Source: an uncultured Clostridia bacterium
Lineage (GTDB): Bacteria; Bacillota; Clostridia; Oscillospirales; CAG-272
DNA length: 64,000 nucleotides
Direction of reading: 5' to 3'
Assembly (NCBI GenBank): GCA_947626065.1
Contig: CANQQT010000002.1
Coordinates: 1 to 64,000, forward strand
Position numbers and translations under genes: made by a program. Under the pieces are notes generated by a model, which was not told the origin of the DNA, did not search any database, and saw only the letters and a program-made list of their open reading frames with translations. Below, one piece after another: positions 1 through 64,000 of this stretch (positions within the stretch are counted from its first letter, which is position 1; every line of letters starts with the position of its first letter).

Positions 1-782
1 TCCCTTCTTGCCAGCGTCCGCCCCGTCTCAAAGGCGTCCTCGTTTTCGACGGCGATGATTTCGTCGTAAACGCCTGTGTTCAGCGTTTCGGGGACAAAGC
101 CCGCGCCGATTCCCTGAATCTTATGCGGCCCCGCCGTTCCCTTCGACAGAACCGGGGAGCCGGCCGGCTCCACCGCGACGACCTTGACCTTCGGATTTTT
201 GCTCTTTAAATATTCCCCGACCCCGGTCACCGTGCCGCCGGTTCCGACACCGGCGACAAAGATATCGACCTTCCCGTCGGTGTCCTCCCAGATCTCCGGC
301 CCCGTCGTCCTTCTGTGGATTTCGGGATTGGCGGGATTGGTAAACTGCCCGGGGATAAAGCTGTGCGGCGTATTCTCCGCCAGCTCCTTCGCCTTGGCGA
401 TCGCGCCCTTCATTCCCTTGGCCCCGTCGGTAAGCACCAGCTCGGCGCCGTAGGCCTTCAAAAGGTTTCGCCGCTCCACGCTCATGGTCTCGGGCATGGT
501 GAGAATGACGCGGTAGCCCCGCGAGGCGGCGACGGCGGAGAGGCCGATGCCGGTATTGCCGCTGGTCGGCTCGATGATGACCGAACCGGGCGTGAGAAGG
601 CCTTTCTCCTCCGCGTCATCAAGCATCGCCTTGGCGATACGGTCCTTCACGCTTCCGGCGGGATTGAAATATTCCAGCTTGCCGTAAACGTCCGCCAAAA
701 GCTTCTTCTCTTCTATATAATTTGTGAGCCTGAGAAGCGGCGTTCCGCCGATCAGGTCGGTGATTCTTTCATAGGTTTTCAT
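1..782 (-). CDS. cysK: Cysteine synthase (O-acetylserine sulfhydrylase), 3' end truncated by window edge
   Basis: Reverse-strand translation [19 protein letters not shown]...[21 protein letters not shown]...[16 protein letters not shown]...; PLP lysine motif and TSGNTG loop typical of CysK. Confidence 0.93.
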
Positions 783-952
783 GGATTTTCTTTCCTTTCC
801 GTTTTCTCTGTTCGATTTTTTATGAGATTCACATTCGGGGCGTTCCGACAAGGGGAATTCCCGCAAGGAGGGCTACGTTTTTCGCACGCGGGCGACATCG
901 AAGGGCTTTGTACAGCGTTTTCATTACCGTTTTCCTCCGGCTTCTTATTTAA

Positions 953-1009
953 CCTATCGGTTATGTAGGCATTATACCACGCCTCTTTCCTTTTGTCAAC
1001 CCCTATCGG
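953..1009 (-). promoter_or_regulatory. cysK promoter with candidate operator (TTGACA-17-TATAAT on minus strand; CCTA-N9-TAGG dyad at 953-969)
   Basis: Reverse complement of 994-999 = TTGACA and of 971-976 = TATAAT, 17 bp spacer; CCTATCGG octamer at 953-960 and again at 1002-1009. Confidence 0.75.
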
Positions 1010-1079
1010 AAAATTTTTTTCGATTTTTGCACAAAAAAGATTCTCGCTTTTTGTGTAAAAAATTTTTTTCCGGAGGCTC

Positions 1080-1127
1080 TTGACAAATCGGCGGGAAGTG
1101 CCTATAATATTTACAATGCCTATAGGC
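1080..1127 (+). promoter_or_regulatory. Divergent sigma-A-type promoter with GCCTATAGGC palindrome near the predicted start site
   Basis: TTGACA 1080-1085, 17 bp spacer, TATAAT 1103-1108, perfect palindrome GCCTATAGGC 1118-1127. Confidence 0.75.
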
Positions 1128-1370
1128 TTACTGTGCTATTTATGCGCCGCGGATTTTCGGGACAGCTCCGCGCTTTCCGTCGGGACGGAAGAGAAGGCCG
1201 ACGGCGCCATATAGCGGCAAAAAGGGCGCGAATTTGAGAAGAATCCGCAAACGGCGCCGCAAAAAAACTTCCATATTTAATACTGTCCCGCTTTTAAACT
1301 CGGATCACACAAAACGCTTCCGTTATTCCATAAGGAAGCCTTCATTCACCCCAAAAGGAGAAAACACGAT

Positions 1371-1943
1371 ATGTCAAAGAAATTCACAAGAGACGAAGCG
1401 TGGGCGCTTCTCTGCCAATGGAACAAGGAGCCTTTTCATCTCCGGCACGCCGTCACCGTGGAGGGCGTGATGCGGTATTTCGCCCGTGAGCTCGGATATG
1501 CCGACGAGGAGGAGTTCTGGGGAATTGTCGGACTGCTCCACGATCTGGATTATGAAAAATTCCCCGACGAGCACTGCCTTAAGGTACAGGAAATTCTGCG
1601 GGACGTTGACGCCGAGGAGCGACTGATTCACGCCGTTGTCAGTCACGGATACGCGCTTACGGTCGATATTCCCCCTGAGCACGAGATGGAAAAGGTTTTG
1701 TACGCCGTGGACGAGCTGACCGGCCTCATCGGAGCGACGGCCATCCTGCGGCCCTCGAAAAGCGTCTCGGATCTTGAGCTGAAATCGGTCAAGAAGAAAT
1801 ACAAGACGCCGAATTTCGCGGCGGGCTGTTCCCGGGAGGTCATCGAACGGGGCGCGGCGATGCTCGGCTGGGAGCTTGACGAGCTGATTCAGCGCACCAT
1901 CCTCGCCATGCGGAGCTGTGAGGCGGAGTATGCGCGTTTTTGA
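1371..1943 (+). CDS. HD-domain (HDIG-type) phosphohydrolase family protein
   Basis: 190 aa; WGIVGLLHDLDYEKFPDEH...VVSHGYA HD-domain pattern; AAAAGGAG RBS upstream. Confidence 0.85.
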   Translation: MSKKFTRDEAWALLCQWNKEPFHLRHAVTVEGVMRYFARELGYADEEEFWGIVGLLHDLDYEKFPDEHCLKVQEILRDVDAEERLIHAVVSHGYALTVDIPPEHEMEKVLYAVDELTGLIGATAILRPSKSVSDLELKSVKKKYKTPNFAAGCSREVIERGAAMLGWELDELIQRTILAMRSCEAEYARF

Positions 1944-2081
1944 CCCCGCGCGCCCCGAACGGCCCGTTTCCCCCGTCCCGAAAATCGGGCCCCGGCGCTG
2001 TATGGGGAAGCCTCCGCCCGGCGGGGATCGCGCCGCCCGGGAGAGGCCCTGCGGTTTAGGAAAATCTTGGGAGGGGATCGC

Positions 2082-3155
2082 ATGAACAAAAAGGCCCTTG
2101 TCGCCATGAGCGGCGGCGTCGATTCCAGCGTCGCGGCCTATCTTGCGAAGGAGCGGGGCTTCGACTGCATCGGGGCGACGATGAAGCTCTACCGGAACGA
2201 GGATATCGGCCTCACCGGGGAGCACACCTGCTGTTCTCTTGAGGACGTCGAGGACGCAAGGAGCGTCGCTTCCTCGCTGGGGATTCCCCATTTCGTCTTC
2301 AATTTTTCCGACCAATTCCGGGAAAAGGTGATGGATCGCTTCGTTTCCGCCTACGAAAAGGGCGCCACCCCCAATCCCTGCATCGACTGTAACCGTTTCC
2401 TGAAATTTGACAAGCTCTTCCTTCGGGCCAAGGAGCTTTACTGCGACTGTGTGATCACCGGGCATTACGCCCGCATTGAGAAGGAGGAGTCCACCGGCCG
2501 TTTTCTCCTCAAGAAGGCTTCCGATCCGACGAAGGATCAGAGCTACGTGCTCTATTCCCTGACGCAGGAGCAGCTTGCGCACACCCTCTTCCCGCTGGGG
2601 GAATACCAAAAGGCGCAGATCCGGGAAATCGCCGAACAGCAGGGCTTCCGGAACGCGAAAAAGCACGACAGTCAGGATATCTGCTTTGTCCCGGACGGCC
2701 GTTATGCCGAATTCATCGAGGGCTATACCGGGAAAAGCTATCCGCCCGGGGATTTTATCGACGGGGAGGGAAAAGTTCTCGGAAGGCACGGCGGCATCAT
2801 CCGCTATACCGTCGGCCAGCGAAAGGGCCTCGGCATCTCCTCCACCGCGCCCCTCTACGTCACAAAAATCGACCCCGCCCAAAACACCGTCACGCTCGGC
2901 AGGCATGAGGAGCTGTATTCCCGCTCGCTCACCGCTTCCGACCTCAATCTGATTGCCGTCGACAAAATCGACCGCCCCCTCCGCGTCAAGGCCAAAATCC
3001 GTTACCGCCAGAGCGAGCAATGGGCAACGGTCACGCAGACCGACGCCGACACGGTGGAGGTTCTCTTCGACGAGCCGCAACGGGCCGTCACCAAAGGGCA
3101 AGCGATCGTTTTCTACGACGGCGAAACCGTCGTCGGCGGGGGAACGATACAGTAA
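2082..3155 (+). CDS. mnmA: tRNA-specific 2-thiouridylase MnmA
   Basis: MNKKALVAMSGGVDSSVAAYLAKERG...ATPNPCIDCNRFLKFD...KDQSYVLYSLTQEQL...HDSQDICFVPDG; PP-loop SGGVDSS; GAGGGGAT RBS before ATG 2082. Confidence 0.96.
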   Translation: MNKKALVAMSGGVDSSVAAYLAKERGFDCIGATMKLYRNEDIGLTGEHTCCSLEDVEDARSVASSLGIPHFVFNFSDQFREKVMDRFVSAYEKGATPNPCIDCNRFLKFDKLFLRAKELYCDCVITGHYARIEKEESTGRFLLKKASDPTKDQSYVLYSLTQEQLAHTLFPLGEYQKAQIREIAEQQGFRNAKKHDSQDICFVPDGRYAEFIEGYTGKSYPPGDFIDGEGKVLGRHGGIIRYTVGQRKGLGISSTAPLYVTKIDPAQNTVTLGRHEELYSRSLTASDLNLIAVDKIDRPLRVKAKIRYRQSEQWATVTQTDADTVEVLFDEPQRAVTKGQAIVFYDGETVVGGGTIQ

Positions 3156-3188
3156 AAGAAAAAACTTATTCCCAAAGGAGTCTTTTTT

Positions 3189-4064
3189 ATGGAAAACAAA
3201 CGCTTTGAACTGAACAAAAATCTTGCGCAGATGCTGAAAGGCGGCGTCATCATGGACGTCACCACCCCGGAGCAGGCGAGAATCGCCGAGGCCGCCGGCG
3301 CCTGCGCGGTCATGGCTCTCGAACGCATTCCCGCCGACATCCGCGCGGCGGGCGGCGTCTCCCGCATGAGCGATCCGAAAATGATCAAAGGCATTCAGGA
3401 GGCCGTCAGCATTCCCGTCATGGCGAAATGCCGGATCGGACATTTTGCCGAGGCGCAGATTCTGCAGGCCATTGAGATCGACTACATCGACGAGAGCGAG
3501 GTTCTCTCCCCCGCCGACGACAAATACCATATCGACAAGACGAAATTCGACGTTCCCTTCGTCTGCGGCGCGAAGGATTTGGGGGAGGCTCTGCGGCGCA
3601 TCAGCGAGGGCGCCTCGATGATCCGCACCAAGGGCGAGCCCGGTACCGGCGACGTGGTGCAGGCGGTCCGGCATATGCGTCTGATGCAGTCGGAAATCCG
3701 CCGCGTCGGCTCAATGGCGGAGGACGAGCTCTATGAGACGGCCAAGCAACTTCAGGTACCCTACGAGCTGGTGCTCTACGTGCATGAAAACAAAAAGCTC
3801 CCGGTCGTGAACTTCGCGGCGGGCGGCGTGGCGACTCCCGCCGACGCGGCGCTGATGATGCAGCTCGGCGCGGAGGGCGTTTTCGTCGGCTCCGGCATCT
3901 TCAAATCGGGCAATCCCGAAAAGCGGGCGGCGGCCATCGTCAAGGCGGTCACCAACTACACCGACGCGAAAATGCTCGCCGCGCTTTCGGAGGATCTCGG
4001 GGAGGCCATGGTCGGCATCAACGAGCAGGAAATTGCCCTTCTGATGGCGGAACGGGGCAAATGA
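3189..4064 (+). CDS. pdxS: Pyridoxal 5'-phosphate synthase subunit PdxS
   Basis: [55 protein letters not shown]..., strongly conserved PdxS sequence. Confidence 0.98.
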
Positions 4065-4065
4065 C

Positions 4066-4653
4066 ATGACACTTGGCGTTCTTGCCCTACAGGGGGCCTT
4101 TCTTGAGCATGAAAAAATGCTGACCGGCCTCGGCGCCGATTCCTTTGAAATCCGGCAGAAGGGCGACCTTGCGCGGCCCCTTGACGGGCTGATCATCCCG
4201 GGCGGGGAAAGCACCGTTCAGGGAAAGCTTCTGCGCGACCTCGGGATGTTCCTTCCCCTGAAGGAGAAAATCGAAGCGGGGCTTCCCGTCTTCGGCACCT
4301 GCGCGGGCCTTCTCCTTCTTGCCAAAAAGATAGAAAACGACGACCGCTGTCACCTCGCCGTGATGGATATCGTCGCCCACCGGAACGCCTATGGCCGCCA
4401 GCTCGGGAGCTTTTACACCGAGGCTCCCTTTGCCGACCTCGGGAAGATTCCGATGACCTTTATCCGCGCGCCCTACATCGGAAGCGTGAGGGAAGGGGTG
4501 GAAATCCTCGCCTCCGTCGAGGGAAAAATCGTGGCGGCAAGGCAGAAAAATCTCCTTGTCACCGCCTTCCACCCCGAGCTTCACACCGACGGGCGCGTCC
4601 ACCGCTATTTTCTCGATATGATTGAAAATTCCAAGCGGGAAAGCGGCTTCTGA
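4066..4653 (+). CDS. pdxT: Pyridoxal 5'-phosphate synthase glutaminase subunit PdxT
   Basis: [17 protein letters not shown]...[14 protein letters not shown]...[13 protein letters not shown]...[10 protein letters not shown]; adjacent to pdxS. Confidence 0.97.
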
Positions 4654-4816
4654 CTGCCCGCGGCGTAGAAAATTTTCGCGGAAATCCGACTGCCCGACGG
4701 ACAACTGACCGCTTGCGGCAGGACTTCTGACGGCTTAATTTAAAAAAACGGCTTCCCCTGCGGCTGCCGAAAATTTTGGAAGGGAGTGTCCCGCCCCACG
4801 CGGGACGACAAGACTT

Positions 4817-6364
4817 ATGAGCGAACGATGGGAAACCTCTTACCGAAAGGCTCTCTGGGAGAGCTCCCGCGCCCTGCGCGAATGGCTGATGGAGGATTAC
4901 GCCCGGCCAAAGTATCACTTCCTCTGCCCGGAGGACGACGCGCGCCCCGGCGACCCCAACGCCGCCTTTTACGCCGGCGGGCGGTATCATCTGATGTACC
5001 TTTATAAATGCTGTTCCGACAGCTTCCGCTACGGCCATATGTCAAGCCCCGACCTTGTCCACTGGGAGCGCCATCCCGACGCTCTCTTCCCCGACTCCCT
5101 CGACGGCGGGATCTACAGCGGTGGCGCCTTCGTCGACGACGACGAAACGGTCTATATCGCCTACTCCGACCTTCCCACCGCCAGTCAGAAGAAGCGCTTC
5201 AACGGCGTGCGAATCGCCTTCTCAAAGGACAAGGAAAACCACTACGTCAAATGGGAGAAAATCGACCCGGAGGCGGTAATCTCCACCGCGCCCGGCATCC
5301 GAAGCATCGACGACGGCCACGGCGGGCTTCTTCACCTTTGTTCTGCCGATCCCTCGAACATCTGGAAGGAGGACGGGGTTTACTACCTACAGGTCGGCAA
5401 TCTTGCGGTTATGATGAATTACGGGAAAAAGGAAAAGGAGAAGGGAAATCCCTTCTACGAGGGGGATTACACCGACCTTTTCGCCTCCCGCGATATGATT
5501 CACTGGGACTATCTGCACCGCTTCTACGACTTCCCCCGGAACCCCGCGTGGACGGATGAGACGGAGGACGATATGTGCCCCAGCTTCCTGCCTCTTCCCT
5601 CCTCCCCGAACGGCGGCCCTCCCTCGGGAAGGTTTCTTCAGCTCTTCATTTCCCACAAGCGGGGCGCTCAGTACTATATCGGCTCCTACGACTCCTCCAC
5701 CCACCGTTTTACCCCCGAAAAGCACGGGAGGATGAGCTACAAGGATCACTATTTCCATGCCCCGGAGGCTCTGATGGCCCCCGACGGGCGACAGATCATG
5801 TGGGGCTGGATGGCGCAGAACCGGCCCGACGAGGCCGCCCGCTTCGGCTGGTGCGGCGTCTACAGCCTTCCCCGGAGTCTCTGGCTGAGAGAGGACGGCG
5901 GGCTGGGAATCGCCCCCGCCGAGGAAATAAAAAAGCTCCGTTGCGGAAAACGCCCCTTTGAGGGGGCGCGTTCCGACTGCTGTGAAATCGAGATGGATAT
6001 CAAGCCAAATGGCGCCACCCGGGCCGGGGTGACCTTTTACGCCTCGGAGAATGGGGAGGAATATTCCCGCTTCTACTACGACGCCGCGGCGCAAGAGCTT
6101 GTGTATGAGGGCGTTCATCCCGGAAGCGACCTTCCCCACAGTGAGGAACGGGCGCCCTTCTCCCTTTCGGAAGGGGAAACGCTTCACCTCGACCTCTTCC
6201 TTGACGCCTCCGCCGCCGAAGTTTTTGCCAATGGCCGACAGGCCATTTCCCGTCGTGCTTATCTGTCCGACCGGCGCTCCGACCGGATTTCCTTCTACAC
6301 CGACGGGGACGCGGAGCTCCTTCGCGCCGACCTCTGGGAGATGGCACCGGTTTTCAACGTCTGA
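4817..6364 (+). CDS. Glycoside hydrolase family 32 (sucrose-6-phosphate hydrolase/fructosidase-like)
   Basis: 515 aa; RPKYHFLCPEDDARPGDPNAAFYAGGRYHLMYLYK..., VHWERHPDALFPDSLDGGIYSGGAFVDD; five-bladed propeller plus C-terminal beta-sandwich pattern. Confidence 0.85.
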   Translation: MSERWETSYRKALWESSRALREWLMEDYARPKYHFLCPEDDARPGDPNAAFYAGGRYHLMYLYKCCSDSFRYGHMSSPDLVHWERHPDALFPDSLDGGIYSGGAFVDDDETVYIAYSDLPTASQKKRFNGVRIAFSKDKENHYVKWEKIDPEAVISTAPGIRSIDDGHGGLLHLCSADPSNIWKEDGVYYLQVGNLAVMMNYGKKEKEKGNPFYEGDYTDLFASRDMIHWDYLHRFYDFPRNPAWTDETEDDMCPSFLPLPSSPNGGPPSGRFLQLFISHKRGAQYYIGSYDSSTHRFTPEKHGRMSYKDHYFHAPEALMAPDGRQIMWGWMAQNRPDEAARFGWCGVYSLPRSLWLREDGGLGIAPAEEIKKLRCGKRPFEGARSDCCEIEMDIKPNGATRAGVTFYASENGEEYSRFYYDAAAQELVYEGVHPGSDLPHSEERAPFSLSEGETLHLDLFLDASAAEVFANGRQAISRRAYLSDRRSDRISFYTDGDAELLRADLWEMAPVFNV

Positions 6365-6499
6365 GGACGGGAAAGGCCGCCATTTCCCGTCGTGCTTATC
6401 TGTCCGACCGGCGCTCCGACCGGATTTCCTTCTACACCGACGGGGACGCGGAGCTCCTCCGCGCCGACCTCTGGGAAATGGCGCCGGTTTTCAATGTTT
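6244..6499 (+). repeat. Tandem duplication of the GH32 3' end (copy 1 6244-6364, copy 2 6381-6501, offset 137 bp)
   Basis: catttcccgtcgtgcttatctgtccgaccggcgctccgaccggatttcc... present twice; only 6 differences over ~120 bp. Confidence 0.95.
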
Positions 6500-6518
6500 A
6501 AAAATCTCACAACCAAAA

Positions 6519-6556
6519 CGCGGGATAAAGACGTCTGCCTTTATCCCGCGCTTTTT
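6519..6556 (+). terminator. Intrinsic terminator, 12-bp perfect stem CGCGGGATAAAG / CTTTATCCCGCG plus T-run
   Basis: CGCGGGATAAAG-acgtctgc-CTTTATCCCGCG-CTTTTT. Confidence 0.9.
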
Positions 6557-6589
6557 CGGTGGAGCTCTGCCCCGCCGGTTTTTCTTTTT

Positions 6590-8266
6590 TCAGATATCCA
6601 TTACAATCGGCAGAACCATCGGCTTCCGCCCGGTCTTTCCGAAAATGAACTTCGAGAGAGCGTTCTTGACCGCCGTCTTGATTTCCGTTCTCTCCACGAT
6701 GTTGCTGTCGAAGCAGTCCTCAATCACTTCTTTTGCGATCTCCTTTGCCTCCTCCATCAGCTCCTCCGACTCCCTCACGTACACAAAGCCTCTTGACACG
6801 ATGTCGGGGCCCGATACGATGGCACAGTCGGAAAAATCGATCGAGGCAACCACGGCAATCAGCCCGTCCTGCGACAGATGCCTGCGGTCGCGCAGCACGA
6901 TGTTCCCGATATCCCCGACTCCGTAGCCGTCGACCAGCACCCGCCCGGCCGGAACCGTTCCGTTGAAGCGCGCGCCGTCGACTCCGATTTCAAGAACCTT
7001 TCCGAGGTCGGAGAGGAAGATGTTCGACTCCGGGATTCCCATACACGTCGCAATCTTTTTGTTCGCGACCAGATGCTTGAACTCCCCGTGAATCGGCATG
7101 AAATATTTCGGCTTTGTCAGCGCGATCATCAGCTTGATTTCTTCCTGACAGGCGTGGCCCGACACATGAACCTCCACAAGGTCGTCCTTGAAGACGTCGG
7201 CGCCGTTTTTCAAAAGCTCGTTGATGATTTTGTCGACCATCTTCTCGTTTCCGGGAATGGCGCTTGCGCTGATGACGACAAGGTCGCGGGAGCCGAGCTG
7301 AACCTTATCGTGACTGCAAAAGGCCATCCGGTAGAGGGCCGACATCGGCTCTCCCTGACTTCCCGTCGTAATGAGCGTAATCTGCTCCGGCGGGTATTTT
7401 TTTATATCGTTGATATCGATGAGAACCCCGTCGGGAACCGTCATATACCCGAGGCGGGTGGCCGCCCCCACAATATTCAGCATCGACCGCCCGGTAATAG
7501 CGACCTTCCTGCCGTACTGATGACTGGTATTGATGATCTGCTGAACGCGGTGCACGTTGGAGGAAAAGGTGGCGATGACGATTCTTCTGTCGCTGTTCCG
7601 CAGAAAAATGTTGTCCAGCGACTGCCCGACCTTCTTCTCCGAGGGGGTATATCCCGGCCTTTCGGCGTTGGTCGATTCGCACATGAGGAGAAGGACTCCC
7701 TCGTTTCCGAGCTCACCGAGCCGGGGCAGATTCATAATCTCCCCCTCAATCGGCGTCAGATCCAGCTTGAAATCCCCGGTATGGACGATCGTTCCGACCG
7801 GCGTCTTGATCGCGAGGCAGCAGGCGTCGGCGATCGAGTGATTCACGCGGATGAATTCGACGGTAAAGCACCCGGCCTCCACGGTCTCCCCGGCCTCCAC
7901 GCAATTCAGGCGGGGATTGAAGCTGAGGGTATGCTCCATCAGCTTGTTTTCGATGATTCCCAGCGTCAGGCGCGTGCCGTAAATCGGAATGTCCAGCTTC
8001 CGGAGGACGTAAGGAATGGCCCCGATGTGATCCTCGTGCCCGTGCGTCAGGAAGAGGCCGCGGATTTTGTCCGCGTTCTTCTCAAGGTAGGTCGTATCGG
8101 GAATCACAAGGTCGACGCCGAGCATATCCTCGTCTGGAAAGCCCAGTCCGCAGTCCACCATGATGATGTCGTTTTCGTATTCGATAACGGCGAGGTTTTT
8201 TCCGATTTCATTCAGCCCTCCCAGCATCATAACCTTGATCTTGCTTAACTTTTTTCTTCTTGCCAT
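6590..8266 (-). CDS. rnj: Ribonuclease J
   Basis: MARRKKLSKIKVMMLGGLNEIGKNLAVIEYENDIIMVDCGLGFPDEDMLGVDLVIPD...LTHGHEDHIGAIPY; metallo-beta-lactamase/beta-CASP motifs; start chosen internal to the longer ORF. Confidence 0.95.
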   Translation of the reverse strand: MARRKKLSKIKVMMLGGLNEIGKNLAVIEYENDIIMVDCGLGFPDEDMLGVDLVIPDTTYLEKNADKIRGLFLTHGHEDHIGAIPYVLRKLDIPIYGTRLTLGIIENKLMEHTLSFNPRLNCVEAGETVEAGCFTVEFIRVNHSIADACCLAIKTPVGTIVHTGDFKLDLTPIEGEIMNLPRLGELGNEGVLLLMCESTNAERPGYTPSEKKVGQSLDNIFLRNSDRRIVIATFSSNVHRVQQIINTSHQYGRKVAITGRSMLNIVGAATRLGYMTVPDGVLIDINDIKKYPPEQITLITTGSQGEPMSALYRMAFCSHDKVQLGSRDLVVISASAIPGNEKMVDKIINELLKNGADVFKDDLVEVHVSGHACQEEIKLMIALTKPKYFMPIHGEFKHLVANKKIATCMGIPESNIFLSDLGKVLEIGVDGARFNGTVPAGRVLVDGYGVGDIGNIVLRDRRHLSQDGLIAVVASIDFSDCAIVSGPDIVSRGFVYVRESEELMEEAKEIAKEVIEDCFDSNIVERTEIKTAVKNALSKFIFGKTGRKPMVLPIVMDI

Positions 8267-8645
8267 AGATAAATTGCCCGCCAAAAAACAACGGCAGGCT
8301 TCTCCTTCCGTATAAAACGCGATATTTTCGGCAAAGAGAAGGAGGGCGCAAGTTCCCCTCGTTCTCTTTCCCTGCATAAGTGTTAATCAAGTGTGCTTCC
8401 CCCTCCCGGGGTTATCGCCGTCATTACCGTTCTACGGCAATATTCCTTATCCGGGCGGAAAAGCACCAAGCAACGAACCAATATGTTACTTCTATTATAC
8501 CGTACAGATGTTAAAATTATGAGGGGAATGATGTGAACATAAAATGAACAAATCGCGGCTTTTTCTCTTCTTTTGGCGTTTGAAGTATAAGCCCCCCGAT
8601 TTTCGCCGATACTAACGCCGAAATCAAGAAAAGGAGGGAAACCTC

Positions 8646-8873
8646 ATGTCCGAAAAAAAGAAGAGCAAAAAAGTCAAGCCGGGAAGCGGAAGCATTCCCC
8701 TGCCGAATCAGGCGGTCAGCGCCTATCAGGAGAGCGCCGACCCGCTCGGGAGCTACACCGGCGTCACCGACGATCCGATTTTCCCGGGCAGAAGTATGCC
8801 GCGACGCGACGTCGGCGGGAAAATCTATCTGCACGTCGACGGTCAGCCGGTTCAGGACGCCGACGACCTCTGA
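8646..8873 (+). CDS. Hypothetical small protein (75 aa, Lys-rich N-terminus)
   Basis: Preceded by AAAGGAGGG RBS; distinct ORF with no overlapping alternative. Confidence 0.65.
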   Translation: MSEKKKSKKVKPGSGSIPLPNQAVSAYQESADPLGSYTGVTDDPIFPGRSMPRRDVGGKIYLHVDGQPVQDADDL

Positions 8874-9176
8874 CTACAGAAGAAAGAACAGCGTAGCCGA
8901 GGCGGCCGCCCCTGCCAAAATCCCGAGGAAAAAGAAAAGCAGTCGGCGCCGCCTCTCTTTTTTTCTCTCCCGCCGGGCGGTAAGCGCCTTTTCCGGCGAA
9001 AGGATATTGGCGGCGATGATTCGATTCGCCTCGGTCACCATATCCTGCTTTTTCCCGCCGGAATCGGCCTTTTCCCGGAGGATAAAATAGGCCTCCTCAA
9101 AAATTCGGCTCCCGGTATTTTTTACCACCACCATATTTTTCTGAATCCCTTTGATCACGATTTCTTCCCCTTTCAA
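8874..9176 (-). CDS. Hypothetical protein with C-terminal transmembrane segment (100 aa)
   Basis: MKGEEIVIKGIQKNMVVVKNTGSRIFEEAYFILREK...RRRRLLFFFLGILAGAAASATLFFLL; RBS-like GAAAGGGGAAG upstream. Confidence 0.65.
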   Translation of the reverse strand: MKGEEIVIKGIQKNMVVVKNTGSRIFEEAYFILREKADSGGKKQDMVTEANRIIAANILSPEKALTARRERKKERRRRLLFFFLGILAGAAASATLFFLL

Positions 9177-9326
9177 AAAGGCTCTGTCCTCAGTATTGTA
9201 CTCCCGGGGGGCCGATATTCAGAAAAAAGGAAAATCTTCCCGCAAAGGGGTACGTTTTTCCCGCGAGGCGAAAAATAAAGCGAAAGGAAAGAGCCGGTCT
9301 GTTTTCAGGCCGGAGACTCCCGAATT

Positions 9327-11462
9327 ATGAAAGCTGTCATCATGGCCGGTGGGGAAGGGCGGCGCCTTCGTCCCATTACCGAGAGAATGCCAAAGCCTCT
9401 GGTTCCCGTCGCGTCGGTTCCCGCCATCGTGCGGATTCTCCGCCTTCTCCTAGAAAGCGGAATCACCGAGGCCGCCGTCACGACCGGCTATCTGGCCGAC
9501 CGGCTGGAGAGGAAGCTCGGAAAGGAATGCGAAGGGGTTGCCCTCACCTATTTCCGGGAGGAAACGCCCCTCGGCACCGCCGGCGGCGTTTTGCGTACCA
9601 AAGAGTTTCTCGGGGAGGAGGATTTCGTCGTTATAAGCGGAGACGCGGTGAGCGAGGCCGATATCAAGGGGGCCGCCGAGGCCCGCCGTCGTCTTGGCGC
9701 CGAGGCGCTGATTCTGCTCTCCCACGCCGAGGATCCGGGGGAATACGGCGTCGTCCTCTGCGACCGGGAGGGGCGGGTCACCGGCTTTTCCGAAAAGCCG
9801 TCTCTGTCCGGGACCTATTCCGACACGGTGAACACCGGCATTTACTTCTTTTCCCCCGCCGTCCTCTCCCGGATTCCCGAGAACGTCCCCTACGATTTCG
9901 GCAAGGATCTCTTTCCCGCCATGCTTGCCGCCGGCGCTTCCCTCTTCGGAAAAACCGACCCCGGCTACTGGTGCGACGTCGGCGACGCCGACTCCTACTA
10001 CCAGGCCAATATGCGGCTGACCGGCGGAAAAACCGCCCTCGGGGACGCTTGCCGAGTGAGCGGCGAGACGATCGCCTCGGTTCTGATGGACGGCTGTACG
10101 GTGGGGGCCGGGAGCCGGATTTTCTCCTCCGTCCTCTGCGAAAACGTCAAAATCGGAGAGGGCTGTGAAATCGGGCCGGGGTGCGTTATCGGCGCCGATT
10201 CCGTCCTCGGCGACCGGGTAACGCTCATGAGCGGAACAAAGCTCCCGGCGGGGAGCCGTCTTCCCGAGGGAACCGTTCTCCGCTCCGGCACGGCCACGGC
10301 GGAGGGAATTTCCGCCTCTTCTCTTCTCGGCGGGAACGGACTTCTCCTCCCCGCGCCCCTTCTGACGCCCTCCCTCGCCGTCCGCATCGGCGGCGCCCTT
10401 GCCGAGGCCTGCCGGGGTGGGAAAATCGGCCTGCTCCACGACGGCGGCGAAGAGGCCGCAAGGGCGGCGGCAGCCCTTCTGCGCGGAATCCGGGTTCATG
10501 GCGGGGAGGTACTCTTCCTCGGCAAGGGCTTTGAGGCGGTCGCCTCCTACGCTGCCCTGAAGGAAGGGCTTGCCCTGTCCCTCTTTCTGCGCCTTGAAAA
10601 CGGGACGGCCTCCCTTGCCCTCTTTGACAAGACCGGCCTTTATCCGAAGCGGGATTTTGAGCGGCGCTTTCTCGCGGCCTTCACCTGCGAGGAGCCGGTC
10701 AGCCGGGAGCGAAGCAAAAATGCCGCCGAAAGTACCTTTACCGAAGCTTCCTATTTTCCCATGCTGACGAAAAACCGCTGTGAGCTGGAGGGCTTCCCGG
10801 TGGCCGTCACAAGGGAGAATCCCGCCTCGCTCCTTCTCACCCGCGCCCTTCTTGAAAAGGGAGGACGCTTCCTGCCGGGCGGCCTTTCCTTCACGGTGAG
10901 CGACGACGGCTTTTCCCTCCTCGCCGAGCAGAACGGCTTCACCGCCGACGACTGGCACGTAAAGGCCCTGCTCCTGCGCTACCTGATCCGGGATCGGGTT
11001 GCCCTTCCCGCCACCTCCCCGGCGCTTCTTTTCGACCTCTGCGGGAGCCGCGGAAGACTCTACACCCACTGTCCCTCCGGGGAGGAGGAGGACGGCGCCC
11101 GCGCCGACGCCTCTCTTCATCCCGAGCTGATTCACGCCTGTGCGGCGGCCATGGAGCTGGCGGGGCTTGTCTCCGCCTCCGGAAAAAGCCTGAAGGAGCT
11201 CTCCTCCCACGTCCCGAAATTCGCCTTCGACAGCGAGGATTTTCTCACCGACGCCTCCCACCGCCTCGGCATTCTCCCGCTCCTCGGGGAGCCCGACGGG
11301 GACGGCGTCAAGGCGGACTATTCCCGCGGCTCGGTTCGCATCGTCCCCTCCCGTGGGGGCTACCGGCTCTACGCGGAGGCGGCGTCGGGGGAATACGCAA
11401 GGGAGCTTCTCTCCCTCTCCCGCAAGGAAATTGAGAGGAGAATCCGGGAAAACCGGCCCTAA
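9327..11462 (+). CDS. NDP-sugar pyrophosphorylase (mannose-1-P guanylyltransferase-like) fused to a degenerate phosphohexomutase-like domain
   Basis: MKAVIMAGGEGRRLRPITERMPKPLVPV... NTP_transferase; hexapeptide repeats (IGEGCEIGPGCVIGADSVLGDRV); C-terminal ~350 aa mutase-like. Confidence 0.85.
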   Translation: MKAVIMAGGEGRRLRPITERMPKPLVPVASVPAIVRILRLLLESGITEAAVTTGYLADRLERKLGKECEGVALTYFREETPLGTAGGVLRTKEFLGEEDFVVISGDAVSEADIKGAAEARRRLGAEALILLSHAEDPGEYGVVLCDREGRVTGFSEKPSLSGTYSDTVNTGIYFFSPAVLSRIPENVPYDFGKDLFPAMLAAGASLFGKTDPGYWCDVGDADSYYQANMRLTGGKTALGDACRVSGETIASVLMDGCTVGAGSRIFSSVLCENVKIGEGCEIGPGCVIGADSVLGDRVTLMSGTKLPAGSRLPEGTVLRSGTATAEGISASSLLGGNGLLLPAPLLTPSLAVRIGGALAEACRGGKIGLLHDGGEEAARAAAALLRGIRVHGGEVLFLGKGFEAVASYAALKEGLALSLFLRLENGTASLALFDKTGLYPKRDFERRFLAAFTCEEPVSRERSKNAAESTFTEASYFPMLTKNRCELEGFPVAVTRENPASLLLTRALLEKGGRFLPGGLSFTVSDDGFSLLAEQNGFTADDWHVKALLLRYLIRDRVALPATSPALLFDLCGSRGRLYTHCPSGEEEDGARADASLHPELIHACAAAMELAGLVSASGKSLKELSSHVPKFAFDSEDFLTDASHRLGILPLLGEPDGDGVKADYSRGSVRIVPSRGGYRLYAEAASGEYARELLSLSRKEIERRIRENRP

Positions 11463-11475
11463 TGAAAAGCGCCGA

Positions 11476-11513
11476 AAAGCCCCCAACCTCAAACGAGATT
11501 GGGGGCTTTTGAC
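11476..11513 (+). terminator. Intrinsic terminator
   Basis: AAAAGCCCCCAAcctcaaacgagaTTGGGGGCTTTT. Confidence 0.9.
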
Positions 11514-11576
11514 TGGCGGCGGTCATGTCTTCCGCCGCCTTTTTGTATTTGAAAAAGCCTCTGCCCGGCTCCCGGG

Positions 11577-12446
11577 CTATTTTTTCACGGTGACAAGGAA
11601 TGCTCCCGTGTTGTCGGGCGAGATGACCGCCTCCGAAAACTCCTCCGGGAGAAAAATCCTTCCCTCCCCGTCGGGCTCCTGCCTTGAAAGGAGGTATCCC
11701 TCGGCCTCGTACCAGACGCCCGGCTCAAAACCGGCAAGATATTCTTCAAGGGTCAGACGGTTGTTGTAGATAATCTTCGCGTGCGGCTCCCCCACGTAAC
11801 GGATATGCCACGGCTCGTACTTCATGCCGGTTTCCTTTTTCCCGAAGGAGGGATAGCGAATGATAAAGCCGTATTCCCAGCAATGGGAATTGACAAAGCG
11901 GCCCGCTTCCGACTTGATGAAGCCGAACCCCGCGTAATATCTCACGTAAACGTCAAGGCCGAGGCCGGTCTGATGCTCGCTGGCTCCCGGCCGGTTTGCC
12001 GTCGAGGGATCCTTTTCGTAGAGCTCCTTCTGTTCCTCCTCCTCCCGGAAGGAGCTTGACACAAAGAGCCGACTCCCGGTCTCCTTCTCCACCGCCTCCG
12101 AAAGCCTCCCGTAGGCTTCCTCCGCGCATTCGTTGATCGGCACCTCGGTATCCCTGTAGAAGGTCAGCGCGGGGGAAAAATCCTCCGGGAGAGGATAACC
12201 TTCGTTGACCAGCAAAAGGCTTTGATCGAGTGTCACCCGGGGATCCTCTCCCCACGCCGTGGGGATTCGTCCCTCGGTTTTTCCCGGGCCGGCCTCCTTT
12301 ACCGCCACCTTTCGGCATCTCACGCCGAGCGTTTCCCCTGCGATATAGAGCCAATGCGGATTCCTTCCGAGCAAAACACCGACCGCAAGGGCGACGGCCA
12401 ACAGGCAGGAAAGGGTAAGGATGACGACCTTCGTTTTCTTCTTCAC
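11577..12446 (-). CDS. D-alanyl-D-alanine carboxypeptidase, VanY/M15B family, N-terminal signal anchor
   Basis: GTG start; KKKTKVVILTLSCLLAVALAVGVLL anchor; SSSFREEEEQKELYEKDPSTANRPGASEHQTGLGLDVY and EPWHIRYVG M15 zinc motifs. Confidence 0.85.
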   Translation of the reverse strand: MKKKTKVVILTLSCLLAVALAVGVLLGRNPHWLYIAGETLGVRCRKVAVKEAGPGKTEGRIPTAWGEDPRVTLDQSLLLVNEGYPLPEDFSPALTFYRDTEVPINECAEEAYGRLSEAVEKETGSRLFVSSSFREEEEQKELYEKDPSTANRPGASEHQTGLGLDVYVRYYAGFGFIKSEAGRFVNSHCWEYGFIIRYPSFGKKETGMKYEPWHIRYVGEPHAKIIYNNRLTLEEYLAGFEPGVWYEAEGYLLSRQEPDGEGRIFLPEEFSEAVISPDNTGAFLVTVKK

Positions 12447-12589
12447 TTTATGAAATCCTCTTTTTCTTCTTATGATTCTTTTCCGCCGTCCAGCGGAGGG
12501 AAAGAGAACGGGAACACGCTTTTCCCCGACAATCGGGCGGGAAAAAGAGGCGGAGAAATCCAAAAGCACGGCGGCAAAGGCGTTTTTTT

Positions 12590-12715
12590 GCGTCCTTCGT
12601 GTCTTCACGCCTTCCGCGCTCTTCACGTCTTCTGCGTCTTTCGTGTTCTTCGCTTCCTTCACGCTCTTCGCGCTTCCGCGTCCTTCGCGTCTTCCATTCC
12701 CGGCGTTTCCACATT
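12590..12715. repeat. Degenerate ~11-12 bp intergenic repeat (CTTCGYGTCTTC / GAAGACRCGAAG)
   Basis: gtccttcgtgtcttcacgccttccgcgctcttcacgtcttctgcgtctttcgtgttcttcgcttccttcacgctcttcgcgc... Confidence 0.7.
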
Positions 12716-12929
12716 TTCTTTTTCATTATTGTAGCCCTTTTTTGTGAACAAATCTACCGCCGCTTCCCTTTCCCCGAGCATCCCGACGGCCCGGCTCTTT
12801 AAAAGTTGCTGTAGAGCGGGCGGGATTCTCCCCCGGGAAATCGTCATATCGCCTCTTGACTTTTGTTTTTTCCGTAGTATAATAAATAGGATTAAATTCA
12901 AATGGCAAAAGAAAAAAGGAACCCCCTCC

Positions 12930-14258
12930 ATGGAATTTGACGTCATCAACATTTTATATTACTGCGCAGTCATTCTTCTCAGCACCAAGGTGCTCGGTAT
13001 GTTCACAAGGAAAATCGGCCTCCCGCAGGTGGTCGGCATGATTCTCGCCGGGCTTCTCATCGGCCCCTCCCTCCTCGGGCAGATCTGCCCGGAAAAGTTT
13101 CAGGGGCTGATTCACCCCTCAAAAACCGAAATGGACGTTTTAAACAGCTTCTCCCAGATCGGTGTCGTCTTCATTCTCTTCTCAAGCGGCCTTGAAACCG
13201 ACTTCCGGGAGCTGAAAAAGAGCGGCATCGCCGCCACCGCCATCGCCCTTGCCGGCGTGCTGGTTCCGGTTCTTCTCGGAACGGTCGGCTCCCTCTTCTT
13301 CATGGGAGGGCTGAGCGCCGCCCTCGTCCCCGCCAAGCTGATGAACGCCCTCTTCGTCGGCTGTATTCTCTCGGCAACCAGCGTCGGCATCACGGTGGAA
13401 ACGATGCGGGAGCTCGGGAAGCTCAACACCAAGGTCGGCACCACCATTCTGAGCGCCGCCATCATCGACGACGTGCTCGGCGTCATCGCGCTCAGCATCA
13501 TCACCGGTCTCGACGGACAGGGGAGCGTTCTTACGACTCTTCTCAAGGCTCTCGGCTTCTTCGCCTTCACCGTCGGAACCGGCTTCCTCCTCCGCCTCCT
13601 CTTCAAGCGGCTGGTTCGCCTCTATCCCCACAAGCGCCGCACCAGCATTTTCGCCATCGCCATGTGCTTTTTCTTCGCCTACTGCGGGGAAAAATTCTTC
13701 GGAATCGCCGCCATCACCGGGGCTTATATGGCGGGACTGATGCTCTCGGGGCTTGACGACACCTCCTTCGTCGACCGGAAGGTCGTCGTCAGCGGCTACA
13801 TGATTTTCACCCCCATTTTCTTCGCCTACATCGGCATCAGCGCCGATTTCAGCAGCTTCTCGCTCTCCGGCCTCCTCTTCGCCCTCGTCTTCGTCGTACT
13901 CGGAATCGTCGGAAAAATCCTCGGCTGTGGGGCGGTGTCCCGCGCCTTCGGCTATTCCGCCAACGATTCGGTCACCATCGGCTGCGGCATGATTGCGCGG
14001 GGAGAGGTCGCGCTTGCCGTCTACGCCACCGGGCAGAGCCTCATCTGCTATGAGGACGGCGTTCTGACCGGCATCGACCCGCTGGTCGCCACCATCTGCC
14101 TGATCGTCATCTCCTCCATTCTCTGCCCCGTATTTTTGAAGCTTCTGTTCAAAAAGCACTCCGGCGGCGAGCTGTCGCAGAAGGGCCCCAAGGTGCGTAT
14201 CTCCTCCGAGGCCATCGAGAACGTTCACAGCGAGCTGAACGCCGAAAAGGACTCCTGA
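12930..14258 (+). CDS. Cation:proton antiporter, CPA2/Kef type
   Basis: 12 or so hydrophobic segments; MEFDVINILYYCAVILLSTKVLGMFTRKIGLPQVVGMILAGLLIGPSLLG; TILSAAIIDDVLGVIALSI. Confidence 0.9.
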   Translation: MEFDVINILYYCAVILLSTKVLGMFTRKIGLPQVVGMILAGLLIGPSLLGQICPEKFQGLIHPSKTEMDVLNSFSQIGVVFILFSSGLETDFRELKKSGIAATAIALAGVLVPVLLGTVGSLFFMGGLSAALVPAKLMNALFVGCILSATSVGITVETMRELGKLNTKVGTTILSAAIIDDVLGVIALSIITGLDGQGSVLTTLLKALGFFAFTVGTGFLLRLLFKRLVRLYPHKRRTSIFAIAMCFFFAYCGEKFFGIAAITGAYMAGLMLSGLDDTSFVDRKVVVSGYMIFTPIFFAYIGISADFSSFSLSGLLFALVFVVLGIVGKILGCGAVSRAFGYSANDSVTIGCGMIARGEVALAVYATGQSLICYEDGVLTGIDPLVATICLIVISSILCPVFLKLLFKKHSGGELSQKGPKVRISSEAIENVHSELNAEKDS

Positions 14259-14287
14259 GCGCGGGGGCTTTCCCGCCGAAAAGACAA

Positions 14288-14327
14288 AACCGCCGCTTCC
14301 GATCCCGGAAAACGGCGGTTTTTCTTT
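14288..14327 (+). terminator. Intrinsic terminator
   Basis: AAACCGCCGcttccgatcccggaaaaCGGCGGTTTTTCTTTT. Confidence 0.85.
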
Positions 14328-14349
14328 TGTTTTTGCTTTCGGCCCGTCG

Positions 14350-14580
14350 GGCGGGGTTCTTTGCAGGACGGCTTTTAAGCGGAGCCCTGCGGAACCCCTC
14401 TCACGGTGGTAGCCTCTGCGGATGTGTACCCCCGCGCGTGGCGTTCTTTCGTCAAACGGTACACTGCAACGGCGGCTTTTGAAAAACGGAGACCTTGCGG
14501 AGCCCTTCAAACGGCGGCCTCTGCAGATGCGTAGTTCTTTGTCAAACGGCGCTTCCCGCAAGACGGCGGCCCTGTCGGGG
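14350..14580. repeat. Degenerate ~110 bp intergenic tandem repeat (2 units)
   Basis: GACGGCTTTTAAGCGGAGCCCTGCGGAACCCCTC / GGCGGCTTTTGAAAAACGGAGACCTTGCGGAGCCCTTC and CTCTGCGGATGTGTA..GTTCTTTCGTCAAACGG / CTCTGCAGATGCGTAGTTCTTTGTCAAACGG. Confidence 0.75.
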
Positions 14581-14584
14581 GCCT

Positions 14585-17242
14585 TTATTCCAGATCCTCG
14601 CTTCTGTTCACGACCATTTCCATATACTGCTGTTTCGTGATGAGAACGTTTCTCGGCTTCTGCCCATCCGGGCCGCTGACAAAGCCTCTCTTCTCCATCT
14701 CGTCGATCAGCTTGGCGGCGCGCCCGTATCCGAGGGAAAGCCGCCGCTGGATCAGCGAGGTGGAAATCTTTCCGCTTTCAAGCGCCAGCTCGATCGCCTT
14801 GCGGAGCATCGAATCGCCGCCCTCATCCTCGTCGTCATCGGACAGGGCTCCCTTCTTGCCGTTTCCGCAGGCCGCGGCCGCGCGGTCGATGCTGTCCATG
14901 ATATCCTCGCTGTATTCCGCCACCCCGTCGTTGTGCTCCCGGATGAAGGACACGACGTCCTCAACCTCTTTTTCGCTCACAAAGGCGCCCTGCACGCGGA
15001 TCGGCTTCAAGGCGCCGACCGGCGCGTAAAGCATATCGCCGCGCCCGATCAGCTTTTCGGCTCCCACCATATCCAGAATGACGCGGGAGTCGGTCTGAGA
15101 GGCGACCGTAAAGGCGATCCGGGAGGGAATATTACCCTTGATCAGGCCGGTAATCACGTCCACCGAGGGCCGCTGTGTGCCGATGATCAGGTGCATTCCG
15201 GCGGCTCTCGCCTTCTGCGCCAGACGGCAGATCGATTCCTCGACGTCGTCGGGCGCCGTCATCATCAAATCGGCAAGCTCGTCGATGATGATGACGATCT
15301 GAGAAAGAACCTCCCGGTCGGGATCGCCCTCCATCACGCTGTTGTAGCCCCTCAGATCGCGGACGCCCACCTCTTCGATCAGCTCGAAGCGTCTCTCCAT
15401 CTCGGTCACCGCCCAGTGGAGCGCCCCGGCGGCCTTCTTGGGGTCGCTGACGACGGGAACCAGCAGATGCGGCAGGCCGTTGTAAATGTTCAGCTCCACC
15501 TTCTTCGGGTCGATGAGGATCAGCTTGACCTCCTCCGGCGTGCTCTTATAGAGCAGGCTGGTAATCATGCTGTTGATGCAGACCGATTTTCCCATACCGG
15601 TGGCGCCGGCGATGAGAAGATGCGGCATTTTCGCGATGTCAAGGAAGACCGGCTCCCCGGCGACGTCGACGCCGAGGGAAACGTTGAGGTGGCTCGGCGC
15701 CTCACGGAAGGTTTCGGTATCGACCAGCTCCCGCAGGTAGACGGTGGAAACTGTCTTGTTCGGCACCTCGATGCCGACCGCCGCCTTGCCGGGAATCGGC
15801 GCCTCAATCCGGACGCCGGGCGTGGCAAGATTCAGGGCGATATCGTCGACGAGATTGGCGATGGAGCGGACGCGGACCCCCTCCTCGGGAGCCAGCTCAT
15901 ATCTTGTGATGGCCGGGCCACGGGAGACGTTGACGATGCGGGTCCGGACCTTGAAGCTTCTCAGCGTTTCGACCAGCCTCACGGCGTTGGTGTGAAGCTC
16001 TTCGCTGATATCGACGTTTTTGGGGGAAACGTTCCGGGTAAGAAGGGTCACCGGCGGGAAAGCGTATTCCTTCTTGAGCGACTCCGCGCCTCCGTCCCCG
16101 ACCGCCGCGGAACGGGAAATCTCAAGCTCCGCGCTCCGGCCCTCCGAAGCGTCGAGCAGGCGGCTCTGTTCAAGAGCCTTCGCCTTCTGCGCCTCCGCGA
16201 AGCGCTCGATGACGTCGACGCCGCTGCTGGGATCGGTGAAAATGGCTTTGAGGTCGGCATTTTCCCTTTCTCCACCGACCGGAAGAACCGACTCGGGGCG
16301 CCTTGTGAGCTTTCCCGTCGAGAGGGGCTTTACCTTCTCGACACTTCCCCCGACAGTCTCAGAGGAAGAACGCTCCTCCTCTTTCCGATCCTTTTCGGCC
16401 TCTGTTCCTTTTTCTGCGGAGGCTTCCTTTTCTGTCGGCTTTTCCTCCGATTCTTCTGTCTGACCCTCTCCGACCTCAACGTCGGGGTCGAAGCGTCTGC
16501 GATCGACCGGGTCTCGGCGCACCGTGTCGAAATGCTCCTCCTCCGAGGCCGAACGGGAGCGGAAATAGCGCTTTCTCTCCTCCCGCTTCGACTCGGAAGC
16601 GGCCTCTTCCGCCTTTTTCTCCTTCCGTTTACGGTACCGGTAGGCGGCGAAAATGTAAATGGAGTAGGGCGTCAGGCCGAACATAAAGAGGCCGAACACC
16701 GTAATGGCGGTAATTCCGATGATATGCGCGCCGACGATTCCCGTCAGCTTATACAGCGCCCACCCAAAGAAGCCGCCGATCACGCCGCCTCCGTGCAGGT
16801 GCTGACCGCTCTCCCAGAAGACCTTCAGATTGAAGACTCCGGAGCCCTTTGTCCAGAGGTGAATCATGGCCGAGAGGAAGATGAAGAACACCGCCTCGTA
16901 GATCAGGCGGAATTTCAGCGTTCCGTTCCGGATTTCCTTCCGCCACGTAAGGGCGAGGAGGAGGAGAAGCGGGGGAATGGAGAGAGCGCCGCCCCCGAAC
17001 AGTCCGTAGAAAAGGGCCCGCAGTCCTCTCCCGACCAGCCCGGTAAGGTTGCGGGAAAGAAAACCCACGAGGAGAAAGAGGGCGACGGCCATGAGAAGAT
17101 AGGGAAAAACCTGATGGAAGGTGGTATCGGCCGGATTTTTCGCCGACGGACTTTTTTCCTTCTCGGAGCCGGTCTTTCCCTCCGTCCCGGACTTTGCGGT
17201 TTCTTCGGTTTTTGACGTCTTTTTCTTTTTTTGTTCCGGCAT
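14585..17242 (-). CDS. ftsK: DNA translocase FtsK/SpoIIIE
   Basis: TM-rich N-terminus, HLLIAGATGMGKSVCINSMITSLLY Walker A, VIIIDELADLMM Walker B, C-terminal gamma winged helix ISTSLIQRRLSLGYGRAAKLIDEMEKRGFVSGPDG. Confidence 0.96.
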   Translation of the reverse strand: MPEQKKKKTSKTEETAKSGTEGKTGSEKEKSPSAKNPADTTFHQVFPYLLMAVALFLLVGFLSRNLTGLVGRGLRALFYGLFGGGALSIPPLLLLLALTWRKEIRNGTLKFRLIYEAVFFIFLSAMIHLWTKGSGVFNLKVFWESGQHLHGGGVIGGFFGWALYKLTGIVGAHIIGITAITVFGLFMFGLTPYSIYIFAAYRYRKRKEKKAEEAASESKREERKRYFRSRSASEEEHFDTVRRDPVDRRRFDPDVEVGEGQTEESEEKPTEKEASAEKGTEAEKDRKEEERSSSETVGGSVEKVKPLSTGKLTRRPESVLPVGGERENADLKAIFTDPSSGVDVIERFAEAQKAKALEQSRLLDASEGRSAELEISRSAAVGDGGAESLKKEYAFPPVTLLTRNVSPKNVDISEELHTNAVRLVETLRSFKVRTRIVNVSRGPAITRYELAPEEGVRVRSIANLVDDIALNLATPGVRIEAPIPGKAAVGIEVPNKTVSTVYLRELVDTETFREAPSHLNVSLGVDVAGEPVFLDIAKMPHLLIAGATGMGKSVCINSMITSLLYKSTPEEVKLILIDPKKVELNIYNGLPHLLVPVVSDPKKAAGALHWAVTEMERRFELIEEVGVRDLRGYNSVMEGDPDREVLSQIVIIIDELADLMMTAPDDVEESICRLAQKARAAGMHLIIGTQRPSVDVITGLIKGNIPSRIAFTVASQTDSRVILDMVGAEKLIGRGDMLYAPVGALKPIRVQGAFVSEKEVEDVVSFIREHNDGVAEYSEDIMDSIDRAAAACGNGKKGALSDDDEDEGGDSMLRKAIELALESGKISTSLIQRRLSLGYGRAAKLIDEMEKRGFVSGPDGQKPRNVLITKQQYMEMVVNRSEDLE

Positions 17243-17327
17243 AATTCTGACCCTCGGCAGGAACGGGCTTCCGCACCTGCCGGAATCTCCTTTCATAGGA
17301 TGGGATATCGTTCTGACGGCGGGGAGA

Positions 17328-18155
17328 TTAGCCGAAAATCACGGCGAGGAGTCCCACAATCACGCAGTAGAAAGAGAAAATTTTAAAATCCGTTTTCTTT
17401 GAAATGTAAACGAGGAGCTTCATCGCAATCACGCCCGTCACCGCCGCCGCCGCCATGCCGCAGGCGTAGGAAGCGATATCGGAGGCAGGAACCGGGTTAC
17501 TTAACATATCGGGAATCTTGAAGACGTTGGCCCCCAGAATCGCCGGGATCGAGAGGATGAAGGAAAACTTGACGGCGAACTCACGGGAAAAGCCGCAGAG
17601 GCGGGCCCCCGTGATCGTCGAGCCGGAGCGGGAGAGCCCCGGCAGAATCGCGCAGAGCTGGCAGAGTCCGACGGCAAGGGCGTTTTTCGGCTTCATATCG
17701 TCGAGCTCCCGCGTTCCCTTGGAAATCCGGTCGGAGAGGAAGAGAACGACGCCGTTGAAAATCAGGATGCCGCCGACAATTTTCGTGTAGGAAGCGAGCG
17801 CCTCCACCGAATCGTTGAGGAAGACGGCGGCGACAAGGGGCAGCGTGGCGATCAGAAGGAAAAGCACCATGCGCTCCTTTTCGTCGTAATCCTTCAGCTT
17901 GAATTTCCCGTGAAACGCCTTCCCCAGCATCCGGAAAAAGGCGGGAATCAGCGGGAAGATATCTTTCCTATAGACAATCAGCACCGCGACGAGCGTGGCG
18001 AGATGAAGAAGAACCGTAAAGGTGAAATAATCGGCCTCAATGTCGGACATATGAAGCAGCCCCCGCGCAATGGCCAGGTGTCCCGAGCTTGAGACCGGAA
18101 GGAACTCCGTCAGTCCCTGAATGATTCCGAAGAAGATTGCAGATACTATATTCAA
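17328..18155 (-). CDS. uppP: Undecaprenyl-diphosphatase (BacA family)
   Basis: IIQGLTEFLPVSSSGHLAIA and LPGLSRSGSTITGARLCGFSREFAVKFSF signature motifs. Confidence 0.96.
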   Translation of the reverse strand: MNIVSAIFFGIIQGLTEFLPVSSSGHLAIARGLLHMSDIEADYFTFTVLLHLATLVAVLIVYRKDIFPLIPAFFRMLGKAFHGKFKLKDYDEKERMVLFLLIATLPLVAAVFLNDSVEALASYTKIVGGILIFNGVVLFLSDRISKGTRELDDMKPKNALAVGLCQLCAILPGLSRSGSTITGARLCGFSREFAVKFSFILSIPAILGANVFKIPDMLSNPVPASDIASYACGMAAAAVTGVIAMKLLVYISKKTDFKIFSFYCVIVGLLAVIFG

Positions 18156-18257
18156 TACCAGATACCATCACTTTCCGTTGTAAATTTGTTTTTTCGACCG
18201 GCTATTATATTATAATACCAGATTTTTTTAAAAATTACAAGAGGGCAAAGGGCTCCC

Positions 18258-18641
18258 ATGAAGAAAAAAGGAAAAGAAATTGCATTTTTTCTCCTCCTCG
18301 GCGGGGCGGCGGGCTTTTTAAACGGCTTCCTCGGCACCGGCGGAGGCATTCTCCTCCTCTTCGGTCTGCTTTTTTGGCGGAAAAAGGAAGGGGAAGAGGG
18401 AGAGGAGCGGGATCTTTTCGCCACCGTCGCCGCCGTCACGGCGGTGTTTTCCCTGATTTCCTCTTTCATCTATTTTGCCAAGGACTCTTTCCCTGTCGGG
18501 CAAGCGCTGAAATTCTGCCTCCCCGCGCTTGTCGGGGGAGCCGTCGGCGCATGGCTCCTCGACCGCGTCCCGGCCAACGTACCGAGAAAAATCTTCTCCG
18601 CCGTGACGCTTATCGCCGGGCTTCTGATGATTTTCCGGTAA
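18258..18641 (+). CDS. Half-length TSUP (TauE/SafE-type) membrane protein
   Basis: 127 aa; GGAAGFLNGFLGTGGGILLLFGLLF TSUP glycine-rich signature, ~4 TM segments only. Confidence 0.75.
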   Translation: MKKKGKEIAFFLLLGGAAGFLNGFLGTGGGILLLFGLLFWRKKEGEEGEERDLFATVAAVTAVFSLISSFIYFAKDSFPVGQALKFCLPALVGGAVGAWLLDRVPANVPRKIFSAVTLIAGLLMIFR

Positions 18642-18646
18642 GGGCA

Positions 18647-19756
18647 TTACCCGCGCGGAGTCTTACATTCTCCCCTCATGAAGGAAAGAACCGTCTGATA
18701 GTCGCGGCTCCCCTCCTCCATGGGGACCGGTCGCCACTCGGTGTTGCGGCTTCCGGTATATTCGTAGACGGGAATGATGCGGGAATCCTCGTAGAGGATT
18801 TCCCCTTCACAGACCGTCAGAAGCTTCTGATAAATCACAGTGAACCGGTCGTCGGTGGGAGAGCCGCCGAAGATGAAATTGCCGAGGGAGTAGACGATGT
18901 CGGCCCCGTGATAAGTTTCAATCGGCTGAAGAACGTGGGGATGGTTGCCGATGACAAGGTCGGCCCCGGCGTCGACCAGCTTGCGGGAGGCCCGCACTCT
19001 CCATGCGTCGGGTTCGTATTTCCGTTCGGTTCCCCCGTGGTAGTAGATAATCTGATAGTCAGAGATCTTTTCAAGCTCGGCGAGCTTTCCCGAGAGGGCC
19101 ACCGTGCGATATTCTCCCCACATACCCGTCATATAGACGGCGATTTTCACCCCGTACTTTTCAAAAATCACCGGATGGTCGGAGTCGCCCCAGAGAACAC
19201 CGGCCTCCTCCAGCGCCTTTTTGGTATCCTCCGCCCCCGCCGTTCCGTAGTCGCCGCTGTGGTTGTTGGAGACCGAAACGGCCTCCACGCTTCCCGCCGT
19301 GAAAACCTGCGCGTTTTTCGCGGGGCTTTTATACCAATAGGCGGGGGAATAGTTCTTATAGACCTCGGTAAGGGGCCGGTCGGTAAAGACATTTTCGCAG
19401 TTTCCGACCGTGAAGTCGTCGGAGGAAAAAATATCGTACACTCCCGAGAAGAAGTGGGAGGGATCGACCGTCTCCGCTACGCCGTTGAAGGTTTTGGGGC
19501 CGGTTTTCCCTTTGAAGGAGGCGATCATGCAGTCCCCGACGAAGGAGAGCACGATGGTGTGAAGCGCCTGCGGAGGCTCCCATTCGGTCGGCTCCGCTCC
19601 GAGGTGAGGGGAAGCCTCCGGCTTCCCACCGTCGGGGGCAAGAGGCACCGCCGGACGGTCGACCGCATAGGCGACCGGATCGCTCGCCGTTCCGCATCCG
19701 AAAAAAACCGCGAGCAAAAGAGCGAGAAGAAGTGCCGCCGCAATTTTTCCCTTCAT
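18647..19756 (-). CDS. CapA family protein (poly-gamma-glutamate capsule biosynthesis-like metallophosphatase fold), lipoprotein
   Basis: LSFVGDCMIAS..., SVSNNHSGDYGTAGAEDTKKALEEAGV, DLVIGNHPHVLQPIETYHGADIVYSLGNFIFG; N-terminal lipobox-like AVFFGCGTA. Confidence 0.92.
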   Translation of the reverse strand: MKGKIAAALLLALLLAVFFGCGTASDPVAYAVDRPAVPLAPDGGKPEASPHLGAEPTEWEPPQALHTIVLSFVGDCMIASFKGKTGPKTFNGVAETVDPSHFFSGVYDIFSSDDFTVGNCENVFTDRPLTEVYKNYSPAYWYKSPAKNAQVFTAGSVEAVSVSNNHSGDYGTAGAEDTKKALEEAGVLWGDSDHPVIFEKYGVKIAVYMTGMWGEYRTVALSGKLAELEKISDYQIIYYHGGTERKYEPDAWRVRASRKLVDAGADLVIGNHPHVLQPIETYHGADIVYSLGNFIFGGSPTDDRFTVIYQKLLTVCEGEILYEDSRIIPVYEYTGSRNTEWRPVPMEEGSRDYQTVLSFMRGECKTPRG

Positions 19757-19841
19757 TTCCGTACCCCTTTCTCTTTTTGCCGTTTCCTCAAAGGCGGGAA
19801 GTCGAATCCGTCCCGCTCCTACTTAAGAGAAAGCGAAAAAG

Positions 19842-21161
19842 CTATCCTTCGATCTCCTCGAGTGAGAAATCCTCCCCGCCGTCCTCCGGCTCCTTTTTCT
19901 GAAAGACGGTTTCCCCGACGACGCTTTTGAAATCCGCCTCGGGATTCTGATAGAGAATGTTGAGAACCGAGAGATAATCGCGTAAAATTTCCCGTGGCGT
20001 CACCATCGTGTCGGCTCCCGTCCTGCTCAGGCACTCCTTGAGGAAGCTCGCCAGCTCCTCCTCCGTCACCCGGGGCTCCCAGCCGAAATTCATTCCGTGG
20101 AGCTTTGTAATCCTTGTGATCAGGGCGAAAAGCTCGTTGTCGGAGAGGCGGCGGAGACGGATCACCGGCCCCAGCATATCCCGGTATTCCCCGTTTCCGA
20201 AGCGGCCGTCGGCCAGACGGGAGCGGAGGGCTTCGTAGCTGAAGAGGCCCCGCCTTGTGTCCTCAAGAAAGGGCGGCGTCCCGCCGAGAAGGATTCCGAG
20301 CCCCGGAGCCCTTCCCTGAAGGGTGTCGTTGAACATCGAAAGAATCTTTTCGTAGTTGTTTTCCCGCCCGATCCGGTTGGGGATTTTATAGAGGTTGACG
20401 CACTCGTCGATGAAGACGATCAGGCCCTGATAGCCGATTTTCCGGACAAATTCCGCGTAGAGCTTGATGGTGTCGTACCAGTTGTCGTCGTTGATGATCG
20501 AGCCGACGCCGAGGTCGGCGCGCGCCTCCGTCTTCGTCGCATATTCCCCGCGAAGCCAGCGCATACAGCGGCTTTTTTCCTCCTCATCGTCTGAACAGGA
20601 GGCGCGGTAATACCTGTTCACCACCGCGGCGAAGTCAAAGCCTCCCACGTTATTTTCCAGCTCCCGCGACAGCGAGAAGACGCGGCGGGTCACCCCGTCC
20701 TCAAATTCCTTTGTGCCGGGGAGCGCACCGGAGGAGGCGACCTCCCCCTGCACGGAGGAGAGCCATTTGGCGATGATCTGCCCGAGCGCACCGCCCTCCG
20801 GCGAGGTCTTGGAGGCCATGTTGCGAATCAGCTCCCGGTAGGTGGCGATGCCGGTTCCCTTCCCACCGCAGATTCTTCTCTCAGGGGAGAGATCGCAGTC
20901 GGCGCAGATAAAGCCGCGCTCCAGCGCGTACCCCCGAATCAGCTGCATGAGAAAGCTCTTGCCGCTTCCGTATTTGCCGATGATAAAGCGCATCGAGGAG
21001 CCGCCGTCGCTCACCGTCTCAAGATCGGACAGAAGGGCTGCGATTTCGGCGTCCCGCCCGATGGCTATATAGGGCGCTCCCAGCCTCGGAACCACCCCCG
21101 CCGAAACCGACCCGATCAGGGAGGCAAGAATCCGTTTGGGTACCGTTATTTTTTCATCCAT
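19842..21161 (-). CDS. BrxD/DUF2791-like P-loop ATPase (Shango SngB-like candidate)
   Basis: FIIGKYGSGKSFLMQLIRGYALERGF Walker A; YQGLIVFIDECVNLYKIPN Walker B; overall ATP-binding protein of the BREX BrxD type; overlaps upstream TerB gene by 16 nt. Confidence 0.75.
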   Translation of the reverse strand: MDEKITVPKRILASLIGSVSAGVVPRLGAPYIAIGRDAEIAALLSDLETVSDGGSSMRFIIGKYGSGKSFLMQLIRGYALERGFICADCDLSPERRICGGKGTGIATYRELIRNMASKTSPEGGALGQIIAKWLSSVQGEVASSGALPGTKEFEDGVTRRVFSLSRELENNVGGFDFAAVVNRYYRASCSDDEEEKSRCMRWLRGEYATKTEARADLGVGSIINDDNWYDTIKLYAEFVRKIGYQGLIVFIDECVNLYKIPNRIGRENNYEKILSMFNDTLQGRAPGLGILLGGTPPFLEDTRRGLFSYEALRSRLADGRFGNGEYRDMLGPVIRLRRLSDNELFALITRITKLHGMNFGWEPRVTEEELASFLKECLSRTGADTMVTPREILRDYLSVLNILYQNPEADFKSVVGETVFQKKEPEDGGEDFSLEEIEG

Positions 21162-23347
21162 TCTTCGATCTCCTCTCTGTAGTCCTCAAGGACTGCATAG
21201 CCCTCTCCCGTCGGCTCCACCGCCGTATCGGAAAGAACCTCGTAGAGCGTCTCGTTGATTTTGTCGCAAAGCGCGTCGGGGAGAAGATTCTCCCGTCTGG
21301 CGACGGCGCGGAAGGCGGGAAGGTCTCCCCCCAAAAGCGCGCCGAGGGCCTCCCGGACCGCCGCGTCTCCGTCGGCTTTTCCGCCGGTTTTCCCGGAGGT
21401 CTTTTTGTCGATCTTTTCGTCGGTTTCCCCGGCGGTCTTTTCGTCGACTCTTCTGCCGATTTCCCCGGCAGTCTCTTCATCGGCCCTTTCGCCGGTCTTT
21501 TCCCCGGCTTTCTCAGCGGTCTTTTCGCCGGTCATCCCGTCGGTTTTTTCGTCTGCCGTCTGCCGGAAGGCATCGGCGCCTTCTTCGGTCTGCGGATTTC
21601 CGTCGCTTGACGGTTTTCCGCTACTTGACGGATTTCCGCCGCTTTCTTCCCCTTCGACAAGAAGCTCTGTCGTCTCCCACGCCTTTTCCTCCAGCGCTTT
21701 TGCGTAGTCGAGGGAAAATTCGCTGTGCTCCGCCTCGTAGAGCTTTTCGTATTCCTTTGCCTCCTCCTCTTCCGGGGAGAGCTTTTTGGCCTCCCTTTTG
21801 AGGGGCGCGAAATATTCGTCGATCCCCTTTTTCAGGGGAAGGGCAAGGTCTGGCGTGTGAAAGCGGCTCCGGATACCGAGCAGAGACCGCACCTGATTTT
21901 CCGCATATTTGACGGTGTTGGTCACCATATACCGGAGCTCCACCGAACGGGAGCAGGAGAGATATTCCAGTCGGATTTCCCTTTTTATCGGATAGGAGCA
22001 GACCGCCCCCGCATAGGCGATTCTTTTCACCTTGGCGGGCACCATCGCGCCGCTTCCGATGGGCGCAAACACCGTCTGCTTCCTCTTCTCCGCCTGCCCC
22101 ACCGCGTAGAGGAAGGCGCCTTTGATATGCGTCTCAAACAAATCCTTCGTCTGCGGCGTGTAAAATTTTCCCTTCCGGAAATCGTAGCCGGAGGCATAGG
22201 CGAAGAGCGCCGAAGCAAAAGGAGAGGGGGAGGCCGGGTCATAGCCGACGTAAAACTCCTTGAGGGAGGCCTTTTCGGTAATGCTTCCGAGAAAATCTCC
22301 GTAGAGCTCCGCGGGCGGCGGAACGCGGTGAAGGAGACAATAATCGCAGAGCCATTCCGAGAGAATGCGGTCGAGATAGGGATAGGCCTTCCGATAGGCC
22401 CGCCAGAGGCTGCAAAGGAGCCTTGCCCCCTCCTCTCCCTTCACCCGATCGGGAAGGTTGAGAATTTCGTAGATAAAGAGGAGAAGGTAGGAATAGTCGA
22501 CCGGCGGATATTCCCCACCCCGGACAAGGCTTCGCCAATAGAAATAATAGGAGAGCTGCGGAGGGGAAAGCTGCACGTACTGCGGCGTATAGGAGAAGAA
22601 GGGAACCGGCGCGCAGGGGGAGCCGCTTTCCTCAAAATAGGCCTCGGCGTCGGATAGAAACCGGCTGTAAAAGGAATATCGACAAGGGGGGATATAGACC
22701 GAAACCTTGCGGATCAGCGGATTCCCCTCCGGCGAATATTCTAAAACCGGCGACTCCGGATCGGCCTCTGCCCTCCCCGGATTTGCGGCGCCTCCGAAAA
22801 GGGGCGTCCCCTCGCCAACCGGAAATCTTTCGACCGGCGCGGTCGCGGTTTTGCTTTCGGCCTTTTTCAGGGCCTCCCGCGCAAGGAGGAGACGGTTTTC
22901 GGCGCTTTTGCCGGGCGCGGGCGCCGTGGGAAGGCGTTCCCCGTCCTCCCGGTGGGACTCTTCCCCCACCGAAACCGAGACGGTCACCCCCTCCGCCTCT
23001 GGGGCGGCTGCACCTGCCGAAACCGAAACAGATACGCCAACCGAAACCGGAGTAGGCGCTTCCCCATCGGATGACGGTTCGGCGAGGTCTTGAAGAGAAA
23101 GTTTCTCTTGAGGGATCCTCTCATCGGCGGCAAAATCCCCGCCGTTTGATGAGGAAGCGGCGATTTCGCGCGAGGGGATGGCCTCTTCCTTTAAGGAGGC
23201 CTCGGCCTTTCCCTCTTGGGGGAAAAAAATTTCCACCGCCTCGGTATCGGAGGAGAAGGGGGCCCGGCCCTTGCGCTTGGGAAGCATTCCCTCAATATCC
23301 CAGAAGCTGTCGGCAAGGGAGAGCCTGTCGTCTCTCTTTTCCTTCAT
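21146..23347 (-). CDS. TerB_N / TerB_C domain protein (Shango SngA-like candidate)
   Basis: YSPEGNPLIRKVSVYIPPCRYSFYSRFLSDAEAYF...YVQLSPPQLSYYFYWRSLVRGGEYPPVDYSYLLLFIYEILN (TerB_N-like); C-terminal FRAVARRENLLPDALCDKINETLYEVLSDTAVE...LEDYREEIEEW (TerB_C-like). Confidence 0.75.
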   Translation of the reverse strand: MKEKRDDRLSLADSFWDIEGMLPKRKGRAPFSSDTEAVEIFFPQEGKAEASLKEEAIPSREIAASSSNGGDFAADERIPQEKLSLQDLAEPSSDGEAPTPVSVGVSVSVSAGAAAPEAEGVTVSVSVGEESHREDGERLPTAPAPGKSAENRLLLAREALKKAESKTATAPVERFPVGEGTPLFGGAANPGRAEADPESPVLEYSPEGNPLIRKVSVYIPPCRYSFYSRFLSDAEAYFEESGSPCAPVPFFSYTPQYVQLSPPQLSYYFYWRSLVRGGEYPPVDYSYLLLFIYEILNLPDRVKGEEGARLLCSLWRAYRKAYPYLDRILSEWLCDYCLLHRVPPPAELYGDFLGSITEKASLKEFYVGYDPASPSPFASALFAYASGYDFRKGKFYTPQTKDLFETHIKGAFLYAVGQAEKRKQTVFAPIGSGAMVPAKVKRIAYAGAVCSYPIKREIRLEYLSCSRSVELRYMVTNTVKYAENQVRSLLGIRSRFHTPDLALPLKKGIDEYFAPLKREAKKLSPEEEEAKEYEKLYEAEHSEFSLDYAKALEEKAWETTELLVEGEESGGNPSSSGKPSSDGNPQTEEGADAFRQTADEKTDGMTGEKTAEKAGEKTGERADEETAGEIGRRVDEKTAGETDEKIDKKTSGKTGGKADGDAAVREALGALLGGDLPAFRAVARRENLLPDALCDKINETLYEVLSDTAVEPTGEGYAVLEDYREEIEEWMKK

Positions 23348-23525
23348 CGGCTCCCCTCCGTTCTTCCGTTTTTTTCGGTATTTCTTATCTTATTATTTTA
23401 CCACAGAAACGTCGGGCTGTCAATGGGAGAAAAAGTCGAAAATGCGGGACGCGCGTTTTTTCCGCGCTGTTTTTCGCATGGTATTTTTTCCCTTCCTTTT
23501 TTCGCGAAAGGCGAAAAGCCGCTAT

Positions 23526-24449
23526 TCAGTCAAAAACCTCTTTCAGCGCCGAAAGCTGTTCCCGCCTGCTCACCGAGGTAATCGGGAGAATCGAGGCGTC
23601 ATAGCCGGTGAGAATTTTGAGAAGGAGGCAGGCCTGCGTTGACTTACCGGAGGCCTTCGCCTCGGCAGAAAGCTCTTCCCAGAGCCTGTCGTTTTCGCGG
23701 TTCCCGTACCGTTTTCTCAGCGTTTCGGTCAGCGCCCCGGCCGCACGCTTTTCAAAATATCCCTTCGCCGTCGCGCCGTAGGGGATAAAGGTCATGCCGG
23801 TCTTACGGAAAAGCGACAGATCGGCGTCCTCAAAGAGCACCAGCGTCGGATCGGGAAGCGCCGGGCAACCGGGATTTTCTTTGGCGGGTGACCAGCGGTT
23901 CGACACGGCGGAAAAGCCGGTAATTCCCTTCTCTTTTGCATAGGCGTCGGCCTCTTCGAGCCGGGCGGCGCTGTAATTGGAGGCCCCGTAGAAGCGGAGC
24001 AGTCCCTCCTTTTTCAGCTCCTCCATCCACGTAAGGATCTCCCCGATCGGAAGGGTCGGGTCGTCTCTGTGGAGCCAGTAGAAATCCACCGTTTCAAGCC
24101 CCAGCGTCCGCAGGCTTTCCTGAAGGTCGTGCCGGATGCAGTCCTTTCTCACCCGCGACACACTCCGGTCGGAAAAGGAATAGTGGCCGCCCTTGGTGGC
24201 GATCACTACCCGTCCCTTGGCCCCTCGGGAGGAGAGCCAGCGCCCTAAAATTTTCTCGCTTATATTCTCGCCGTGGGGCAGCCATCGACCGTAAACGGCG
24301 GCGGTATCGAGAAAATTCCCGCCGAAATCGCGGTATTCGTCAAGAATACGGAAGGACTCCTCCTCGGTGAGGGAATCGCCGAATTTGTCGGCGCCGAGGC
24401 AAACGGGAGATACGATAAGCTCGGTTTTCTCTATTTTGAACGCTTTCAT
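23526..24449 (-). CDS. Aldo/keto reductase
   Basis: VSPVCLGADKFG...DEYRDFGGNFLDTAAVYG...SEKILGRWLSSRG...VVIATKGG...DFYWLHRDDPTLPIGEILTWMEELKKEGLLRFYGASNY. Confidence 0.93.
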   Translation of the reverse strand: MKAFKIEKTELIVSPVCLGADKFGDSLTEEESFRILDEYRDFGGNFLDTAAVYGRWLPHGENISEKILGRWLSSRGAKGRVVIATKGGHYSFSDRSVSRVRKDCIRHDLQESLRTLGLETVDFYWLHRDDPTLPIGEILTWMEELKKEGLLRFYGASNYSAARLEEADAYAKEKGITGFSAVSNRWSPAKENPGCPALPDPTLVLFEDADLSLFRKTGMTFIPYGATAKGYFEKRAAGALTETLRKRYGNRENDRLWEELSAEAKASGKSTQACLLLKILTGYDASILPITSVSRREQLSALKEVFD

Positions 24450-24706
24450 GAAGACTCCGCCTTTCTAACCGGAAAGTAGCGGCTTTCCGCCTCCGGCCCT
24501 GTCCCTATGATACCATAAAATCCCCCGTCTGTCAACCTTTCGCGCCGGCCCCGGGCGGGGGTCTTCTCGCCTTTTTTCCTCTTTTTAGAGAAATTCGAGA
24601 TTCTTCGGGCGAAGCTTTCTGTGAGCTTTTGGGGGCCTCTTTCGGGAAAGCGTTTCCGGGAAGCCCAGACTTTTTTCCGGGATTTTCTCTTTTTTTCAAA
24701 AAGGTC

Positions 24707-24735
24707 TTGCATTTTCTTATAAAAAGGGTTATAAT
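24707..24735 (+). promoter_or_regulatory. Promoter of the thiamin operon
   Basis: TTGCAT 24707-24712, 17 bp spacer, TATAAT 24730-24735. Confidence 0.85.
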
Positions 24736-24752
24736 AAAAAGGTACAAAAACG

Positions 24753-24845
24753 AACGCGGGGGAGCCTGTAAACAGGCTGAGAGGAAGGTATGACCTTCGA
24801 CCCTTCCACCTGATTTGGATCATGCCAACGTAGGGATGCGGAAAA
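24753..24845 (+). ncRNA. TPP riboswitch (THI element)
   Basis: gGGGGAGCCtgtaaacaggCTGAGAggaaggtatgaccttcGACCCTTCCACCTGATTTGGATCATGCCAACGTAGGGATGC; all THI-box core elements present. Confidence 0.97.
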
Positions 24846-25086
24846 ACCGGAATCGAAACAGGCGGGGCGTCGTGCGGCGGCCCGCGCTCTTTTTTGAGGG
24901 CTTTCCTTCCGCGCACAGAGCCGCGAAACACAAAATTTCCCACGAACCCTGCACGGCATCAGGCACAGGGGAACAAAGTGTAAAAGGCCCCCACGCCGAA
25001 AAGCAAGGCCTCCTGTCGTCAGACCCGAACCGTAAACCGCAAAATTCCCCGGATTTTTCCTCCGGTTTTTATGAAAGGACCCCGTT

Positions 25087-25281
25087 ATGGTAAAAATCAA
25101 CGGCATTTCTTACGACCTCGCCGGGAAAACTGTCGCCGACTATCTTGCCGGAACCGACTTCGGCCCGAACCGCATCGCCGTCGAGAGAAACGGCGTCATC
25201 GTCCGACGCGCCGACTATGCCTCAACCGTCCTCAACGACGGGGACGTCGTCGAAATCGTCCGTTTTGTCGGGGGCGGCTGA
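25087..25281 (+). CDS. thiS: Sulfur carrier protein ThiS
   Basis: 64 aa [23 protein letters not shown]...[14 protein letters not shown]-terminal GGG. Confidence 0.95.
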
Positions 25282-25366
25282 GCCGCTGAATGCCCGCCGG
25301 GAAAAGGCCTCTAAAAAGGGGCGCCCGGCCAAAGAATCCGAAATCCACTTGAAAGAAGAGAAGACT

Positions 25367-26140
25367 ATGCAGACAAACGATACCCTCCGCCTCGGCGGAA
25401 AGGAATTTTCCTCCCGCTTCATTTTAGGCTCCGGAAAATATTCCATGAAGCTGATTGAAGCGGCCGTGCGTGACGCCGGTGCCGAAATCGTCACCCTTGC
25501 CGTCCGCCGTGCCAACACCCGCGAGCAGGAAAACATCCTCGACTTTATCCCCAAAACCGTCACGCTTTTACCGAACACCTCCGGAGCGAGAAACGCCGAG
25601 GAGGCGGTGCGCATCGCCCGGCTGGCGAGGGAGCTCGGGTGCGGGGACTTCGTGAAAATCGAAATCATGCGGGACAGCAAATATCTGCTCCCCGACAACG
25701 CCGAAACGGTCAAGGCGACCGAAATTCTCGCCAAAGAGGGCTTTACCGTCCTCCCCTATATGTTCCCGGATCTGAACGTCGCGCGGGATCTTGAGAGCGC
25801 CGGGGCCGCCGCCGTCATGCCGCTGGCTTCTCCCATCGGCTCAAACCGGGGCCTTGCGGCGGGGGATTTCATTCAGATTCTCATCGACGAAATCTCCCTT
25901 CCCATCATCGTGGACGCCGGCATCGGCTGTCCTTCTCAGGCCTGCCGGGCGATGGAAATGGGGGCCGCCGCCGTCATGGCCAACACCGCCCTCGCCACCG
26001 CCGGGGATCTTGCGGGGATGGCCGCCGCCTTCCGTTTAGCCATTGAGGCAGGCCGAAAGGCTTACCTTGCCGGGTTGGGCCGGGTACTGAGCCGCGGCGC
26101 TTCCTCCTCCGACCCGCTGACCGGATTTTTGCGCGATTGA
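25367..26140 (+). CDS. thiG: Thiazole synthase ThiG
   Basis: [27 protein letters not shown]...VTLAVRR...[24 protein letters not shown]...[30 protein letters not shown]. Confidence 0.97.
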
Positions 26141-26152
26141 GAGGGGCTTTTC

Positions 26153-27403
26153 ATGGACAACCGTTATTTCGTCGACTCGGAATTTCTCTCCCCCGCCGCG
26201 CTGGAAAAGAAGCATCGGCTGGAGCAGGATCCCGCCTCCCGCGCCGATCCCATGGCCTATCTTCCCGGGATGGAGGACATTCACTCCGATCTGAGCCAAA
26301 GGGTTCTTTCCCGCGTCGCCGCCTTCCGGCCCGAGGCCTACTCCGCACGGGAGGTGCGGGCGGCTCTTTCCCACCGGGTGAGGAACGAGGAGGATCTGAT
26401 GGCCCTGCTCTCTCCGGCGGCGGAGCCCTTTCTTGAGGAGATGGCACTTCTTGCCAAGGAGGAAACCAGCCGTCATTTCGGCAACACCGTCTATTTCTTC
26501 ACCCCTCTTTATATCGCCAACTACTGCGAAAACTACTGCGTTTACTGCGGCTTCAACTGCTACAACCATATCCGCCGCATGAAGCTGAACGAGAAGCAGA
26601 TTGAGCGGGAGATGAAGGTCATTGCCGACAGCGGCATGGAGGAGATTCTTATCCTGACGGGGGAAAGCCGAGCCGAAAGCGACCTTGCCTACATCGGACA
26701 GGCCTGCCGGACGGCCCGTACCTATTTCCGGAACGTCGGGCTTGAAATCTATCCCGTCAACACCGAGGAGTACCGGTTCTTGCATGAATGCGGCGCCGAT
26801 TACGTCACCGTCTTTCAGGAAACCTACGATATCAAGAAGTACGAAACCCTCCACCTGCTCGGGCACAAGCGCGTCTGGCCCTACCGCTTCGACGCGCAGG
26901 AGCGCGCCCTTCTCGGCGGAATGCGGGGAGTGGCCTTCTCGGCGCTGCTCGGCCTTTCGGATTTCCGAAGGGACGCCCTCGCCACCGCTCTTCACGCCTG
27001 CTATCTGCAAAAGAAATACCCGTGGGCGGAGATTTCCCTCTCCTGCCCCCGCCTCCGTCCCATCATCAACAACGAAAAAATCGGCCCGCAGGACGTAGGG
27101 GAAAAACAGCTCTGTCAGATTCTCTGCGCCTACCGGCTCTTTCTTCCCTTTGCCGGCATCACGGTATCCTCCCGCGAAAGCGCCGCCTTCCGCAACGGCA
27201 TTGTAAAGATTGCGGCGACCAAGATTTCCGCCGGGGTTTCGACCGGCATCGGCGACCATGAGCGGAAATACACCGGAAAGCAGGATCATGAGGAAGGGGA
27301 CGGACAATTTGAAATCAGCGACGGCAGGAGCTTCGGGGCCATGTACCGGGACATGGAGGAGGAAGGCCTCCAACCCGTCGTCAACGACGCCCTCTATGTT
27401 TGA
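26153..27403 (+). CDS. thiH: 2-iminoacetate synthase ThiH (radical SAM)
   Basis: FFTPLYIANYCENYCVYCGFNCYNHI radical SAM CxxxCxxC; ThiH-like downstream sequence. Confidence 0.96.
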   Translation: MDNRYFVDSEFLSPAALEKKHRLEQDPASRADPMAYLPGMEDIHSDLSQRVLSRVAAFRPEAYSAREVRAALSHRVRNEEDLMALLSPAAEPFLEEMALLAKEETSRHFGNTVYFFTPLYIANYCENYCVYCGFNCYNHIRRMKLNEKQIEREMKVIADSGMEEILILTGESRAESDLAYIGQACRTARTYFRNVGLEIYPVNTEEYRFLHECGADYVTVFQETYDIKKYETLHLLGHKRVWPYRFDAQERALLGGMRGVAFSALLGLSDFRRDALATALHACYLQKKYPWAEISLSCPRLRPIINNEKIGPQDVGEKQLCQILCAYRLFLPFAGITVSSRESAAFRNGIVKIAATKISAGVSTGIGDHERKYTGKQDHEEGDGQFEISDGRSFGAMYRDMEEEGLQPVVNDALYV

Positions 27404-28004
27404 CGTTTTCTGTGTCACCTCCCGCACCCTCTGCAGGGAGAATTTTGCGGAGCGCATAGAGGCTATCGCCGCCTGCCGCCCGCGCGGGATTGTGCTGAGA
27501 GAAAAGGATCTTTCGGAGGAGGACTATTTTGCCCTCGCCGCAAGTCTTCTCTCCCTCTGCCGCCGCTTCGGCACGCCACTTATCCTTCATTCCTTCCCCG
27601 ACGTCGCCCTCCGTCTGGGGGTCACGTCTCTGCACCTTCCCCTCCCGGCCCTCCGTTCCCTCCCGAAAGAAAAAAAGGCGTTTTTTACCGAAATCGGAGC
27701 CTCCTGCCACTCGGTGGAGGAGGCAAAAGAGGCGGAGAGGCTGGGCTGTACCTATCTCTTCGCCGGGCACATTTTCCCCACCGACTGCAAAAAGGGCCTC
27801 CCCGGCCGGGGGCTTGATTTCCTCCGCGCCGTCCTCTCCCAAACGGCCCTCCCCGTCTACGCCATCGGAGGAATTGGCCCGGAAAACGTTTTCTCTGTCA
27901 AAAAGACCGGCGCCGCCGGCGTCTGCGTCATGAGCAGCCTCATGACCTGCCCCTCAGCGGCGGAATATCTTTCTTCTCTCAGGGAGGCCGCCCATGAAGC
28001 TTGA
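27396..28004 (+). CDS. ThiE/TenI-like TIM barrel protein
   Basis: RGIVLREKDLSEEDYFALAASLLSLCRRFGTPLILHSF...LFAGHIFPTDCKKGLPGRGLDFLRAVL...PVYAIGGIGPENV; overlaps thiH by 8 nt. Confidence 0.85.
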   Translation: MFDVFCVTSRTLCRENFAERIEAIAACRPRGIVLREKDLSEEDYFALAASLLSLCRRFGTPLILHSFPDVALRLGVTSLHLPLPALRSLPKEKKAFFTEIGASCHSVEEAKEAERLGCTYLFAGHIFPTDCKKGLPGRGLDFLRAVLSQTALPVYAIGGIGPENVFSVKKTGAAGVCVMSSLMTCPSAAEYLSSLREAAHEA

Positions 28005-28656
28005 AAAGAAAAATCTCCTCCTCTACGCGGTGACCGACCCGGTGCGGAAAGGAAAAAAGTCTCTTGAGGAGCAGGTGGAGGAAGCCCTGCGGGGCGGGGT
28101 CACCATGCTCCAATTCCGCGATAAGGAAGCGCCTTCGGAGGAATTTTGCGAAAAGGCCTCTCGCCTGCTCTCCCTTTGCCGCCGATACGGCGTCCCCTTG
28201 ATTGTCAACGACCGGGTGACCGAGGCCCTGCGAATCGGGGCCGACGGCGTCCACGTCGGGCAGGAGGACGCAGCGGTGCGCGAGATCCGGCGACTGGCCG
28301 GGGAAGACTTCATCATCGGCGCGACGGCCAAAACCGTGGCTCAGGCAAGAGAGGCCGAGCGTCAGGGCGCCGATTATCTCGGCGTCGGCGCGGTTTTCCC
28401 TTCCCCCACGAAGAAAAACGCCATCCGCATTACCCCGGAGTTGCTCGGTGACATCTGCCGCTCGGTTTCCATTCCCGCCGTCGCCATCGGCGGAATCAAC
28501 CTCTCCAATCTCCCGGCCCTGCGGGGCGGGGGAATGGCGGGAATCGCCGTCGTCTCCGCCCTCTTTGCCAGGGAGGACGTAAAGACCGCCGCCGAGGAGC
28601 TGAAACGTGGGATTCTTTCCCTGCTGGATGAGGAGAGGACCGACGGAAAGTACTGA
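27994..28656 (+). CDS. thiE: Thiamine-phosphate synthase ThiE
   Basis: LYAVTDPVRKGKKSLEEQVEEALRGGVTMLQFRDKEAPSEEF...VPLIVNDRVTEALRIGADGVHVGQEDA...YLGVGAVFPSPTKKNA. Confidence 0.96.
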   Translation: MKLEKKNLLLYAVTDPVRKGKKSLEEQVEEALRGGVTMLQFRDKEAPSEEFCEKASRLLSLCRRYGVPLIVNDRVTEALRIGADGVHVGQEDAAVREIRRLAGEDFIIGATAKTVAQAREAERQGADYLGVGAVFPSPTKKNAIRITPELLGDICRSVSIPAVAIGGINLSNLPALRGGGMAGIAVVSALFAREDVKTAAEELKRGILSLLDEERTDGKY

Positions 28657-28775
28657 CGCCTCCCGGAAAAACCCGAACGCCGCCGCAATTTCAAATTCTC
28701 AGGAACGGAAACCGGAACGGCGCGGGGAGCGAAACGACCACCCCCAAAAATTCACAGAAAGGAACCGCCATAAAG

Positions 28776-29609
28776 ATGAAAACGCTTCTCACAATCGCCG
28801 GGAGCGACAGCAGCGGCGGCGCCGGCATTCTGGCGGACGTCAAGACCGCGACTGTCCACGGCGTCTTTGCCACCTGCGCGATCACGGCGCTGACTGCCCA
28901 GAACACCACCGGCGTCTTTGCCGTTTCGGAGGTGTCCCCGGAATTTCTGAGACAGCAGCTCGACGCGGTGTTCACCGACATTCCCCCCGACGCCGTGAAA
29001 ATCGGCATGATTCCCTCGGAGGCCCTGATCCAAATCGCCGCCGAACGGCTTACCTTCTACCGCGCGGAGCATATTGTGCTCGACCCCGTCATGGTCGCGA
29101 CAAGCGGCGCCTCGCTGAGCCGAGCGGGGGCAACCGAAGCCCTCATCGAATCCCTTCTTCCCCTCGCCGAGGTCGTCACCCCCAACCTCCCGGAGGCGGA
29201 GGTCTTGTCGGGGATTCAAATCTCCTGTCGGGACGATATGGAAAGGGCGGCGAAAAGAATTCTTGAAAGAGGCGCGCGCGCCGTCCTCTGCAAGGGAGGA
29301 CATCTCCCCGACGGCGCCGACGATTTTCTCCTTGACGGGGAGGGGAGCCACTGGTTCCGCTCCGAAAGGATCGAAAATCCGAACACGCACGGAACCGGCT
29401 GTACCCTCTCCTCCGCCATCGCCTCCCGCCTCGCCTCCGGCTTCTCTCTCAGGGAGGCAATCTCCCTCGCCAAGGCCTATCTCACCGGCGCCCTTTCCTC
29501 CGGGCTGAAGCTCGGGAAGGGAAACGGCCCGCTCGACCACACCTATCTTCTTCACAAAATCAATCCGGACGCCGCACAGCCCGGCCCGGGAAAGGAAACG
29601 AAGCTATGA
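28776..29609 (+). CDS. thiD: Hydroxymethylpyrimidine/phosphomethylpyrimidine kinase ThiD
   Basis: [47 protein letters not shown]...[15 protein letters not shown]. Confidence 0.97.
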
Positions 29610-30919
29610 GAACTTACCGCACCCAGATGGAGGCCGCCCGCAAAGGCCTGATCACCCCCGAAATGAAGCTTGTCGCCGAAAAGGAGGGACGCGAACCGGA
29701 ATTTATCCGGGAACGCCTCGCCAAAGGAACCGTCGTGATCCCCGCCAACGTCAACCACACCTCCCTCTCCGCCGAGGGGATCGGGGAGGGTCTCCGCACC
29801 AAAATCAACGTCAACCTCGGCATTTCCGGGGACTGCAAGGATTACGGCGTGGAGATGCAGAAGGTCGACACCGCGCTGAAATACGGCGCCGAGGCCATTA
29901 TGGATTTAAGCAACTACGGAAAGACCAACACCTTCCGGCGGGAGCTGATTGCCAAATCCCCGGCGATGATCGGCACCGTCCCCATGTACGACGCCATCGG
30001 CTATCTTGAGAAGGATCTGCCGCAGATTACCGCGGAGGACTTTCTGAAGGTCGTCCGCGCCCATGCCGAGGAGGGCGTCGACTTCATGACGATTCACGCC
30101 GGGATCAACCGCCGCGCCGTCGAGGCCTTCCGCCGCGACAAGAGACGGATGAACATCGTTTCCCGCGGGGGCTCCCTGCTCTTCGCGTGGATGATGATGA
30201 CGGGAAACGAAAATCCCTTCTACGAGCATTACGACGAGGTTCTTGAGATTCTCCGGGAATACGACGTGACGATCAGCCTCGGAGACGCGCTCCGCCCCGG
30301 TTGTCTTGACGACAGCACCGACGGGGGACAGATCGCCGAGCTGATTGAGCTGGGCGCCCTGACGGAACGCGCATGGCAAAAGGACGTTCAGGTTCTCATC
30401 GAGGGGCCGGGCCACATGGCGATGAACGAAATCGAGGCCAACATGAAGCTCCAGAAGCGCCTCTGCCACAACGCGCCCTTCTACGTGCTGGGCCCGCTCG
30501 TCACCGATATTGCCCCCGGCTACGACCACATCACCTCCGCCATCGGGGGAGCCATCGCCGCCGCGTCGGGCGCCGATTTCCTCTGCTACGTCACCCCGGC
30601 GGAGCACCTGCGCCTACCCGACCTTTCCGACGTGAAGGAGGGCATCATCGCCAGCCGGATCGCCGCTCACGCCGCCGACATCGCCAAGGGACTTCCCCGC
30701 GCGACCGACCGGGACAATGCCATGGCGGAGGCGCGCCACAAGCTCGACTGGGAGGCCATGTTCGGCCTTGCCCTCGACCCCGACAAGGCGCGGGCCTACT
30801 ACGAAAGCACCCCGCCCGCCGAGCGGCACACCTGCTCCATGTGCGGGAAAATGTGCGCCGTGAGAACCACCAATTTGATTCTCGAAGGGGAAAAAGTGGA
30901 ATTCTGCCCCGGAAAATGA
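29606..30919 (+). CDS. thiC: Phosphomethylpyrimidine synthase ThiC
   Basis: [21 protein letters not shown]...[15 protein letters not shown]...[12 protein letters not shown]-terminal iron-sulfur motif. Confidence 0.98.
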
Positions 30920-30929
30920 AGGCTTTCCC

Positions 30930-30958
30930 TTGCATTCGGCAGTTTTTCGTGCTATAAT
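30930..30958 (+). promoter_or_regulatory. Promoter upstream of the COG0523 gene pair
   Basis: TTGCAT 30930-30935, 17 bp, TATAAT 30953-30958. Confidence 0.8.
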
Positions 30959-31011
30959 ATATTTTCGGATATTTTTTGAAACCAATCACATCCCATCGGA
31001 GGCAAAAAAGC

Positions 31012-32148
31012 ATGACGAAGGTTGACGTCTTCTCCGGGTTTCTCGGAGCAGGAAAAACGACTTTGATTAAAAAGCTCATCAAGGAGGCTTATTCCGGCGA
31101 AAAGCTGGTTCTCATCGAAAACGAATTTGGAAAAATCGGCATCGACGGTGGATTTCTCAAGGAAGCGGGGATCGAAATCACCGAGATGAATTCCGGCTGT
31201 ATCTGCTGCAGTCTGGTCGGCGATTTCGGGGAGGCCCTGAAAAAGGTGACCGAGCGCTTCTCCCCCGACCGCATTCTCATTGAGCCGTCGGGCGTCGGCA
31301 AGCTGAGCGACGTTGTCCGTGCCGTGCAGAACGCCGGTATCCCCGATCTGGAGCTCAACGCCATGACCACCGTCATTGACGCGACCAAGTGCCGACTGTA
31401 TCTGAAAAACTTTGAGGAATTCTACCGAAATCAGATCGAATTTGCCTCCTGCATCGTTTTAAGCCGCACGGGAGGAATCGCGCCGGAGCGTCTGAAGGAA
31501 GCGCTTTCCCTCATCCGGCAGATCAATCCGACGGTCACCGTCATCACGACGCCGTGGGAGGAGGTCGACGGGAAGCAGATTCTCTCGGCCATGGAACAGA
31601 AAAACACGCTGGAAGCGGAGCTAGCGCATCTGCTGGAGGAGCAGGAAAAGGAAGAGCATCACCATCACCACCACCATCACCACCATGAGGACGGCGAGGA
31701 GTGCGACGACCCCGACTGCGAATGCCATCATCACGACGATGACGACGAGGAGGAGCATCACCACCATCATCACCACCATGAGGATGGCGAGGAGTGCGAC
31801 GATCCCGACTGCGAATGCCATCATCACGACGATGACGACGAGGAGGAGCACCACCATCATCATCACGCCGACGAGGTTTTCACGAGCTGGGGCACCGAAA
31901 CCGCCGACCGCTTCTCCGCCGATTTTGTGAAAGCCTGCCTCGCCTCTCTTGAGAGCGGAAAATACGGCTCGGTTCTCCGCGCAAAGGGAATCCTTCCCTG
32001 CACAGACGGAACTTGGATTTATTTTGACTACGTTCCGGGGGAGACCAACCTCCGCACCGGACTCCCCGACGTAACCGGAAAGCTCTGCGTCATCGGCGCG
32101 GGGCTGGACAAAAAAGGCCTCGCCGCGCTGTTTGAGAACCGCGCATAA
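31012..32148 (+). CDS. CobW/COG0523 family GTPase (metallochaperone-like) with long His/Asp/Cys insert
   Basis: VFSGFLGAGKTTLIKKLI Walker A, MNSGCICCSL CxCC motif, HHHHHHHHHHEDGEECDDPDCECHHHDDDDEEE repeats. Confidence 0.93.
   Translation: MTKVDVFSGFLGAGKTTLIKKLIKEAYSGEKLVLIENEFGKIGIDGGFLKEAGIEITEMNSGCICCSLVGDFGEALKKVTERFSPDRILIEPSGVGKLSDVVRAVQNAGIPDLELNAMTTVIDATKCRLYLKNFEEFYRNQIEFASCIVLSRTGGIAPERLKEALSLIRQINPTVTVITTPWEEVDGKQILSAMEQKNTLEAELAHLLEEQEKEEHHHHHHHHHHEDGEECDDPDCECHHHDDDDEEEHHHHHHHHEDGEECDDPDCECHHHDDDDEEEHHHHHHADEVFTSWGTETADRFSADFVKACLASLESGKYGSVLRAKGILPCTDGTWIYFDYVPGETNLRTGLPDVTGKLCVIGAGLDKKGLAALFENRA
31684..31869 (+). repeat. 93-nt (31-aa) tandem duplication inside the COG0523 gene
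   Basis: Unit HEDGEECDDPDCECHHHDDDDEEEHHHHHHH at 31684-31776 and again from 31777. Confidence 0.95.
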
Positions 32149-32192
32149 AAGCTCAGAAGTCAGAAAGGACGCCTACCGGCCAGCTTACCGCC

Positions 32193-33137
32193 ATGGAAAT
32201 TCCCGTTTATCTTTTCACCGGCTTTCTTGACGCCGGAAAAACCCGTTTTCTTCAGGAAACTCTGGAGGACGCAAATTTCTTTCAGGATCCCAACCGGACC
32301 CTCGTCCTTCTCTGCGAGGAGGGGGAGGAGGTTCTGAATCCCGCCGCCTTTGCCTCTGCCGACGTCTTTATCGAATCGATTGAGGAAAAGACACAGCTCA
32401 ATCCCGACAAGCTGGAGGCGCTCCGGAAAAAGCATAACGCGACCCGCGTCATGCTGGAATACAACGGAATGTGGCTTCTGGCCGACCTCTTCCGCGCGCT
32501 CCCGCAGGGCTGGATGATTTATCAGGAGATCTCCTTCGCCGACGCCTCGGTCGTGGAGGTATTCAACGCCAATATGCGGAATCTCGTGGTAGACAAGCTC
32601 TCTTCCTGCGAGCTCATCGTCTTCAACCGCTGTGATTCAAGCACCGACCGGCAGGCGCTTCATAAGCTGGTGCGGGCGGTCAGCCGCCGCTGTGACATCA
32701 TCTACGAAAGCGCCGACGGCTCCTTTGAATACGATCAGATCGAGGATCCCCTTCCCTTCGACCGGAACGCGAAGGAAATCGTCATCGAAGACAAAGACTT
32801 TGCCCTCTGGTACCGGGATCTGTCGGAGAATATGGCCGCCTATGACGGGAAGACCGTCACCTTCCTCGGCATGGTGACGAAGAACGGTCGCCTGCCCAAA
32901 AACAGCTTTGTCATCGGGAGGCAGATCATGACCTGCTGTATCGAGGACGTCACCTACAGCGGCCTTCTCTGCGAGGATCCGAAGAGCGACAGCGTCGGCA
33001 GGGGAGAATGGATTCGCCTCACCGCCGCGATAAAGATTGAAAACTGCAAGCTCTACGGAAAAAAGGGCCCGGTTTTAAAGGCCCTCTCTTTCGAAAAGGC
33101 CTCCGCGCCCGCCGACCCCATCGCCACCTTCTATTGA
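32193..33137 (+). CDS. CobW-like GTP-binding N-terminal domain fused to a YcgQ/TIGR03943-like C-terminal domain
   Basis: MEIPVYLFTGFLDAGKTRFLQETLED P-loop; ...LIVFNRCD; C-terminal DGKTVTFLGMVTKNGRLPKNSFVIGRQIMTCCIEDVTYSGLLCE resembling TIGR03943. Confidence 0.8.
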   Translation: MEIPVYLFTGFLDAGKTRFLQETLEDANFFQDPNRTLVLLCEEGEEVLNPAAFASADVFIESIEEKTQLNPDKLEALRKKHNATRVMLEYNGMWLLADLFRALPQGWMIYQEISFADASVVEVFNANMRNLVVDKLSSCELIVFNRCDSSTDRQALHKLVRAVSRRCDIIYESADGSFEYDQIEDPLPFDRNAKEIVIEDKDFALWYRDLSENMAAYDGKTVTFLGMVTKNGRLPKNSFVIGRQIMTCCIEDVTYSGLLCEDPKSDSVGRGEWIRLTAAIKIENCKLYGKKGPVLKALSFEKASAPADPIATFY

Positions 33138-33209
33138 ATCGATACCGGCCCGCCGGGGCACGGCAAGGCCGCTTCCGGAGGACATCGGGGCCCCTTATCA
33201 TAGAATTGC

Positions 33210-33285
33210 AAAAAAGCCTGCCGCACAAGCGAAAAACGCTTGCGGCAGGCCTTTTGTCTTTTCCGGCGCCTGTTCTTCGGTGCCG
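33210..33285 (+). repeat. Double-hairpin element, copy 1 (terminator-like)
   Basis: AAAAAAGCCTGCCGCACAAGCGaaaaaCGCTTGCGGCAGGCCTTTTGTCTTTTCCGGCGCCTGTTCTTCGGTGCCG. Confidence 0.9.
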
Positions 33286-33416
33286 ACTGCCGTTTTCAAA
33301 TTCCGCGCCGGTCTCCGGGCGGCCTGTTTTTGGAAACGTCTTAAGGCGGCTACTGTCCGCCCGACGGGAAAATCCCCGCCGGGATCCCTTTATTCAAGAG
33401 GCCGATGGGGATTTTC

Positions 33417-33746
33417 TTATGTTGCTAACGACCGGTAATTTTCTCCCCACGCCTTCATAGCGTCAAGGATCGGTTTCAGAGATTCCCCCAGCTCCGACAG
33501 CGCATACTCCACCCGCAGCGGGACTTCGGGGTAAACGGTGCGGGTGATGATCCCATCCGCTTCCATCGACCGCAGGCTGTCCGTCAGCACCTTTTGGCTA
33601 ATCCCTTCCAGATTCTTTTGAAGCTCATTGAAACGCCACGGGCGCTGGAGCAGATTGCGCAGGATTAAAAGTTTCCACTTGTTCCCGATGAGCTGAACCG
33701 TCGTCGCTACGGGACATTCGGGAATGAGTTCGGCTTTCGTTTTCAT
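33417..33746 (-). CDS. HxlR-family winged-helix transcriptional regulator
   Basis: CPVATTVQLIGNKWKLLILRNLLQRPWRFNELQKNLEGISQKVLTDSLRSMEADGIITRTVYPEVPLRVEYALSELGESL. Confidence 0.93.
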   Translation of the reverse strand: MKTKAELIPECPVATTVQLIGNKWKLLILRNLLQRPWRFNELQKNLEGISQKVLTDSLRSMEADGIITRTVYPEVPLRVEYALSELGESLKPILDAMKAWGENYRSLAT

Positions 33747-33883
33747 AAAGCGCCTCCGTACCATCAGAAAAGAATGTTACACTCATATTATACTGCAACA
33801 CGCTTCAAAAGGCAATAGCTTCGGACGAGTTCACAAAAAAGTTAAAAATTGAATTTGCCGCAAAACGCCCTAAATACCCAAAA

Positions 33884-33973
33884 GTTACAAAAAGGTGCTG
33901 TATCCAAACTGTCAATAAATTGACAGTTACAAAAAAGTGCGTACTTGCGCCCGGCGAAAAAATCCTGTATAAT
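33884..33973 (+). promoter_or_regulatory. Divergent control region: candidate operators plus promoter of the macrodomain/sirtuin operon
   Basis: AACTGTCAA-TAAA-TTGACAGTT at 33907-33928; direct repeats GTTACAAAAAGGTGC 33884-33898 and GTTACAAAAAAGTGC 33926-33940; TTGCGC 33945-33950, 17 bp, TATAAT 33968-33973. Confidence 0.75.
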
Positions 33974-34025
33974 GACAGATACAGGAGGCAAAAAGCTCCC
34001 TGAATTCATAAAGGAGGACACGATC

Positions 34026-34269
34026 ATGGCACTCTCGAATCTCGCCGGATGGACTGAGGACAAAGCGGCTTCCGCCTGTGGTGTAGCTTGCGGTGCTACT
34101 GACAAGAGCAGTTCCAAAGGAACAGCCGCCGAGACCCCCGCCGCTTGCGGTGCGGCTGATAAGCCGGAGGAAAAGCCCCTGCTTTGTCCTTTTGGGCTAC
34201 TGCGAGGGGGAATACCCGAAAGAAAAGCCGAGAAAGGCAAGCAGAAGCAAAATCATCGAGGAATGGTGA
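34026..34269 (+). pseudogene. Small Cys-rich protein gene with apparent 1-nt frameshift (reconstructed ~80 aa)
   Basis: MALSNLAGWTEDKAASACGVACGATDKSSSKGTAAETPAACGAADKPEEKPLLCPF then frame change at GGG 34194-34196 gives GYCEGEYPKEKPRKASRSKIIEEW*, stopping 5 nt before the next ATG; may be real frameshift or sequence error. Confidence 0.6.
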
Positions 34270-34273
34270 GGAT

Positions 34274-35035
34274 ATGACACAAGCCGAAAGAAGATTATTT
34301 CTTATCCGGGAGCTGCTCTCCGAACAGCTAAAATATGGGGATATAGAAATTCCCCAAAACGAAGCGGAGCAGAGACGACTCTTGCGCTCTCTGATGAACG
34401 TCCGCCCGCCGTATCCCATCGAGGAGAATTTTTTGACGGTGCAGGACGCATACCTGCAAGAAGAAACCGCCCGGAAGGGCATCACAGATATAGCTGATTT
34501 GACGCCCATCGAGCCGGGGATCTATCTTTGGCAAGGCGACATTACCACGCTGAAATGCGGAGCGATTGTGAACGCCGCCAATTCCGGCATGACCGGCTGC
34601 TATGTTCCCTGTCACGGCTGTATCGACAATGCCATTCACACCTACGCCGGGGTGCAACTCCGGCTGGCCTGTGCGGAACTTATGGAGAAGCAAGGGCACG
34701 AGGAACCGACCGGGCAGGCAAAAATCACGCCCGCCTACAATCTGCCCTGCGATTATGTTCTCCATACCGTCGGCCCTATCATATACGGTCGTGTAACGCA
34801 AAGTGACCGGGAATTGCTTGCCTCCTGCTATCGTTCCTGTCTGAAACTGGCGCAGGAAAACGGCATAAAAAGCGTGGCGTTCTGCTGTATTTCCACGGGA
34901 GAGTTTCATTTTCCAAACGGCGAGGCCGCAAAAATCGCCGTGGACAAGGTGCGGCAATACAAAGGCGACACGGAGGTAATTTTTAATGTTTTCAAGGATG
35001 TCGATTACAAAATCTACCGGGAACTATTGGGATAA
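34274..35035 (+). CDS. Protein-ADP-ribose hydrolase, zinc-type macrodomain
   Basis: IYLWQGDITTLKCGAIVNAANSGMTGCYVPCHGCIDNAIHTYAGVQLRLAC...GQAKITPAYNLPCDYVLHTVGP...AFCCISTGEFHFPN. Confidence 0.93.
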   Translation: MTQAERRLFLIRELLSEQLKYGDIEIPQNEAEQRRLLRSLMNVRPPYPIEENFLTVQDAYLQEETARKGITDIADLTPIEPGIYLWQGDITTLKCGAIVNAANSGMTGCYVPCHGCIDNAIHTYAGVQLRLACAELMEKQGHEEPTGQAKITPAYNLPCDYVLHTVGPIIYGRVTQSDRELLASCYRSCLKLAQENGIKSVAFCCISTGEFHFPNGEAAKIAVDKVRQYKGDTEVIFNVFKDVDYKIYRELLG

Positions 35036-35858
35036 TATCCGACGGCTCCGGGAGGCGCTGGACAGTGCCGACGCCGTTGTGATCGGCGCCGGAGCGGGAC
35101 TTTCCACCTCGGCGGGGTTTACCTATTCCGGCGACCGTTTCCGCCGATATTTTGCAGACTTTGAAAAGAAATACGGCTTTTCCGATATGTATTCCGGCGG
35201 ATTTTATCCGTTCCCCTCGCCGGAGGAATTTTGGGCCTATTGGAGCAGGTATATCTTCATCAACCGATATACTAACGCGCCGAAACCGGTCTATGAAAAT
35301 TTGCTGTCGCTGATTCGGGACAAGGATTATTTTGTCATCACCACGAACGTGGATCACTGTTTCCAAAAAGCGGGCGTGGATAAAAAGCGGCTTTTCTATA
35401 CACAGGGCGACTATGGGCTGTTTCAATGTTCGAAACCCTGCTGTCAGGAAACCTTTGACAACGAGGATACAATCCGACAGATGATGGAACAGCAAACGAA
35501 TATGCGTATCCCGTCCGAACTGCTTCCCATCTGCCCGCATTGCGGAAAGCCCCTGACAATGAATTTGCGCTCCGACGACAAATTTGTGGAGGACGAGGGT
35601 TGGCACGAGGCGGCAGAGCGGTATGAAAACTTCCTGCGGACACGAAAAAACGGACGGATTCTGTTTCTGGAACTCGGCGTCGGGTATAATACGCCGGTCA
35701 TTATCAAGTATCCGTTCTGGCGTATGACCGCACAGAACAAGGCCGCGACTTATGCCTGCATCAACTACGGCGAGGCGGTCTGCCCGACGGAGATTGAGAA
35801 GCAATCGATTTGCATGGATGCGGATATTGGAGCGGTGCTGGAGGATCTGCGCCGATAA
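34986..35858 (+). CDS. M-class sirtuin (SirTM-like; NAD-dependent protein ADP-ribosyltransferase/deacetylase family)
   Basis: DAVVIGAGAGLSTSAGFTYSGDRFRRYF...YFVITTNVDHCFQKAG...YTQGDYGLFQCSKPC...ICPHCGKPLTMNLR; overlaps macrodomain gene by 50 nt. Confidence 0.9.
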   Translation: MFSRMSITKSTGNYWDNIRRLREALDSADAVVIGAGAGLSTSAGFTYSGDRFRRYFADFEKKYGFSDMYSGGFYPFPSPEEFWAYWSRYIFINRYTNAPKPVYENLLSLIRDKDYFVITTNVDHCFQKAGVDKKRLFYTQGDYGLFQCSKPCCQETFDNEDTIRQMMEQQTNMRIPSELLPICPHCGKPLTMNLRSDDKFVEDEGWHEAAERYENFLRTRKNGRILFLELGVGYNTPVIIKYPFWRMTAQNKAATYACINYGEAVCPTEIEKQSICMDADIGAVLEDLRR

Positions 35859-35871
35859 TCATCGACGCCCG

Positions 35872-35950
35872 CAAAAAAGGCCTGCCGCACAAGCGAAAAA
35901 GCGCTTGCGGCAGGCCTTTTGTCTTTTCCGGCGCCTGTTCTTCGGCGCCG
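35872..35950 (+). repeat. Double-hairpin element, copy 2 (direct orientation)
   Basis: AAAAAAGGCCTGCCGCACAAGCGaaaaaGCGCTTGCGGCAGGCCTTTTGTCTTTTCCGGCGCCTGTTCTTCGGCGCCG. Confidence 0.9.
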
Positions 35951-35965
35951 CAAACGGCGGCCTCC

Positions 35966-36100
35966 CTTTGAAGGCCGCGTGGCCCCTTCTTTGAAGGACG
36001 CGTGGCCTCTTCTTTGAAGGACGCGTGGCCCTTTCTTTGAAGGCCACTTGGCCGCTTCTTTAAAGGCCACTTGGCCTCTTCTTTGAAGGCCGCTTCTTTT
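35966..36100. repeat. 23-bp tandem repeat, six in-register units
   Basis: CTTTRAAGG cores start at 35966, 35989, 36012, 36035, 36058 and 36081 (constant 23 bp); consensus CTTTGAAGGMCRCKTGGCCYCTT. Confidence 0.92.
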
Positions 36101-36317
36101 TTGAGTCATAGCGCCCGGCTCCTTTGCATAAAAATAGGCCGGATTCCGCCTTGCGGGGAGCTCTCCGCCCAACCGTTCCAAAAAAGCTGTTGTTTCCCCG
36201 TAAAAAAAACGCAAAAAATCCCACGAAAAATGCGCAAACCCCTTGAAAAACGTCAAAAAACGCTGTATAATATTTTTATCGACCTATAAAGGATTTCTTT
36301 TATAAAAGGAGATTTTT

Positions 36318-38423
36318 ATGTTTTGTGAAAAATGCGGAGCTCAGCTCCCCGACGGCGCAAAATTCTGCGAGAAATGCGGCACTCCTGTAAGAGAAGCCGG
36401 CGCGCCGGTCTCTTCCGTGACTCCTCCTCCCCCTCCCGTCTCCACCGAAGACGGCGAAACGTCCTCGTCCCCCGCCTTTTCGGCCCCCGTTGCCCCTGCG
36501 GCTCCCGCCGCCCCCTCGGCGGCGGCTCTCGCCATCAAAAAGTTCTTCTCCAACAAGAGAAACTGCTTAATTGTGGCGGCGGCGCTCCTCGTCGTCATCG
36601 TCGCCGTGGTGCTCATCGTCGTGATTTCCTCCCAGCCCAAAAAGGTCTACCTTGACGATTATTTCAACATCACCTACCGGGGCTGCAACGGCTACGCCAC
36701 CGCCTCGGTGGAATGGGATGAGGAAGCCCTTCAAAAAATCGACAAGAAGATTTTCAAGAGCGACAAAAAGCAGAACAGCAGCTCGGTATGGGATGAGCTT
36801 CAGGGAATCGTCGACAGCGTCTCTTCCCTGAAAAATTACGTCTTCATCAACATTTCCTACCCGAACCCGACGCTTACAAACGGCGATAAAATCACCGTTG
36901 CCTACAATGTCATCGACGAGAATTTCGAGTCGAAATACCACGTGAAGCTGAAGCTCCGCCACGAAACCGTGGAGGTCACGGAGCTGGCCGACCCGGTCGC
37001 CTTTGATCCCTTGAGCAACGTCACCTTTACCTTCAGCGGCATTGACGGCTACGGCACCGCCTCCTTTGCCGTGTCGGCCGATGAGGTGAAGATCGGCGAC
37101 ACCGGCATCTCTGCCCACTATTACCCCTTCTCCCAGTCCCTCGAGGTCTCCTTCTCCGGCGCGGAAGGCCGATCCCTGTATACCCTGCAATACGGCTTTG
37201 ACCCGAATTCGGGGCTTTCAAATGGGGACACGGTTCGCTTCTCCATCACCTATCCGAACGGGGATATCAATCAGGCGCTCGCCGCCTCCGCGGGAATCTC
37301 GGTTCCCACCGAGGCAAAATCGGTCACGGTCGCGGGACTTACCCCTGTAACCGCCTTTGATCCCTTTGAGTGCGTCACCCCCGTCTTCACCGGCTACAGC
37401 TCGATAGGAGAAATGAATATCGAGGTGAAAACCGGGCAGGTGACGGTAGGAGACTATCGGATGAAAATCTCCGCCACCAACAATTACGGCACGATTTCCG
37501 TCATTGTCACGATCGTCAATTCCCTCGGCGAGGAGCTTGAAAACGTCCGGTATACCTCTTACGATAACAGCGGTCTGAGCAACGGGGATGAAATCAAGCT
37601 CGAACCGAGCTATTTCGACGCCGAAGATTTCGTAAGACGCTACGGAATTTCCCTCCCCGAGTCGAAGACCATCTCCTGCACGGGCCTCACCGAGCCGATC
37701 AACCCCGCCCTTCAAAGCCACGTATCGGCCACCTTCGGCGGATATGAGGGCTACGGCTCCATGACCTCCTTCTCCGTGGTCGGCCCTGACGTCTATACGC
37801 TCGGCGACTACACCTTCAAGCTGACCGCGAACCTGTCGCTGGAATGGCCCCGCGGATGCTCCCTCATCGTCGTTGTCGCCGACAAGACGGGAAGCAACCT
37901 CTTCACCGTCGAATACACCTCCTACAATTACTACGATATCGACAAAAACGGCGCTGAGGTCACCTTCGGATGCAGCCTCGGCTCCTCCACCCGCGAGAGA
38001 TATCTGCGCGATTACGGCATTGTCTTTGAGAATTCCCTCGTTCTCACCGCTTCCGGTCTGACGCCGACGACGCCCGTCGATCCCCGCGATCAGCTGACCT
38101 ACTCCTTCTCGGGAGAGAACGGAAGCATCCGGCTTTCCTTCGGACTCAAGCAGTCCTCCTTCACGGTCGGAAACTACACGGTTTCTCTTGAAATCCGCGA
38201 AGAAACCTCCTGGGGCACCACCTATCTGCGCGAGTACTTCACCGTCACCGACGCCTCGGGAACCGAGGTTGCCTCCGGGTACTATCAGGCCTCCGCTTGT
38301 CAGAACCTCTCGGAAGGCACGAACATCACGGTTTATCAGTATCTTGACCAGGATAAAATCGCCTCCGAGACCGGCCTGCTCTTCTCGAAGGATCAAATCT
38401 CCGTCATCGTCAGCACAAAATAA
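36318..38423 (+). CDS. Zinc-ribbon membrane protein with about four internal ~110-aa repeats
   Basis: MFCEKCGAQLPDGAKFCEKCGTPV double CxxC; Pro-rich linker; TM NCLIVAAALLVVIVAVVLIVVIS; repeats LSNGDTVRFSITYP.../LSNGDEIKLEPSYF...; promoter TTGAAA-17-TATAAT upstream. Confidence 0.85.
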   Translation: MFCEKCGAQLPDGAKFCEKCGTPVREAGAPVSSVTPPPPPVSTEDGETSSSPAFSAPVAPAAPAAPSAAALAIKKFFSNKRNCLIVAAALLVVIVAVVLIVVISSQPKKVYLDDYFNITYRGCNGYATASVEWDEEALQKIDKKIFKSDKKQNSSSVWDELQGIVDSVSSLKNYVFINISYPNPTLTNGDKITVAYNVIDENFESKYHVKLKLRHETVEVTELADPVAFDPLSNVTFTFSGIDGYGTASFAVSADEVKIGDTGISAHYYPFSQSLEVSFSGAEGRSLYTLQYGFDPNSGLSNGDTVRFSITYPNGDINQALAASAGISVPTEAKSVTVAGLTPVTAFDPFECVTPVFTGYSSIGEMNIEVKTGQVTVGDYRMKISATNNYGTISVIVTIVNSLGEELENVRYTSYDNSGLSNGDEIKLEPSYFDAEDFVRRYGISLPESKTISCTGLTEPINPALQSHVSATFGGYEGYGSMTSFSVVGPDVYTLGDYTFKLTANLSLEWPRGCSLIVVVADKTGSNLFTVEYTSYNYYDIDKNGAEVTFGCSLGSSTRERYLRDYGIVFENSLVLTASGLTPTTPVDPRDQLTYSFSGENGSIRLSFGLKQSSFTVGNYTVSLEIREETSWGTTYLREYFTVTDASGTEVASGYYQASACQNLSEGTNITVYQYLDQDKIASETGLLFSKDQISVIVSTK

Positions 38424-38436
38424 AACCGCACGCGTC

Positions 38437-38470
38437 AAGCGTCCCCTCCTCTGCGAGGGGGCGCTTTTCC
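38437..38470 (+). terminator. Intrinsic terminator
   Basis: AAGCGTCCCCTCctctGCGAGGGGGCGCTTTTCCTTTT. Confidence 0.85.
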
Positions 38471-38539
38471 TTTTCGCGGCCCGTTTAAAGGCTACATGGG
38501 AAAATACCCTGATAAAGAAAAATCGGCCTCAAAGGCCGA

Positions 38540-38745
38540 ATTTACAGGGCGTGGCGCCGCCTCAATGGAAAGTCCCTCAGAAGATCCATTTACGGGGGCT
38601 TTCGTCTCATTCAGAGTTCCACAGAGAGATTCATTTACAGGGAAATTACCGTCTCAATCAAGAGCCTGTAGGGAGCCTGTAGGGAGAGCCATTTACAGGG
38701 CTTTACCGTCTTTAGAATCCCACAAAGAGAGCCTACAGAGGTTTA
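38540..38745. repeat. Degenerate 45-58 bp tandem repeat (four units)
   Basis: ATTTACRGGG cores at 38540, 38588, 38633 and 38691; third unit lengthened by an AGCCTGTAGGG doubling. Confidence 0.85.
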
Positions 38746-38823
38746 TCCACCCTATTCCGTATCCGCGGAAGAGAACCGTGAGCTCCCGCAAAACTGCCGC
38801 GCCGTTTTCTTCCCGTGACCTCA

Positions 38824-38861
38824 AAAAAACACAGAACCCGGAAACCGGCTTCTGTGTTTTT
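38824..38861. terminator. Bidirectional intrinsic terminator
   Basis: AAAAAACACAGAAcccggaaaccggcTTCTGTGTTTTT. Confidence 0.85.
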
Positions 38862-38872
38862 CCGAACAGCTT

Positions 38873-39148
38873 TTACTGCTGCTGTTTCATTGCTGCATAG
38901 CACTCGCTGCAATACACGGGTCTGTCATTCTTCGGCTGGAAGGGGATCCGAGCCTCTCCACCGCAATTGGCGCAAACAGCTGTGAAGAATTCCTTCTTCT
39001 GTCCCGCGTTCTTTCTGGCGTCACGGCAGGCCTTGCAGCGCTGGGGCTCGTTCTGGAACCCTCTCTCCGCATAGAACTCCTGTTCGCCGGCTGTGAAGGT
39101 GAACTCCTCTCCGCAATCCTTACACTTCAGAATCTTGTCCTCGTACAT
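38873..39148 (-). CDS. Zinc-ribbon domain protein (zf-trcl type)
   Basis: MYEDKILKCKDCGEEFTFTAGEQEFYAERGFQNEPQRCKACRDARK...VCANCGGEARIPFQPKNDRPVYCSECY. Confidence 0.9.
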   Translation of the reverse strand: MYEDKILKCKDCGEEFTFTAGEQEFYAERGFQNEPQRCKACRDARKNAGQKKEFFTAVCANCGGEARIPFQPKNDRPVYCSECYAAMKQQQ

Positions 39149-39275
39149 TTGGTTACCTCGCTTTAAATAATGGTAATAATTTTTTCCCCCGAGCGGATTC
39201 TCACCGCCATCTTTGACAGTTGCGGGCTGCCAACGCTTTTTTTAAGCTAAAGGGGTATCATACTTTTTTGAAGCC

Positions 39276-39794
39276 CTACCGGAAGGGATCGCTGTTTCTC
39301 AGCTTCACCCTTGCCCGGAAGAGGGCGTTGCCCACCGACTTCGGCGTCTTTCCGAGCGTCGCGGCAATGTCCCGATAAGACTTGCCGGACAGGAACTCCC
39401 AGAAGACCTTCCGTTCGTATTCGGTAAGCAGCTTTTCCGTCAGACGGAAGAGCTCTTTTTTATCGAAGGGGAACGGCTCCTCGGCCGGTGCCGCTACTCT
39501 CTTCTCCTCCCGCTTTTTCCGGGAGCGGCTTTTTCTGAGAAGGGAAATCAGACGGTTTCTTATACAAATCTTGGCATAGAGGCCGAAGGAAACCTTCTCC
39601 TGATTCCTGTCAAAGGAGAGAAACGCCCGATAAAACGCGAGGCTAGCTTCCTGCCTGACGTCTTCGTAATCGGCTCCCAGCTGGCGGAAATACTTTTCCG
39701 TCATCGAATCGATCAGCGGAGCGTATTCTTTTGACAGCGCGGCAAAGTCGGCGTCGGATTCTTCCCTTTTCAAGGGCGGTTGTTTTTCGCTCAC
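39276..39794 (-). CDS. RNA polymerase sigma-70 family factor
   Basis: ADYEDVRQEASLAFYRAFLSFDRNQEKVSFGLYAKICIRNRLISLLRK (region 2) and YERKVFWEFLSGKSYRDIAATLGKTPKSVGNALFRARVKL (region 4). Confidence 0.9.
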   Translation of the reverse strand: MSEKQPPLKREESDADFAALSKEYAPLIDSMTEKYFRQLGADYEDVRQEASLAFYRAFLSFDRNQEKVSFGLYAKICIRNRLISLLRKSRSRKKREEKRVAAPAEEPFPFDKKELFRLTEKLLTEYERKVFWEFLSGKSYRDIAATLGKTPKSVGNALFRARVKLRNSDPFR

Positions 39795-40020
39795 CGGTGT
39801 CCTCCAAGAATCATTAACATAATTATACCATCTAATTCAAATATGTCAATACATTTTATACAATTTTTTAAAAGTTTTTTTCTTCCCTGTAAATGTTGTA
39901 CATTCTCCCCGGCAAAATCTTATGCTATTTCACCTTGCTTTTGGCGAATTATGAAGAAAAACAGGGAATTTGCCACAAAAGCATAATTGAAAGTTTATAA
40001 AAAACACCAATTGACCTTTT

Positions 40021-40575
40021 TCAGTCGTCGATCAGATAATTGACCTCACCGGTAAGAACGGCCAGGATTCCTCTGTAGACGACCTCCGGTTTGTCGTAGA
40101 AATTGAGCCTTATCCTCTCCAGCTGGTTGCTACTCTCCAGCTTCATCCGGACGTTTAATATCTCCTCCTCCCGCTCGGAAATCACGCAGACGGCGTCGAA
40201 TCGACCGTTCGGCAGGGGCTGGTAGTCGAACTTCACCTTGGCCCCCCGCTCCTTGAAGGAGAGCAGGCGCAGGGCGCTTTTCAGGCTCTTCTCCTTGATC
40301 ATATTGATCAGCCTGCTGTCGAGGGTATCCGCCACGTGGATCCCCTGCGGCGTGATTTCGTAAAGCTCTTCCGCGTCGCTCTTGATTTCCTCGATGTTTC
40401 CCGTTTCAAGAAGCTCCGCGAAGCACTCCACAAAATCGAAATACCCCACGTAGCCGTCCTGAACCACAATGTCGTTGATGCTTACGAAATCGAGCGGATA
40501 ACCGATATGCCGGAGAAGATAGAGAATGAAGATTTTGATATCGTTTTTATCCTTCAGCTGGCTTTGCATACGCAC
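40021..40575 (-). CDS. DUF4364 family protein
   Basis: IKIFILYLLRHIGYPLDFVSINDIVVQDGYVGYFDFVECFAELLETGNI...YEITPQGIHVADTL winged-helix-like; family recognised from Clostridia genomes. Confidence 0.8.
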   Translation of the reverse strand: MRMQSQLKDKNDIKIFILYLLRHIGYPLDFVSINDIVVQDGYVGYFDFVECFAELLETGNIEEIKSDAEELYEITPQGIHVADTLDSRLINMIKEKSLKSALRLLSFKERGAKVKFDYQPLPNGRFDAVCVISEREEEILNVRMKLESSNQLERIRLNFYDKPEVVYRGILAVLTGEVNYLIDD

Positions 40576-40732
40576 CGTCCGCCTTTCAAAACCGCCGTTT
40601 TCCGTCCCGAAAAGAGCAACGCGGGCGGACGGAGTGAATTTCTCCGCCCGCCGGGACTTTTCTTTTCTTTTTCAGGAAACAGAGAGGGGAGCCCGCAACC
40701 GGACTTCCCTCTTTTTCATCCGTTCGGTTTTT

Positions 40733-42508
40733 TTATTCTGCCGCTTCGCTACCGTATCCTTCGTTTTCCGGATACTTGGAGGCGTTCTTGAGGGATGCCT
40801 TCGCGAAATAGTCGTAGCCGAAATACGAGGTTCCGGGGATCTTCACGTCGGAGCTTGTCACCGTCGCCTGCTGGAGCTGAACCAGCGGCATGATCGGCAT
40901 ATCGTCAAGGAGCATGGCCTCCGCCTCGTGGAGGAGCGCCGCGCGTGCGGCTCCGTCGTCCTTGATCCCGAAGATTTCCTCCAGTTTGGCGTCATACGCC
41001 TCGCTGTAGTAGCCGCTCACGTGGGTGGCGAGCTCGTACTCCCCTTCGTCGTCGACGTTCATGTCCATTTTCCCGCTTGCGAAGGCCTTGGAGAACTGCG
41101 CAAGATTCGGGAAAGCATCGGTCGTCAGCATCTGCCAGTCGACGGAAATGACGTCAAAATCTCTGTTTTCATACGCCTCAAGGTAGGCGTCGGTCACAAG
41201 GTCGTATTCCCTTTCGTCTGTATACTTCGTATAGCCGAGGGGATTGAGCGTAACGGTGAAGCCGAGGGACTCCCAGACGCTCTTGACGTATTCCGCCACC
41301 GCGACGTCGGCCTCGTTGTTCCGGAGGGTGATCGTAATGTCTCCTCCCGAAACGCCGGCCTTGCTCAGCAGATTCTTCGCGGCGGTGACGTCGGCCTCGG
41401 CGGAGATCAGCTTCTCCCCGTGGGAGCGGAAGGAAGCGTTCTTCTTCGCGTATCCGTTTTCAAAGACGCCGTCCCCGATCAGGCCCTCCGCGGGCTTGGC
41501 GAAGGTCAGGATATCGACGATCTGATTTCTGTCGATGGCAAGGGAAAGCGCCTTGCGCACGTCGGCGTTGTCAAAGGGCGCCTTCGTCGTATTGAACACA
41601 TAGGAAAGCACCGACATGGTATCGGTCACCTTCGCCGAATCCTTGTAGTCTTTTCTGTTCGCAAGCGGGATTTCGCTGTCATAAACCAGCGCACCGTTTT
41701 CGTACTCCGACAGATTGCCCGCCGCGTCCTTGGTAAAGTTGACCATCAGACGGTAGGGGGTGACGTACTTTTTCAGGCTGTCATCCTCGATATCGCGGTA
41801 ATAGTAGATGTTCCTCTCAAGGATCATCCGCTCGCCGGGAATGTAGGAACGGAGGCAGAAGGGCCCGTTGCAGACGACGATGGAGGAGCTGGAGGACCAG
41901 TCCTTGGCCACCTTGTCGACCGCGATCTCGCGGAGCGGAACCAGCATCGGACTGGCCAGATATTCGTAGAACTTGTCGTAATCGGTCGGCCCCTCGAACT
42001 CAATCCGAATCACGTCGGTTTCGACGTCGGTCAGGCCGAGGTCGTCGATCGAGGCGTCGCCCCGGTTGACGTCGCGGGCGTTCTTGATGTCAAAAAGCAT
42101 ACTGGCCGCCTCGCCGCGGAACTCCGGCTCAAGAATCCGTTTCCACGCGTAGATATAGTCAGCCGCCTGCACCTGCGTGCCGTCGCTCCAGCAGGTATAT
42201 TTCAGCTTGATTTCAATCGCATAGTAATCTTCCGAAGGCCGGTCAAGAACCTTTACCGACTTGGCCTGCGATTTGACAACCTTTCCGTTGCCGTCGTACT
42301 TGAAGAGGCCCTCGTAAATCAGACCGAGAACCCTCGTCGTCGCGTCGTCGAGGTTAGAATAGGCAGGGTCAAAGTTGGCGACCTCCGTCGACAGATAGAC
42401 GGGAATGACGACTCCCTTGTCCTCCTCCTCACCGTTTTTCCCGCTGCAGGCCGCAAGCGCAAGGACCATGGCGGAAAGGCAAAGCAGCAGAACCAAAATT
42501 TTCTTCAT
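40733..42508 (-). CDS. Peptide/nickel-type ABC transporter substrate-binding lipoprotein (SBP_bac_5)
   Basis: MKKILVLLLCLSAMVLALAACSG lipobox; NFDPAYSNLDDATTRVLGLIYEGLFKYD...VRKALSLAIDRNQIVDIL. Confidence 0.92.
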   Translation of the reverse strand: MKKILVLLLCLSAMVLALAACSGKNGEEEDKGVVIPVYLSTEVANFDPAYSNLDDATTRVLGLIYEGLFKYDGNGKVVKSQAKSVKVLDRPSEDYYAIEIKLKYTCWSDGTQVQAADYIYAWKRILEPEFRGEAASMLFDIKNARDVNRGDASIDDLGLTDVETDVIRIEFEGPTDYDKFYEYLASPMLVPLREIAVDKVAKDWSSSSSIVVCNGPFCLRSYIPGERMILERNIYYYRDIEDDSLKKYVTPYRLMVNFTKDAAGNLSEYENGALVYDSEIPLANRKDYKDSAKVTDTMSVLSYVFNTTKAPFDNADVRKALSLAIDRNQIVDILTFAKPAEGLIGDGVFENGYAKKNASFRSHGEKLISAEADVTAAKNLLSKAGVSGGDITITLRNNEADVAVAEYVKSVWESLGFTVTLNPLGYTKYTDEREYDLVTDAYLEAYENRDFDVISVDWQMLTTDAFPNLAQFSKAFASGKMDMNVDDEGEYELATHVSGYYSEAYDAKLEEIFGIKDDGAARAALLHEAEAMLLDDMPIMPLVQLQQATVTSSDVKIPGTSYFGYDYFAKASLKNASKYPENEGYGSEAAE

Positions 42509-42610
42509 GAAAGATTTCCCCCTTGAAAAAAGGCTTCGTAGTTTGAAAAAGCCCGTACCCGCGGACTTCTGAAGCAAAGCTGTAGTGTACGGATTCTTAC
42601 GATCCAGTAT

Positions 42611-42639
42611 ATTATAACACTTTTTTGATTACGAATCAA
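42611..42639 (-). promoter_or_regulatory. Promoter of the SBP gene with TTGATT-ACG-AATCAA palindrome over the -35
   Basis: Palindrome 42625-42639; minus-strand TTGATT-17-TATAAT. Confidence 0.65.
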
Positions 42640-43130
42640 TAGTTAATTTTGAAACTTATCGGCCGATTTTCAAGTTTTAGTCACTTGCACAATATCCGGT
42701 GCCCTTGTTTGTGAATATTTCACAATTATAATTGAAACGTGAAGAGCGAATACTATGGGAGACAGGCGCAAAACGCGGGGATCTCCGAGGAAAGCACGCG
42801 GCGACGCGCTTGAAATGGGGGGATTTTCTTTGTGGCGCGTGAAAATTTCGCTTGAAATGCGCGCGCCGCGCTTTTTATACCCTTCGTCCGGTCTGCCCAT
42901 TCTTGTCTTGCGCGCAAAAAAACGCAGGCTTTTTCCTTCCCTGCCGGGGTACAAAGCTCCGCGCCGGAAAGTTCCTTCGTTTGGCTCAAAAGCCACGCTA
43001 CCCGTAAAACACACCGCAAGCAAACGCCGCACGCAAATCCCACCGCACGCCAACCACACTGTTCGCAGACCAAACCGCCCGCGAGGCGGGAACGCCCTCT
43101 TTATGATTTTACGCTTGAAAGGAGCCGTTT

Positions 43131-44042
43131 ATGAAAGAAAAATCCCCCTATCTGAGAAGCGATATGGCCGCCGACTGTTGCTCCGACCTCGACCTTGCAC
43201 AGGGAGTCCGGGGGATCCGCTTCGTCGAGGATTCCGCACGGGGAATCCCGGTGACGCGGCTCGAAATCACCGATGAGGAAGGGGAAAAAATCATCGGGAA
43301 GCCGCGCGGAAGCTACGTCACCGTTTCGGTCGGGAAGATCTGGCTCGCGGGGGAGGCCGCCTTTGAAAAGGCCGTTTCGGTGCTGGCGGGGGAAATACGA
43401 AAGCTCGCCGAGGCCCTCTCCCCCTCCCTCGGCCCGGTCCTCGTCGCCGGGCTCGGCAACCGGGAGATCACCTCCGACGCGGTGGGCCCTCTCACTGTGC
43501 AGGGCCTCACGGTGACCCGCCACATAAGGGATCTCAATCCCTCCCTCTTCGACCGCCTTTTTTCCCTTCCCCTCGCAGCCCTTGCCCCCGGCGTCGTCGG
43601 GCAGACGGGAATTGAAACCGTCGAAATTCTCCGCGGCGCCTCGCAAAGCGTCTCACCCTCCCTTATCGTCGCCGTCGACGCCTTGGCCTCAAAGAGCGTC
43701 GACCGCCTCGCGACAACCGTTCAGCTCTCCGACACCGGCATCGCGCCCGGCTCCGGGATCGGAAACCGTCGGAAGGCCGTCGATCGAGAAACCCTCGGCG
43801 TTCCGGTTCTTTCGGTCGGGATTCCCACCGTCGTCGACTCCTCGACGCTCATCTGCGATATGCTGGAACGGGCGGGGATGGAGGAAATCCCGCCCGCGCT
43901 CCGGGAGGAGCTGGAAAACGGAAAGAGCTTCTTCGTCACGCCGAAGGATATCGACGTCGCGGTGGCCGAGCTCTCCCGTCTCCTCTCGCGGGCGATCAAC
44001 GCCGCCTTTGCCTCCCCGCAAAGGGAAACAGCCGCCGGATAA
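43131..44042 (+). CDS. gpr: Spore germination protease GPR
   Basis: YLRSDMAADCCSDL...VTRLEITDEEGEKIIGKPRGSYVTV...LVAGLGNREITSDAVGPLTVQGLTVTRHI...GIETVEILRG...VDALASKSVDRLATTVQLSDTGIAPGSGIGNRR. Confidence 0.97.
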   Translation: MKEKSPYLRSDMAADCCSDLDLAQGVRGIRFVEDSARGIPVTRLEITDEEGEKIIGKPRGSYVTVSVGKIWLAGEAAFEKAVSVLAGEIRKLAEALSPSLGPVLVAGLGNREITSDAVGPLTVQGLTVTRHIRDLNPSLFDRLFSLPLAALAPGVVGQTGIETVEILRGASQSVSPSLIVAVDALASKSVDRLATTVQLSDTGIAPGSGIGNRRKAVDRETLGVPVLSVGIPTVVDSSTLICDMLERAGMEEIPPALREELENGKSFFVTPKDIDVAVAELSRLLSRAINAAFASPQRETAAG

Positions 44043-44059
44043 GGCCGGGGCTTCGTTTT

Positions 44060-44345
44060 CTTCCTTGCGTAGCCGTTTCCGCTTCCGCAAGGCCTCTGCG
44101 CCTGCGCACGTTCCCTGCCCCGCGCAACCGCTGCCACCCCGACACCCGCTTGCACCTTGCACAACTGCTCGCTCCTCTTGTTCAGCCTTTCCCTATCCCG
44201 CATGGCCACTGCACCTTCCGCATGGCCACCGCACCTCGTGTAATGTTTCCCTACCCGGTGCAACCGCTCCTCCCGTACACCCGCTCACGCCTTGCGTGGC
44301 CGTTTCCGCTTCTGCATAACCTTTCCCTCTTCCGCATAGACTGAA
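44060..44345. repeat. Degenerate intergenic repeats (GCATGGCCACYGCACCTYS / GCGTRGCCGTTTCCGCTTC)
   Basis: Repeated partial words between gpr and spoIIP, e.g. CGCATGGCCACTGCACCTTCCGCATGGCCACCGCACCTCG and GCGTAGCCGTTTCCGCTTC ... GCGTGGCCGTTTCCGCTTC. Confidence 0.7.
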
Positions 44346-44395
44346 ACCGAAGACAAAACCGGAAGATAAAAACCTCGGAAGAAAGGAAAGAATCC

Positions 44396-45526
44396 ATGAA
44401 CCGTTCCCGCCTGATGCCGGAGACCGGCCGACGCTCCCGCCGCTTAAAAAAGCTTTCCCGCGCCGTCTCCACACTGCTTTTTTTCTCCCTCGTCCTGTCG
44501 TTTCTCTTTTACGACGCCGCCGCCCGCCGCTTTCCCTCTCTGCGGCCCCCTGACCGCGAGGAGGAAACCGCCGCTCCGCCGGAATCTTCACCCGGCGCCG
44601 AAGAGCTTCCCGCCCCCGACCCGGAGATTTTTGAGGAATGCGGGGATTTCCTCTACGAAAACGACCTCCCCTGCGCCTTTGACGTCTACGACGCGCTCTT
44701 CGGGGAGGAAGCCCCCTTCACGGTTCCCAAGGGAGAGCTGAAAATCGTCAAAACCGACCTGAGCAAGAATCCCTCCCCCGGCGACGTGTATGTGAAGAAC
44801 AACACCCCCTATTCCGTCACTCCCTCCGACTGCCTCAGCGCCGACCGGCTTACCTTCGCCGCCTCCTCTCCGGTAACCGGGGAAGAGCCCCCCAAGGTGC
44901 TCATCTACCACACGCACGGAACCGAGGGCTACGCGGAGGAGGGCAAGCGCTCCTACGCCTCAAACGCGCTCCCCCGCTCGACGGACATCACCAAGAACGT
45001 CGTCGCCGTCGGAAAGGTTCTCGCCGACACTTTAAACGCAAACGGCGTTCCGACTCTCCACTGCGAAATCATGCACGACCAGAAATCCTACAACAACTCC
45101 TATACCTATTCCCGCCAGACGGTCAAGGACTATCTGAAGCAATATCCGAGCATCGAATATATTTTCGACGTCCACCGGGACGCGCTTTTAAACGACAGCA
45201 CCGTTTACAAGGTTCTTACATACGACGAAAGCACCCCCGTCGCGCAGATCATGCTCGTGGTCGGCACCGACGCCGCGGGAGCCGTTCATCCCGGCTGGAG
45301 AGAAAACTTCGCCTTCGCCGTAGACGCACAGTATCTTCTCACCAAGCGGCTGGAAAATCTCGTCCGCCCGATCTGCATGAAAAAGTCCTCCTTCAATCAG
45401 CAGTGTATGCCGGGAGGCGGCCTTCTCGTCGAAATCGGGACCTGCGCCAACACGCTGAACGAGGCAAAGGAGGCCGCGAAGATACTCGGGGAGGTGCTTT
45501 CCTCCCTCATCCGTGCGAAAGAATAA
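44396..45526 (+). CDS. spoIIP: Stage II sporulation protein P
   Basis: PPKVLIYHTHGTEGYAEE...YSRQTVKDYLKQYPSIEYIFDVHRDAL...LLVEIGTCANTLNEAKEAAKIL; directly downstream of gpr. Confidence 0.95.
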   Translation: MNRSRLMPETGRRSRRLKKLSRAVSTLLFFSLVLSFLFYDAAARRFPSLRPPDREEETAAPPESSPGAEELPAPDPEIFEECGDFLYENDLPCAFDVYDALFGEEAPFTVPKGELKIVKTDLSKNPSPGDVYVKNNTPYSVTPSDCLSADRLTFAASSPVTGEEPPKVLIYHTHGTEGYAEEGKRSYASNALPRSTDITKNVVAVGKVLADTLNANGVPTLHCEIMHDQKSYNNSYTYSRQTVKDYLKQYPSIEYIFDVHRDALLNDSTVYKVLTYDESTPVAQIMLVVGTDAAGAVHPGWRENFAFAVDAQYLLTKRLENLVRPICMKKSSFNQQCMPGGGLLVEIGTCANTLNEAKEAAKILGEVLSSLIRAKE

Positions 45527-45555
45527 CAAGACCCCCAAAAGAAAGGAAACGCTTT

Positions 45556-45759
45556 ATGAAAACGGTATGTATGCATCTTCGGATTTTCCTCTGCCTTCTG
45601 TCCGCTCTGGTTCTGCTCGGTATTCTGACGGTGACCCCCTGCCCCCGGGGACAGAAATTTTCCCTGCTCGGCAGAGCCTACGCCGTCGACACCGCGCGTG
45701 CGGGTGAGCTGATAGACGGCCTTCGCGGGCTTCTCTGCCGGTGCTGTAAGAAGGGCTGA
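45556..45759 (+). CDS. Small membrane protein downstream of spoIIP
   Basis: 67 aa MKTVCMHLRIFLCLLSALVLLGILTVTPCPRGQKFSLLGRAYAVDTARAGELIDGLRGLLCRCCKKG; AAAGGAAAC RBS. Confidence 0.6.
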   Translation: MKTVCMHLRIFLCLLSALVLLGILTVTPCPRGQKFSLLGRAYAVDTARAGELIDGLRGLLCRCCKKG

Positions 45760-46034
45760 AAAAGGAAAAGAGGCGGTCGCACGGGAAGAAAAACCTGTGC
45801 GGTCGCCCCTTTTCTATGCGTCAGCGCGTGGCCCGCGCTTCCGGCAGGACAGGCGCGGGAAAGCGGCTCAACCTCTCCAAAATTGCCGAAAAGGCGAAGG
45901 ACGTTTCCGTTCGGATGCATCCGCTCGGATTCGTCCGCGGCGGATGTGTCCACGCCCGGATACGGAAAAAGCGTTTTTCTCCGTCTTTTCCGTCGAAACG
46001 CTCGACACCCATTTCTCGCGGTAGGCAAGCGTAA

Positions 46035-46105
46035 GCACGCAAGTGCCAATATGCACGTGCCAATACGCAGCGCCAATACGCAAGTGCCAATATGCACGCG
46101 CCGAT
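46035..46105. repeat. 13-14 bp tandem repeat (GCACGTGCCAATAY)
   Basis: gcacgcaagtgccaatatgcacgtgccaatacgcagcgccaatacgcaagtgccaatatgcacgcgcc. Confidence 0.85.
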
Positions 46106-46178
46106 CCGCCGAAAAAGCTCCTCCACCTCTCCGGAATTGCCAAAAGAGGCAACGCCCCGCGGGGAATACGGCCCGCTT

Positions 46179-46748
46179 TCAGTCCTTCCCCAAAAACAGA
46201 GGCCTTCCCTGCCTTCCGGCCTTCGCCTCTCTCAGACAGTCCCCGATCCTCTCAAAATCCGCCACCAGAGAATGCGGCTTGTTTTCGGGATCGTCCTGAC
46301 GCATCGGAACGAAATACACGTTCTTCTTTTCAAGAAGGGAGGCGATGTTTTTCAGATTCGCGGAGAGCGCGTCGTTGGAGGCGAGGGCGATAAGAAGGGG
46401 ACGGGAGCGCCGCAGATGGGCCTTCGCCGCCATGGTCACCGGCGTATCGGTGATCCCCGCCGCCAGCTTCGCCAGCGTGTTCCCCGTACAAGGAGCAACG
46501 ACAAGGGCCTCAAGGGGGATTTTCGGCCCGAGAGGCTCGGCGTCCTCAATCGTAAGAACCGGCTCCCTGCCGCAGATTTCCTTTATCTCCCGGAGGAAGT
46601 CCTCCGCCCTCCCGAAGCGGGTATTCAGCGTCGCGGCGTGAAAGCTGAGAATCGGAAGAAGCGCCTCCCCCGCCTCCGCCAGCCGCCGGAGCTGCTCTAC
46701 CGACTGCCGAAGGGTACAGAAGGATCCGCAGAAAGCATAACCTACCAT
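46179..46748 (-). CDS. dpaB: Dipicolinate synthase subunit B
   Basis: MVGYAFCGSFCTLRQSVEQLRRLAEAG...LVVAPCTGNTLAKLAAGITDTPVTMAAKAHLR flavoprotein-like; adjacent to dpaA. Confidence 0.95.
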   Translation of the reverse strand: MVGYAFCGSFCTLRQSVEQLRRLAEAGEALLPILSFHAATLNTRFGRAEDFLREIKEICGREPVLTIEDAEPLGPKIPLEALVVAPCTGNTLAKLAAGITDTPVTMAAKAHLRRSRPLLIALASNDALSANLKNIASLLEKKNVYFVPMRQDDPENKPHSLVADFERIGDCLREAKAGRQGRPLFLGKD

Positions 46749-47614
46749 AGCCCTTCCTCCTCCAGCTTTTCGCTCAGACACCGGGCGATGATTCTTCCGG
46801 CAGTGACCGGCGCGACCTTTCCGGGAATGGAAAGCGCCGTGATGACGCGCACCCCACAGCGAAGCGCCGCGGAGCCGTCCACGCCTCCCGGCCGGGAGGC
46901 AAGGTCGATGACGAACGCCTCCTTTTTTATCACCGAAAGGGCCTCCTCCCCCAGCACGGTCTGCGGCACCGTATTGAAGAGGACGTCGGCCTCTCCGGCG
47001 ACCTCCCGAAGGCTCGCGAAGGAAACGGCCTCATAGCCGTAAATCTCCGAAAGCGCCCGGTCCTTGGCGCTCCTGCTCACCGCCGTCACCTTGGCCCCGA
47101 AGGCGTGAAGCAGGCGGCAGAGCGTCTTTCCGACTCTGCCGAAGCCCAGAACAACGGCGCGGCAGCCGTTCAGCGTTATCTTCATATTTCCCATAGCGAT
47201 GGCGACGGCGCCCTCCGCGGTAGGAACCGAATTCATGAGATTGAAGCGCTCGTCTTCGCAGAGGTCGAAAACCTTCACCCCTTTTTCTTTAAGGCTCTTT
47301 TCCGTCCCCGCCGGGAAGCGCCCGCCCGCCGCGATGCGCACGCCGCTTCCCACGCTTTCGACCAGCTCCTCCGGCGTCAGCTTCTCCTTTGAAAAGGGCA
47401 TATTGAGGTACTCTCCCTTGGTCACCGGGATCGGAAGCAGTAAAAGGTCGGACTCTTTCAGTGCCTCCTCCTTTGTCATCGAGGGAAGCCGGACGTACTC
47501 GCTGTCAAATCCGTAAAAGGAAACCGAAAAGCCGGCCTTTGACAGCTCCTCGGCCGCGGAAATCTGACGGAGATCTCCGCCGATCACCGCCACGTTCATT
47601 TTTGTGCGGCTCAT
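46742..47614 (-). CDS. dpaA: Dipicolinate synthase subunit A
   Basis: VAVIGGDLRQISAAEELSKAGFSVSFYGFD...NCRAVVLGFGRVGKTLCRLLHAFGAKVTAVSRS-like Rossmann region...VIDLASRPGGVD. Confidence 0.95.
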   Translation of the reverse strand: MSRTKMNVAVIGGDLRQISAAEELSKAGFSVSFYGFDSEYVRLPSMTKEEALKESDLLLLPIPVTKGEYLNMPFSKEKLTPEELVESVGSGVRIAAGGRFPAGTEKSLKEKGVKVFDLCEDERFNLMNSVPTAEGAVAIAMGNMKITLNGCRAVVLGFGRVGKTLCRLLHAFGAKVTAVSRSAKDRALSEIYGYEAVSFASLREVAGEADVLFNTVPQTVLGEEALSVIKKEAFVIDLASRPGGVDGSAALRCGVRVITALSIPGKVAPVTAGRIIARCLSEKLEEEGLW

Positions 47615-47759
47615 TTTTTCTCCTCTCTTTGCTTTGAGATTCCGGGCGACGCCGGCGCAAAAACGGCGCCGAGCCGCCCATAACAGTCTATGCCCCGGGA
47701 ATTTTTCGGTGACCGGAGGAAGGGAAAGCGCCCCTTCCGATACTTTTTTCAAAAAACTA

Positions 47760-47788
47760 TTGACAAATTCCTTCATTTATGATATAAT
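47760..47788 (+). promoter_or_regulatory. Promoter of the tRNA pair
   Basis: TTGACA 47760-47765, 17 bp, TATAAT 47783-47788. Confidence 0.9.
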
Positions 47789-47817
47789 CTTTAAGCGTTT
47801 TTGGAAGACGCGGTTTC

Positions 47818-47894
47818 GGCGGAATAGCTCAGCTGGCTAGAGCAATCGGTTCATACCCGATAGGTCGTGGGTTCAAGTCCAACTTCCGCTACCA
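47818..47894 (+). tRNA. tRNA-Met (CAT anticodon)
   Basis: GGCGGAATAGCTCAGCTGGCTAGAGCAATCGGTTCATACCCGATAGGTCGTGGGTTCAAGTCCAACTTCCGCTACCA; complete cloverleaf with encoded CCA. Confidence 0.96.
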
Positions 47895-47896
47895 TC

Positions 47897-47971
47897 GGCC
47901 CGGTGGTCAAGAGGCTAAGACACCGCCCTTTCACGGCGGTAACAGGGGTTCGATTCCCCTCCGGGTCACCA
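47897..47971 (+). tRNA. tRNA-Glu (TTC anticodon)
   Basis: GGCCCGGTGGTCAAGAGGCTAAGACACCGCCCTTTCACGGCGGTAACAGGGGTTCGATTCCCCTCCGGGTCACCA; encoded CCA. Confidence 0.96.
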
Positions 47972-47979
47972 AAAGAAGC

Positions 47980-48028
47980 AAATCCGAACGGTTTCGTCAA
48001 TCGAAATCGGTTCGGATTTGTTTTTTTC
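47980..48028 (+). terminator. Intrinsic terminator of the tRNA operon
   Basis: AAATCCGAACggtttcgtcaatcgaaatcgGTTCGGATTTGTTTTTTT. Confidence 0.9.
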
Positions 48029-48417
48029 GCGGAGCTTTAAACCGGTAATTTCCCGCCGTTTCGGGGCGGGGCCGTGCGCCTCGCTCTTTCCCTTTGCCTT
48101 TTTCGGGCCGTTCGGCGCTTCTTTTCAGCCATGGGAGCGCAAATAAAAGGACTGTCCGCGAAGGAACGGGACTGAACCTGCGCGGGGCTTTCTTTCTCTT
48201 GCGCATAGGCAAAGAGGCGCGGCGGAGAACAGCGGCTGAACGGAGCGTTCTTTGCCCGCTTTTCCCTTCCCGCGCCTAAAAATCCCCCACGCGGCGTTTT
48301 TTCTCCGAAAATTTAGTGAAAAAACCGCTCTCTCCCGGTATTTTCCTGAGAAAAGCCGTTGATTTTTTCCCGCGTTTATGATACAATAGAAAGAGATTTT
48401 AAGAAAGGAGGAAAAAT

Positions 48418-49206
48418 ATGTTCGGTTTTCTGAAAAAGAAAAAAACGCTGTCCGGCAAGCCGAGAGCCATTGCCTTTGTCGATTACGAGCACTGGTTTAT
48501 CTCTCTTGATAAAATGTATCACACCCGCCCGGATATCAAGGCGTGGCGCAATGAGCTGTCTCAGTCCTTTGAAATGCAGGAGATCATTTTCTTCGCGGAT
48601 TTTTCCAATCCCTCTCTCCGCACAGAGATTCCCCGAATCCGCGAGGTCTCCAATTATATCATTGAGACGCAGAATACCGCTCCGAATCACAAAAAAGATT
48701 TTACCGATTTTATCATGCTCGACCACATTTATCAAAAGGCCTTCAACTCTCCCGATATCAGCGTTTTTCTTCTCTTCTCCGGCGACGGCCACTTCAACTC
48801 CGTCACCAACTACCTGATTTCTCAGCTGAGGAAAACGGTCGGCGTCTACGCCGTCCGGGGCGCGATGAGCACACAGCTCCGCAACACGGCGAGCTGGGTA
48901 GAGTTGGTTCCGAAGATAGAGGATCCCCATCTTGCCGTCTACCGCATGATTCTGAAAAACCTGAAAAATCTTCAGGCGAACGCGGAGGCGTCGGGGAAAA
49001 AGCTCTATCCTTCCTTCTGGGCCACCGTGGAATCGGTTGCCCGGCTGAACGGACTCCGGCGGAAGGACGTCGCGGAGGCGCTCCGCTCCCTTTTGGAAAA
49101 GGGGTACGCCTCTCAGAACGAAGTGACGCTTTCGGAAGGGAAGAAGATTCAGACCCTCGTCGTTGACTGGAAAAAATGCAAAAACGACGGAATCTGGAAC
49201 GGGTAA
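48418..49206 (+). CDS. NYN (PIN-like) domain protein with C-terminal winged-helix-like region
   Basis: AIAFVDYEHWFISLDKMY...KDFTDFIMLDHIYQKAFNSPDISVFLLFSGDGHFNSVTNYLISQLRKTVGVYAVRGAMSTQL; C-term YPSFWATVESVARLNGLRRKDVAEALRSLLEKGYA. Confidence 0.88.
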   Translation: MFGFLKKKKTLSGKPRAIAFVDYEHWFISLDKMYHTRPDIKAWRNELSQSFEMQEIIFFADFSNPSLRTEIPRIREVSNYIIETQNTAPNHKKDFTDFIMLDHIYQKAFNSPDISVFLLFSGDGHFNSVTNYLISQLRKTVGVYAVRGAMSTQLRNTASWVELVPKIEDPHLAVYRMILKNLKNLQANAEASGKKLYPSFWATVESVARLNGLRRKDVAEALRSLLEKGYASQNEVTLSEGKKIQTLVVDWKKCKNDGIWNG

Positions 49207-49233
49207 GACCTTTTCTTCCCGGTCACAGGCATC

Positions 49234-49267
49234 AAAAAAGGCTGTCGCCGCGGCGATAGCCTTTTTG
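49234..49267 (+). terminator. Intrinsic terminator
   Basis: AAAAAAGGCTgTCGCCgcGGCGAtAGCCTTTTTG. Confidence 0.85.
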
Positions 49268-49275
49268 CTGTTCTT

Positions 49276-50331
49276 TCAGATTTCGGTGTGAATGACCTGA
49301 TTTTTCCCGGCACTTTCAAAGACGGTTTCCATCAGCTTCATCACGCGGCGCATCTCCTCATGCGTGACGATCTGGGGCTCCTTGCCGTCAATGGCGCGGC
49401 AGAAATTTCGGTAGAAATCGTGCACGTCGGACTCCGGGACAGGAACCTCGAAGCTCTCCACCGTATCGGAATCCCGAGGCGCCATGGTCTTGGTAAGACC
49501 CGACTCGGCGCGGATCGGAAGGGCGTCCTTTTCAAGAGCGCTTCTCTTCACCACCGCGCGCAGCGGCTGATTCCAGTCGTCGATCACCGCCGTGCCCGCC
49601 GTGCCCCTTACGTAGAAGCGGGGCAGATTGATATAATTGTTGGTTCCCACCTCCACAGTATAGAAAACGCCATTTTCAAAGCCGAGGACGATGTGACAGC
49701 CGTCGTCCACCTCCTGCGAGGTGATGTGATCCAGTCTTGCGTAGACGCTTGTGACCTTGACGCCTTCAAAAATCATGATCGCCTGATCGATCAGATGCAC
49801 GCCCCAGTCGAGGACCATGCCGCCGCCCTGCTCTTTTCTCCTTCTCCAGTCGCCGGGAATCCCCCGCGAGCCGTGAACCCGGGATTCGATCGAAACAATT
49901 CTTCCGATTCTCCCGTTCCGGCAGAGGTCGGCCACCCGCAGCTTATCGGTGTCCCACCGGCGGTTCTGATGAACGGTAAAGAGCTTTCCGGTGCGCTCGG
50001 AGGCCGCGATCATCTCCTCAAGCTCTGCCGAGCTCAGCGCCGCCGGCTTCTCGCAGACGACGTGCTTTCCGGCCTCAAGCGCGGCAATCACGATATCCTT
50101 GTGAAAATTGTTCGGCGTCGCCACCGTCACAAGCTCAATTTTGGGGTCGGAAAGAAGCGCCTCCATCGTTTCGTAGGCAAAAACGCCGTCGGCCCTCGCC
50201 TTTTCGCGCCTTTCCGGCTTGACGTCATAGATTCCGACAAGGTTCAGAACGTCGCTTTTTTCGGCGCGGCGGCAGTGGAAGCCGCTTCCGATCCCGCCGT
50301 AACCGATCACGGCAAAATTTTTCTTCTCCAT
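49276..50331 (-). CDS. Gfo/Idh/MocA family oxidoreductase
   Basis: MEKKNFAVIGYGGIGSGFHCRRAEKSDVLNLVGIYDV...VTVATPNNFHKDIVIAALEAGKHVVCEKPAALSSAELEEMI. Confidence 0.94.
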   Translation of the reverse strand: MEKKNFAVIGYGGIGSGFHCRRAEKSDVLNLVGIYDVKPERREKARADGVFAYETMEALLSDPKIELVTVATPNNFHKDIVIAALEAGKHVVCEKPAALSSAELEEMIAASERTGKLFTVHQNRRWDTDKLRVADLCRNGRIGRIVSIESRVHGSRGIPGDWRRRKEQGGGMVLDWGVHLIDQAIMIFEGVKVTSVYARLDHITSQEVDDGCHIVLGFENGVFYTVEVGTNNYINLPRFYVRGTAGTAVIDDWNQPLRAVVKRSALEKDALPIRAESGLTKTMAPRDSDTVESFEVPVPESDVHDFYRNFCRAIDGKEPQIVTHEEMRRVMKLMETVFESAGKNQVIHTEI

Positions 50332-50351
50332 AATCCGAATTCCTTTCGAGT

Positions 50352-51161
50352 TTAAAGAAGGCTGGCCCACAGCGCGGCGTTTTCCACCCACTTGCAGAGG
50401 CGCGGATCGTCCCTCCAATGGGCGGTTCCGTCGGTGATTTCGTTGGCGAGCGCCATCCCGTGCGCCCCCTTCGGATAAATGTGAAGCTCAAAGGGGATCT
50501 TGGCGGTCGCGCAGGCATCCGCCATCCGGAGGGAATTTTTCACGTTCACCGCCCCGTCGCTTGCCGTGTGGACAAGATAGAGCGGGCAGGTATCGGGGCC
50601 GACCCGGTTCTCAAGGCTCACCTCCTCCAGCTGTTCCTCGCTGGGGGTGTCGGTGCCGAGAAGCTCCCGGAAGGAGGGCTTATGCGCGACGGTGGGATCG
50701 CCGCTGATGACGGGGTAAATCAACATGGCCCCCGTCGGCTTGTTGGTTCCGTACTCCATCGGAACGGCGTCGTAGATCTCCTGCCGGTTCCACATCGTGG
50801 CAAGAGATGCGGCCAGATGCCCGCCCGCCGAGAAGCCGACGACAAACACCTTGTCCCGGTCAATTCCGTACCGGTCGGCGTTGTCGCGGATATACTTCAT
50901 CGCCGCCGACGCCTCGATCAGCTGATAGGGGAAGGTTCTGGTTCTCCTCACCGAATAGTGAAGGACAAAGGCCTGATAGCCATACGGGAGGAAGGCCTGT
51001 GCGACCGGCTCTCCCTCACGGTCGGAGCAGACCGTATAATATCCGCCGCCGGGAATGACGAGGATTGCCTTTCTCTTATAGCCCTCGCGGATATCCGCTA
51101 TATACGTTTCAAGATAAACGTCCTCATCCCCGGGATAAAGGGAAATTTTTTCACAGATCAT
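50352..51161 (-). CDS. Alpha/beta hydrolase (acetyl esterase-like)
   Basis: KAILVIPGGGYYTVCSDREGEPVAQAFLPYGYQAFVLHYSV...DKVFVVGFSAGGHLAASLATMW...HIYPKGAHGMALAN. Confidence 0.92.
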   Translation of the reverse strand: MICEKISLYPGDEDVYLETYIADIREGYKRKAILVIPGGGYYTVCSDREGEPVAQAFLPYGYQAFVLHYSVRRTRTFPYQLIEASAAMKYIRDNADRYGIDRDKVFVVGFSAGGHLAASLATMWNRQEIYDAVPMEYGTNKPTGAMLIYPVISGDPTVAHKPSFRELLGTDTPSEEQLEEVSLENRVGPDTCPLYLVHTASDGAVNVKNSLRMADACATAKIPFELHIYPKGAHGMALANEITDGTAHWRDDPRLCKWVENAALWASLL

Positions 51162-51273
51162 TTAGAAAACACTCCTTTGAAATTGTTGCCTTTTTTCTCG
51201 ATATTATACGCCGGTAAAACGGCAGACAGTTCCCGCACCTGTTGTCTTTGTGCGGGAACTGTAAATCGGTATT

Positions 51274-52242
51274 TTACGCCCAGCTGATGGTGCGGGGCTT
51301 CACCTCGGTAATCAGAAGGGGCTTCAGGAAGTCCACCGCCTTCTTCAACCCTTCCGCCACCGTCATCAGGCTGTCCTCGTGCTCGATGGAGAGAACGCCC
51401 TCGTAGCCGACCAGGCGGAGCGCCGAGATAAAGTCGCGCCAATAGGATTCCGAATGGCCGTAACCGACCGTGCGGAAGATCCAGGAGCGATGGTACTCGT
51501 CCGTATAGGGCTTGGTGTCAAGCACGCCGTTGCGGGAGGTATTATAGTCGTCCACCTTCGTATCCTTGGCGTGCACGTGATAGATGGCGCCCTTCAGCTC
51601 ACGGACGGCGGCGACGGGATCGACGCCTTGCCAGATGAGGTGCGAGGGGTCGAGGTTGGCGCCGACGGTATCGCCGACGGCGGCACGGAGCTTCAGGAGC
51701 GTTTCGGGATTGTAGACGCAGAAGCCGGGATGCATCTCAAAGGCGATTTTCGTCACGCCGTGCTCCTTCGCGAAGGCTGCGGTCTGCTGCCAGTAGGGGA
51801 CAAGCACGTCCTCCCACTGCCATTTCAGAATTTTGAGGAAGTCCTCCGGCCACGGGCAGGTGACCCAGTTCGGATACTGCGCGCCCTCGTGATCGCCCGG
51901 GCAACCCGAGAAGGTGATCACCGTGTCGATTTCGAGCTTTTCGGCAAGAAGAACCGCGTTGCGGAAATCGGAATCAAAGGCCTTGGCCTTCTCGGGATTG
52001 GGATGAACGGGATTGCCGTGCGCGGCAAGCGCACAGATCGAAATGTTATAGGCATTGAAGGTCTCGCGGAATTTATAGAAGGCGGTCTTATCCTGGAGAA
52101 GCACCGCAGGGTCGCACTGCGCCTTTCCGGGATAGCCTCCCGCGCCGATTTCCACGGTATCGACGCCGAGCGACTGCATAAGCGCCAGAACCTCTTCCAG
52201 CGTCTTTTTTCTGTACAGATTCGCAAGCACACTGAGCTTCAT
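51274..52242 (-). CDS. Sugar phosphate isomerase/epimerase (xylose isomerase-like TIM barrel)
   Basis: EEVLALMQSLGVDTVEIGAGGYPGKAQCDP...IAFEMHPGFCVYNPETLLKLRAAVGDTVGANLDPSHLIWQGVDPVAAVRELKGAIYHVHAKDTK. Confidence 0.93.
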   Translation of the reverse strand: MKLSVLANLYRKKTLEEVLALMQSLGVDTVEIGAGGYPGKAQCDPAVLLQDKTAFYKFRETFNAYNISICALAAHGNPVHPNPEKAKAFDSDFRNAVLLAEKLEIDTVITFSGCPGDHEGAQYPNWVTCPWPEDFLKILKWQWEDVLVPYWQQTAAFAKEHGVTKIAFEMHPGFCVYNPETLLKLRAAVGDTVGANLDPSHLIWQGVDPVAAVRELKGAIYHVHAKDTKVDDYNTSRNGVLDTKPYTDEYHRSWIFRTVGYGHSESYWRDFISALRLVGYEGVLSIEHEDSLMTVAEGLKKAVDFLKPLLITEVKPRTISWA

Positions 52243-52391
52243 GATTCAGTCTCCTTTCATGATACAAGCGGCGAAATCGCCTCGCCGGGCCGCCGGAGCG
52301 TTTTTTCCGACCGACTGAGGCGAAACGGCTTCCGCCGACCTGACGGAATGTTCGATTTCCTACAGACTATGGCCAAGCGGTTTCTTTCCGA

Positions 52392-53489
52392 TCAGTTTTC
52401 AAACCGGTAAAGCTCGCCGGTCTTTGCCGAGGTGTAAATGCCTTCGAGGATTCTCGTCACGCAATAAGCCTCTTCCGGATCGACGGAGGGCTTGGTTCCC
52501 TTCCGGATGGCGTCGTAGAAGAGACGGGCTTCCCGCACGCCGGGGGTGTCGTTGGCGTTGCCGCTGTAGAAATCGACGCCTCCCGCCGCCATGCTGACGT
52601 CGGTGCGGTACTGCCGTCCGCCGCGCACGCCGTTGATGACGACGCCGCCGTCCAGCATATCGCCGCCGGCCTTGGTTCCGCAGACGCTTGTCACCGCTTC
52701 CCGGACGTCAAGGGTGTTCAGCGCCCAGGAGGAGCGGAGCATGATGGTGGCGCCGTTCTCCATTACGACGAAGCCGAAGGCGGAATCCTCCACCGTGAAC
52801 TTGGCGGGATCCCAGTCGCCCCACGCGTTGGCGGAATGGGTATCGCCGTTCAGCTTATGGTAGGTAGTGCCCACGCAGTATTTCGGGCGATAGTTGTTCA
52901 TCACCCAGAGCGTCAGGTCAAGGGCATGGGTGCCGATGTCGATCAGAGGCCCGCCGCCCTGCTCGTATTCGTTGAGGAAAACGCCCCAGGTCGGAACCGC
53001 ACGACGGCGGATGGCAATGGCGTTTGCGTAGTAGATCTCCCCGAAGGTTCCGGCGTCGGCCTCCTGCTTCAGGTAGAGGGAATCGTTTCTCTGCCGGTTC
53101 TGATAACCGATGGTGAGAATCTTTCCGGTGCGCTTGGCGGCGTCGACCATTTTCTTCGCCTCGACGGAATTGATGGCCATCGGCTTTTCGCAGATGACGT
53201 GCTTTCCGGCCTCCAGCGCGTCAACGGTAATGAAGCTGTGGGAACGGTTGGGGGTGCAGACGTGTACCGCCTCGATCTCCGGGTCGGCAAGAAGCTGCCG
53301 GTAGTCGGTATAGACCTTGGCCCCCTCGGCGCCGTATGCGGCCGCCGCCTTCTTCGCCTTTGCCTCGATGATATCGCAGAAAGCGACCATCTGTACGTCG
53401 GGAAGCTGTTTGAGAGAGGGCATATGCTTGCCGTTGGCAATGCCTCCGCAACCGATGATGCCCACCTTAATGACGCGTGCATTCTCCAT
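52392..53489 (-). CDS. Gfo/Idh/MocA family oxidoreductase
   Basis: VIKVGIIGCGGIANGKHMPSLKQLPDVQMVAFCDI...EAVHVCTPNRSHSFITVDALEAGKHVICEKPMAINSVEAKKMVD. Confidence 0.95.
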   Translation of the reverse strand: MENARVIKVGIIGCGGIANGKHMPSLKQLPDVQMVAFCDIIEAKAKKAAAAYGAEGAKVYTDYRQLLADPEIEAVHVCTPNRSHSFITVDALEAGKHVICEKPMAINSVEAKKMVDAAKRTGKILTIGYQNRQRNDSLYLKQEADAGTFGEIYYANAIAIRRRAVPTWGVFLNEYEQGGGPLIDIGTHALDLTLWVMNNYRPKYCVGTTYHKLNGDTHSANAWGDWDPAKFTVEDSAFGFVVMENGATIMLRSSWALNTLDVREAVTSVCGTKAGGDMLDGGVVINGVRGGRQYRTDVSMAAGGVDFYSGNANDTPGVREARLFYDAIRKGTKPSVDPEEAYCVTRILEGIYTSAKTGELYRFEN

Positions 53490-53555
53490 TTTTCAAATCT
53501 CCTTTATCCTTGCGCCGCAGGGAATTTTTCACGGCGCTTTATGGTTCTAGAGGTT

Positions 53556-53596
53556 ATTATAACCCAATATTCGGAAGGTGTCAACATCCGATATTG
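53556..53596 (-). promoter_or_regulatory. Promoter plus candidate operator for the Gfo/Idh-TIM barrel-esterase-Gfo/Idh operon
   Basis: Minus strand TTGACA (53579-53584), 17 bp, TATAAT (53556-53561); inverted repeat CAATATTCGGA-N11-TCCGATATTG at 53565-53596. Confidence 0.8.
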
Positions 53597-53734
53597 CTGT
53601 TTTTCGGGTTTATTTTGCTTATTTTCTCCCAATTCCGATAGGTCGGAAAAACCGCCTGCCGTCCTCTCCCACCGGAAGCGAAAAGGCGGCGAAAAAGAGA
53701 AGGCGGCGGAGCTTTTCCGTCGCCTTCTTTGCGT

Positions 53735-55822
53735 TTATTTGCGTTTTCTTCTCAGGATTCCGTATCCGGCGGCACTGATGACAACCAGTACCGAAACGGG
53801 GAGAAGAAGCCTGTCGGCGGTATCGGGAGCCGTGTAATTCGGGTCGGCCTCTCCGCAAACGGTGCAGACGCCGTCCTTGTAGCTGTGGGCGGTCTTGGCA
53901 AGCGTAACGCTTCCCTTATCGGTAATCTCCTCCTTGCCGTCGGCGGCCTTGAAGTACTTGCCGCAGACCTCGCAGGAGTAGTATTCGATATTGCCCTCGG
54001 CTTGGCAGGTCGCGGCCTTGGCGTCGTACTTCGTCAGACCCGCGCCGCCGTTGTGGCCAGTGGCCTTCAGAACGATTTCCGCCGCCGTATACTCGGTCGT
54101 GCAGGTGTTGTCCTTATAATACTTTCCGTCGCAGGCGCCGTTTTCGCCTGTGCAGATCCAGTATTCAATATTGCCGTCCTCTGTGCAGGTCGGATCCTTC
54201 TTTTCTACCTTTTTCGGCACGTGGGTGTGCTTGACTCGGGTTTCGCCGGTCGCCCCGCACTTGGTGCAGGTAGAAATTTCTTCCTTGTCGGGATTGGCGG
54301 GATTGTCCTTCCACTCCCACGCGTGGGCCTCGGCGGCGTTCAGAACTTCTGAGCAGGTGCCGCAGGTGACCTTGTGGGTCTCCCCGCCGTCGTTGGCCGT
54401 ATAGGTCAGCTTATCATGCTCGGCTTTGTTCATCTCGGCCTTGCATTCCTTGCACTCATTCCAGTGGTTGGTTTCGTCGCTGTGCCAAACGCCGTCCGTG
54501 GTGTGGGCCGCGACGGTTTCCTCTATCTTTTCCCCGCAGAGGGTGCAGACCTTCCAGTGCTGATTTTCGTCGCTTCCCCAGTCGCCGGGAACGTGGGTGA
54601 GTTGCTCGATCGTCAAGGTCTCATGATCCTCGACTTCTCTCTTCACCCCGTCTTCCTCCACAAACCATTTATCGCAGGTGGTGCACTCAAAGTGCGCCTC
54701 TACGCCCGCCGAAGAACAGCTTGCGGGAACCTTTTCCTTTTCTACGTAGTCGTGCGTTTTGACCACTTCCGAGAAGGTATCTTCGCGAAGCAGGTCGACG
54801 CCCAACGCGCTGCCTCTCGTCTTCATTGCCTCATAAACGGCCTCGTTGATTTCAAGCGTGGCCGAGAAGCCGGGGATGTCGCCGGGGGCGGCAGGGGTCG
54901 TGCCGGCAGAAACGCCGTAAAGGCCGAGGTAAGGCTTTGATCCCGTAAAGGATTTCGACACGTCAAAATTCTTCGTAATCACAAGCTTGAAGTTTTTCGC
55001 GCCCGCGAAACTTGACGATGAAACTTTATCCGTGTCAGCATTGGAAACGAAGCGGTTGACCTGTCCGCCGTCAAGAATGATGGTCGAGGTATCGCATTCA
55101 AAGACGATCTTTCCGCGAACTGTCGAAAGCACGTCGATGCTGGCCGTTCCGCCAACCGTCAGCGTAACACCGCCGTTCACCTTGTTGCCCTTACTTGACT
55201 TGCTCGAGCGGCAGATCGACAGATCCGCGAAATGTCCCGAAAGAACGGTGACCGAATAACTTCCCGTAAAAGTGCCGGTGGCGCCGTCAAGGTGGCGGGT
55301 TTCGTTTCCACCCTCTCCATAAATTCCCATCGAGCCCTCTGTCGTAACGCCCTCACCGATGGTGAAGTCGTAAAGGTCCGTCATGAAATAGATTGGGATT
55401 GCTTTGGGCTCGGTGATGGTGCTGATCGTAACCTTCTCAATCACGGTCGGGCCGCCGAGAACCCAAAAGTACCCGACGCTGTTGATGCTGTTGATTTTGC
55501 CGCTTCCGTCGCCGGTAATCGTGAGGGTGCCGGCGTGCTCGGGCATAATGTAGGAATCCTTTCCGCCGAGGTCAAAGTCAACGGTTCCGACGACATGAAT
55601 CGTCACGTCCCCGTCGAGCGTCACGGCCTTTGTGACCGCTTCCTGAAGCGTTCCGAAGGCGCTGTCCTCCGAGCTTCCGTCGCCGTTTCCTCCCGCCTTC
55701 ACGTAAAGGTCGGTTCCGCCTTCCGCCGTCGCCACAGGCTCTGCCGCCGAAAAGGGGAGACAAAGAAGGGCTGTCGAAAGCACCAGCAGAAGAGAAACGA
55801 TCCATCCGATTGTTTTTTTCAT
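53735..55822 (-). CDS. Secreted surface protein: beta-helix-like head plus CxxC-rich repeat stalk and C-terminal TM anchor
   Basis: Signal peptide; GTDLYVKAGGNGDGSSEDSAFGTLQEAVTKAVTLDGDVTIHVVGTVDF...; CTSC-type repeats (ATCQAEGNIEYYSCEVCGKYF); LLLPVSVLVVISAAGYGILRRKRK. Confidence 0.85.
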   Translation of the reverse strand: MKKTIGWIVSLLLVLSTALLCLPFSAAEPVATAEGGTDLYVKAGGNGDGSSEDSAFGTLQEAVTKAVTLDGDVTIHVVGTVDFDLGGKDSYIMPEHAGTLTITGDGSGKINSINSVGYFWVLGGPTVIEKVTISTITEPKAIPIYFMTDLYDFTIGEGVTTEGSMGIYGEGGNETRHLDGATGTFTGSYSVTVLSGHFADLSICRSSKSSKGNKVNGGVTLTVGGTASIDVLSTVRGKIVFECDTSTIILDGGQVNRFVSNADTDKVSSSSFAGAKNFKLVITKNFDVSKSFTGSKPYLGLYGVSAGTTPAAPGDIPGFSATLEINEAVYEAMKTRGSALGVDLLREDTFSEVVKTHDYVEKEKVPASCSSAGVEAHFECTTCDKWFVEEDGVKREVEDHETLTIEQLTHVPGDWGSDENQHWKVCTLCGEKIEETVAAHTTDGVWHSDETNHWNECKECKAEMNKAEHDKLTYTANDGGETHKVTCGTCSEVLNAAEAHAWEWKDNPANPDKEEISTCTKCGATGETRVKHTHVPKKVEKKDPTCTEDGNIEYWICTGENGACDGKYYKDNTCTTEYTAAEIVLKATGHNGGAGLTKYDAKAATCQAEGNIEYYSCEVCGKYFKAADGKEEITDKGSVTLAKTAHSYKDGVCTVCGEADPNYTAPDTADRLLLPVSVLVVISAAGYGILRRKRK

Positions 55823-55908
55823 CTCAAAAGCTCCTTTCTTTTTTTCGCTTTATTTTCTTTTGCGCAGTTTGCGCAGTTTGCTCAGCTTGCGCAATTTGCG
55901 CCGTTTGC

Positions 55909-57285
55909 TCAGCTCTTTTTCTTCTTCAGAAGGACAAGAATCGTGGCTCCCGCCGCCAGCACCACCACGCCCGCGACGATTGCGACCGTATAGAGCGGCT
56001 TCCAGCTTCCTTCCTTGTCGGATGGCGCTTCGGGAGTCGTTTCACTCTCCTCCGTCGGGGCCGCCGTCTCGCCTTCCGTCGGAGCAGGCTCCGTCACCTC
56101 CGGCTTTGTGGCCGCAGGCTCGGTGACCTCCGGTTCGGTAACGGTCGATTCGGTGACCGTCGGTTCGGTGACCTCCGGCTCGGTAACGGTCGGTTCGGTT
56201 ACCGTCGGCTCAGTTACCGTCGGTTCGGTTACCGTCGGCTGGCTTTCCGAGGAGTCCCCGCCTTCCGTTATCCCCTTCTTGATCTCTGAGAAGGTGGCCG
56301 AGTGAACCACGCCGCTTCCCATCACTTTTTCATAAACCTCCTCGGCGATTTCAAGCGTCACCGAGAGGCCGGGAATGTCTTTGGGGGCGGCGGAGTTATC
56401 GCCTGCCGAAACGCCGTAAATGCCCACGTAGGGCGGATTTCCCGTGAAGGATTTCGACACGTCGAAATTCTCCGTAATCACGATCCGACAGCTCTTCGCG
56501 CCGGCAAAATTCGACGCCGTAACCCCGGGACGGTCTGCGTTGGCAACGAAACGGTTGACCTGTCCGCCGTCAAGAATGATCGTCGAGCTATCGCATCCGA
56601 AGAACTGACCTCTCGTCGTTCCCACCACGTCGATGCTCGCCCTTCCGCCGACCGTCAGCGTGACGCCGCCGTTTACGTAGGTGCCCTTGTTGTTCTGACG
56701 GCAGATGGCAAGATCCGTAAAATATCCCGAAAGGACGGTGATCGAATGGGTTCCCGTATAGGTGGTTCCGTCAAGGTGACGGGACTCATTCCCCGCCGTT
56801 CCGTAAATGGCCATCGAGCCATCCGTCACAAAGCCCTCTCCGACGGTAAAGTCGTAAAGGTCCGTGATGAAAAAGATCGAGTTCGTCGTGCCTACCGTGA
56901 TATTTTCAAACACCGTCGTGCCGCCGAGCACCCAGTAATGGGTAACGCTGTTGATGTCGTTGATTTTTCCGCTTCCGTCGCCGGTGATCGTAAGCGTTCC
57001 GCTGTGCTCCGGCATCACGTAGGAATTGACTCCGCCGAGGTCGAAGTCAACGGCGCCGACGACGTGAATCGTCACGTCCCCGTCGAGGGTCGCGGCCTTT
57101 GTGGCCGCATCCTGAAGCGTTCCGAAGGCCTTGGCCTCCGAGCTTCCGTCGCCGTTTCCTCCCGCCTTTACGTAAAGGTCGGTTCCCGCCTCCCGCGCGC
57201 TTCCCTCATTCGCCGCCGCAAGCGGAAGACAAAGAAGGACTGCGAGCAGAAGGGAGAAGACTGTAAGAAAAACCGATTTTCTCAT
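55909..57285 (-). CDS. Paralogous surface protein: same head, TVTEP repeat stalk, TM anchor
   Basis: MRKSVFLTVFSLLLAVLLCLPLAAA; GTDLYVKAGGNGDGSSEAKAFGTLQDAATKAATLDGDVTIHVVGAVDFDLGG...; (TVTEP)n; LYTVAIVAGVVVLAAGATILVLLKKKKS. Confidence 0.85.
   Translation of the reverse strand: MRKSVFLTVFSLLLAVLLCLPLAAANEGSAREAGTDLYVKAGGNGDGSSEAKAFGTLQDAATKAATLDGDVTIHVVGAVDFDLGGVNSYVMPEHSGTLTITGDGSGKINDINSVTHYWVLGGTTVFENITVGTTNSIFFITDLYDFTVGEGFVTDGSMAIYGTAGNESRHLDGTTYTGTHSITVLSGYFTDLAICRQNNKGTYVNGGVTLTVGGRASIDVVGTTRGQFFGCDSSTIILDGGQVNRFVANADRPGVTASNFAGAKSCRIVITENFDVSKSFTGNPPYVGIYGVSAGDNSAAPKDIPGLSVTLEIAEEVYEKVMGSGVVHSATFSEIKKGITEGGDSSESQPTVTEPTVTEPTVTEPTVTEPEVTEPTVTESTVTEPEVTEPAATKPEVTEPAPTEGETAAPTEESETTPEAPSDKEGSWKPLYTVAIVAGVVVLAAGATILVLLKKKKS
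56105..56232 (-). repeat. 15-bp coding tandem repeat (TVTEP/EVTEP)
   Basis: ggttcggtaacggtc/gattcggtgaccgtc/ggttcggtgacctcc/ggctcggtaacggtc/... Confidence 0.92.
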
Positions 57286-57382
57286 AAACGTGTCCTTTCT
57301 CTGATAACAACCCGTCAGGCAAGAGGCGGGGAACCGTTGTTCCGGTTCCCCGCTCCTTTCCCTGCTGTGCGGGAAACTTGAT

Positions 57383-58573
57383 TTATCCTTTTTTCTTTTT
57401 GGCGATGACAAGGCCGGTGGCCAGCGCCGCCGCGCTCACAAGAACAACCGTCGAGATGAAGTCAGCAGAAGAAGGATTGCTGGGCTTGACGGGCTCCGTC
57501 GAACCGGTACCGGTGGTTTCGTCGGGAGTGGTGGGCTGGGTCTGCGAAGAAGAGCTGGGCGCCTGCGTCGTGGTCTTGGTGACCTTCGTGAAGCTGTCCT
57601 GATGAACCATACCGCTTCCGATCACGGCGTCATAAACCTCTTCGGCGATTTCAAGCGTGGCCGAGAGGCCGGGGATGTCGCCGGGGGCGGCAGAGTTTTC
57701 GCCCGCCGAAACGCCGTAAATGCCGAGGTAGGGCTGAGCACCCGTGAAGGACTTCGACACGTCGAAATTCTTCGTAATCACAAGCTTGAAGGTCTTCGCG
57801 CCACCGAAGTTCGACGCCGAAACGCCGGGGCGGTCAGCGTTAGCAACGAAACGGTTGACCTGTCCGCCGTCAAGAATGATCGTCGAGGTGTCGCATTCAA
57901 AGAACTGTCCGCGAATTGTCGAAACCACGTCGACGCTCGCCTTGCCGCCGACCGTCAGCGTAATGCTGCCGTTCACTTTGTTGCCCTTGTTGTTCTGACG
58001 GCAGATGGCAAGATCCGTGAAATATCCCGAAAGGACGGTGATCGAATGGGTTCCCGTATAGGTGGTTCCGTCAAGGTGACGGGACTCGTTCCCCGCCGTT
58101 CCGTAAATTCCCATTCCGCCCTCTGTCGTAACACCCTCGCCGACGGTAAAGTCGTAAAGGTCGGTGATAAAATAAATCGCGGGCGTGGTGCTGATCGCAA
58201 TCTTTTCAAACACCGTGGGGCCGCCGAGTACCCAGAAGTGAGCAACGCTGTTGACATCGTTGATTTTACCGCTTCCGTCGCCGGTAATCGTGAGATTTCC
58301 GGTGTGCTCCGGCATCACGTAGGAATTGACTCCGCCGAGGTCAAAGTCAACGGTTCCGACGACGTGAATCGTCACGTCACCGCTGAGCGTCGCGGCCTTT
58401 GTGACCGCGTCCTGAAGCGTTCCGAAGGCCTTGGCCTCCGAGCTTCCGTCGCCGGTGCCTCCCGCCTTTACGTAAAGGTCGGTTCCGGTTCCCGCCGCCG
58501 CGACAGGAAGCGTTATCGCCGACGTCGCTATGACGAGAAGAAAAACAAGGACTGCGCATAGGATTCTTTTCAT
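57383..58573 (-). CDS. Paralogous surface protein: same head, short TQPTTPDETTG stalk, TM anchor
   Basis: MKRILCAVLVFLLVIATSAITLPVAAAGTGTDLYVKAGGTGDGSSEAKAFGTLQDAVTKAATLSGDVTIHVVGTVDFDLGG...ISTVVLVSAAALATGLVIAKKKKG. Confidence 0.85.
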   Translation of the reverse strand: MKRILCAVLVFLLVIATSAITLPVAAAGTGTDLYVKAGGTGDGSSEAKAFGTLQDAVTKAATLSGDVTIHVVGTVDFDLGGVNSYVMPEHTGNLTITGDGSGKINDVNSVAHFWVLGGPTVFEKIAISTTPAIYFITDLYDFTVGEGVTTEGGMGIYGTAGNESRHLDGTTYTGTHSITVLSGYFTDLAICRQNNKGNKVNGSITLTVGGKASVDVVSTIRGQFFECDTSTIILDGGQVNRFVANADRPGVSASNFGGAKTFKLVITKNFDVSKSFTGAQPYLGIYGVSAGENSAAPGDIPGLSATLEIAEEVYDAVIGSGMVHQDSFTKVTKTTTQAPSSSSQTQPTTPDETTGTGSTEPVKPSNPSSADFISTVVLVSAAALATGLVIAKKKKG

Positions 58574-58666
58574 GATAAAAACCTCTCTTTTTTTATTTTC
58601 CGCCGACGTCTGTCGGTAGATTTAAGGATTCATATGCCCGCTCTGCCTAAAAACGCGAGCGGGGAA

Positions 58667-61600
58667 TCAGTGCTTTTTGGTCTTGACGGCAACCACAACC
58701 ACTGCGGCGACCGCACCGGCCATCACGACTCCGCAGAGAACGATAAGAACCGTTTCCATGATCCCGGCGTTGGGCTTTTCGGCGCCCAGATTCGTCTCGT
58801 CGGAGCCCGACTCCGCCGGGCCCGTGGTTTCTTCGCCTCCGGAGGGGGTCTCCGGAAGATTGGAGGAGGTGAAGCCCTCCGCCTTATCCGCAAGAGGCAT
58901 GGGGTTGACGCCCACCGTATAGAGGGTATCGATATCGTTCGGATGCCCGCTTCCGTTTCCTACCGAGATTCCGTTTTCCGAAACCTGAATCGGCTCGACG
59001 AAGACGAAGCGTCCGCTGGAGGTGTCCTTCCCCGTATAGGCGTGATAGGCCGCCCAGCGCGTTCCGTCGGTGTCGGTGAAATAGGAAGCGTGTCCGCAAC
59101 CGTTGATGCTGTCGGAAAGGGAGAAGAAGGGCCGGGGGGATTTAACCCAGCTTGAAGAGGAGAGGGGATCGCCGCCTGTATAGGTGAGAAGCGCCAGATT
59201 GTACTGTGTCGTCCAATAGCCGCTTCCCGAGAAGACGAGGAAAACCTCTCCGTTCTCTCCGTAAACGGCGGTGCCGCCCTCCACGACCATCGGCCACCAT
59301 TTGTTCTCAAGCGCCGAATAGCCGTAGCCGCCCTTTTCCCAGTCATACTGCGGCTTGCAGATGACGGTGGGCTGTCCGTACATGATCCACGGCGTTTTCA
59401 TCTTCGTGATGCTTATCGTCTGATAGAAATCCGCCGTTCCGCGCCCGACCTCCGAAACGAAGGTGATGTAGGGCACGCCGTCGATCCGGATGACCGACAT
59501 TCCTCCGAAAAGGTCGTCGGTATTGTTCAGCTCCGGCACGTCCTCGCTGTACATCTTGGCGGGGACGTTGACCTCGCCGGTCTCGGGATTTCCCCAACGT
59601 CCGAGAAGATCGTTTCCGTCAAGGCATTTCAGCACATAGGCGCTGAGGAACCTTGTCTCCTCCGACTTCCCGTCGTCACAGCAGATGAACATATACCATC
59701 CGGCGTATTCCTCCCCGATCTCCTCCGCCGAGAAATAGTGGATTTCCGGGGACCACATCTTGTGGGAATAGGGCATACCAGGCTGAGGATTATAGACGCG
59801 GTAACCGGTGGAATAGCGCAGGTCGTCGATATTCGCGGCCTTGTGGAGAATTCCTCCCGTTCCGGCAAGGTAGTAGTAGCCGTCGCAGGTGAAAATCCAC
59901 GGGTCGGCGCCGACGCGGATATAGTTTTTGAAGGAAAGGGTTCCCTCCTCCTTCTTGGTGACGTCCACGCCGTCCCCTACCGTCAGGGTACTCTTCATCG
60001 TTCCCTTGTACTTTTCCGATCCGTAAAGATCGGTGAGGTGACGGTAGTCGCCGCCGTTCAGATTGACTGTATAAGTGCCGCCCATCGAGGTATCCCGGAG
60101 ATAGGCGGGGGCAATCTGGAAATAGAAGGTTCCGTCGTTCAGCGTCAGCGTCAGATTCCACGACAGACTGTAGTTGACTACGGAGGTGCTGTAAAAGCCG
60201 TAGATCCCTCCGTAGAAGGTTCCGCCGTTTACCGTCAGGGTCGCGCTTCCGTTCGTGAAGCCGTAGGCAGCAGGAGTAACCGGCCCGTGGAAGACGCCGC
60301 CGTCTATCGTGAGGGAAATATTTCCCCCGCGCACCGCCACGGAGCCGGTGTTTTCCGAGCCTCCGCGCAGCGTTCCCCAGTCTCCGCTTCCGATTCTCAC
60401 CGAAATCTCATTGACCGTGGCGGAATCGGGGCGGCCTCCGCAGAGGTTTATGTAGGAGGTGTTCCCAAAGAGGCGCTCGGTTTTGACGCGGTCGCCGATG
60501 ACGAGGGGATTTCCCATCGCGTAAAGGGTGATGCCGCTTTTGGAGGAGGCGACGGTGATATCCTCAAGCGCGGTGCTTCCGCCGAGGCGGAGGCTGGCGT
60601 CGAGGATCAGCTTTCCTCCGTAGTTCACATAACCGTCGGAGGAGGTAACCGTCACCTTCCCGCTCCACGAATTGGTGCTCGACTGAGTGGCCGCGTAGGT
60701 GTAATCTCCGCAGAGGACGACGCTTCCCTCGCCTCCGAGGGCGTTCACCGCCGTTCCGAGGCTTCCGACCGGCTCAAAGGGGCTGATTCCCGTCCCGGTG
60801 CCGCCGTCGGCGAGGAAGACGAGGGAACAAGCCTTCCCTTCCCCCAGTACCTTGGCAAAGGCGCCGCTTTCCGACTCCCCGGCCTTTTTCCCGACGAGGA
60901 GTCGCCCGGTCTTTTCTCCGGTCACGCCGTCGAGGTCAAGGCTTCCGATTTCGGTTTCCCCGAGGAAAACGCTTCCCCCGGGACAACCGGTCATTTTCAG
61001 TTTTCCCACCTTGCCGGAGAAGAGCTGGAGAATCACGTCTCCGTCCCCTTCCCTTGCAAGGGTGAGGTTTTCAATTTCGGCGTTTCCGATCGCCACGACG
61101 GCCTCGGCATTTCCCTCCCCGAGGGAAAGCTCAGAAAGCTTCCCGCCGTTCAGACCGGCGCGGAAGTCCTCCTTCGCGTTCAGCGTCAGGGAAGCAAAGG
61201 TTCCGCCGTTTATCTGTAAGGTGTTTCCCGCTTTTCCGTCAAGCGTCAGGGACAGCGGGCCGGAAACGGTAAGATCCTTCCCGGCGGTAAAGTCGCTTCC
61301 CGCTTGAATCGTGAGGGAGCCCTTCACGGCGATTTCAAGGGCGTCGATTTCCACCGGCGAGGAAAAGGTCAGGGTTTCGTTTCCGTTAAAGACCAGCGAA
61401 GCGCCGCTTTCTCCCTTGATGCGCACCGGAGAGGCTGTGGCCGGCATTTCTCCGCCCTTCACCTCGACCCGACCGCTCACCGTGATTTCTCCTCCCGAAA
61501 GCGCCAGAAGGCGAAGAGCCTCATCCAGCGTTTTCACCGCGTCGGGATGGGAGGAGCCCGTCGAAAGGTAGATATTTGTGTGATTTTCCGCCTCGTCAAA

Positions 61601-62578
61601 GGCGTTTTCAATGGCTTGAATCTGTGCTTCGCTGTAGAGAAGCACGTTATAGCTTGCCGTTTTCTTCGAGCCGGCCTTCTCGGCCTCCGCCGCCAGCGTA
61701 TCGTTTTCATACCCGACGGTCACCGAATGAAACTGCCCGCCCTCAAAGAAGACTTCGGCGTTTCCGATGACGTTGTTTATGCGGAGCGATCCGACGCTTC
61801 CGCCGGCGAGGGTGACCTTCGCGTCGCCCGAGAGCTTTCTTGTGATATCGCCGCCCGTGTAAAGATTGGCGATTTCACCGCCCGATACCAGAATCTCGGC
61901 GCTGCCCCCGGCGTGGTTGTAAAGCGGGCCGCCGTAAAGGCCGTAGATTCTTCCGCCCTCCACCGTCAGGTGCGCGGTGCCTGTATAGTACATGGCCTGC
62001 TGGCCCTTGTTTCTTGTAAAGCCGCAGATGGCGTGAAATTCCCCGCTCTTTACCGTGATATGGGAATCGCGGTTGGAGGAGAGGTTATTCCCCGTCGGGG
62101 TTTCATACCCGCCGTTTACAAAGAAGGAAGCAAACCCGTTCTCCACCGTCACGCCCTCCCCGAAGGTGAGGTCGCAGAACTGCGCGGCGAGGACGACGGT
62201 TCCCCTACAGACCAGAGCGATATTCTCGAAGGTCATCGGGCCGTTCATCCGATAGGTGGAGGAGGAGAAAATCAGCTTGGCGCCGTTCTGCGCCGAAAAA
62301 GTGACGTCTCCGCCGTGATTAGGCTCTGTATACTGCCCCGAAACGGTGTAATCGGAGAGAAGAATGATTTTTCCGTCGGTTCCCGCGAAGAGCTTCAGGG
62401 CCCCGTCAAGCGTCTGTTTCGGCTTGGAAGCGCTGAGCCCGTCGTTTGCGTCGTTCCCCTTCGCGGCGTCAAGGTATACCGTCCGGCTCTCCGCCGCGAG
62501 GGAAAAGGAGAGCAGGGCGGCGATGCAGAGCACCGCGCAGAAAAGGGCGCCGAGCAGAGCGATTGTGCGTTTTTTCAT
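58667..62578 (-). CDS. Giant (1303 aa) secreted protein: beta-helix-like repeats fused to a GH43-like five-bladed propeller, C-terminal TM anchor
   Basis: Signal peptide MKKRTIALLGALFCAVLCIAALLSFSLAAESRTVYLDAAKGNDANDGLSASKPKQTLDGAL; RVGADPWIFTCDGYYYLAGTGG...YSHKMWSPEIHYFSAEE...FFSLSDSINGCGHASYFTDTDGTRWAAYHAY; TM VLIVLCGVVMAGAVAAVVVVAVKTKKH. Confidence 0.85.
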   Translation of the reverse strand: MKKRTIALLGALFCAVLCIAALLSFSLAAESRTVYLDAAKGNDANDGLSASKPKQTLDGALKLFAGTDGKIILLSDYTVSGQYTEPNHGGDVTFSAQNGAKLIFSSSTYRMNGPMTFENIALVCRGTVVLAAQFCDLTFGEGVTVENGFASFFVNGGYETPTGNNLSSNRDSHITVKSGEFHAICGFTRNKGQQAMYYTGTAHLTVEGGRIYGLYGGPLYNHAGGSAEILVSGGEIANLYTGGDITRKLSGDAKVTLAGGSVGSLRINNVIGNAEVFFEGGQFHSVTVGYENDTLAAEAEKAGSKKTASYNVLLYSEAQIQAIENAFDEAENHTNIYLSTGSSHPDAVKTLDEALRLLALSGGEITVSGRVEVKGGEMPATASPVRIKGESGASLVFNGNETLTFSSPVEIDALEIAVKGSLTIQAGSDFTAGKDLTVSGPLSLTLDGKAGNTLQINGGTFASLTLNAKEDFRAGLNGGKLSELSLGEGNAEAVVAIGNAEIENLTLAREGDGDVILQLFSGKVGKLKMTGCPGGSVFLGETEIGSLDLDGVTGEKTGRLLVGKKAGESESGAFAKVLGEGKACSLVFLADGGTGTGISPFEPVGSLGTAVNALGGEGSVVLCGDYTYAATQSSTNSWSGKVTVTSSDGYVNYGGKLILDASLRLGGSTALEDITVASSKSGITLYAMGNPLVIGDRVKTERLFGNTSYINLCGGRPDSATVNEISVRIGSGDWGTLRGGSENTGSVAVRGGNISLTIDGGVFHGPVTPAAYGFTNGSATLTVNGGTFYGGIYGFYSTSVVNYSLSWNLTLTLNDGTFYFQIAPAYLRDTSMGGTYTVNLNGGDYRHLTDLYGSEKYKGTMKSTLTVGDGVDVTKKEEGTLSFKNYIRVGADPWIFTCDGYYYLAGTGGILHKAANIDDLRYSTGYRVYNPQPGMPYSHKMWSPEIHYFSAEEIGEEYAGWYMFICCDDGKSEETRFLSAYVLKCLDGNDLLGRWGNPETGEVNVPAKMYSEDVPELNNTDDLFGGMSVIRIDGVPYITFVSEVGRGTADFYQTISITKMKTPWIMYGQPTVICKPQYDWEKGGYGYSALENKWWPMVVEGGTAVYGENGEVFLVFSGSGYWTTQYNLALLTYTGGDPLSSSSWVKSPRPFFSLSDSINGCGHASYFTDTDGTRWAAYHAYTGKDTSSGRFVFVEPIQVSENGISVGNGSGHPNDIDTLYTVGVNPMPLADKAEGFTSSNLPETPSGGEETTGPAESGSDETNLGAEKPNAGIMETVLIVLCGVVMAGAVAAVVVVAVKTKKH

Positions 62579-62699
62579 AGAACTCCTTTAAATTTTCTTC
62601 GTTCCTGAACGCGGTTGGTTTCGTCCGGAAGATCCCTTCGGAGCGCCTCCCCTTCCCCGAAAAGGCTTTCAGGGAAGGGAGCGCTTTTTTATCCGAAAG

Positions 62700-64000
62700 T
62701 TATTTCTTCTTCTTTTTGACGACAACGACGACCACAACGGCGACCACGACGACAACCGCCGCCACGATGCCTATAATCAGGCCGATCGGAGGATTTTTAT
62801 CCTCATTGTCCCCGGGTGAGGACGGCTCTGTCTCCTCGTTGCCGCCCGCCGTGCCGGCGGGAGTGCTTTCAGAGGGCTCCGATCCTGCGGGCTGCGAGCC
62901 GGGGGCTTCCGTCTCGCTCTCGGAGGGTTCGGTGTCTTCCCCTTCGGGACGGGTCTCGACGATGTTGTCGGTTTCCGGCGGAATATGCTCCGTCGTCTCG
63001 GGAGCCTCGACGTTTTCTACGCTGTCAAAGAAGGAGCGAACCGCGTTGAAGCTGTCGGAAGCCTTGGCGGCGGGAGAGGCGCAGAGGGTTCTTCCCTCTG
63101 TGTAGGTCACCTTGGAATCGGGGTTGTTCAGATATTCATTCGCCGCGCCGATGGTTCCTCCGTACCAGTTCACGGTAAGGGAGGCCTCGGTGTTGTTGGT
63201 ATTCGCGGTGGAGTAGATGCCTCCCACCGTCGCGTTGCCTTCCACCGTCAGCGTGGTTTTCCCGAAGAAACAGTCTTTGCACTGAAGACCCGCGAGGTAG
63301 ACGGCGCCTACCGAGGCGTCGCCGCTGATCAGGACGTTGGCCTCACCCGTGTAGGTTTCGCCGGTCAGGCCGCGGCTCCAGCAGTTGATCAGGATGTTGG
63401 ATCCGGAATAGACCTTGATATCCACGTTCTTGTTCTTGTCGCCGAGGTAATCGCCGCGTCCGTTCTGATATCCTCCGACGATGAAGAAGGAGGCGCTGTC
63501 GGCGGTTCCGTTCAGATTGCTTCCGGTGATGTTGACGTCGTAACCGATGGTAAAGGGATTCAGTCCACAGTCAACGTGAACGCCGTTTGCGGAAGCGCAG
63601 TTGAAATCGATGTACTCAAAGCGGGTATCGCCCCAGAGGACAAAGTTTACGTAGAGGATGCGGAAGATCGCGTCGTTCGTCATCCGGTAATCCACCCCGT
63701 CGTATACGGAGGTGAAGGTCACCGAACCGTCGTAAAGCGTTCCGTAATCCCAGGCGATCCACTGCATGAAAGGGCCGCAGACAACGATGGTGCAATCCTT
63801 GCTCAGATCCAGCGCCGCATAAGCGTCGTCAAGACTGCTGACGGGGCTCAGGGCCGAGGAGCCGTCTCCGGTTCCGCCCTCGCTGAGGAAGACGACGGTT
63901 CCCTTTTCGGGAGTCTCCGTCTCCTCCGCGCTTCCCGTAACCGAAAAGACGAGAAGGGAAACAACGACCGTCACAAGGACGAGAAACAGGCCGATAAGCT
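62700..64000 (-). CDS. Fifth surface beta-helix-like protein, 5' end truncated by window edge, TM anchor
   Basis: ...LIGLFLVLVTVVVSLLVFSVTGSAEETETPEKGTVVFLSEGGTGDGSSALSPVSSLDDAYAALDLSKDCTIVVCGPFM...; the hydrophobic signal peptide reads through the right edge so the true start lies outside. Confidence 0.82.
   Translation of the reverse strand, partial: LIGLFLVLVTVVVSLLVFSVTGSAEETETPEKGTVVFLSEGGTGDGSSALSPVSSLDDAYAALDLSKDCTIVVCGPFMQWIAWDYGTLYDGSVTFTSVYDGVDYRMTNDAIFRILYVNFVLWGDTRFEYIDFNCASANGVHVDCGLNPFTIGYDVNITGSNLNGTADSASFFIVGGYQNGRGDYLGDKNKNVDIKVYSGSNILINCWSRGLTGETYTGEANVLISGDASVGAVYLAGLQCKDCFFGKTTLTVEGNATVGGIYSTANTNNTEASLTVNWYGGTIGAANEYLNNPDSKVTYTEGRTLCASPAAKASDSFNAVRSFFDSVENVEAPETTEHIPPETDNIVETRPEGEDTEPSESETEAPGSQPAGSEPSESTPAGTAGGNEETEPSSPGDNEDKNPPIGLIIGIVAAVVVVVAVVVVVVVKKKKK

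What the first reader, a model, noticed from the sequence alone, without database searches (positions are those of the whole stretch)
19842..23347. TerB_N/TerB_C protein coupled to a BrxD-like ATPase: Shango-like defence pair without its helicase
Seen: the two ORFs overlap by 16 nt (21146-21161). One carries a TerB_N-like and TerB_C-like architecture, the other a DUF2791/BrxD-type ATPase with Walker A GKYGSGKS and Walker B LIVFIDEC. Established: the Shango anti-phage system consists of a TerB-domain protein (SngA), an ATPase (SngB) and a helicase (SngC). Here the flanking genes are an aldo/keto reductase and a CapA-like protein, so no helicase is adjacent. Either a minimal two-gene variant exists in this lineage, the helicase acts in trans, or the pair has a non-defence role.
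Basis: partly seen in the sequence, partly recalled or inferred. Interest (0 to 1): 0.66.

Follow-up and report, generated by a model that had tools for sequence, protein, structure and literature searches.

The report
Shango defence genes, helicase encoded elsewhere
Two neighbouring genes in this uncultured gut Clostridia genome are the first two parts of a known anti-phage system called Shango, and the third part, a helicase, is not missing but sits on a different contig of the same genome; across this bacterial family the three genes are kept or lost almost always together even where they have drifted apart.

Summary
Window 21146-23347 (-) encodes SngA (TerB_N/TerB_C; PADLOC SngA 5e-47), and 19842-21161 (-) encodes SngB (PF10923, formerly DUF2791; PADLOC SngB 1e-169), overlapping by 16 nt. 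"Without its helicase" is true only locally. A full-length SngC (796 bits; next best family BrxHI 428) lies on contig C17 of the same genome, and C17 matches the window in tetranucleotide composition. Its tree places it among operon-borne SngCs of relatives, sister to that of the other genome of its genus, which has the same split.

In 98 genomes of the family, A, B and C are present in 69, 68 and 67, nearly always single copy. B-C are adjacent in 36 and robustly apart in 24. Excluding adjacent genomes, B and C still co-occur (30 both, 29 neither, 3 discordant). Outside the family, the class carries SngB in only about 9% of genomes, adjacent to SngC in all 14 clear cases. Selection is purifying, and catalytic motifs are intact.

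Best reading: a complete Shango whose helicase acts in trans, near-fixed and mostly vertically inherited in this family. Whether it still fights phages or has been domesticated is untested; no phage assay or expression data exist.

The parts
21146..23347 (-). sngA: TerB_N/TerB_C protein, 733 aa (low-complexity N-terminus, folded core, disordered linker, C-terminal domain)
   Evidence: ORF; profiles; AlphaFold2 model of residues 190-733, mean pLDDT 83; dN/dS 0.30 against the same-genus relative
19842..21161 (-). sngB: PF10923 (BrxC/BrxD, formerly DUF2791) AAA+ ATPase, 439 aa
   Evidence: model pLDDT 88, pTM 0.86, fold matches RdrA, ORC/Cdc6 and BrxC; dN/dS 0.15
21146..21161 (-). 16-nt overlap of the sngA end and the sngB start
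   Evidence: A-B spacing is short in nearly all relatives
22319..22618 (-). TerB_N match (SngA residues 244-343)
   Evidence: E 3.4e-15
21374..21640 (-). low-complexity, partly repetitive linker of SngA (about residues 570-658)
   Evidence: pLDDT under 50; tandem repeats at 21370-21551 and 21593-21644
21164..21475 (-). TerB_C match (SngA residues 625-728)
   Evidence: E 5e-8; weak resemblance of a stretch of the model to winged-helix DNA-binding domains (E about 1, suggestive only)
20955..20978 (-). SngB Walker A GKYGSGKS (residues 62-69)
   Evidence: sequence; conservation
20400..20423 (-). SngB Walker B LIVFIDEC (residues 247-254)
   Evidence: sequence; conservation
23395..23423 (-). sigma-70-like promoter TTGACA-17-TAAAAT shortly before the sngA start, so sngAB is probably its own transcription unit
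   Evidence: 11 of 12 consensus bases; 7 sites found in the scanned region, 1.1 expected
18647..19756 (-). capA-like gene in the place after sngB where operon-type relatives have sngC
   Evidence: homologues of this gene and of the next gene (UppP-like) also follow sngAB in same-genus G067

Best explanation
The pair is sngA-sngB of a complete Shango system whose third gene, sngC, has left the operon. In this genome sngC is on contig C17 (12685-15162), behind an amidohydrolase and an FkbM-type methyltransferase gene. Shown: the three genes are homologous to SngA, SngB and SngC over full or nearly full length; SngB and SngC have intact catalytic motifs; all three are under purifying selection and are retained or lost together in the family whether adjacent or not. 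Inferred: the three proteins work together although made from two loci. SngB is an ORC/Cdc6-like AAA+ ATPase that would assemble on DNA; SngC is an Lhr/BrxHI-like SF2 helicase that would move along or unwind the DNA so marked; SngA, the fastest evolving part, would be the adaptor or recognition part that decides when they act against incoming DNA. The system is chromosomal, mostly vertically inherited and nearly fixed in the family.
For: PADLOC SngA 4.6e-47 and SngB 1.3e-169; SngC 1.8e-239 in the own genome, 796 bits against 428 for BrxHI. SngC of split genomes lies inside the family's SngC clade, 62 rows, SH-aLRT 98; G000 sister to G067 at 100. Linkage checked against contig ends: 36 adjacent, 24 robustly apart. 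Excluding adjacent genomes: 30 both, 2 B only, 1 C only, 29 neither, Fisher 6e-14 without phylogenetic correction; genomes lacking SngAB have only weak helicase hits. AB and C each change state 10 times on the RpoB tree among non-adjacent genomes. In split genomes B-C tree distances correlate, 0.56, and 0.45 after removing RpoB (p 0.004). dN/dS G000-G067: A 0.30, B 0.15, C 0.12. C17 composition matches the window's. Within the genus both loci keep neighbours.
Against: No expression, interaction or phage data; action in trans is inferred from co-retention. The phylogenetically strict pair test restricted to non-adjacent genomes has only 6 supported pairs (about 4.9 the same way, 0 the opposite, p 0.06). 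G039 (96% complete) has A and B but no SngC; G020 (96% complete) has SngC only. The named relatives of the family are metagenome bins. No adjacent defence gene was found. The molecular mechanism of Shango itself is given as unknown in the literature held (PMC12926258).
Confidence: 0.78

Rival explanations
1. Domesticated Shango: the three proteins now serve a general chromosomal role (for example DNA repair or restart of stalled forks) in this family, and defence is no longer their main use.
For: Single copy in 54 of 75 good genomes of the family, against 22 of 234 in the class; presence concordant in 25 of 29 same-genus pairs, 16.7 expected; gene-tree distances follow RpoB; genes dispersed among metabolic and cell-wall genes with no defence neighbours.
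Against: Lost repeatedly (about 17 state changes), including whole genera, so not essential; fast evolution of SngA beside conserved SngB and SngC looks like a recognition part under changing pressure; separate acquisitions of other Shango copies (G006, G008/G076) show it still moves.
Confidence: 0.27
2. A two-gene minimal Shango (SngAB) that works without a helicase, the C17 helicase being unrelated to it.
For: No helicase adjacent in the window; G039 has AB and no SngC at 96% completeness.
Against: C17 SngC is a full-length orthologue of operon SngC and is lost together with AB.
Confidence: 0.06
3. Binning artefact: C17 comes from another organism and the genome lacks SngC.
For: The genome is fragmented (105 contigs).
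Against: Tetranucleotide correlation window-C17 0.94-0.975, like within the window, against a median of 0.58 for other genomes' loci; same split in the independent bin G067 with conserved neighbours; the same in genomes of about 10-30 contigs (G046, G009, G014).
Confidence: 0.02
4. A BREX remnant: SngB is BrxD and the helicase is BrxHI.
For: PF10923 covers BrxC and BrxD; SngC also matches BrxHI at 428 bits.
Against: SngB scores 563 bits as SngB against 154 as BrxD, and 156 against the NCBIfam BrxD cut-off of 350; no PglZ in the genome; only one PF10923 gene.
Confidence: 0.02

Closest known systems
Shango (SngABC) of Pseudomonas aeruginosa PA14 and E. coli
   Same: TerB-type SngA, PF10923 ATPase SngB and SF2 helicase SngC, each matched by the PADLOC profile; in PA14 the listed order is TerB protein, ATPase, helicase (PMC10250203), the A-B order seen here.
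   Different: In PA14 a three-gene operon in a defence hotspot with tested protection; here sngC is at a separate locus, no defence neighbours were found, and the system is close to fixed in the family. SngA is longer (733 aa, low-complexity parts) than the 528-position profile.
Operon-type Shango of the same family (e.g. G002, G011, G016)
   Same: Orthologous A, B and C.
   Different: B-C about 100 bp apart instead of on different contigs.
BrxD and BrxHI of BREX
   Same: Homologous ATPase and helicase families. PMC12278908 places SngC, BrxHI, DruE and DpdJ in one possibly distinct SF2 clade.
   Different: Much lower scores than to SngB and SngC; no PglZ in the genome.

Membership tests
Shango | TerB-domain protein SngA | tested here: met
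   TerB_N, TerB_C and PADLOC SngA 4.6e-47 over profile 75-527 of 528; the central TerB domain PF05099 itself did not score
Shango | SngB ATPase | tested here: met
   PADLOC SngB 1.3e-169; Walker motifs intact
Shango | SngC DEAD/DEAH helicase in the genome | tested here: met
   795.5 bits over 3-714 of 720 on contig C17; core helicase motif residues invariant in 65 of 65
Shango | The three genes co-localised as one operon | tested here: not met
   sngC on another contig, interior, with kilobases of other genes on each side. Hence filed as a dispersed variant, not a canonical locus
Shango | Anti-phage activity | not testable with these tools
   needs a plaque assay
BREX | PglZ present | tested here: not met
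   none in the genome
BREX | ATPase passes the BrxD equivalog cut-off | tested here: not met
   156 bits against 350
Two-gene SngAB system | no SngC in the genome | tested here: not met

The most novel reading that the evidence does not exclude
In one family of uncultured gut Clostridia, Shango has become a near-fixed, vertically inherited chromosomal system whose operon dissolved early, with a trans-encoded helicase retained for a long time. This would be an unusual case of a multi-gene defence system persisting without co-localisation, possibly domesticated for genome maintenance.
Probability: 0.4. Interest if true: 0.72.

Novelty: new variant of a known kind. Interest (0 to 1): 0.55.

Why it matters
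Defence-system surveys usually require the genes to lie together, so a Shango with its helicase elsewhere would be missed or scored as a fragment (my expectation, not run here); in this sample that would affect about 40% of the family's Shango carriers. Co-retention after separation is also natural evidence that SngA, SngB and SngC depend on each other, and the split lets the SngC requirement be tested directly. The near-fixation in one family raises the question whether a phage defence has been turned into a standing chromosomal function.

Tried and rejected
The first RpoB tree was wrong because antisense open frames were chosen for 12 rows; rebuilt with frame control. A greedy ORF choice also hid conserved flanking genes; tblastn of all frames showed them. 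SngA model against PDB: no significant whole-chain match, only weak winged-helix resemblance; sequence searches of SngA and SngB against PDB gave nothing firm. BREX remnant rejected. Binning artefact rejected. Papers on Shango mechanism or on dispersed defence genes: none found in the library held; the E. coli discovery paper was not read. I considered scanning 400 genomes of the family for a stronger co-loss test but did not do it.

Full report
OBSERVATION. The upstream one is SngA-like (TerB_N, TerB_C, PADLOC SngA 4.6e-47), the downstream one SngB-like (PF10923 1.1e-155, PADLOC SngB 1.3e-169). Flanks are an aldo/keto reductase and a CapA-like gene. A strong sigma-70-like promoter lies just before sngA, so the pair is probably its own transcription unit.

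THE HELICASE IS ELSEWHERE. A search of the whole genome with the SngC profile gave one full-length match on contig C17 (12688-15129, 795.5 bits); the next match in the genome is 24 bits. The ORF is L182:12685-15162, 825 aa, with DEAD and Helicase_C domains. Its best PADLOC family is SngC at 796 bits, BrxHI second at 428. It follows an amidohydrolase and an FkbM-type methyltransferase and precedes an M23 peptidase and an amino acid kinase with ACT domains, probably aspartokinase. C17 matches the window in tetranucleotide composition (0.94-0.975 against 0.95-0.98 within the window and a median of 0.58 for other genomes' loci), so contamination is unlikely.

FAMILY SURVEY. In 98 genomes of the family SngB is found in 68, SngC in 67 and SngA in 69, each in 54 of 75 good genomes. 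Contig ends were checked before calling a pair separate: B and C are adjacent in 36 genomes and robustly apart in 24; four are ambiguous because the genes lie near contig ends. SngA has left B in both genomes of genus g18 (G017, G080) and in G053 and G088. Both genomes of the window's genus (G000, G067) have the split. In the class-wide sample SngB occurs in 22 of 234 good genomes; outside the family, where a full SngC was found with a true SngB, it is adjacent in all 14 clear cases (comparison with the family, Fisher p 0.003).

ORTHOLOGY AND HISTORY. SngC of split genomes nests with operon-borne SngC in one clade. On the RpoB tree the split/adjacent label needs only 4 to 5 changes, with most split genomes in one half of the family, so the operon broke few times and long ago. 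G006 and G008/G076 carry other Shango types and look like separate acquisitions. Distances in the A, B and C trees correlate with RpoB (0.40-0.52 over all genomes), and presence is concordant in 25 of 29 same-genus pairs, which fits mostly vertical inheritance.

DEPENDENCE. If the helicase were irrelevant to SngAB, unlinked copies should drift apart in occurrence. Leaving out adjacent genomes, 30 have both, 29 neither, 3 one only. Genomes without SngAB have, apart from G020, at most weak helicase hits. On the RpoB tree AB and C each change 10 times among non-adjacent genomes; on supported branches there are 6 independent pairs, about 4.9 going the same way and none the opposite way, too few for significance (p 0.06). 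B-C tree distances correlate in split genomes (0.56; 0.45 with RpoB removed), less than in adjacent ones (0.84; 0.81). Selection is purifying on all three; SngA has the highest rate of amino-acid change in every genome pair compared.

MECHANISM. Sequence and models fit an AAA+ ATPase of ORC/Cdc6 type (SngB; matches to RdrA, ORC and BrxC, TM about 0.3-0.4), an Lhr/BrxHI-like SF2 helicase (SngC), and SngA with a confidently modelled helical N-terminal part, a disordered linker and a C-terminal domain; a winged-helix resemblance is weak. I propose that SngB and SngC act on incoming DNA and SngA recognises or licenses; the division of labour is inference. PMC10250203 shows modest anti-phage activity of the PA14 three-gene system; a 2026 review lists the mechanism as unknown.

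LIMITS. All evidence is comparative. The organism is uncultured: named relatives are mostly metagenome bins labelled Clostridia or Oscillospiraceae from animal guts. Trees are single-gene, and the A, B and C trees are quick ones. Defence against phages in this family is not shown.

Noticed in passing
window 24748-24854 (+): TPP riboswitch (66.7 bits) upstream of a thiamine biosynthesis gene cluster that starts near 25145; ordinary.
   Followed up: no
G052 contig C374 (L133): Two SngC copies in a row beside an SngB fragment, besides a further SngAB locus and a third SngC: a duplicated Shango.
   Followed up: no
L096 and L087: SngABC-like operons in bins labelled Methanomethylophilaceae archaeon and Desulfovibrionaceae: transfer between distant hosts, or misbinning.
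   Followed up: no
L067: Record titled Candidatus Colimorpha enterica (NCBI lineage Bacteroidales) carries an SngB 64% identical to the window's: the label or the bin is probably wrong.
   Followed up: partly
G053 contig C43 (L135); G017 and G080: SngA separated from SngB as well (3 kb apart and divergent in G053, on another contig in genus g18), so both junctions of the operon have broken in this family.
   Followed up: partly
G213 contig C9:563686-564996: A high-scoring SngB (620 bits) in another family of the class with no full-length SngC found.
   Followed up: no
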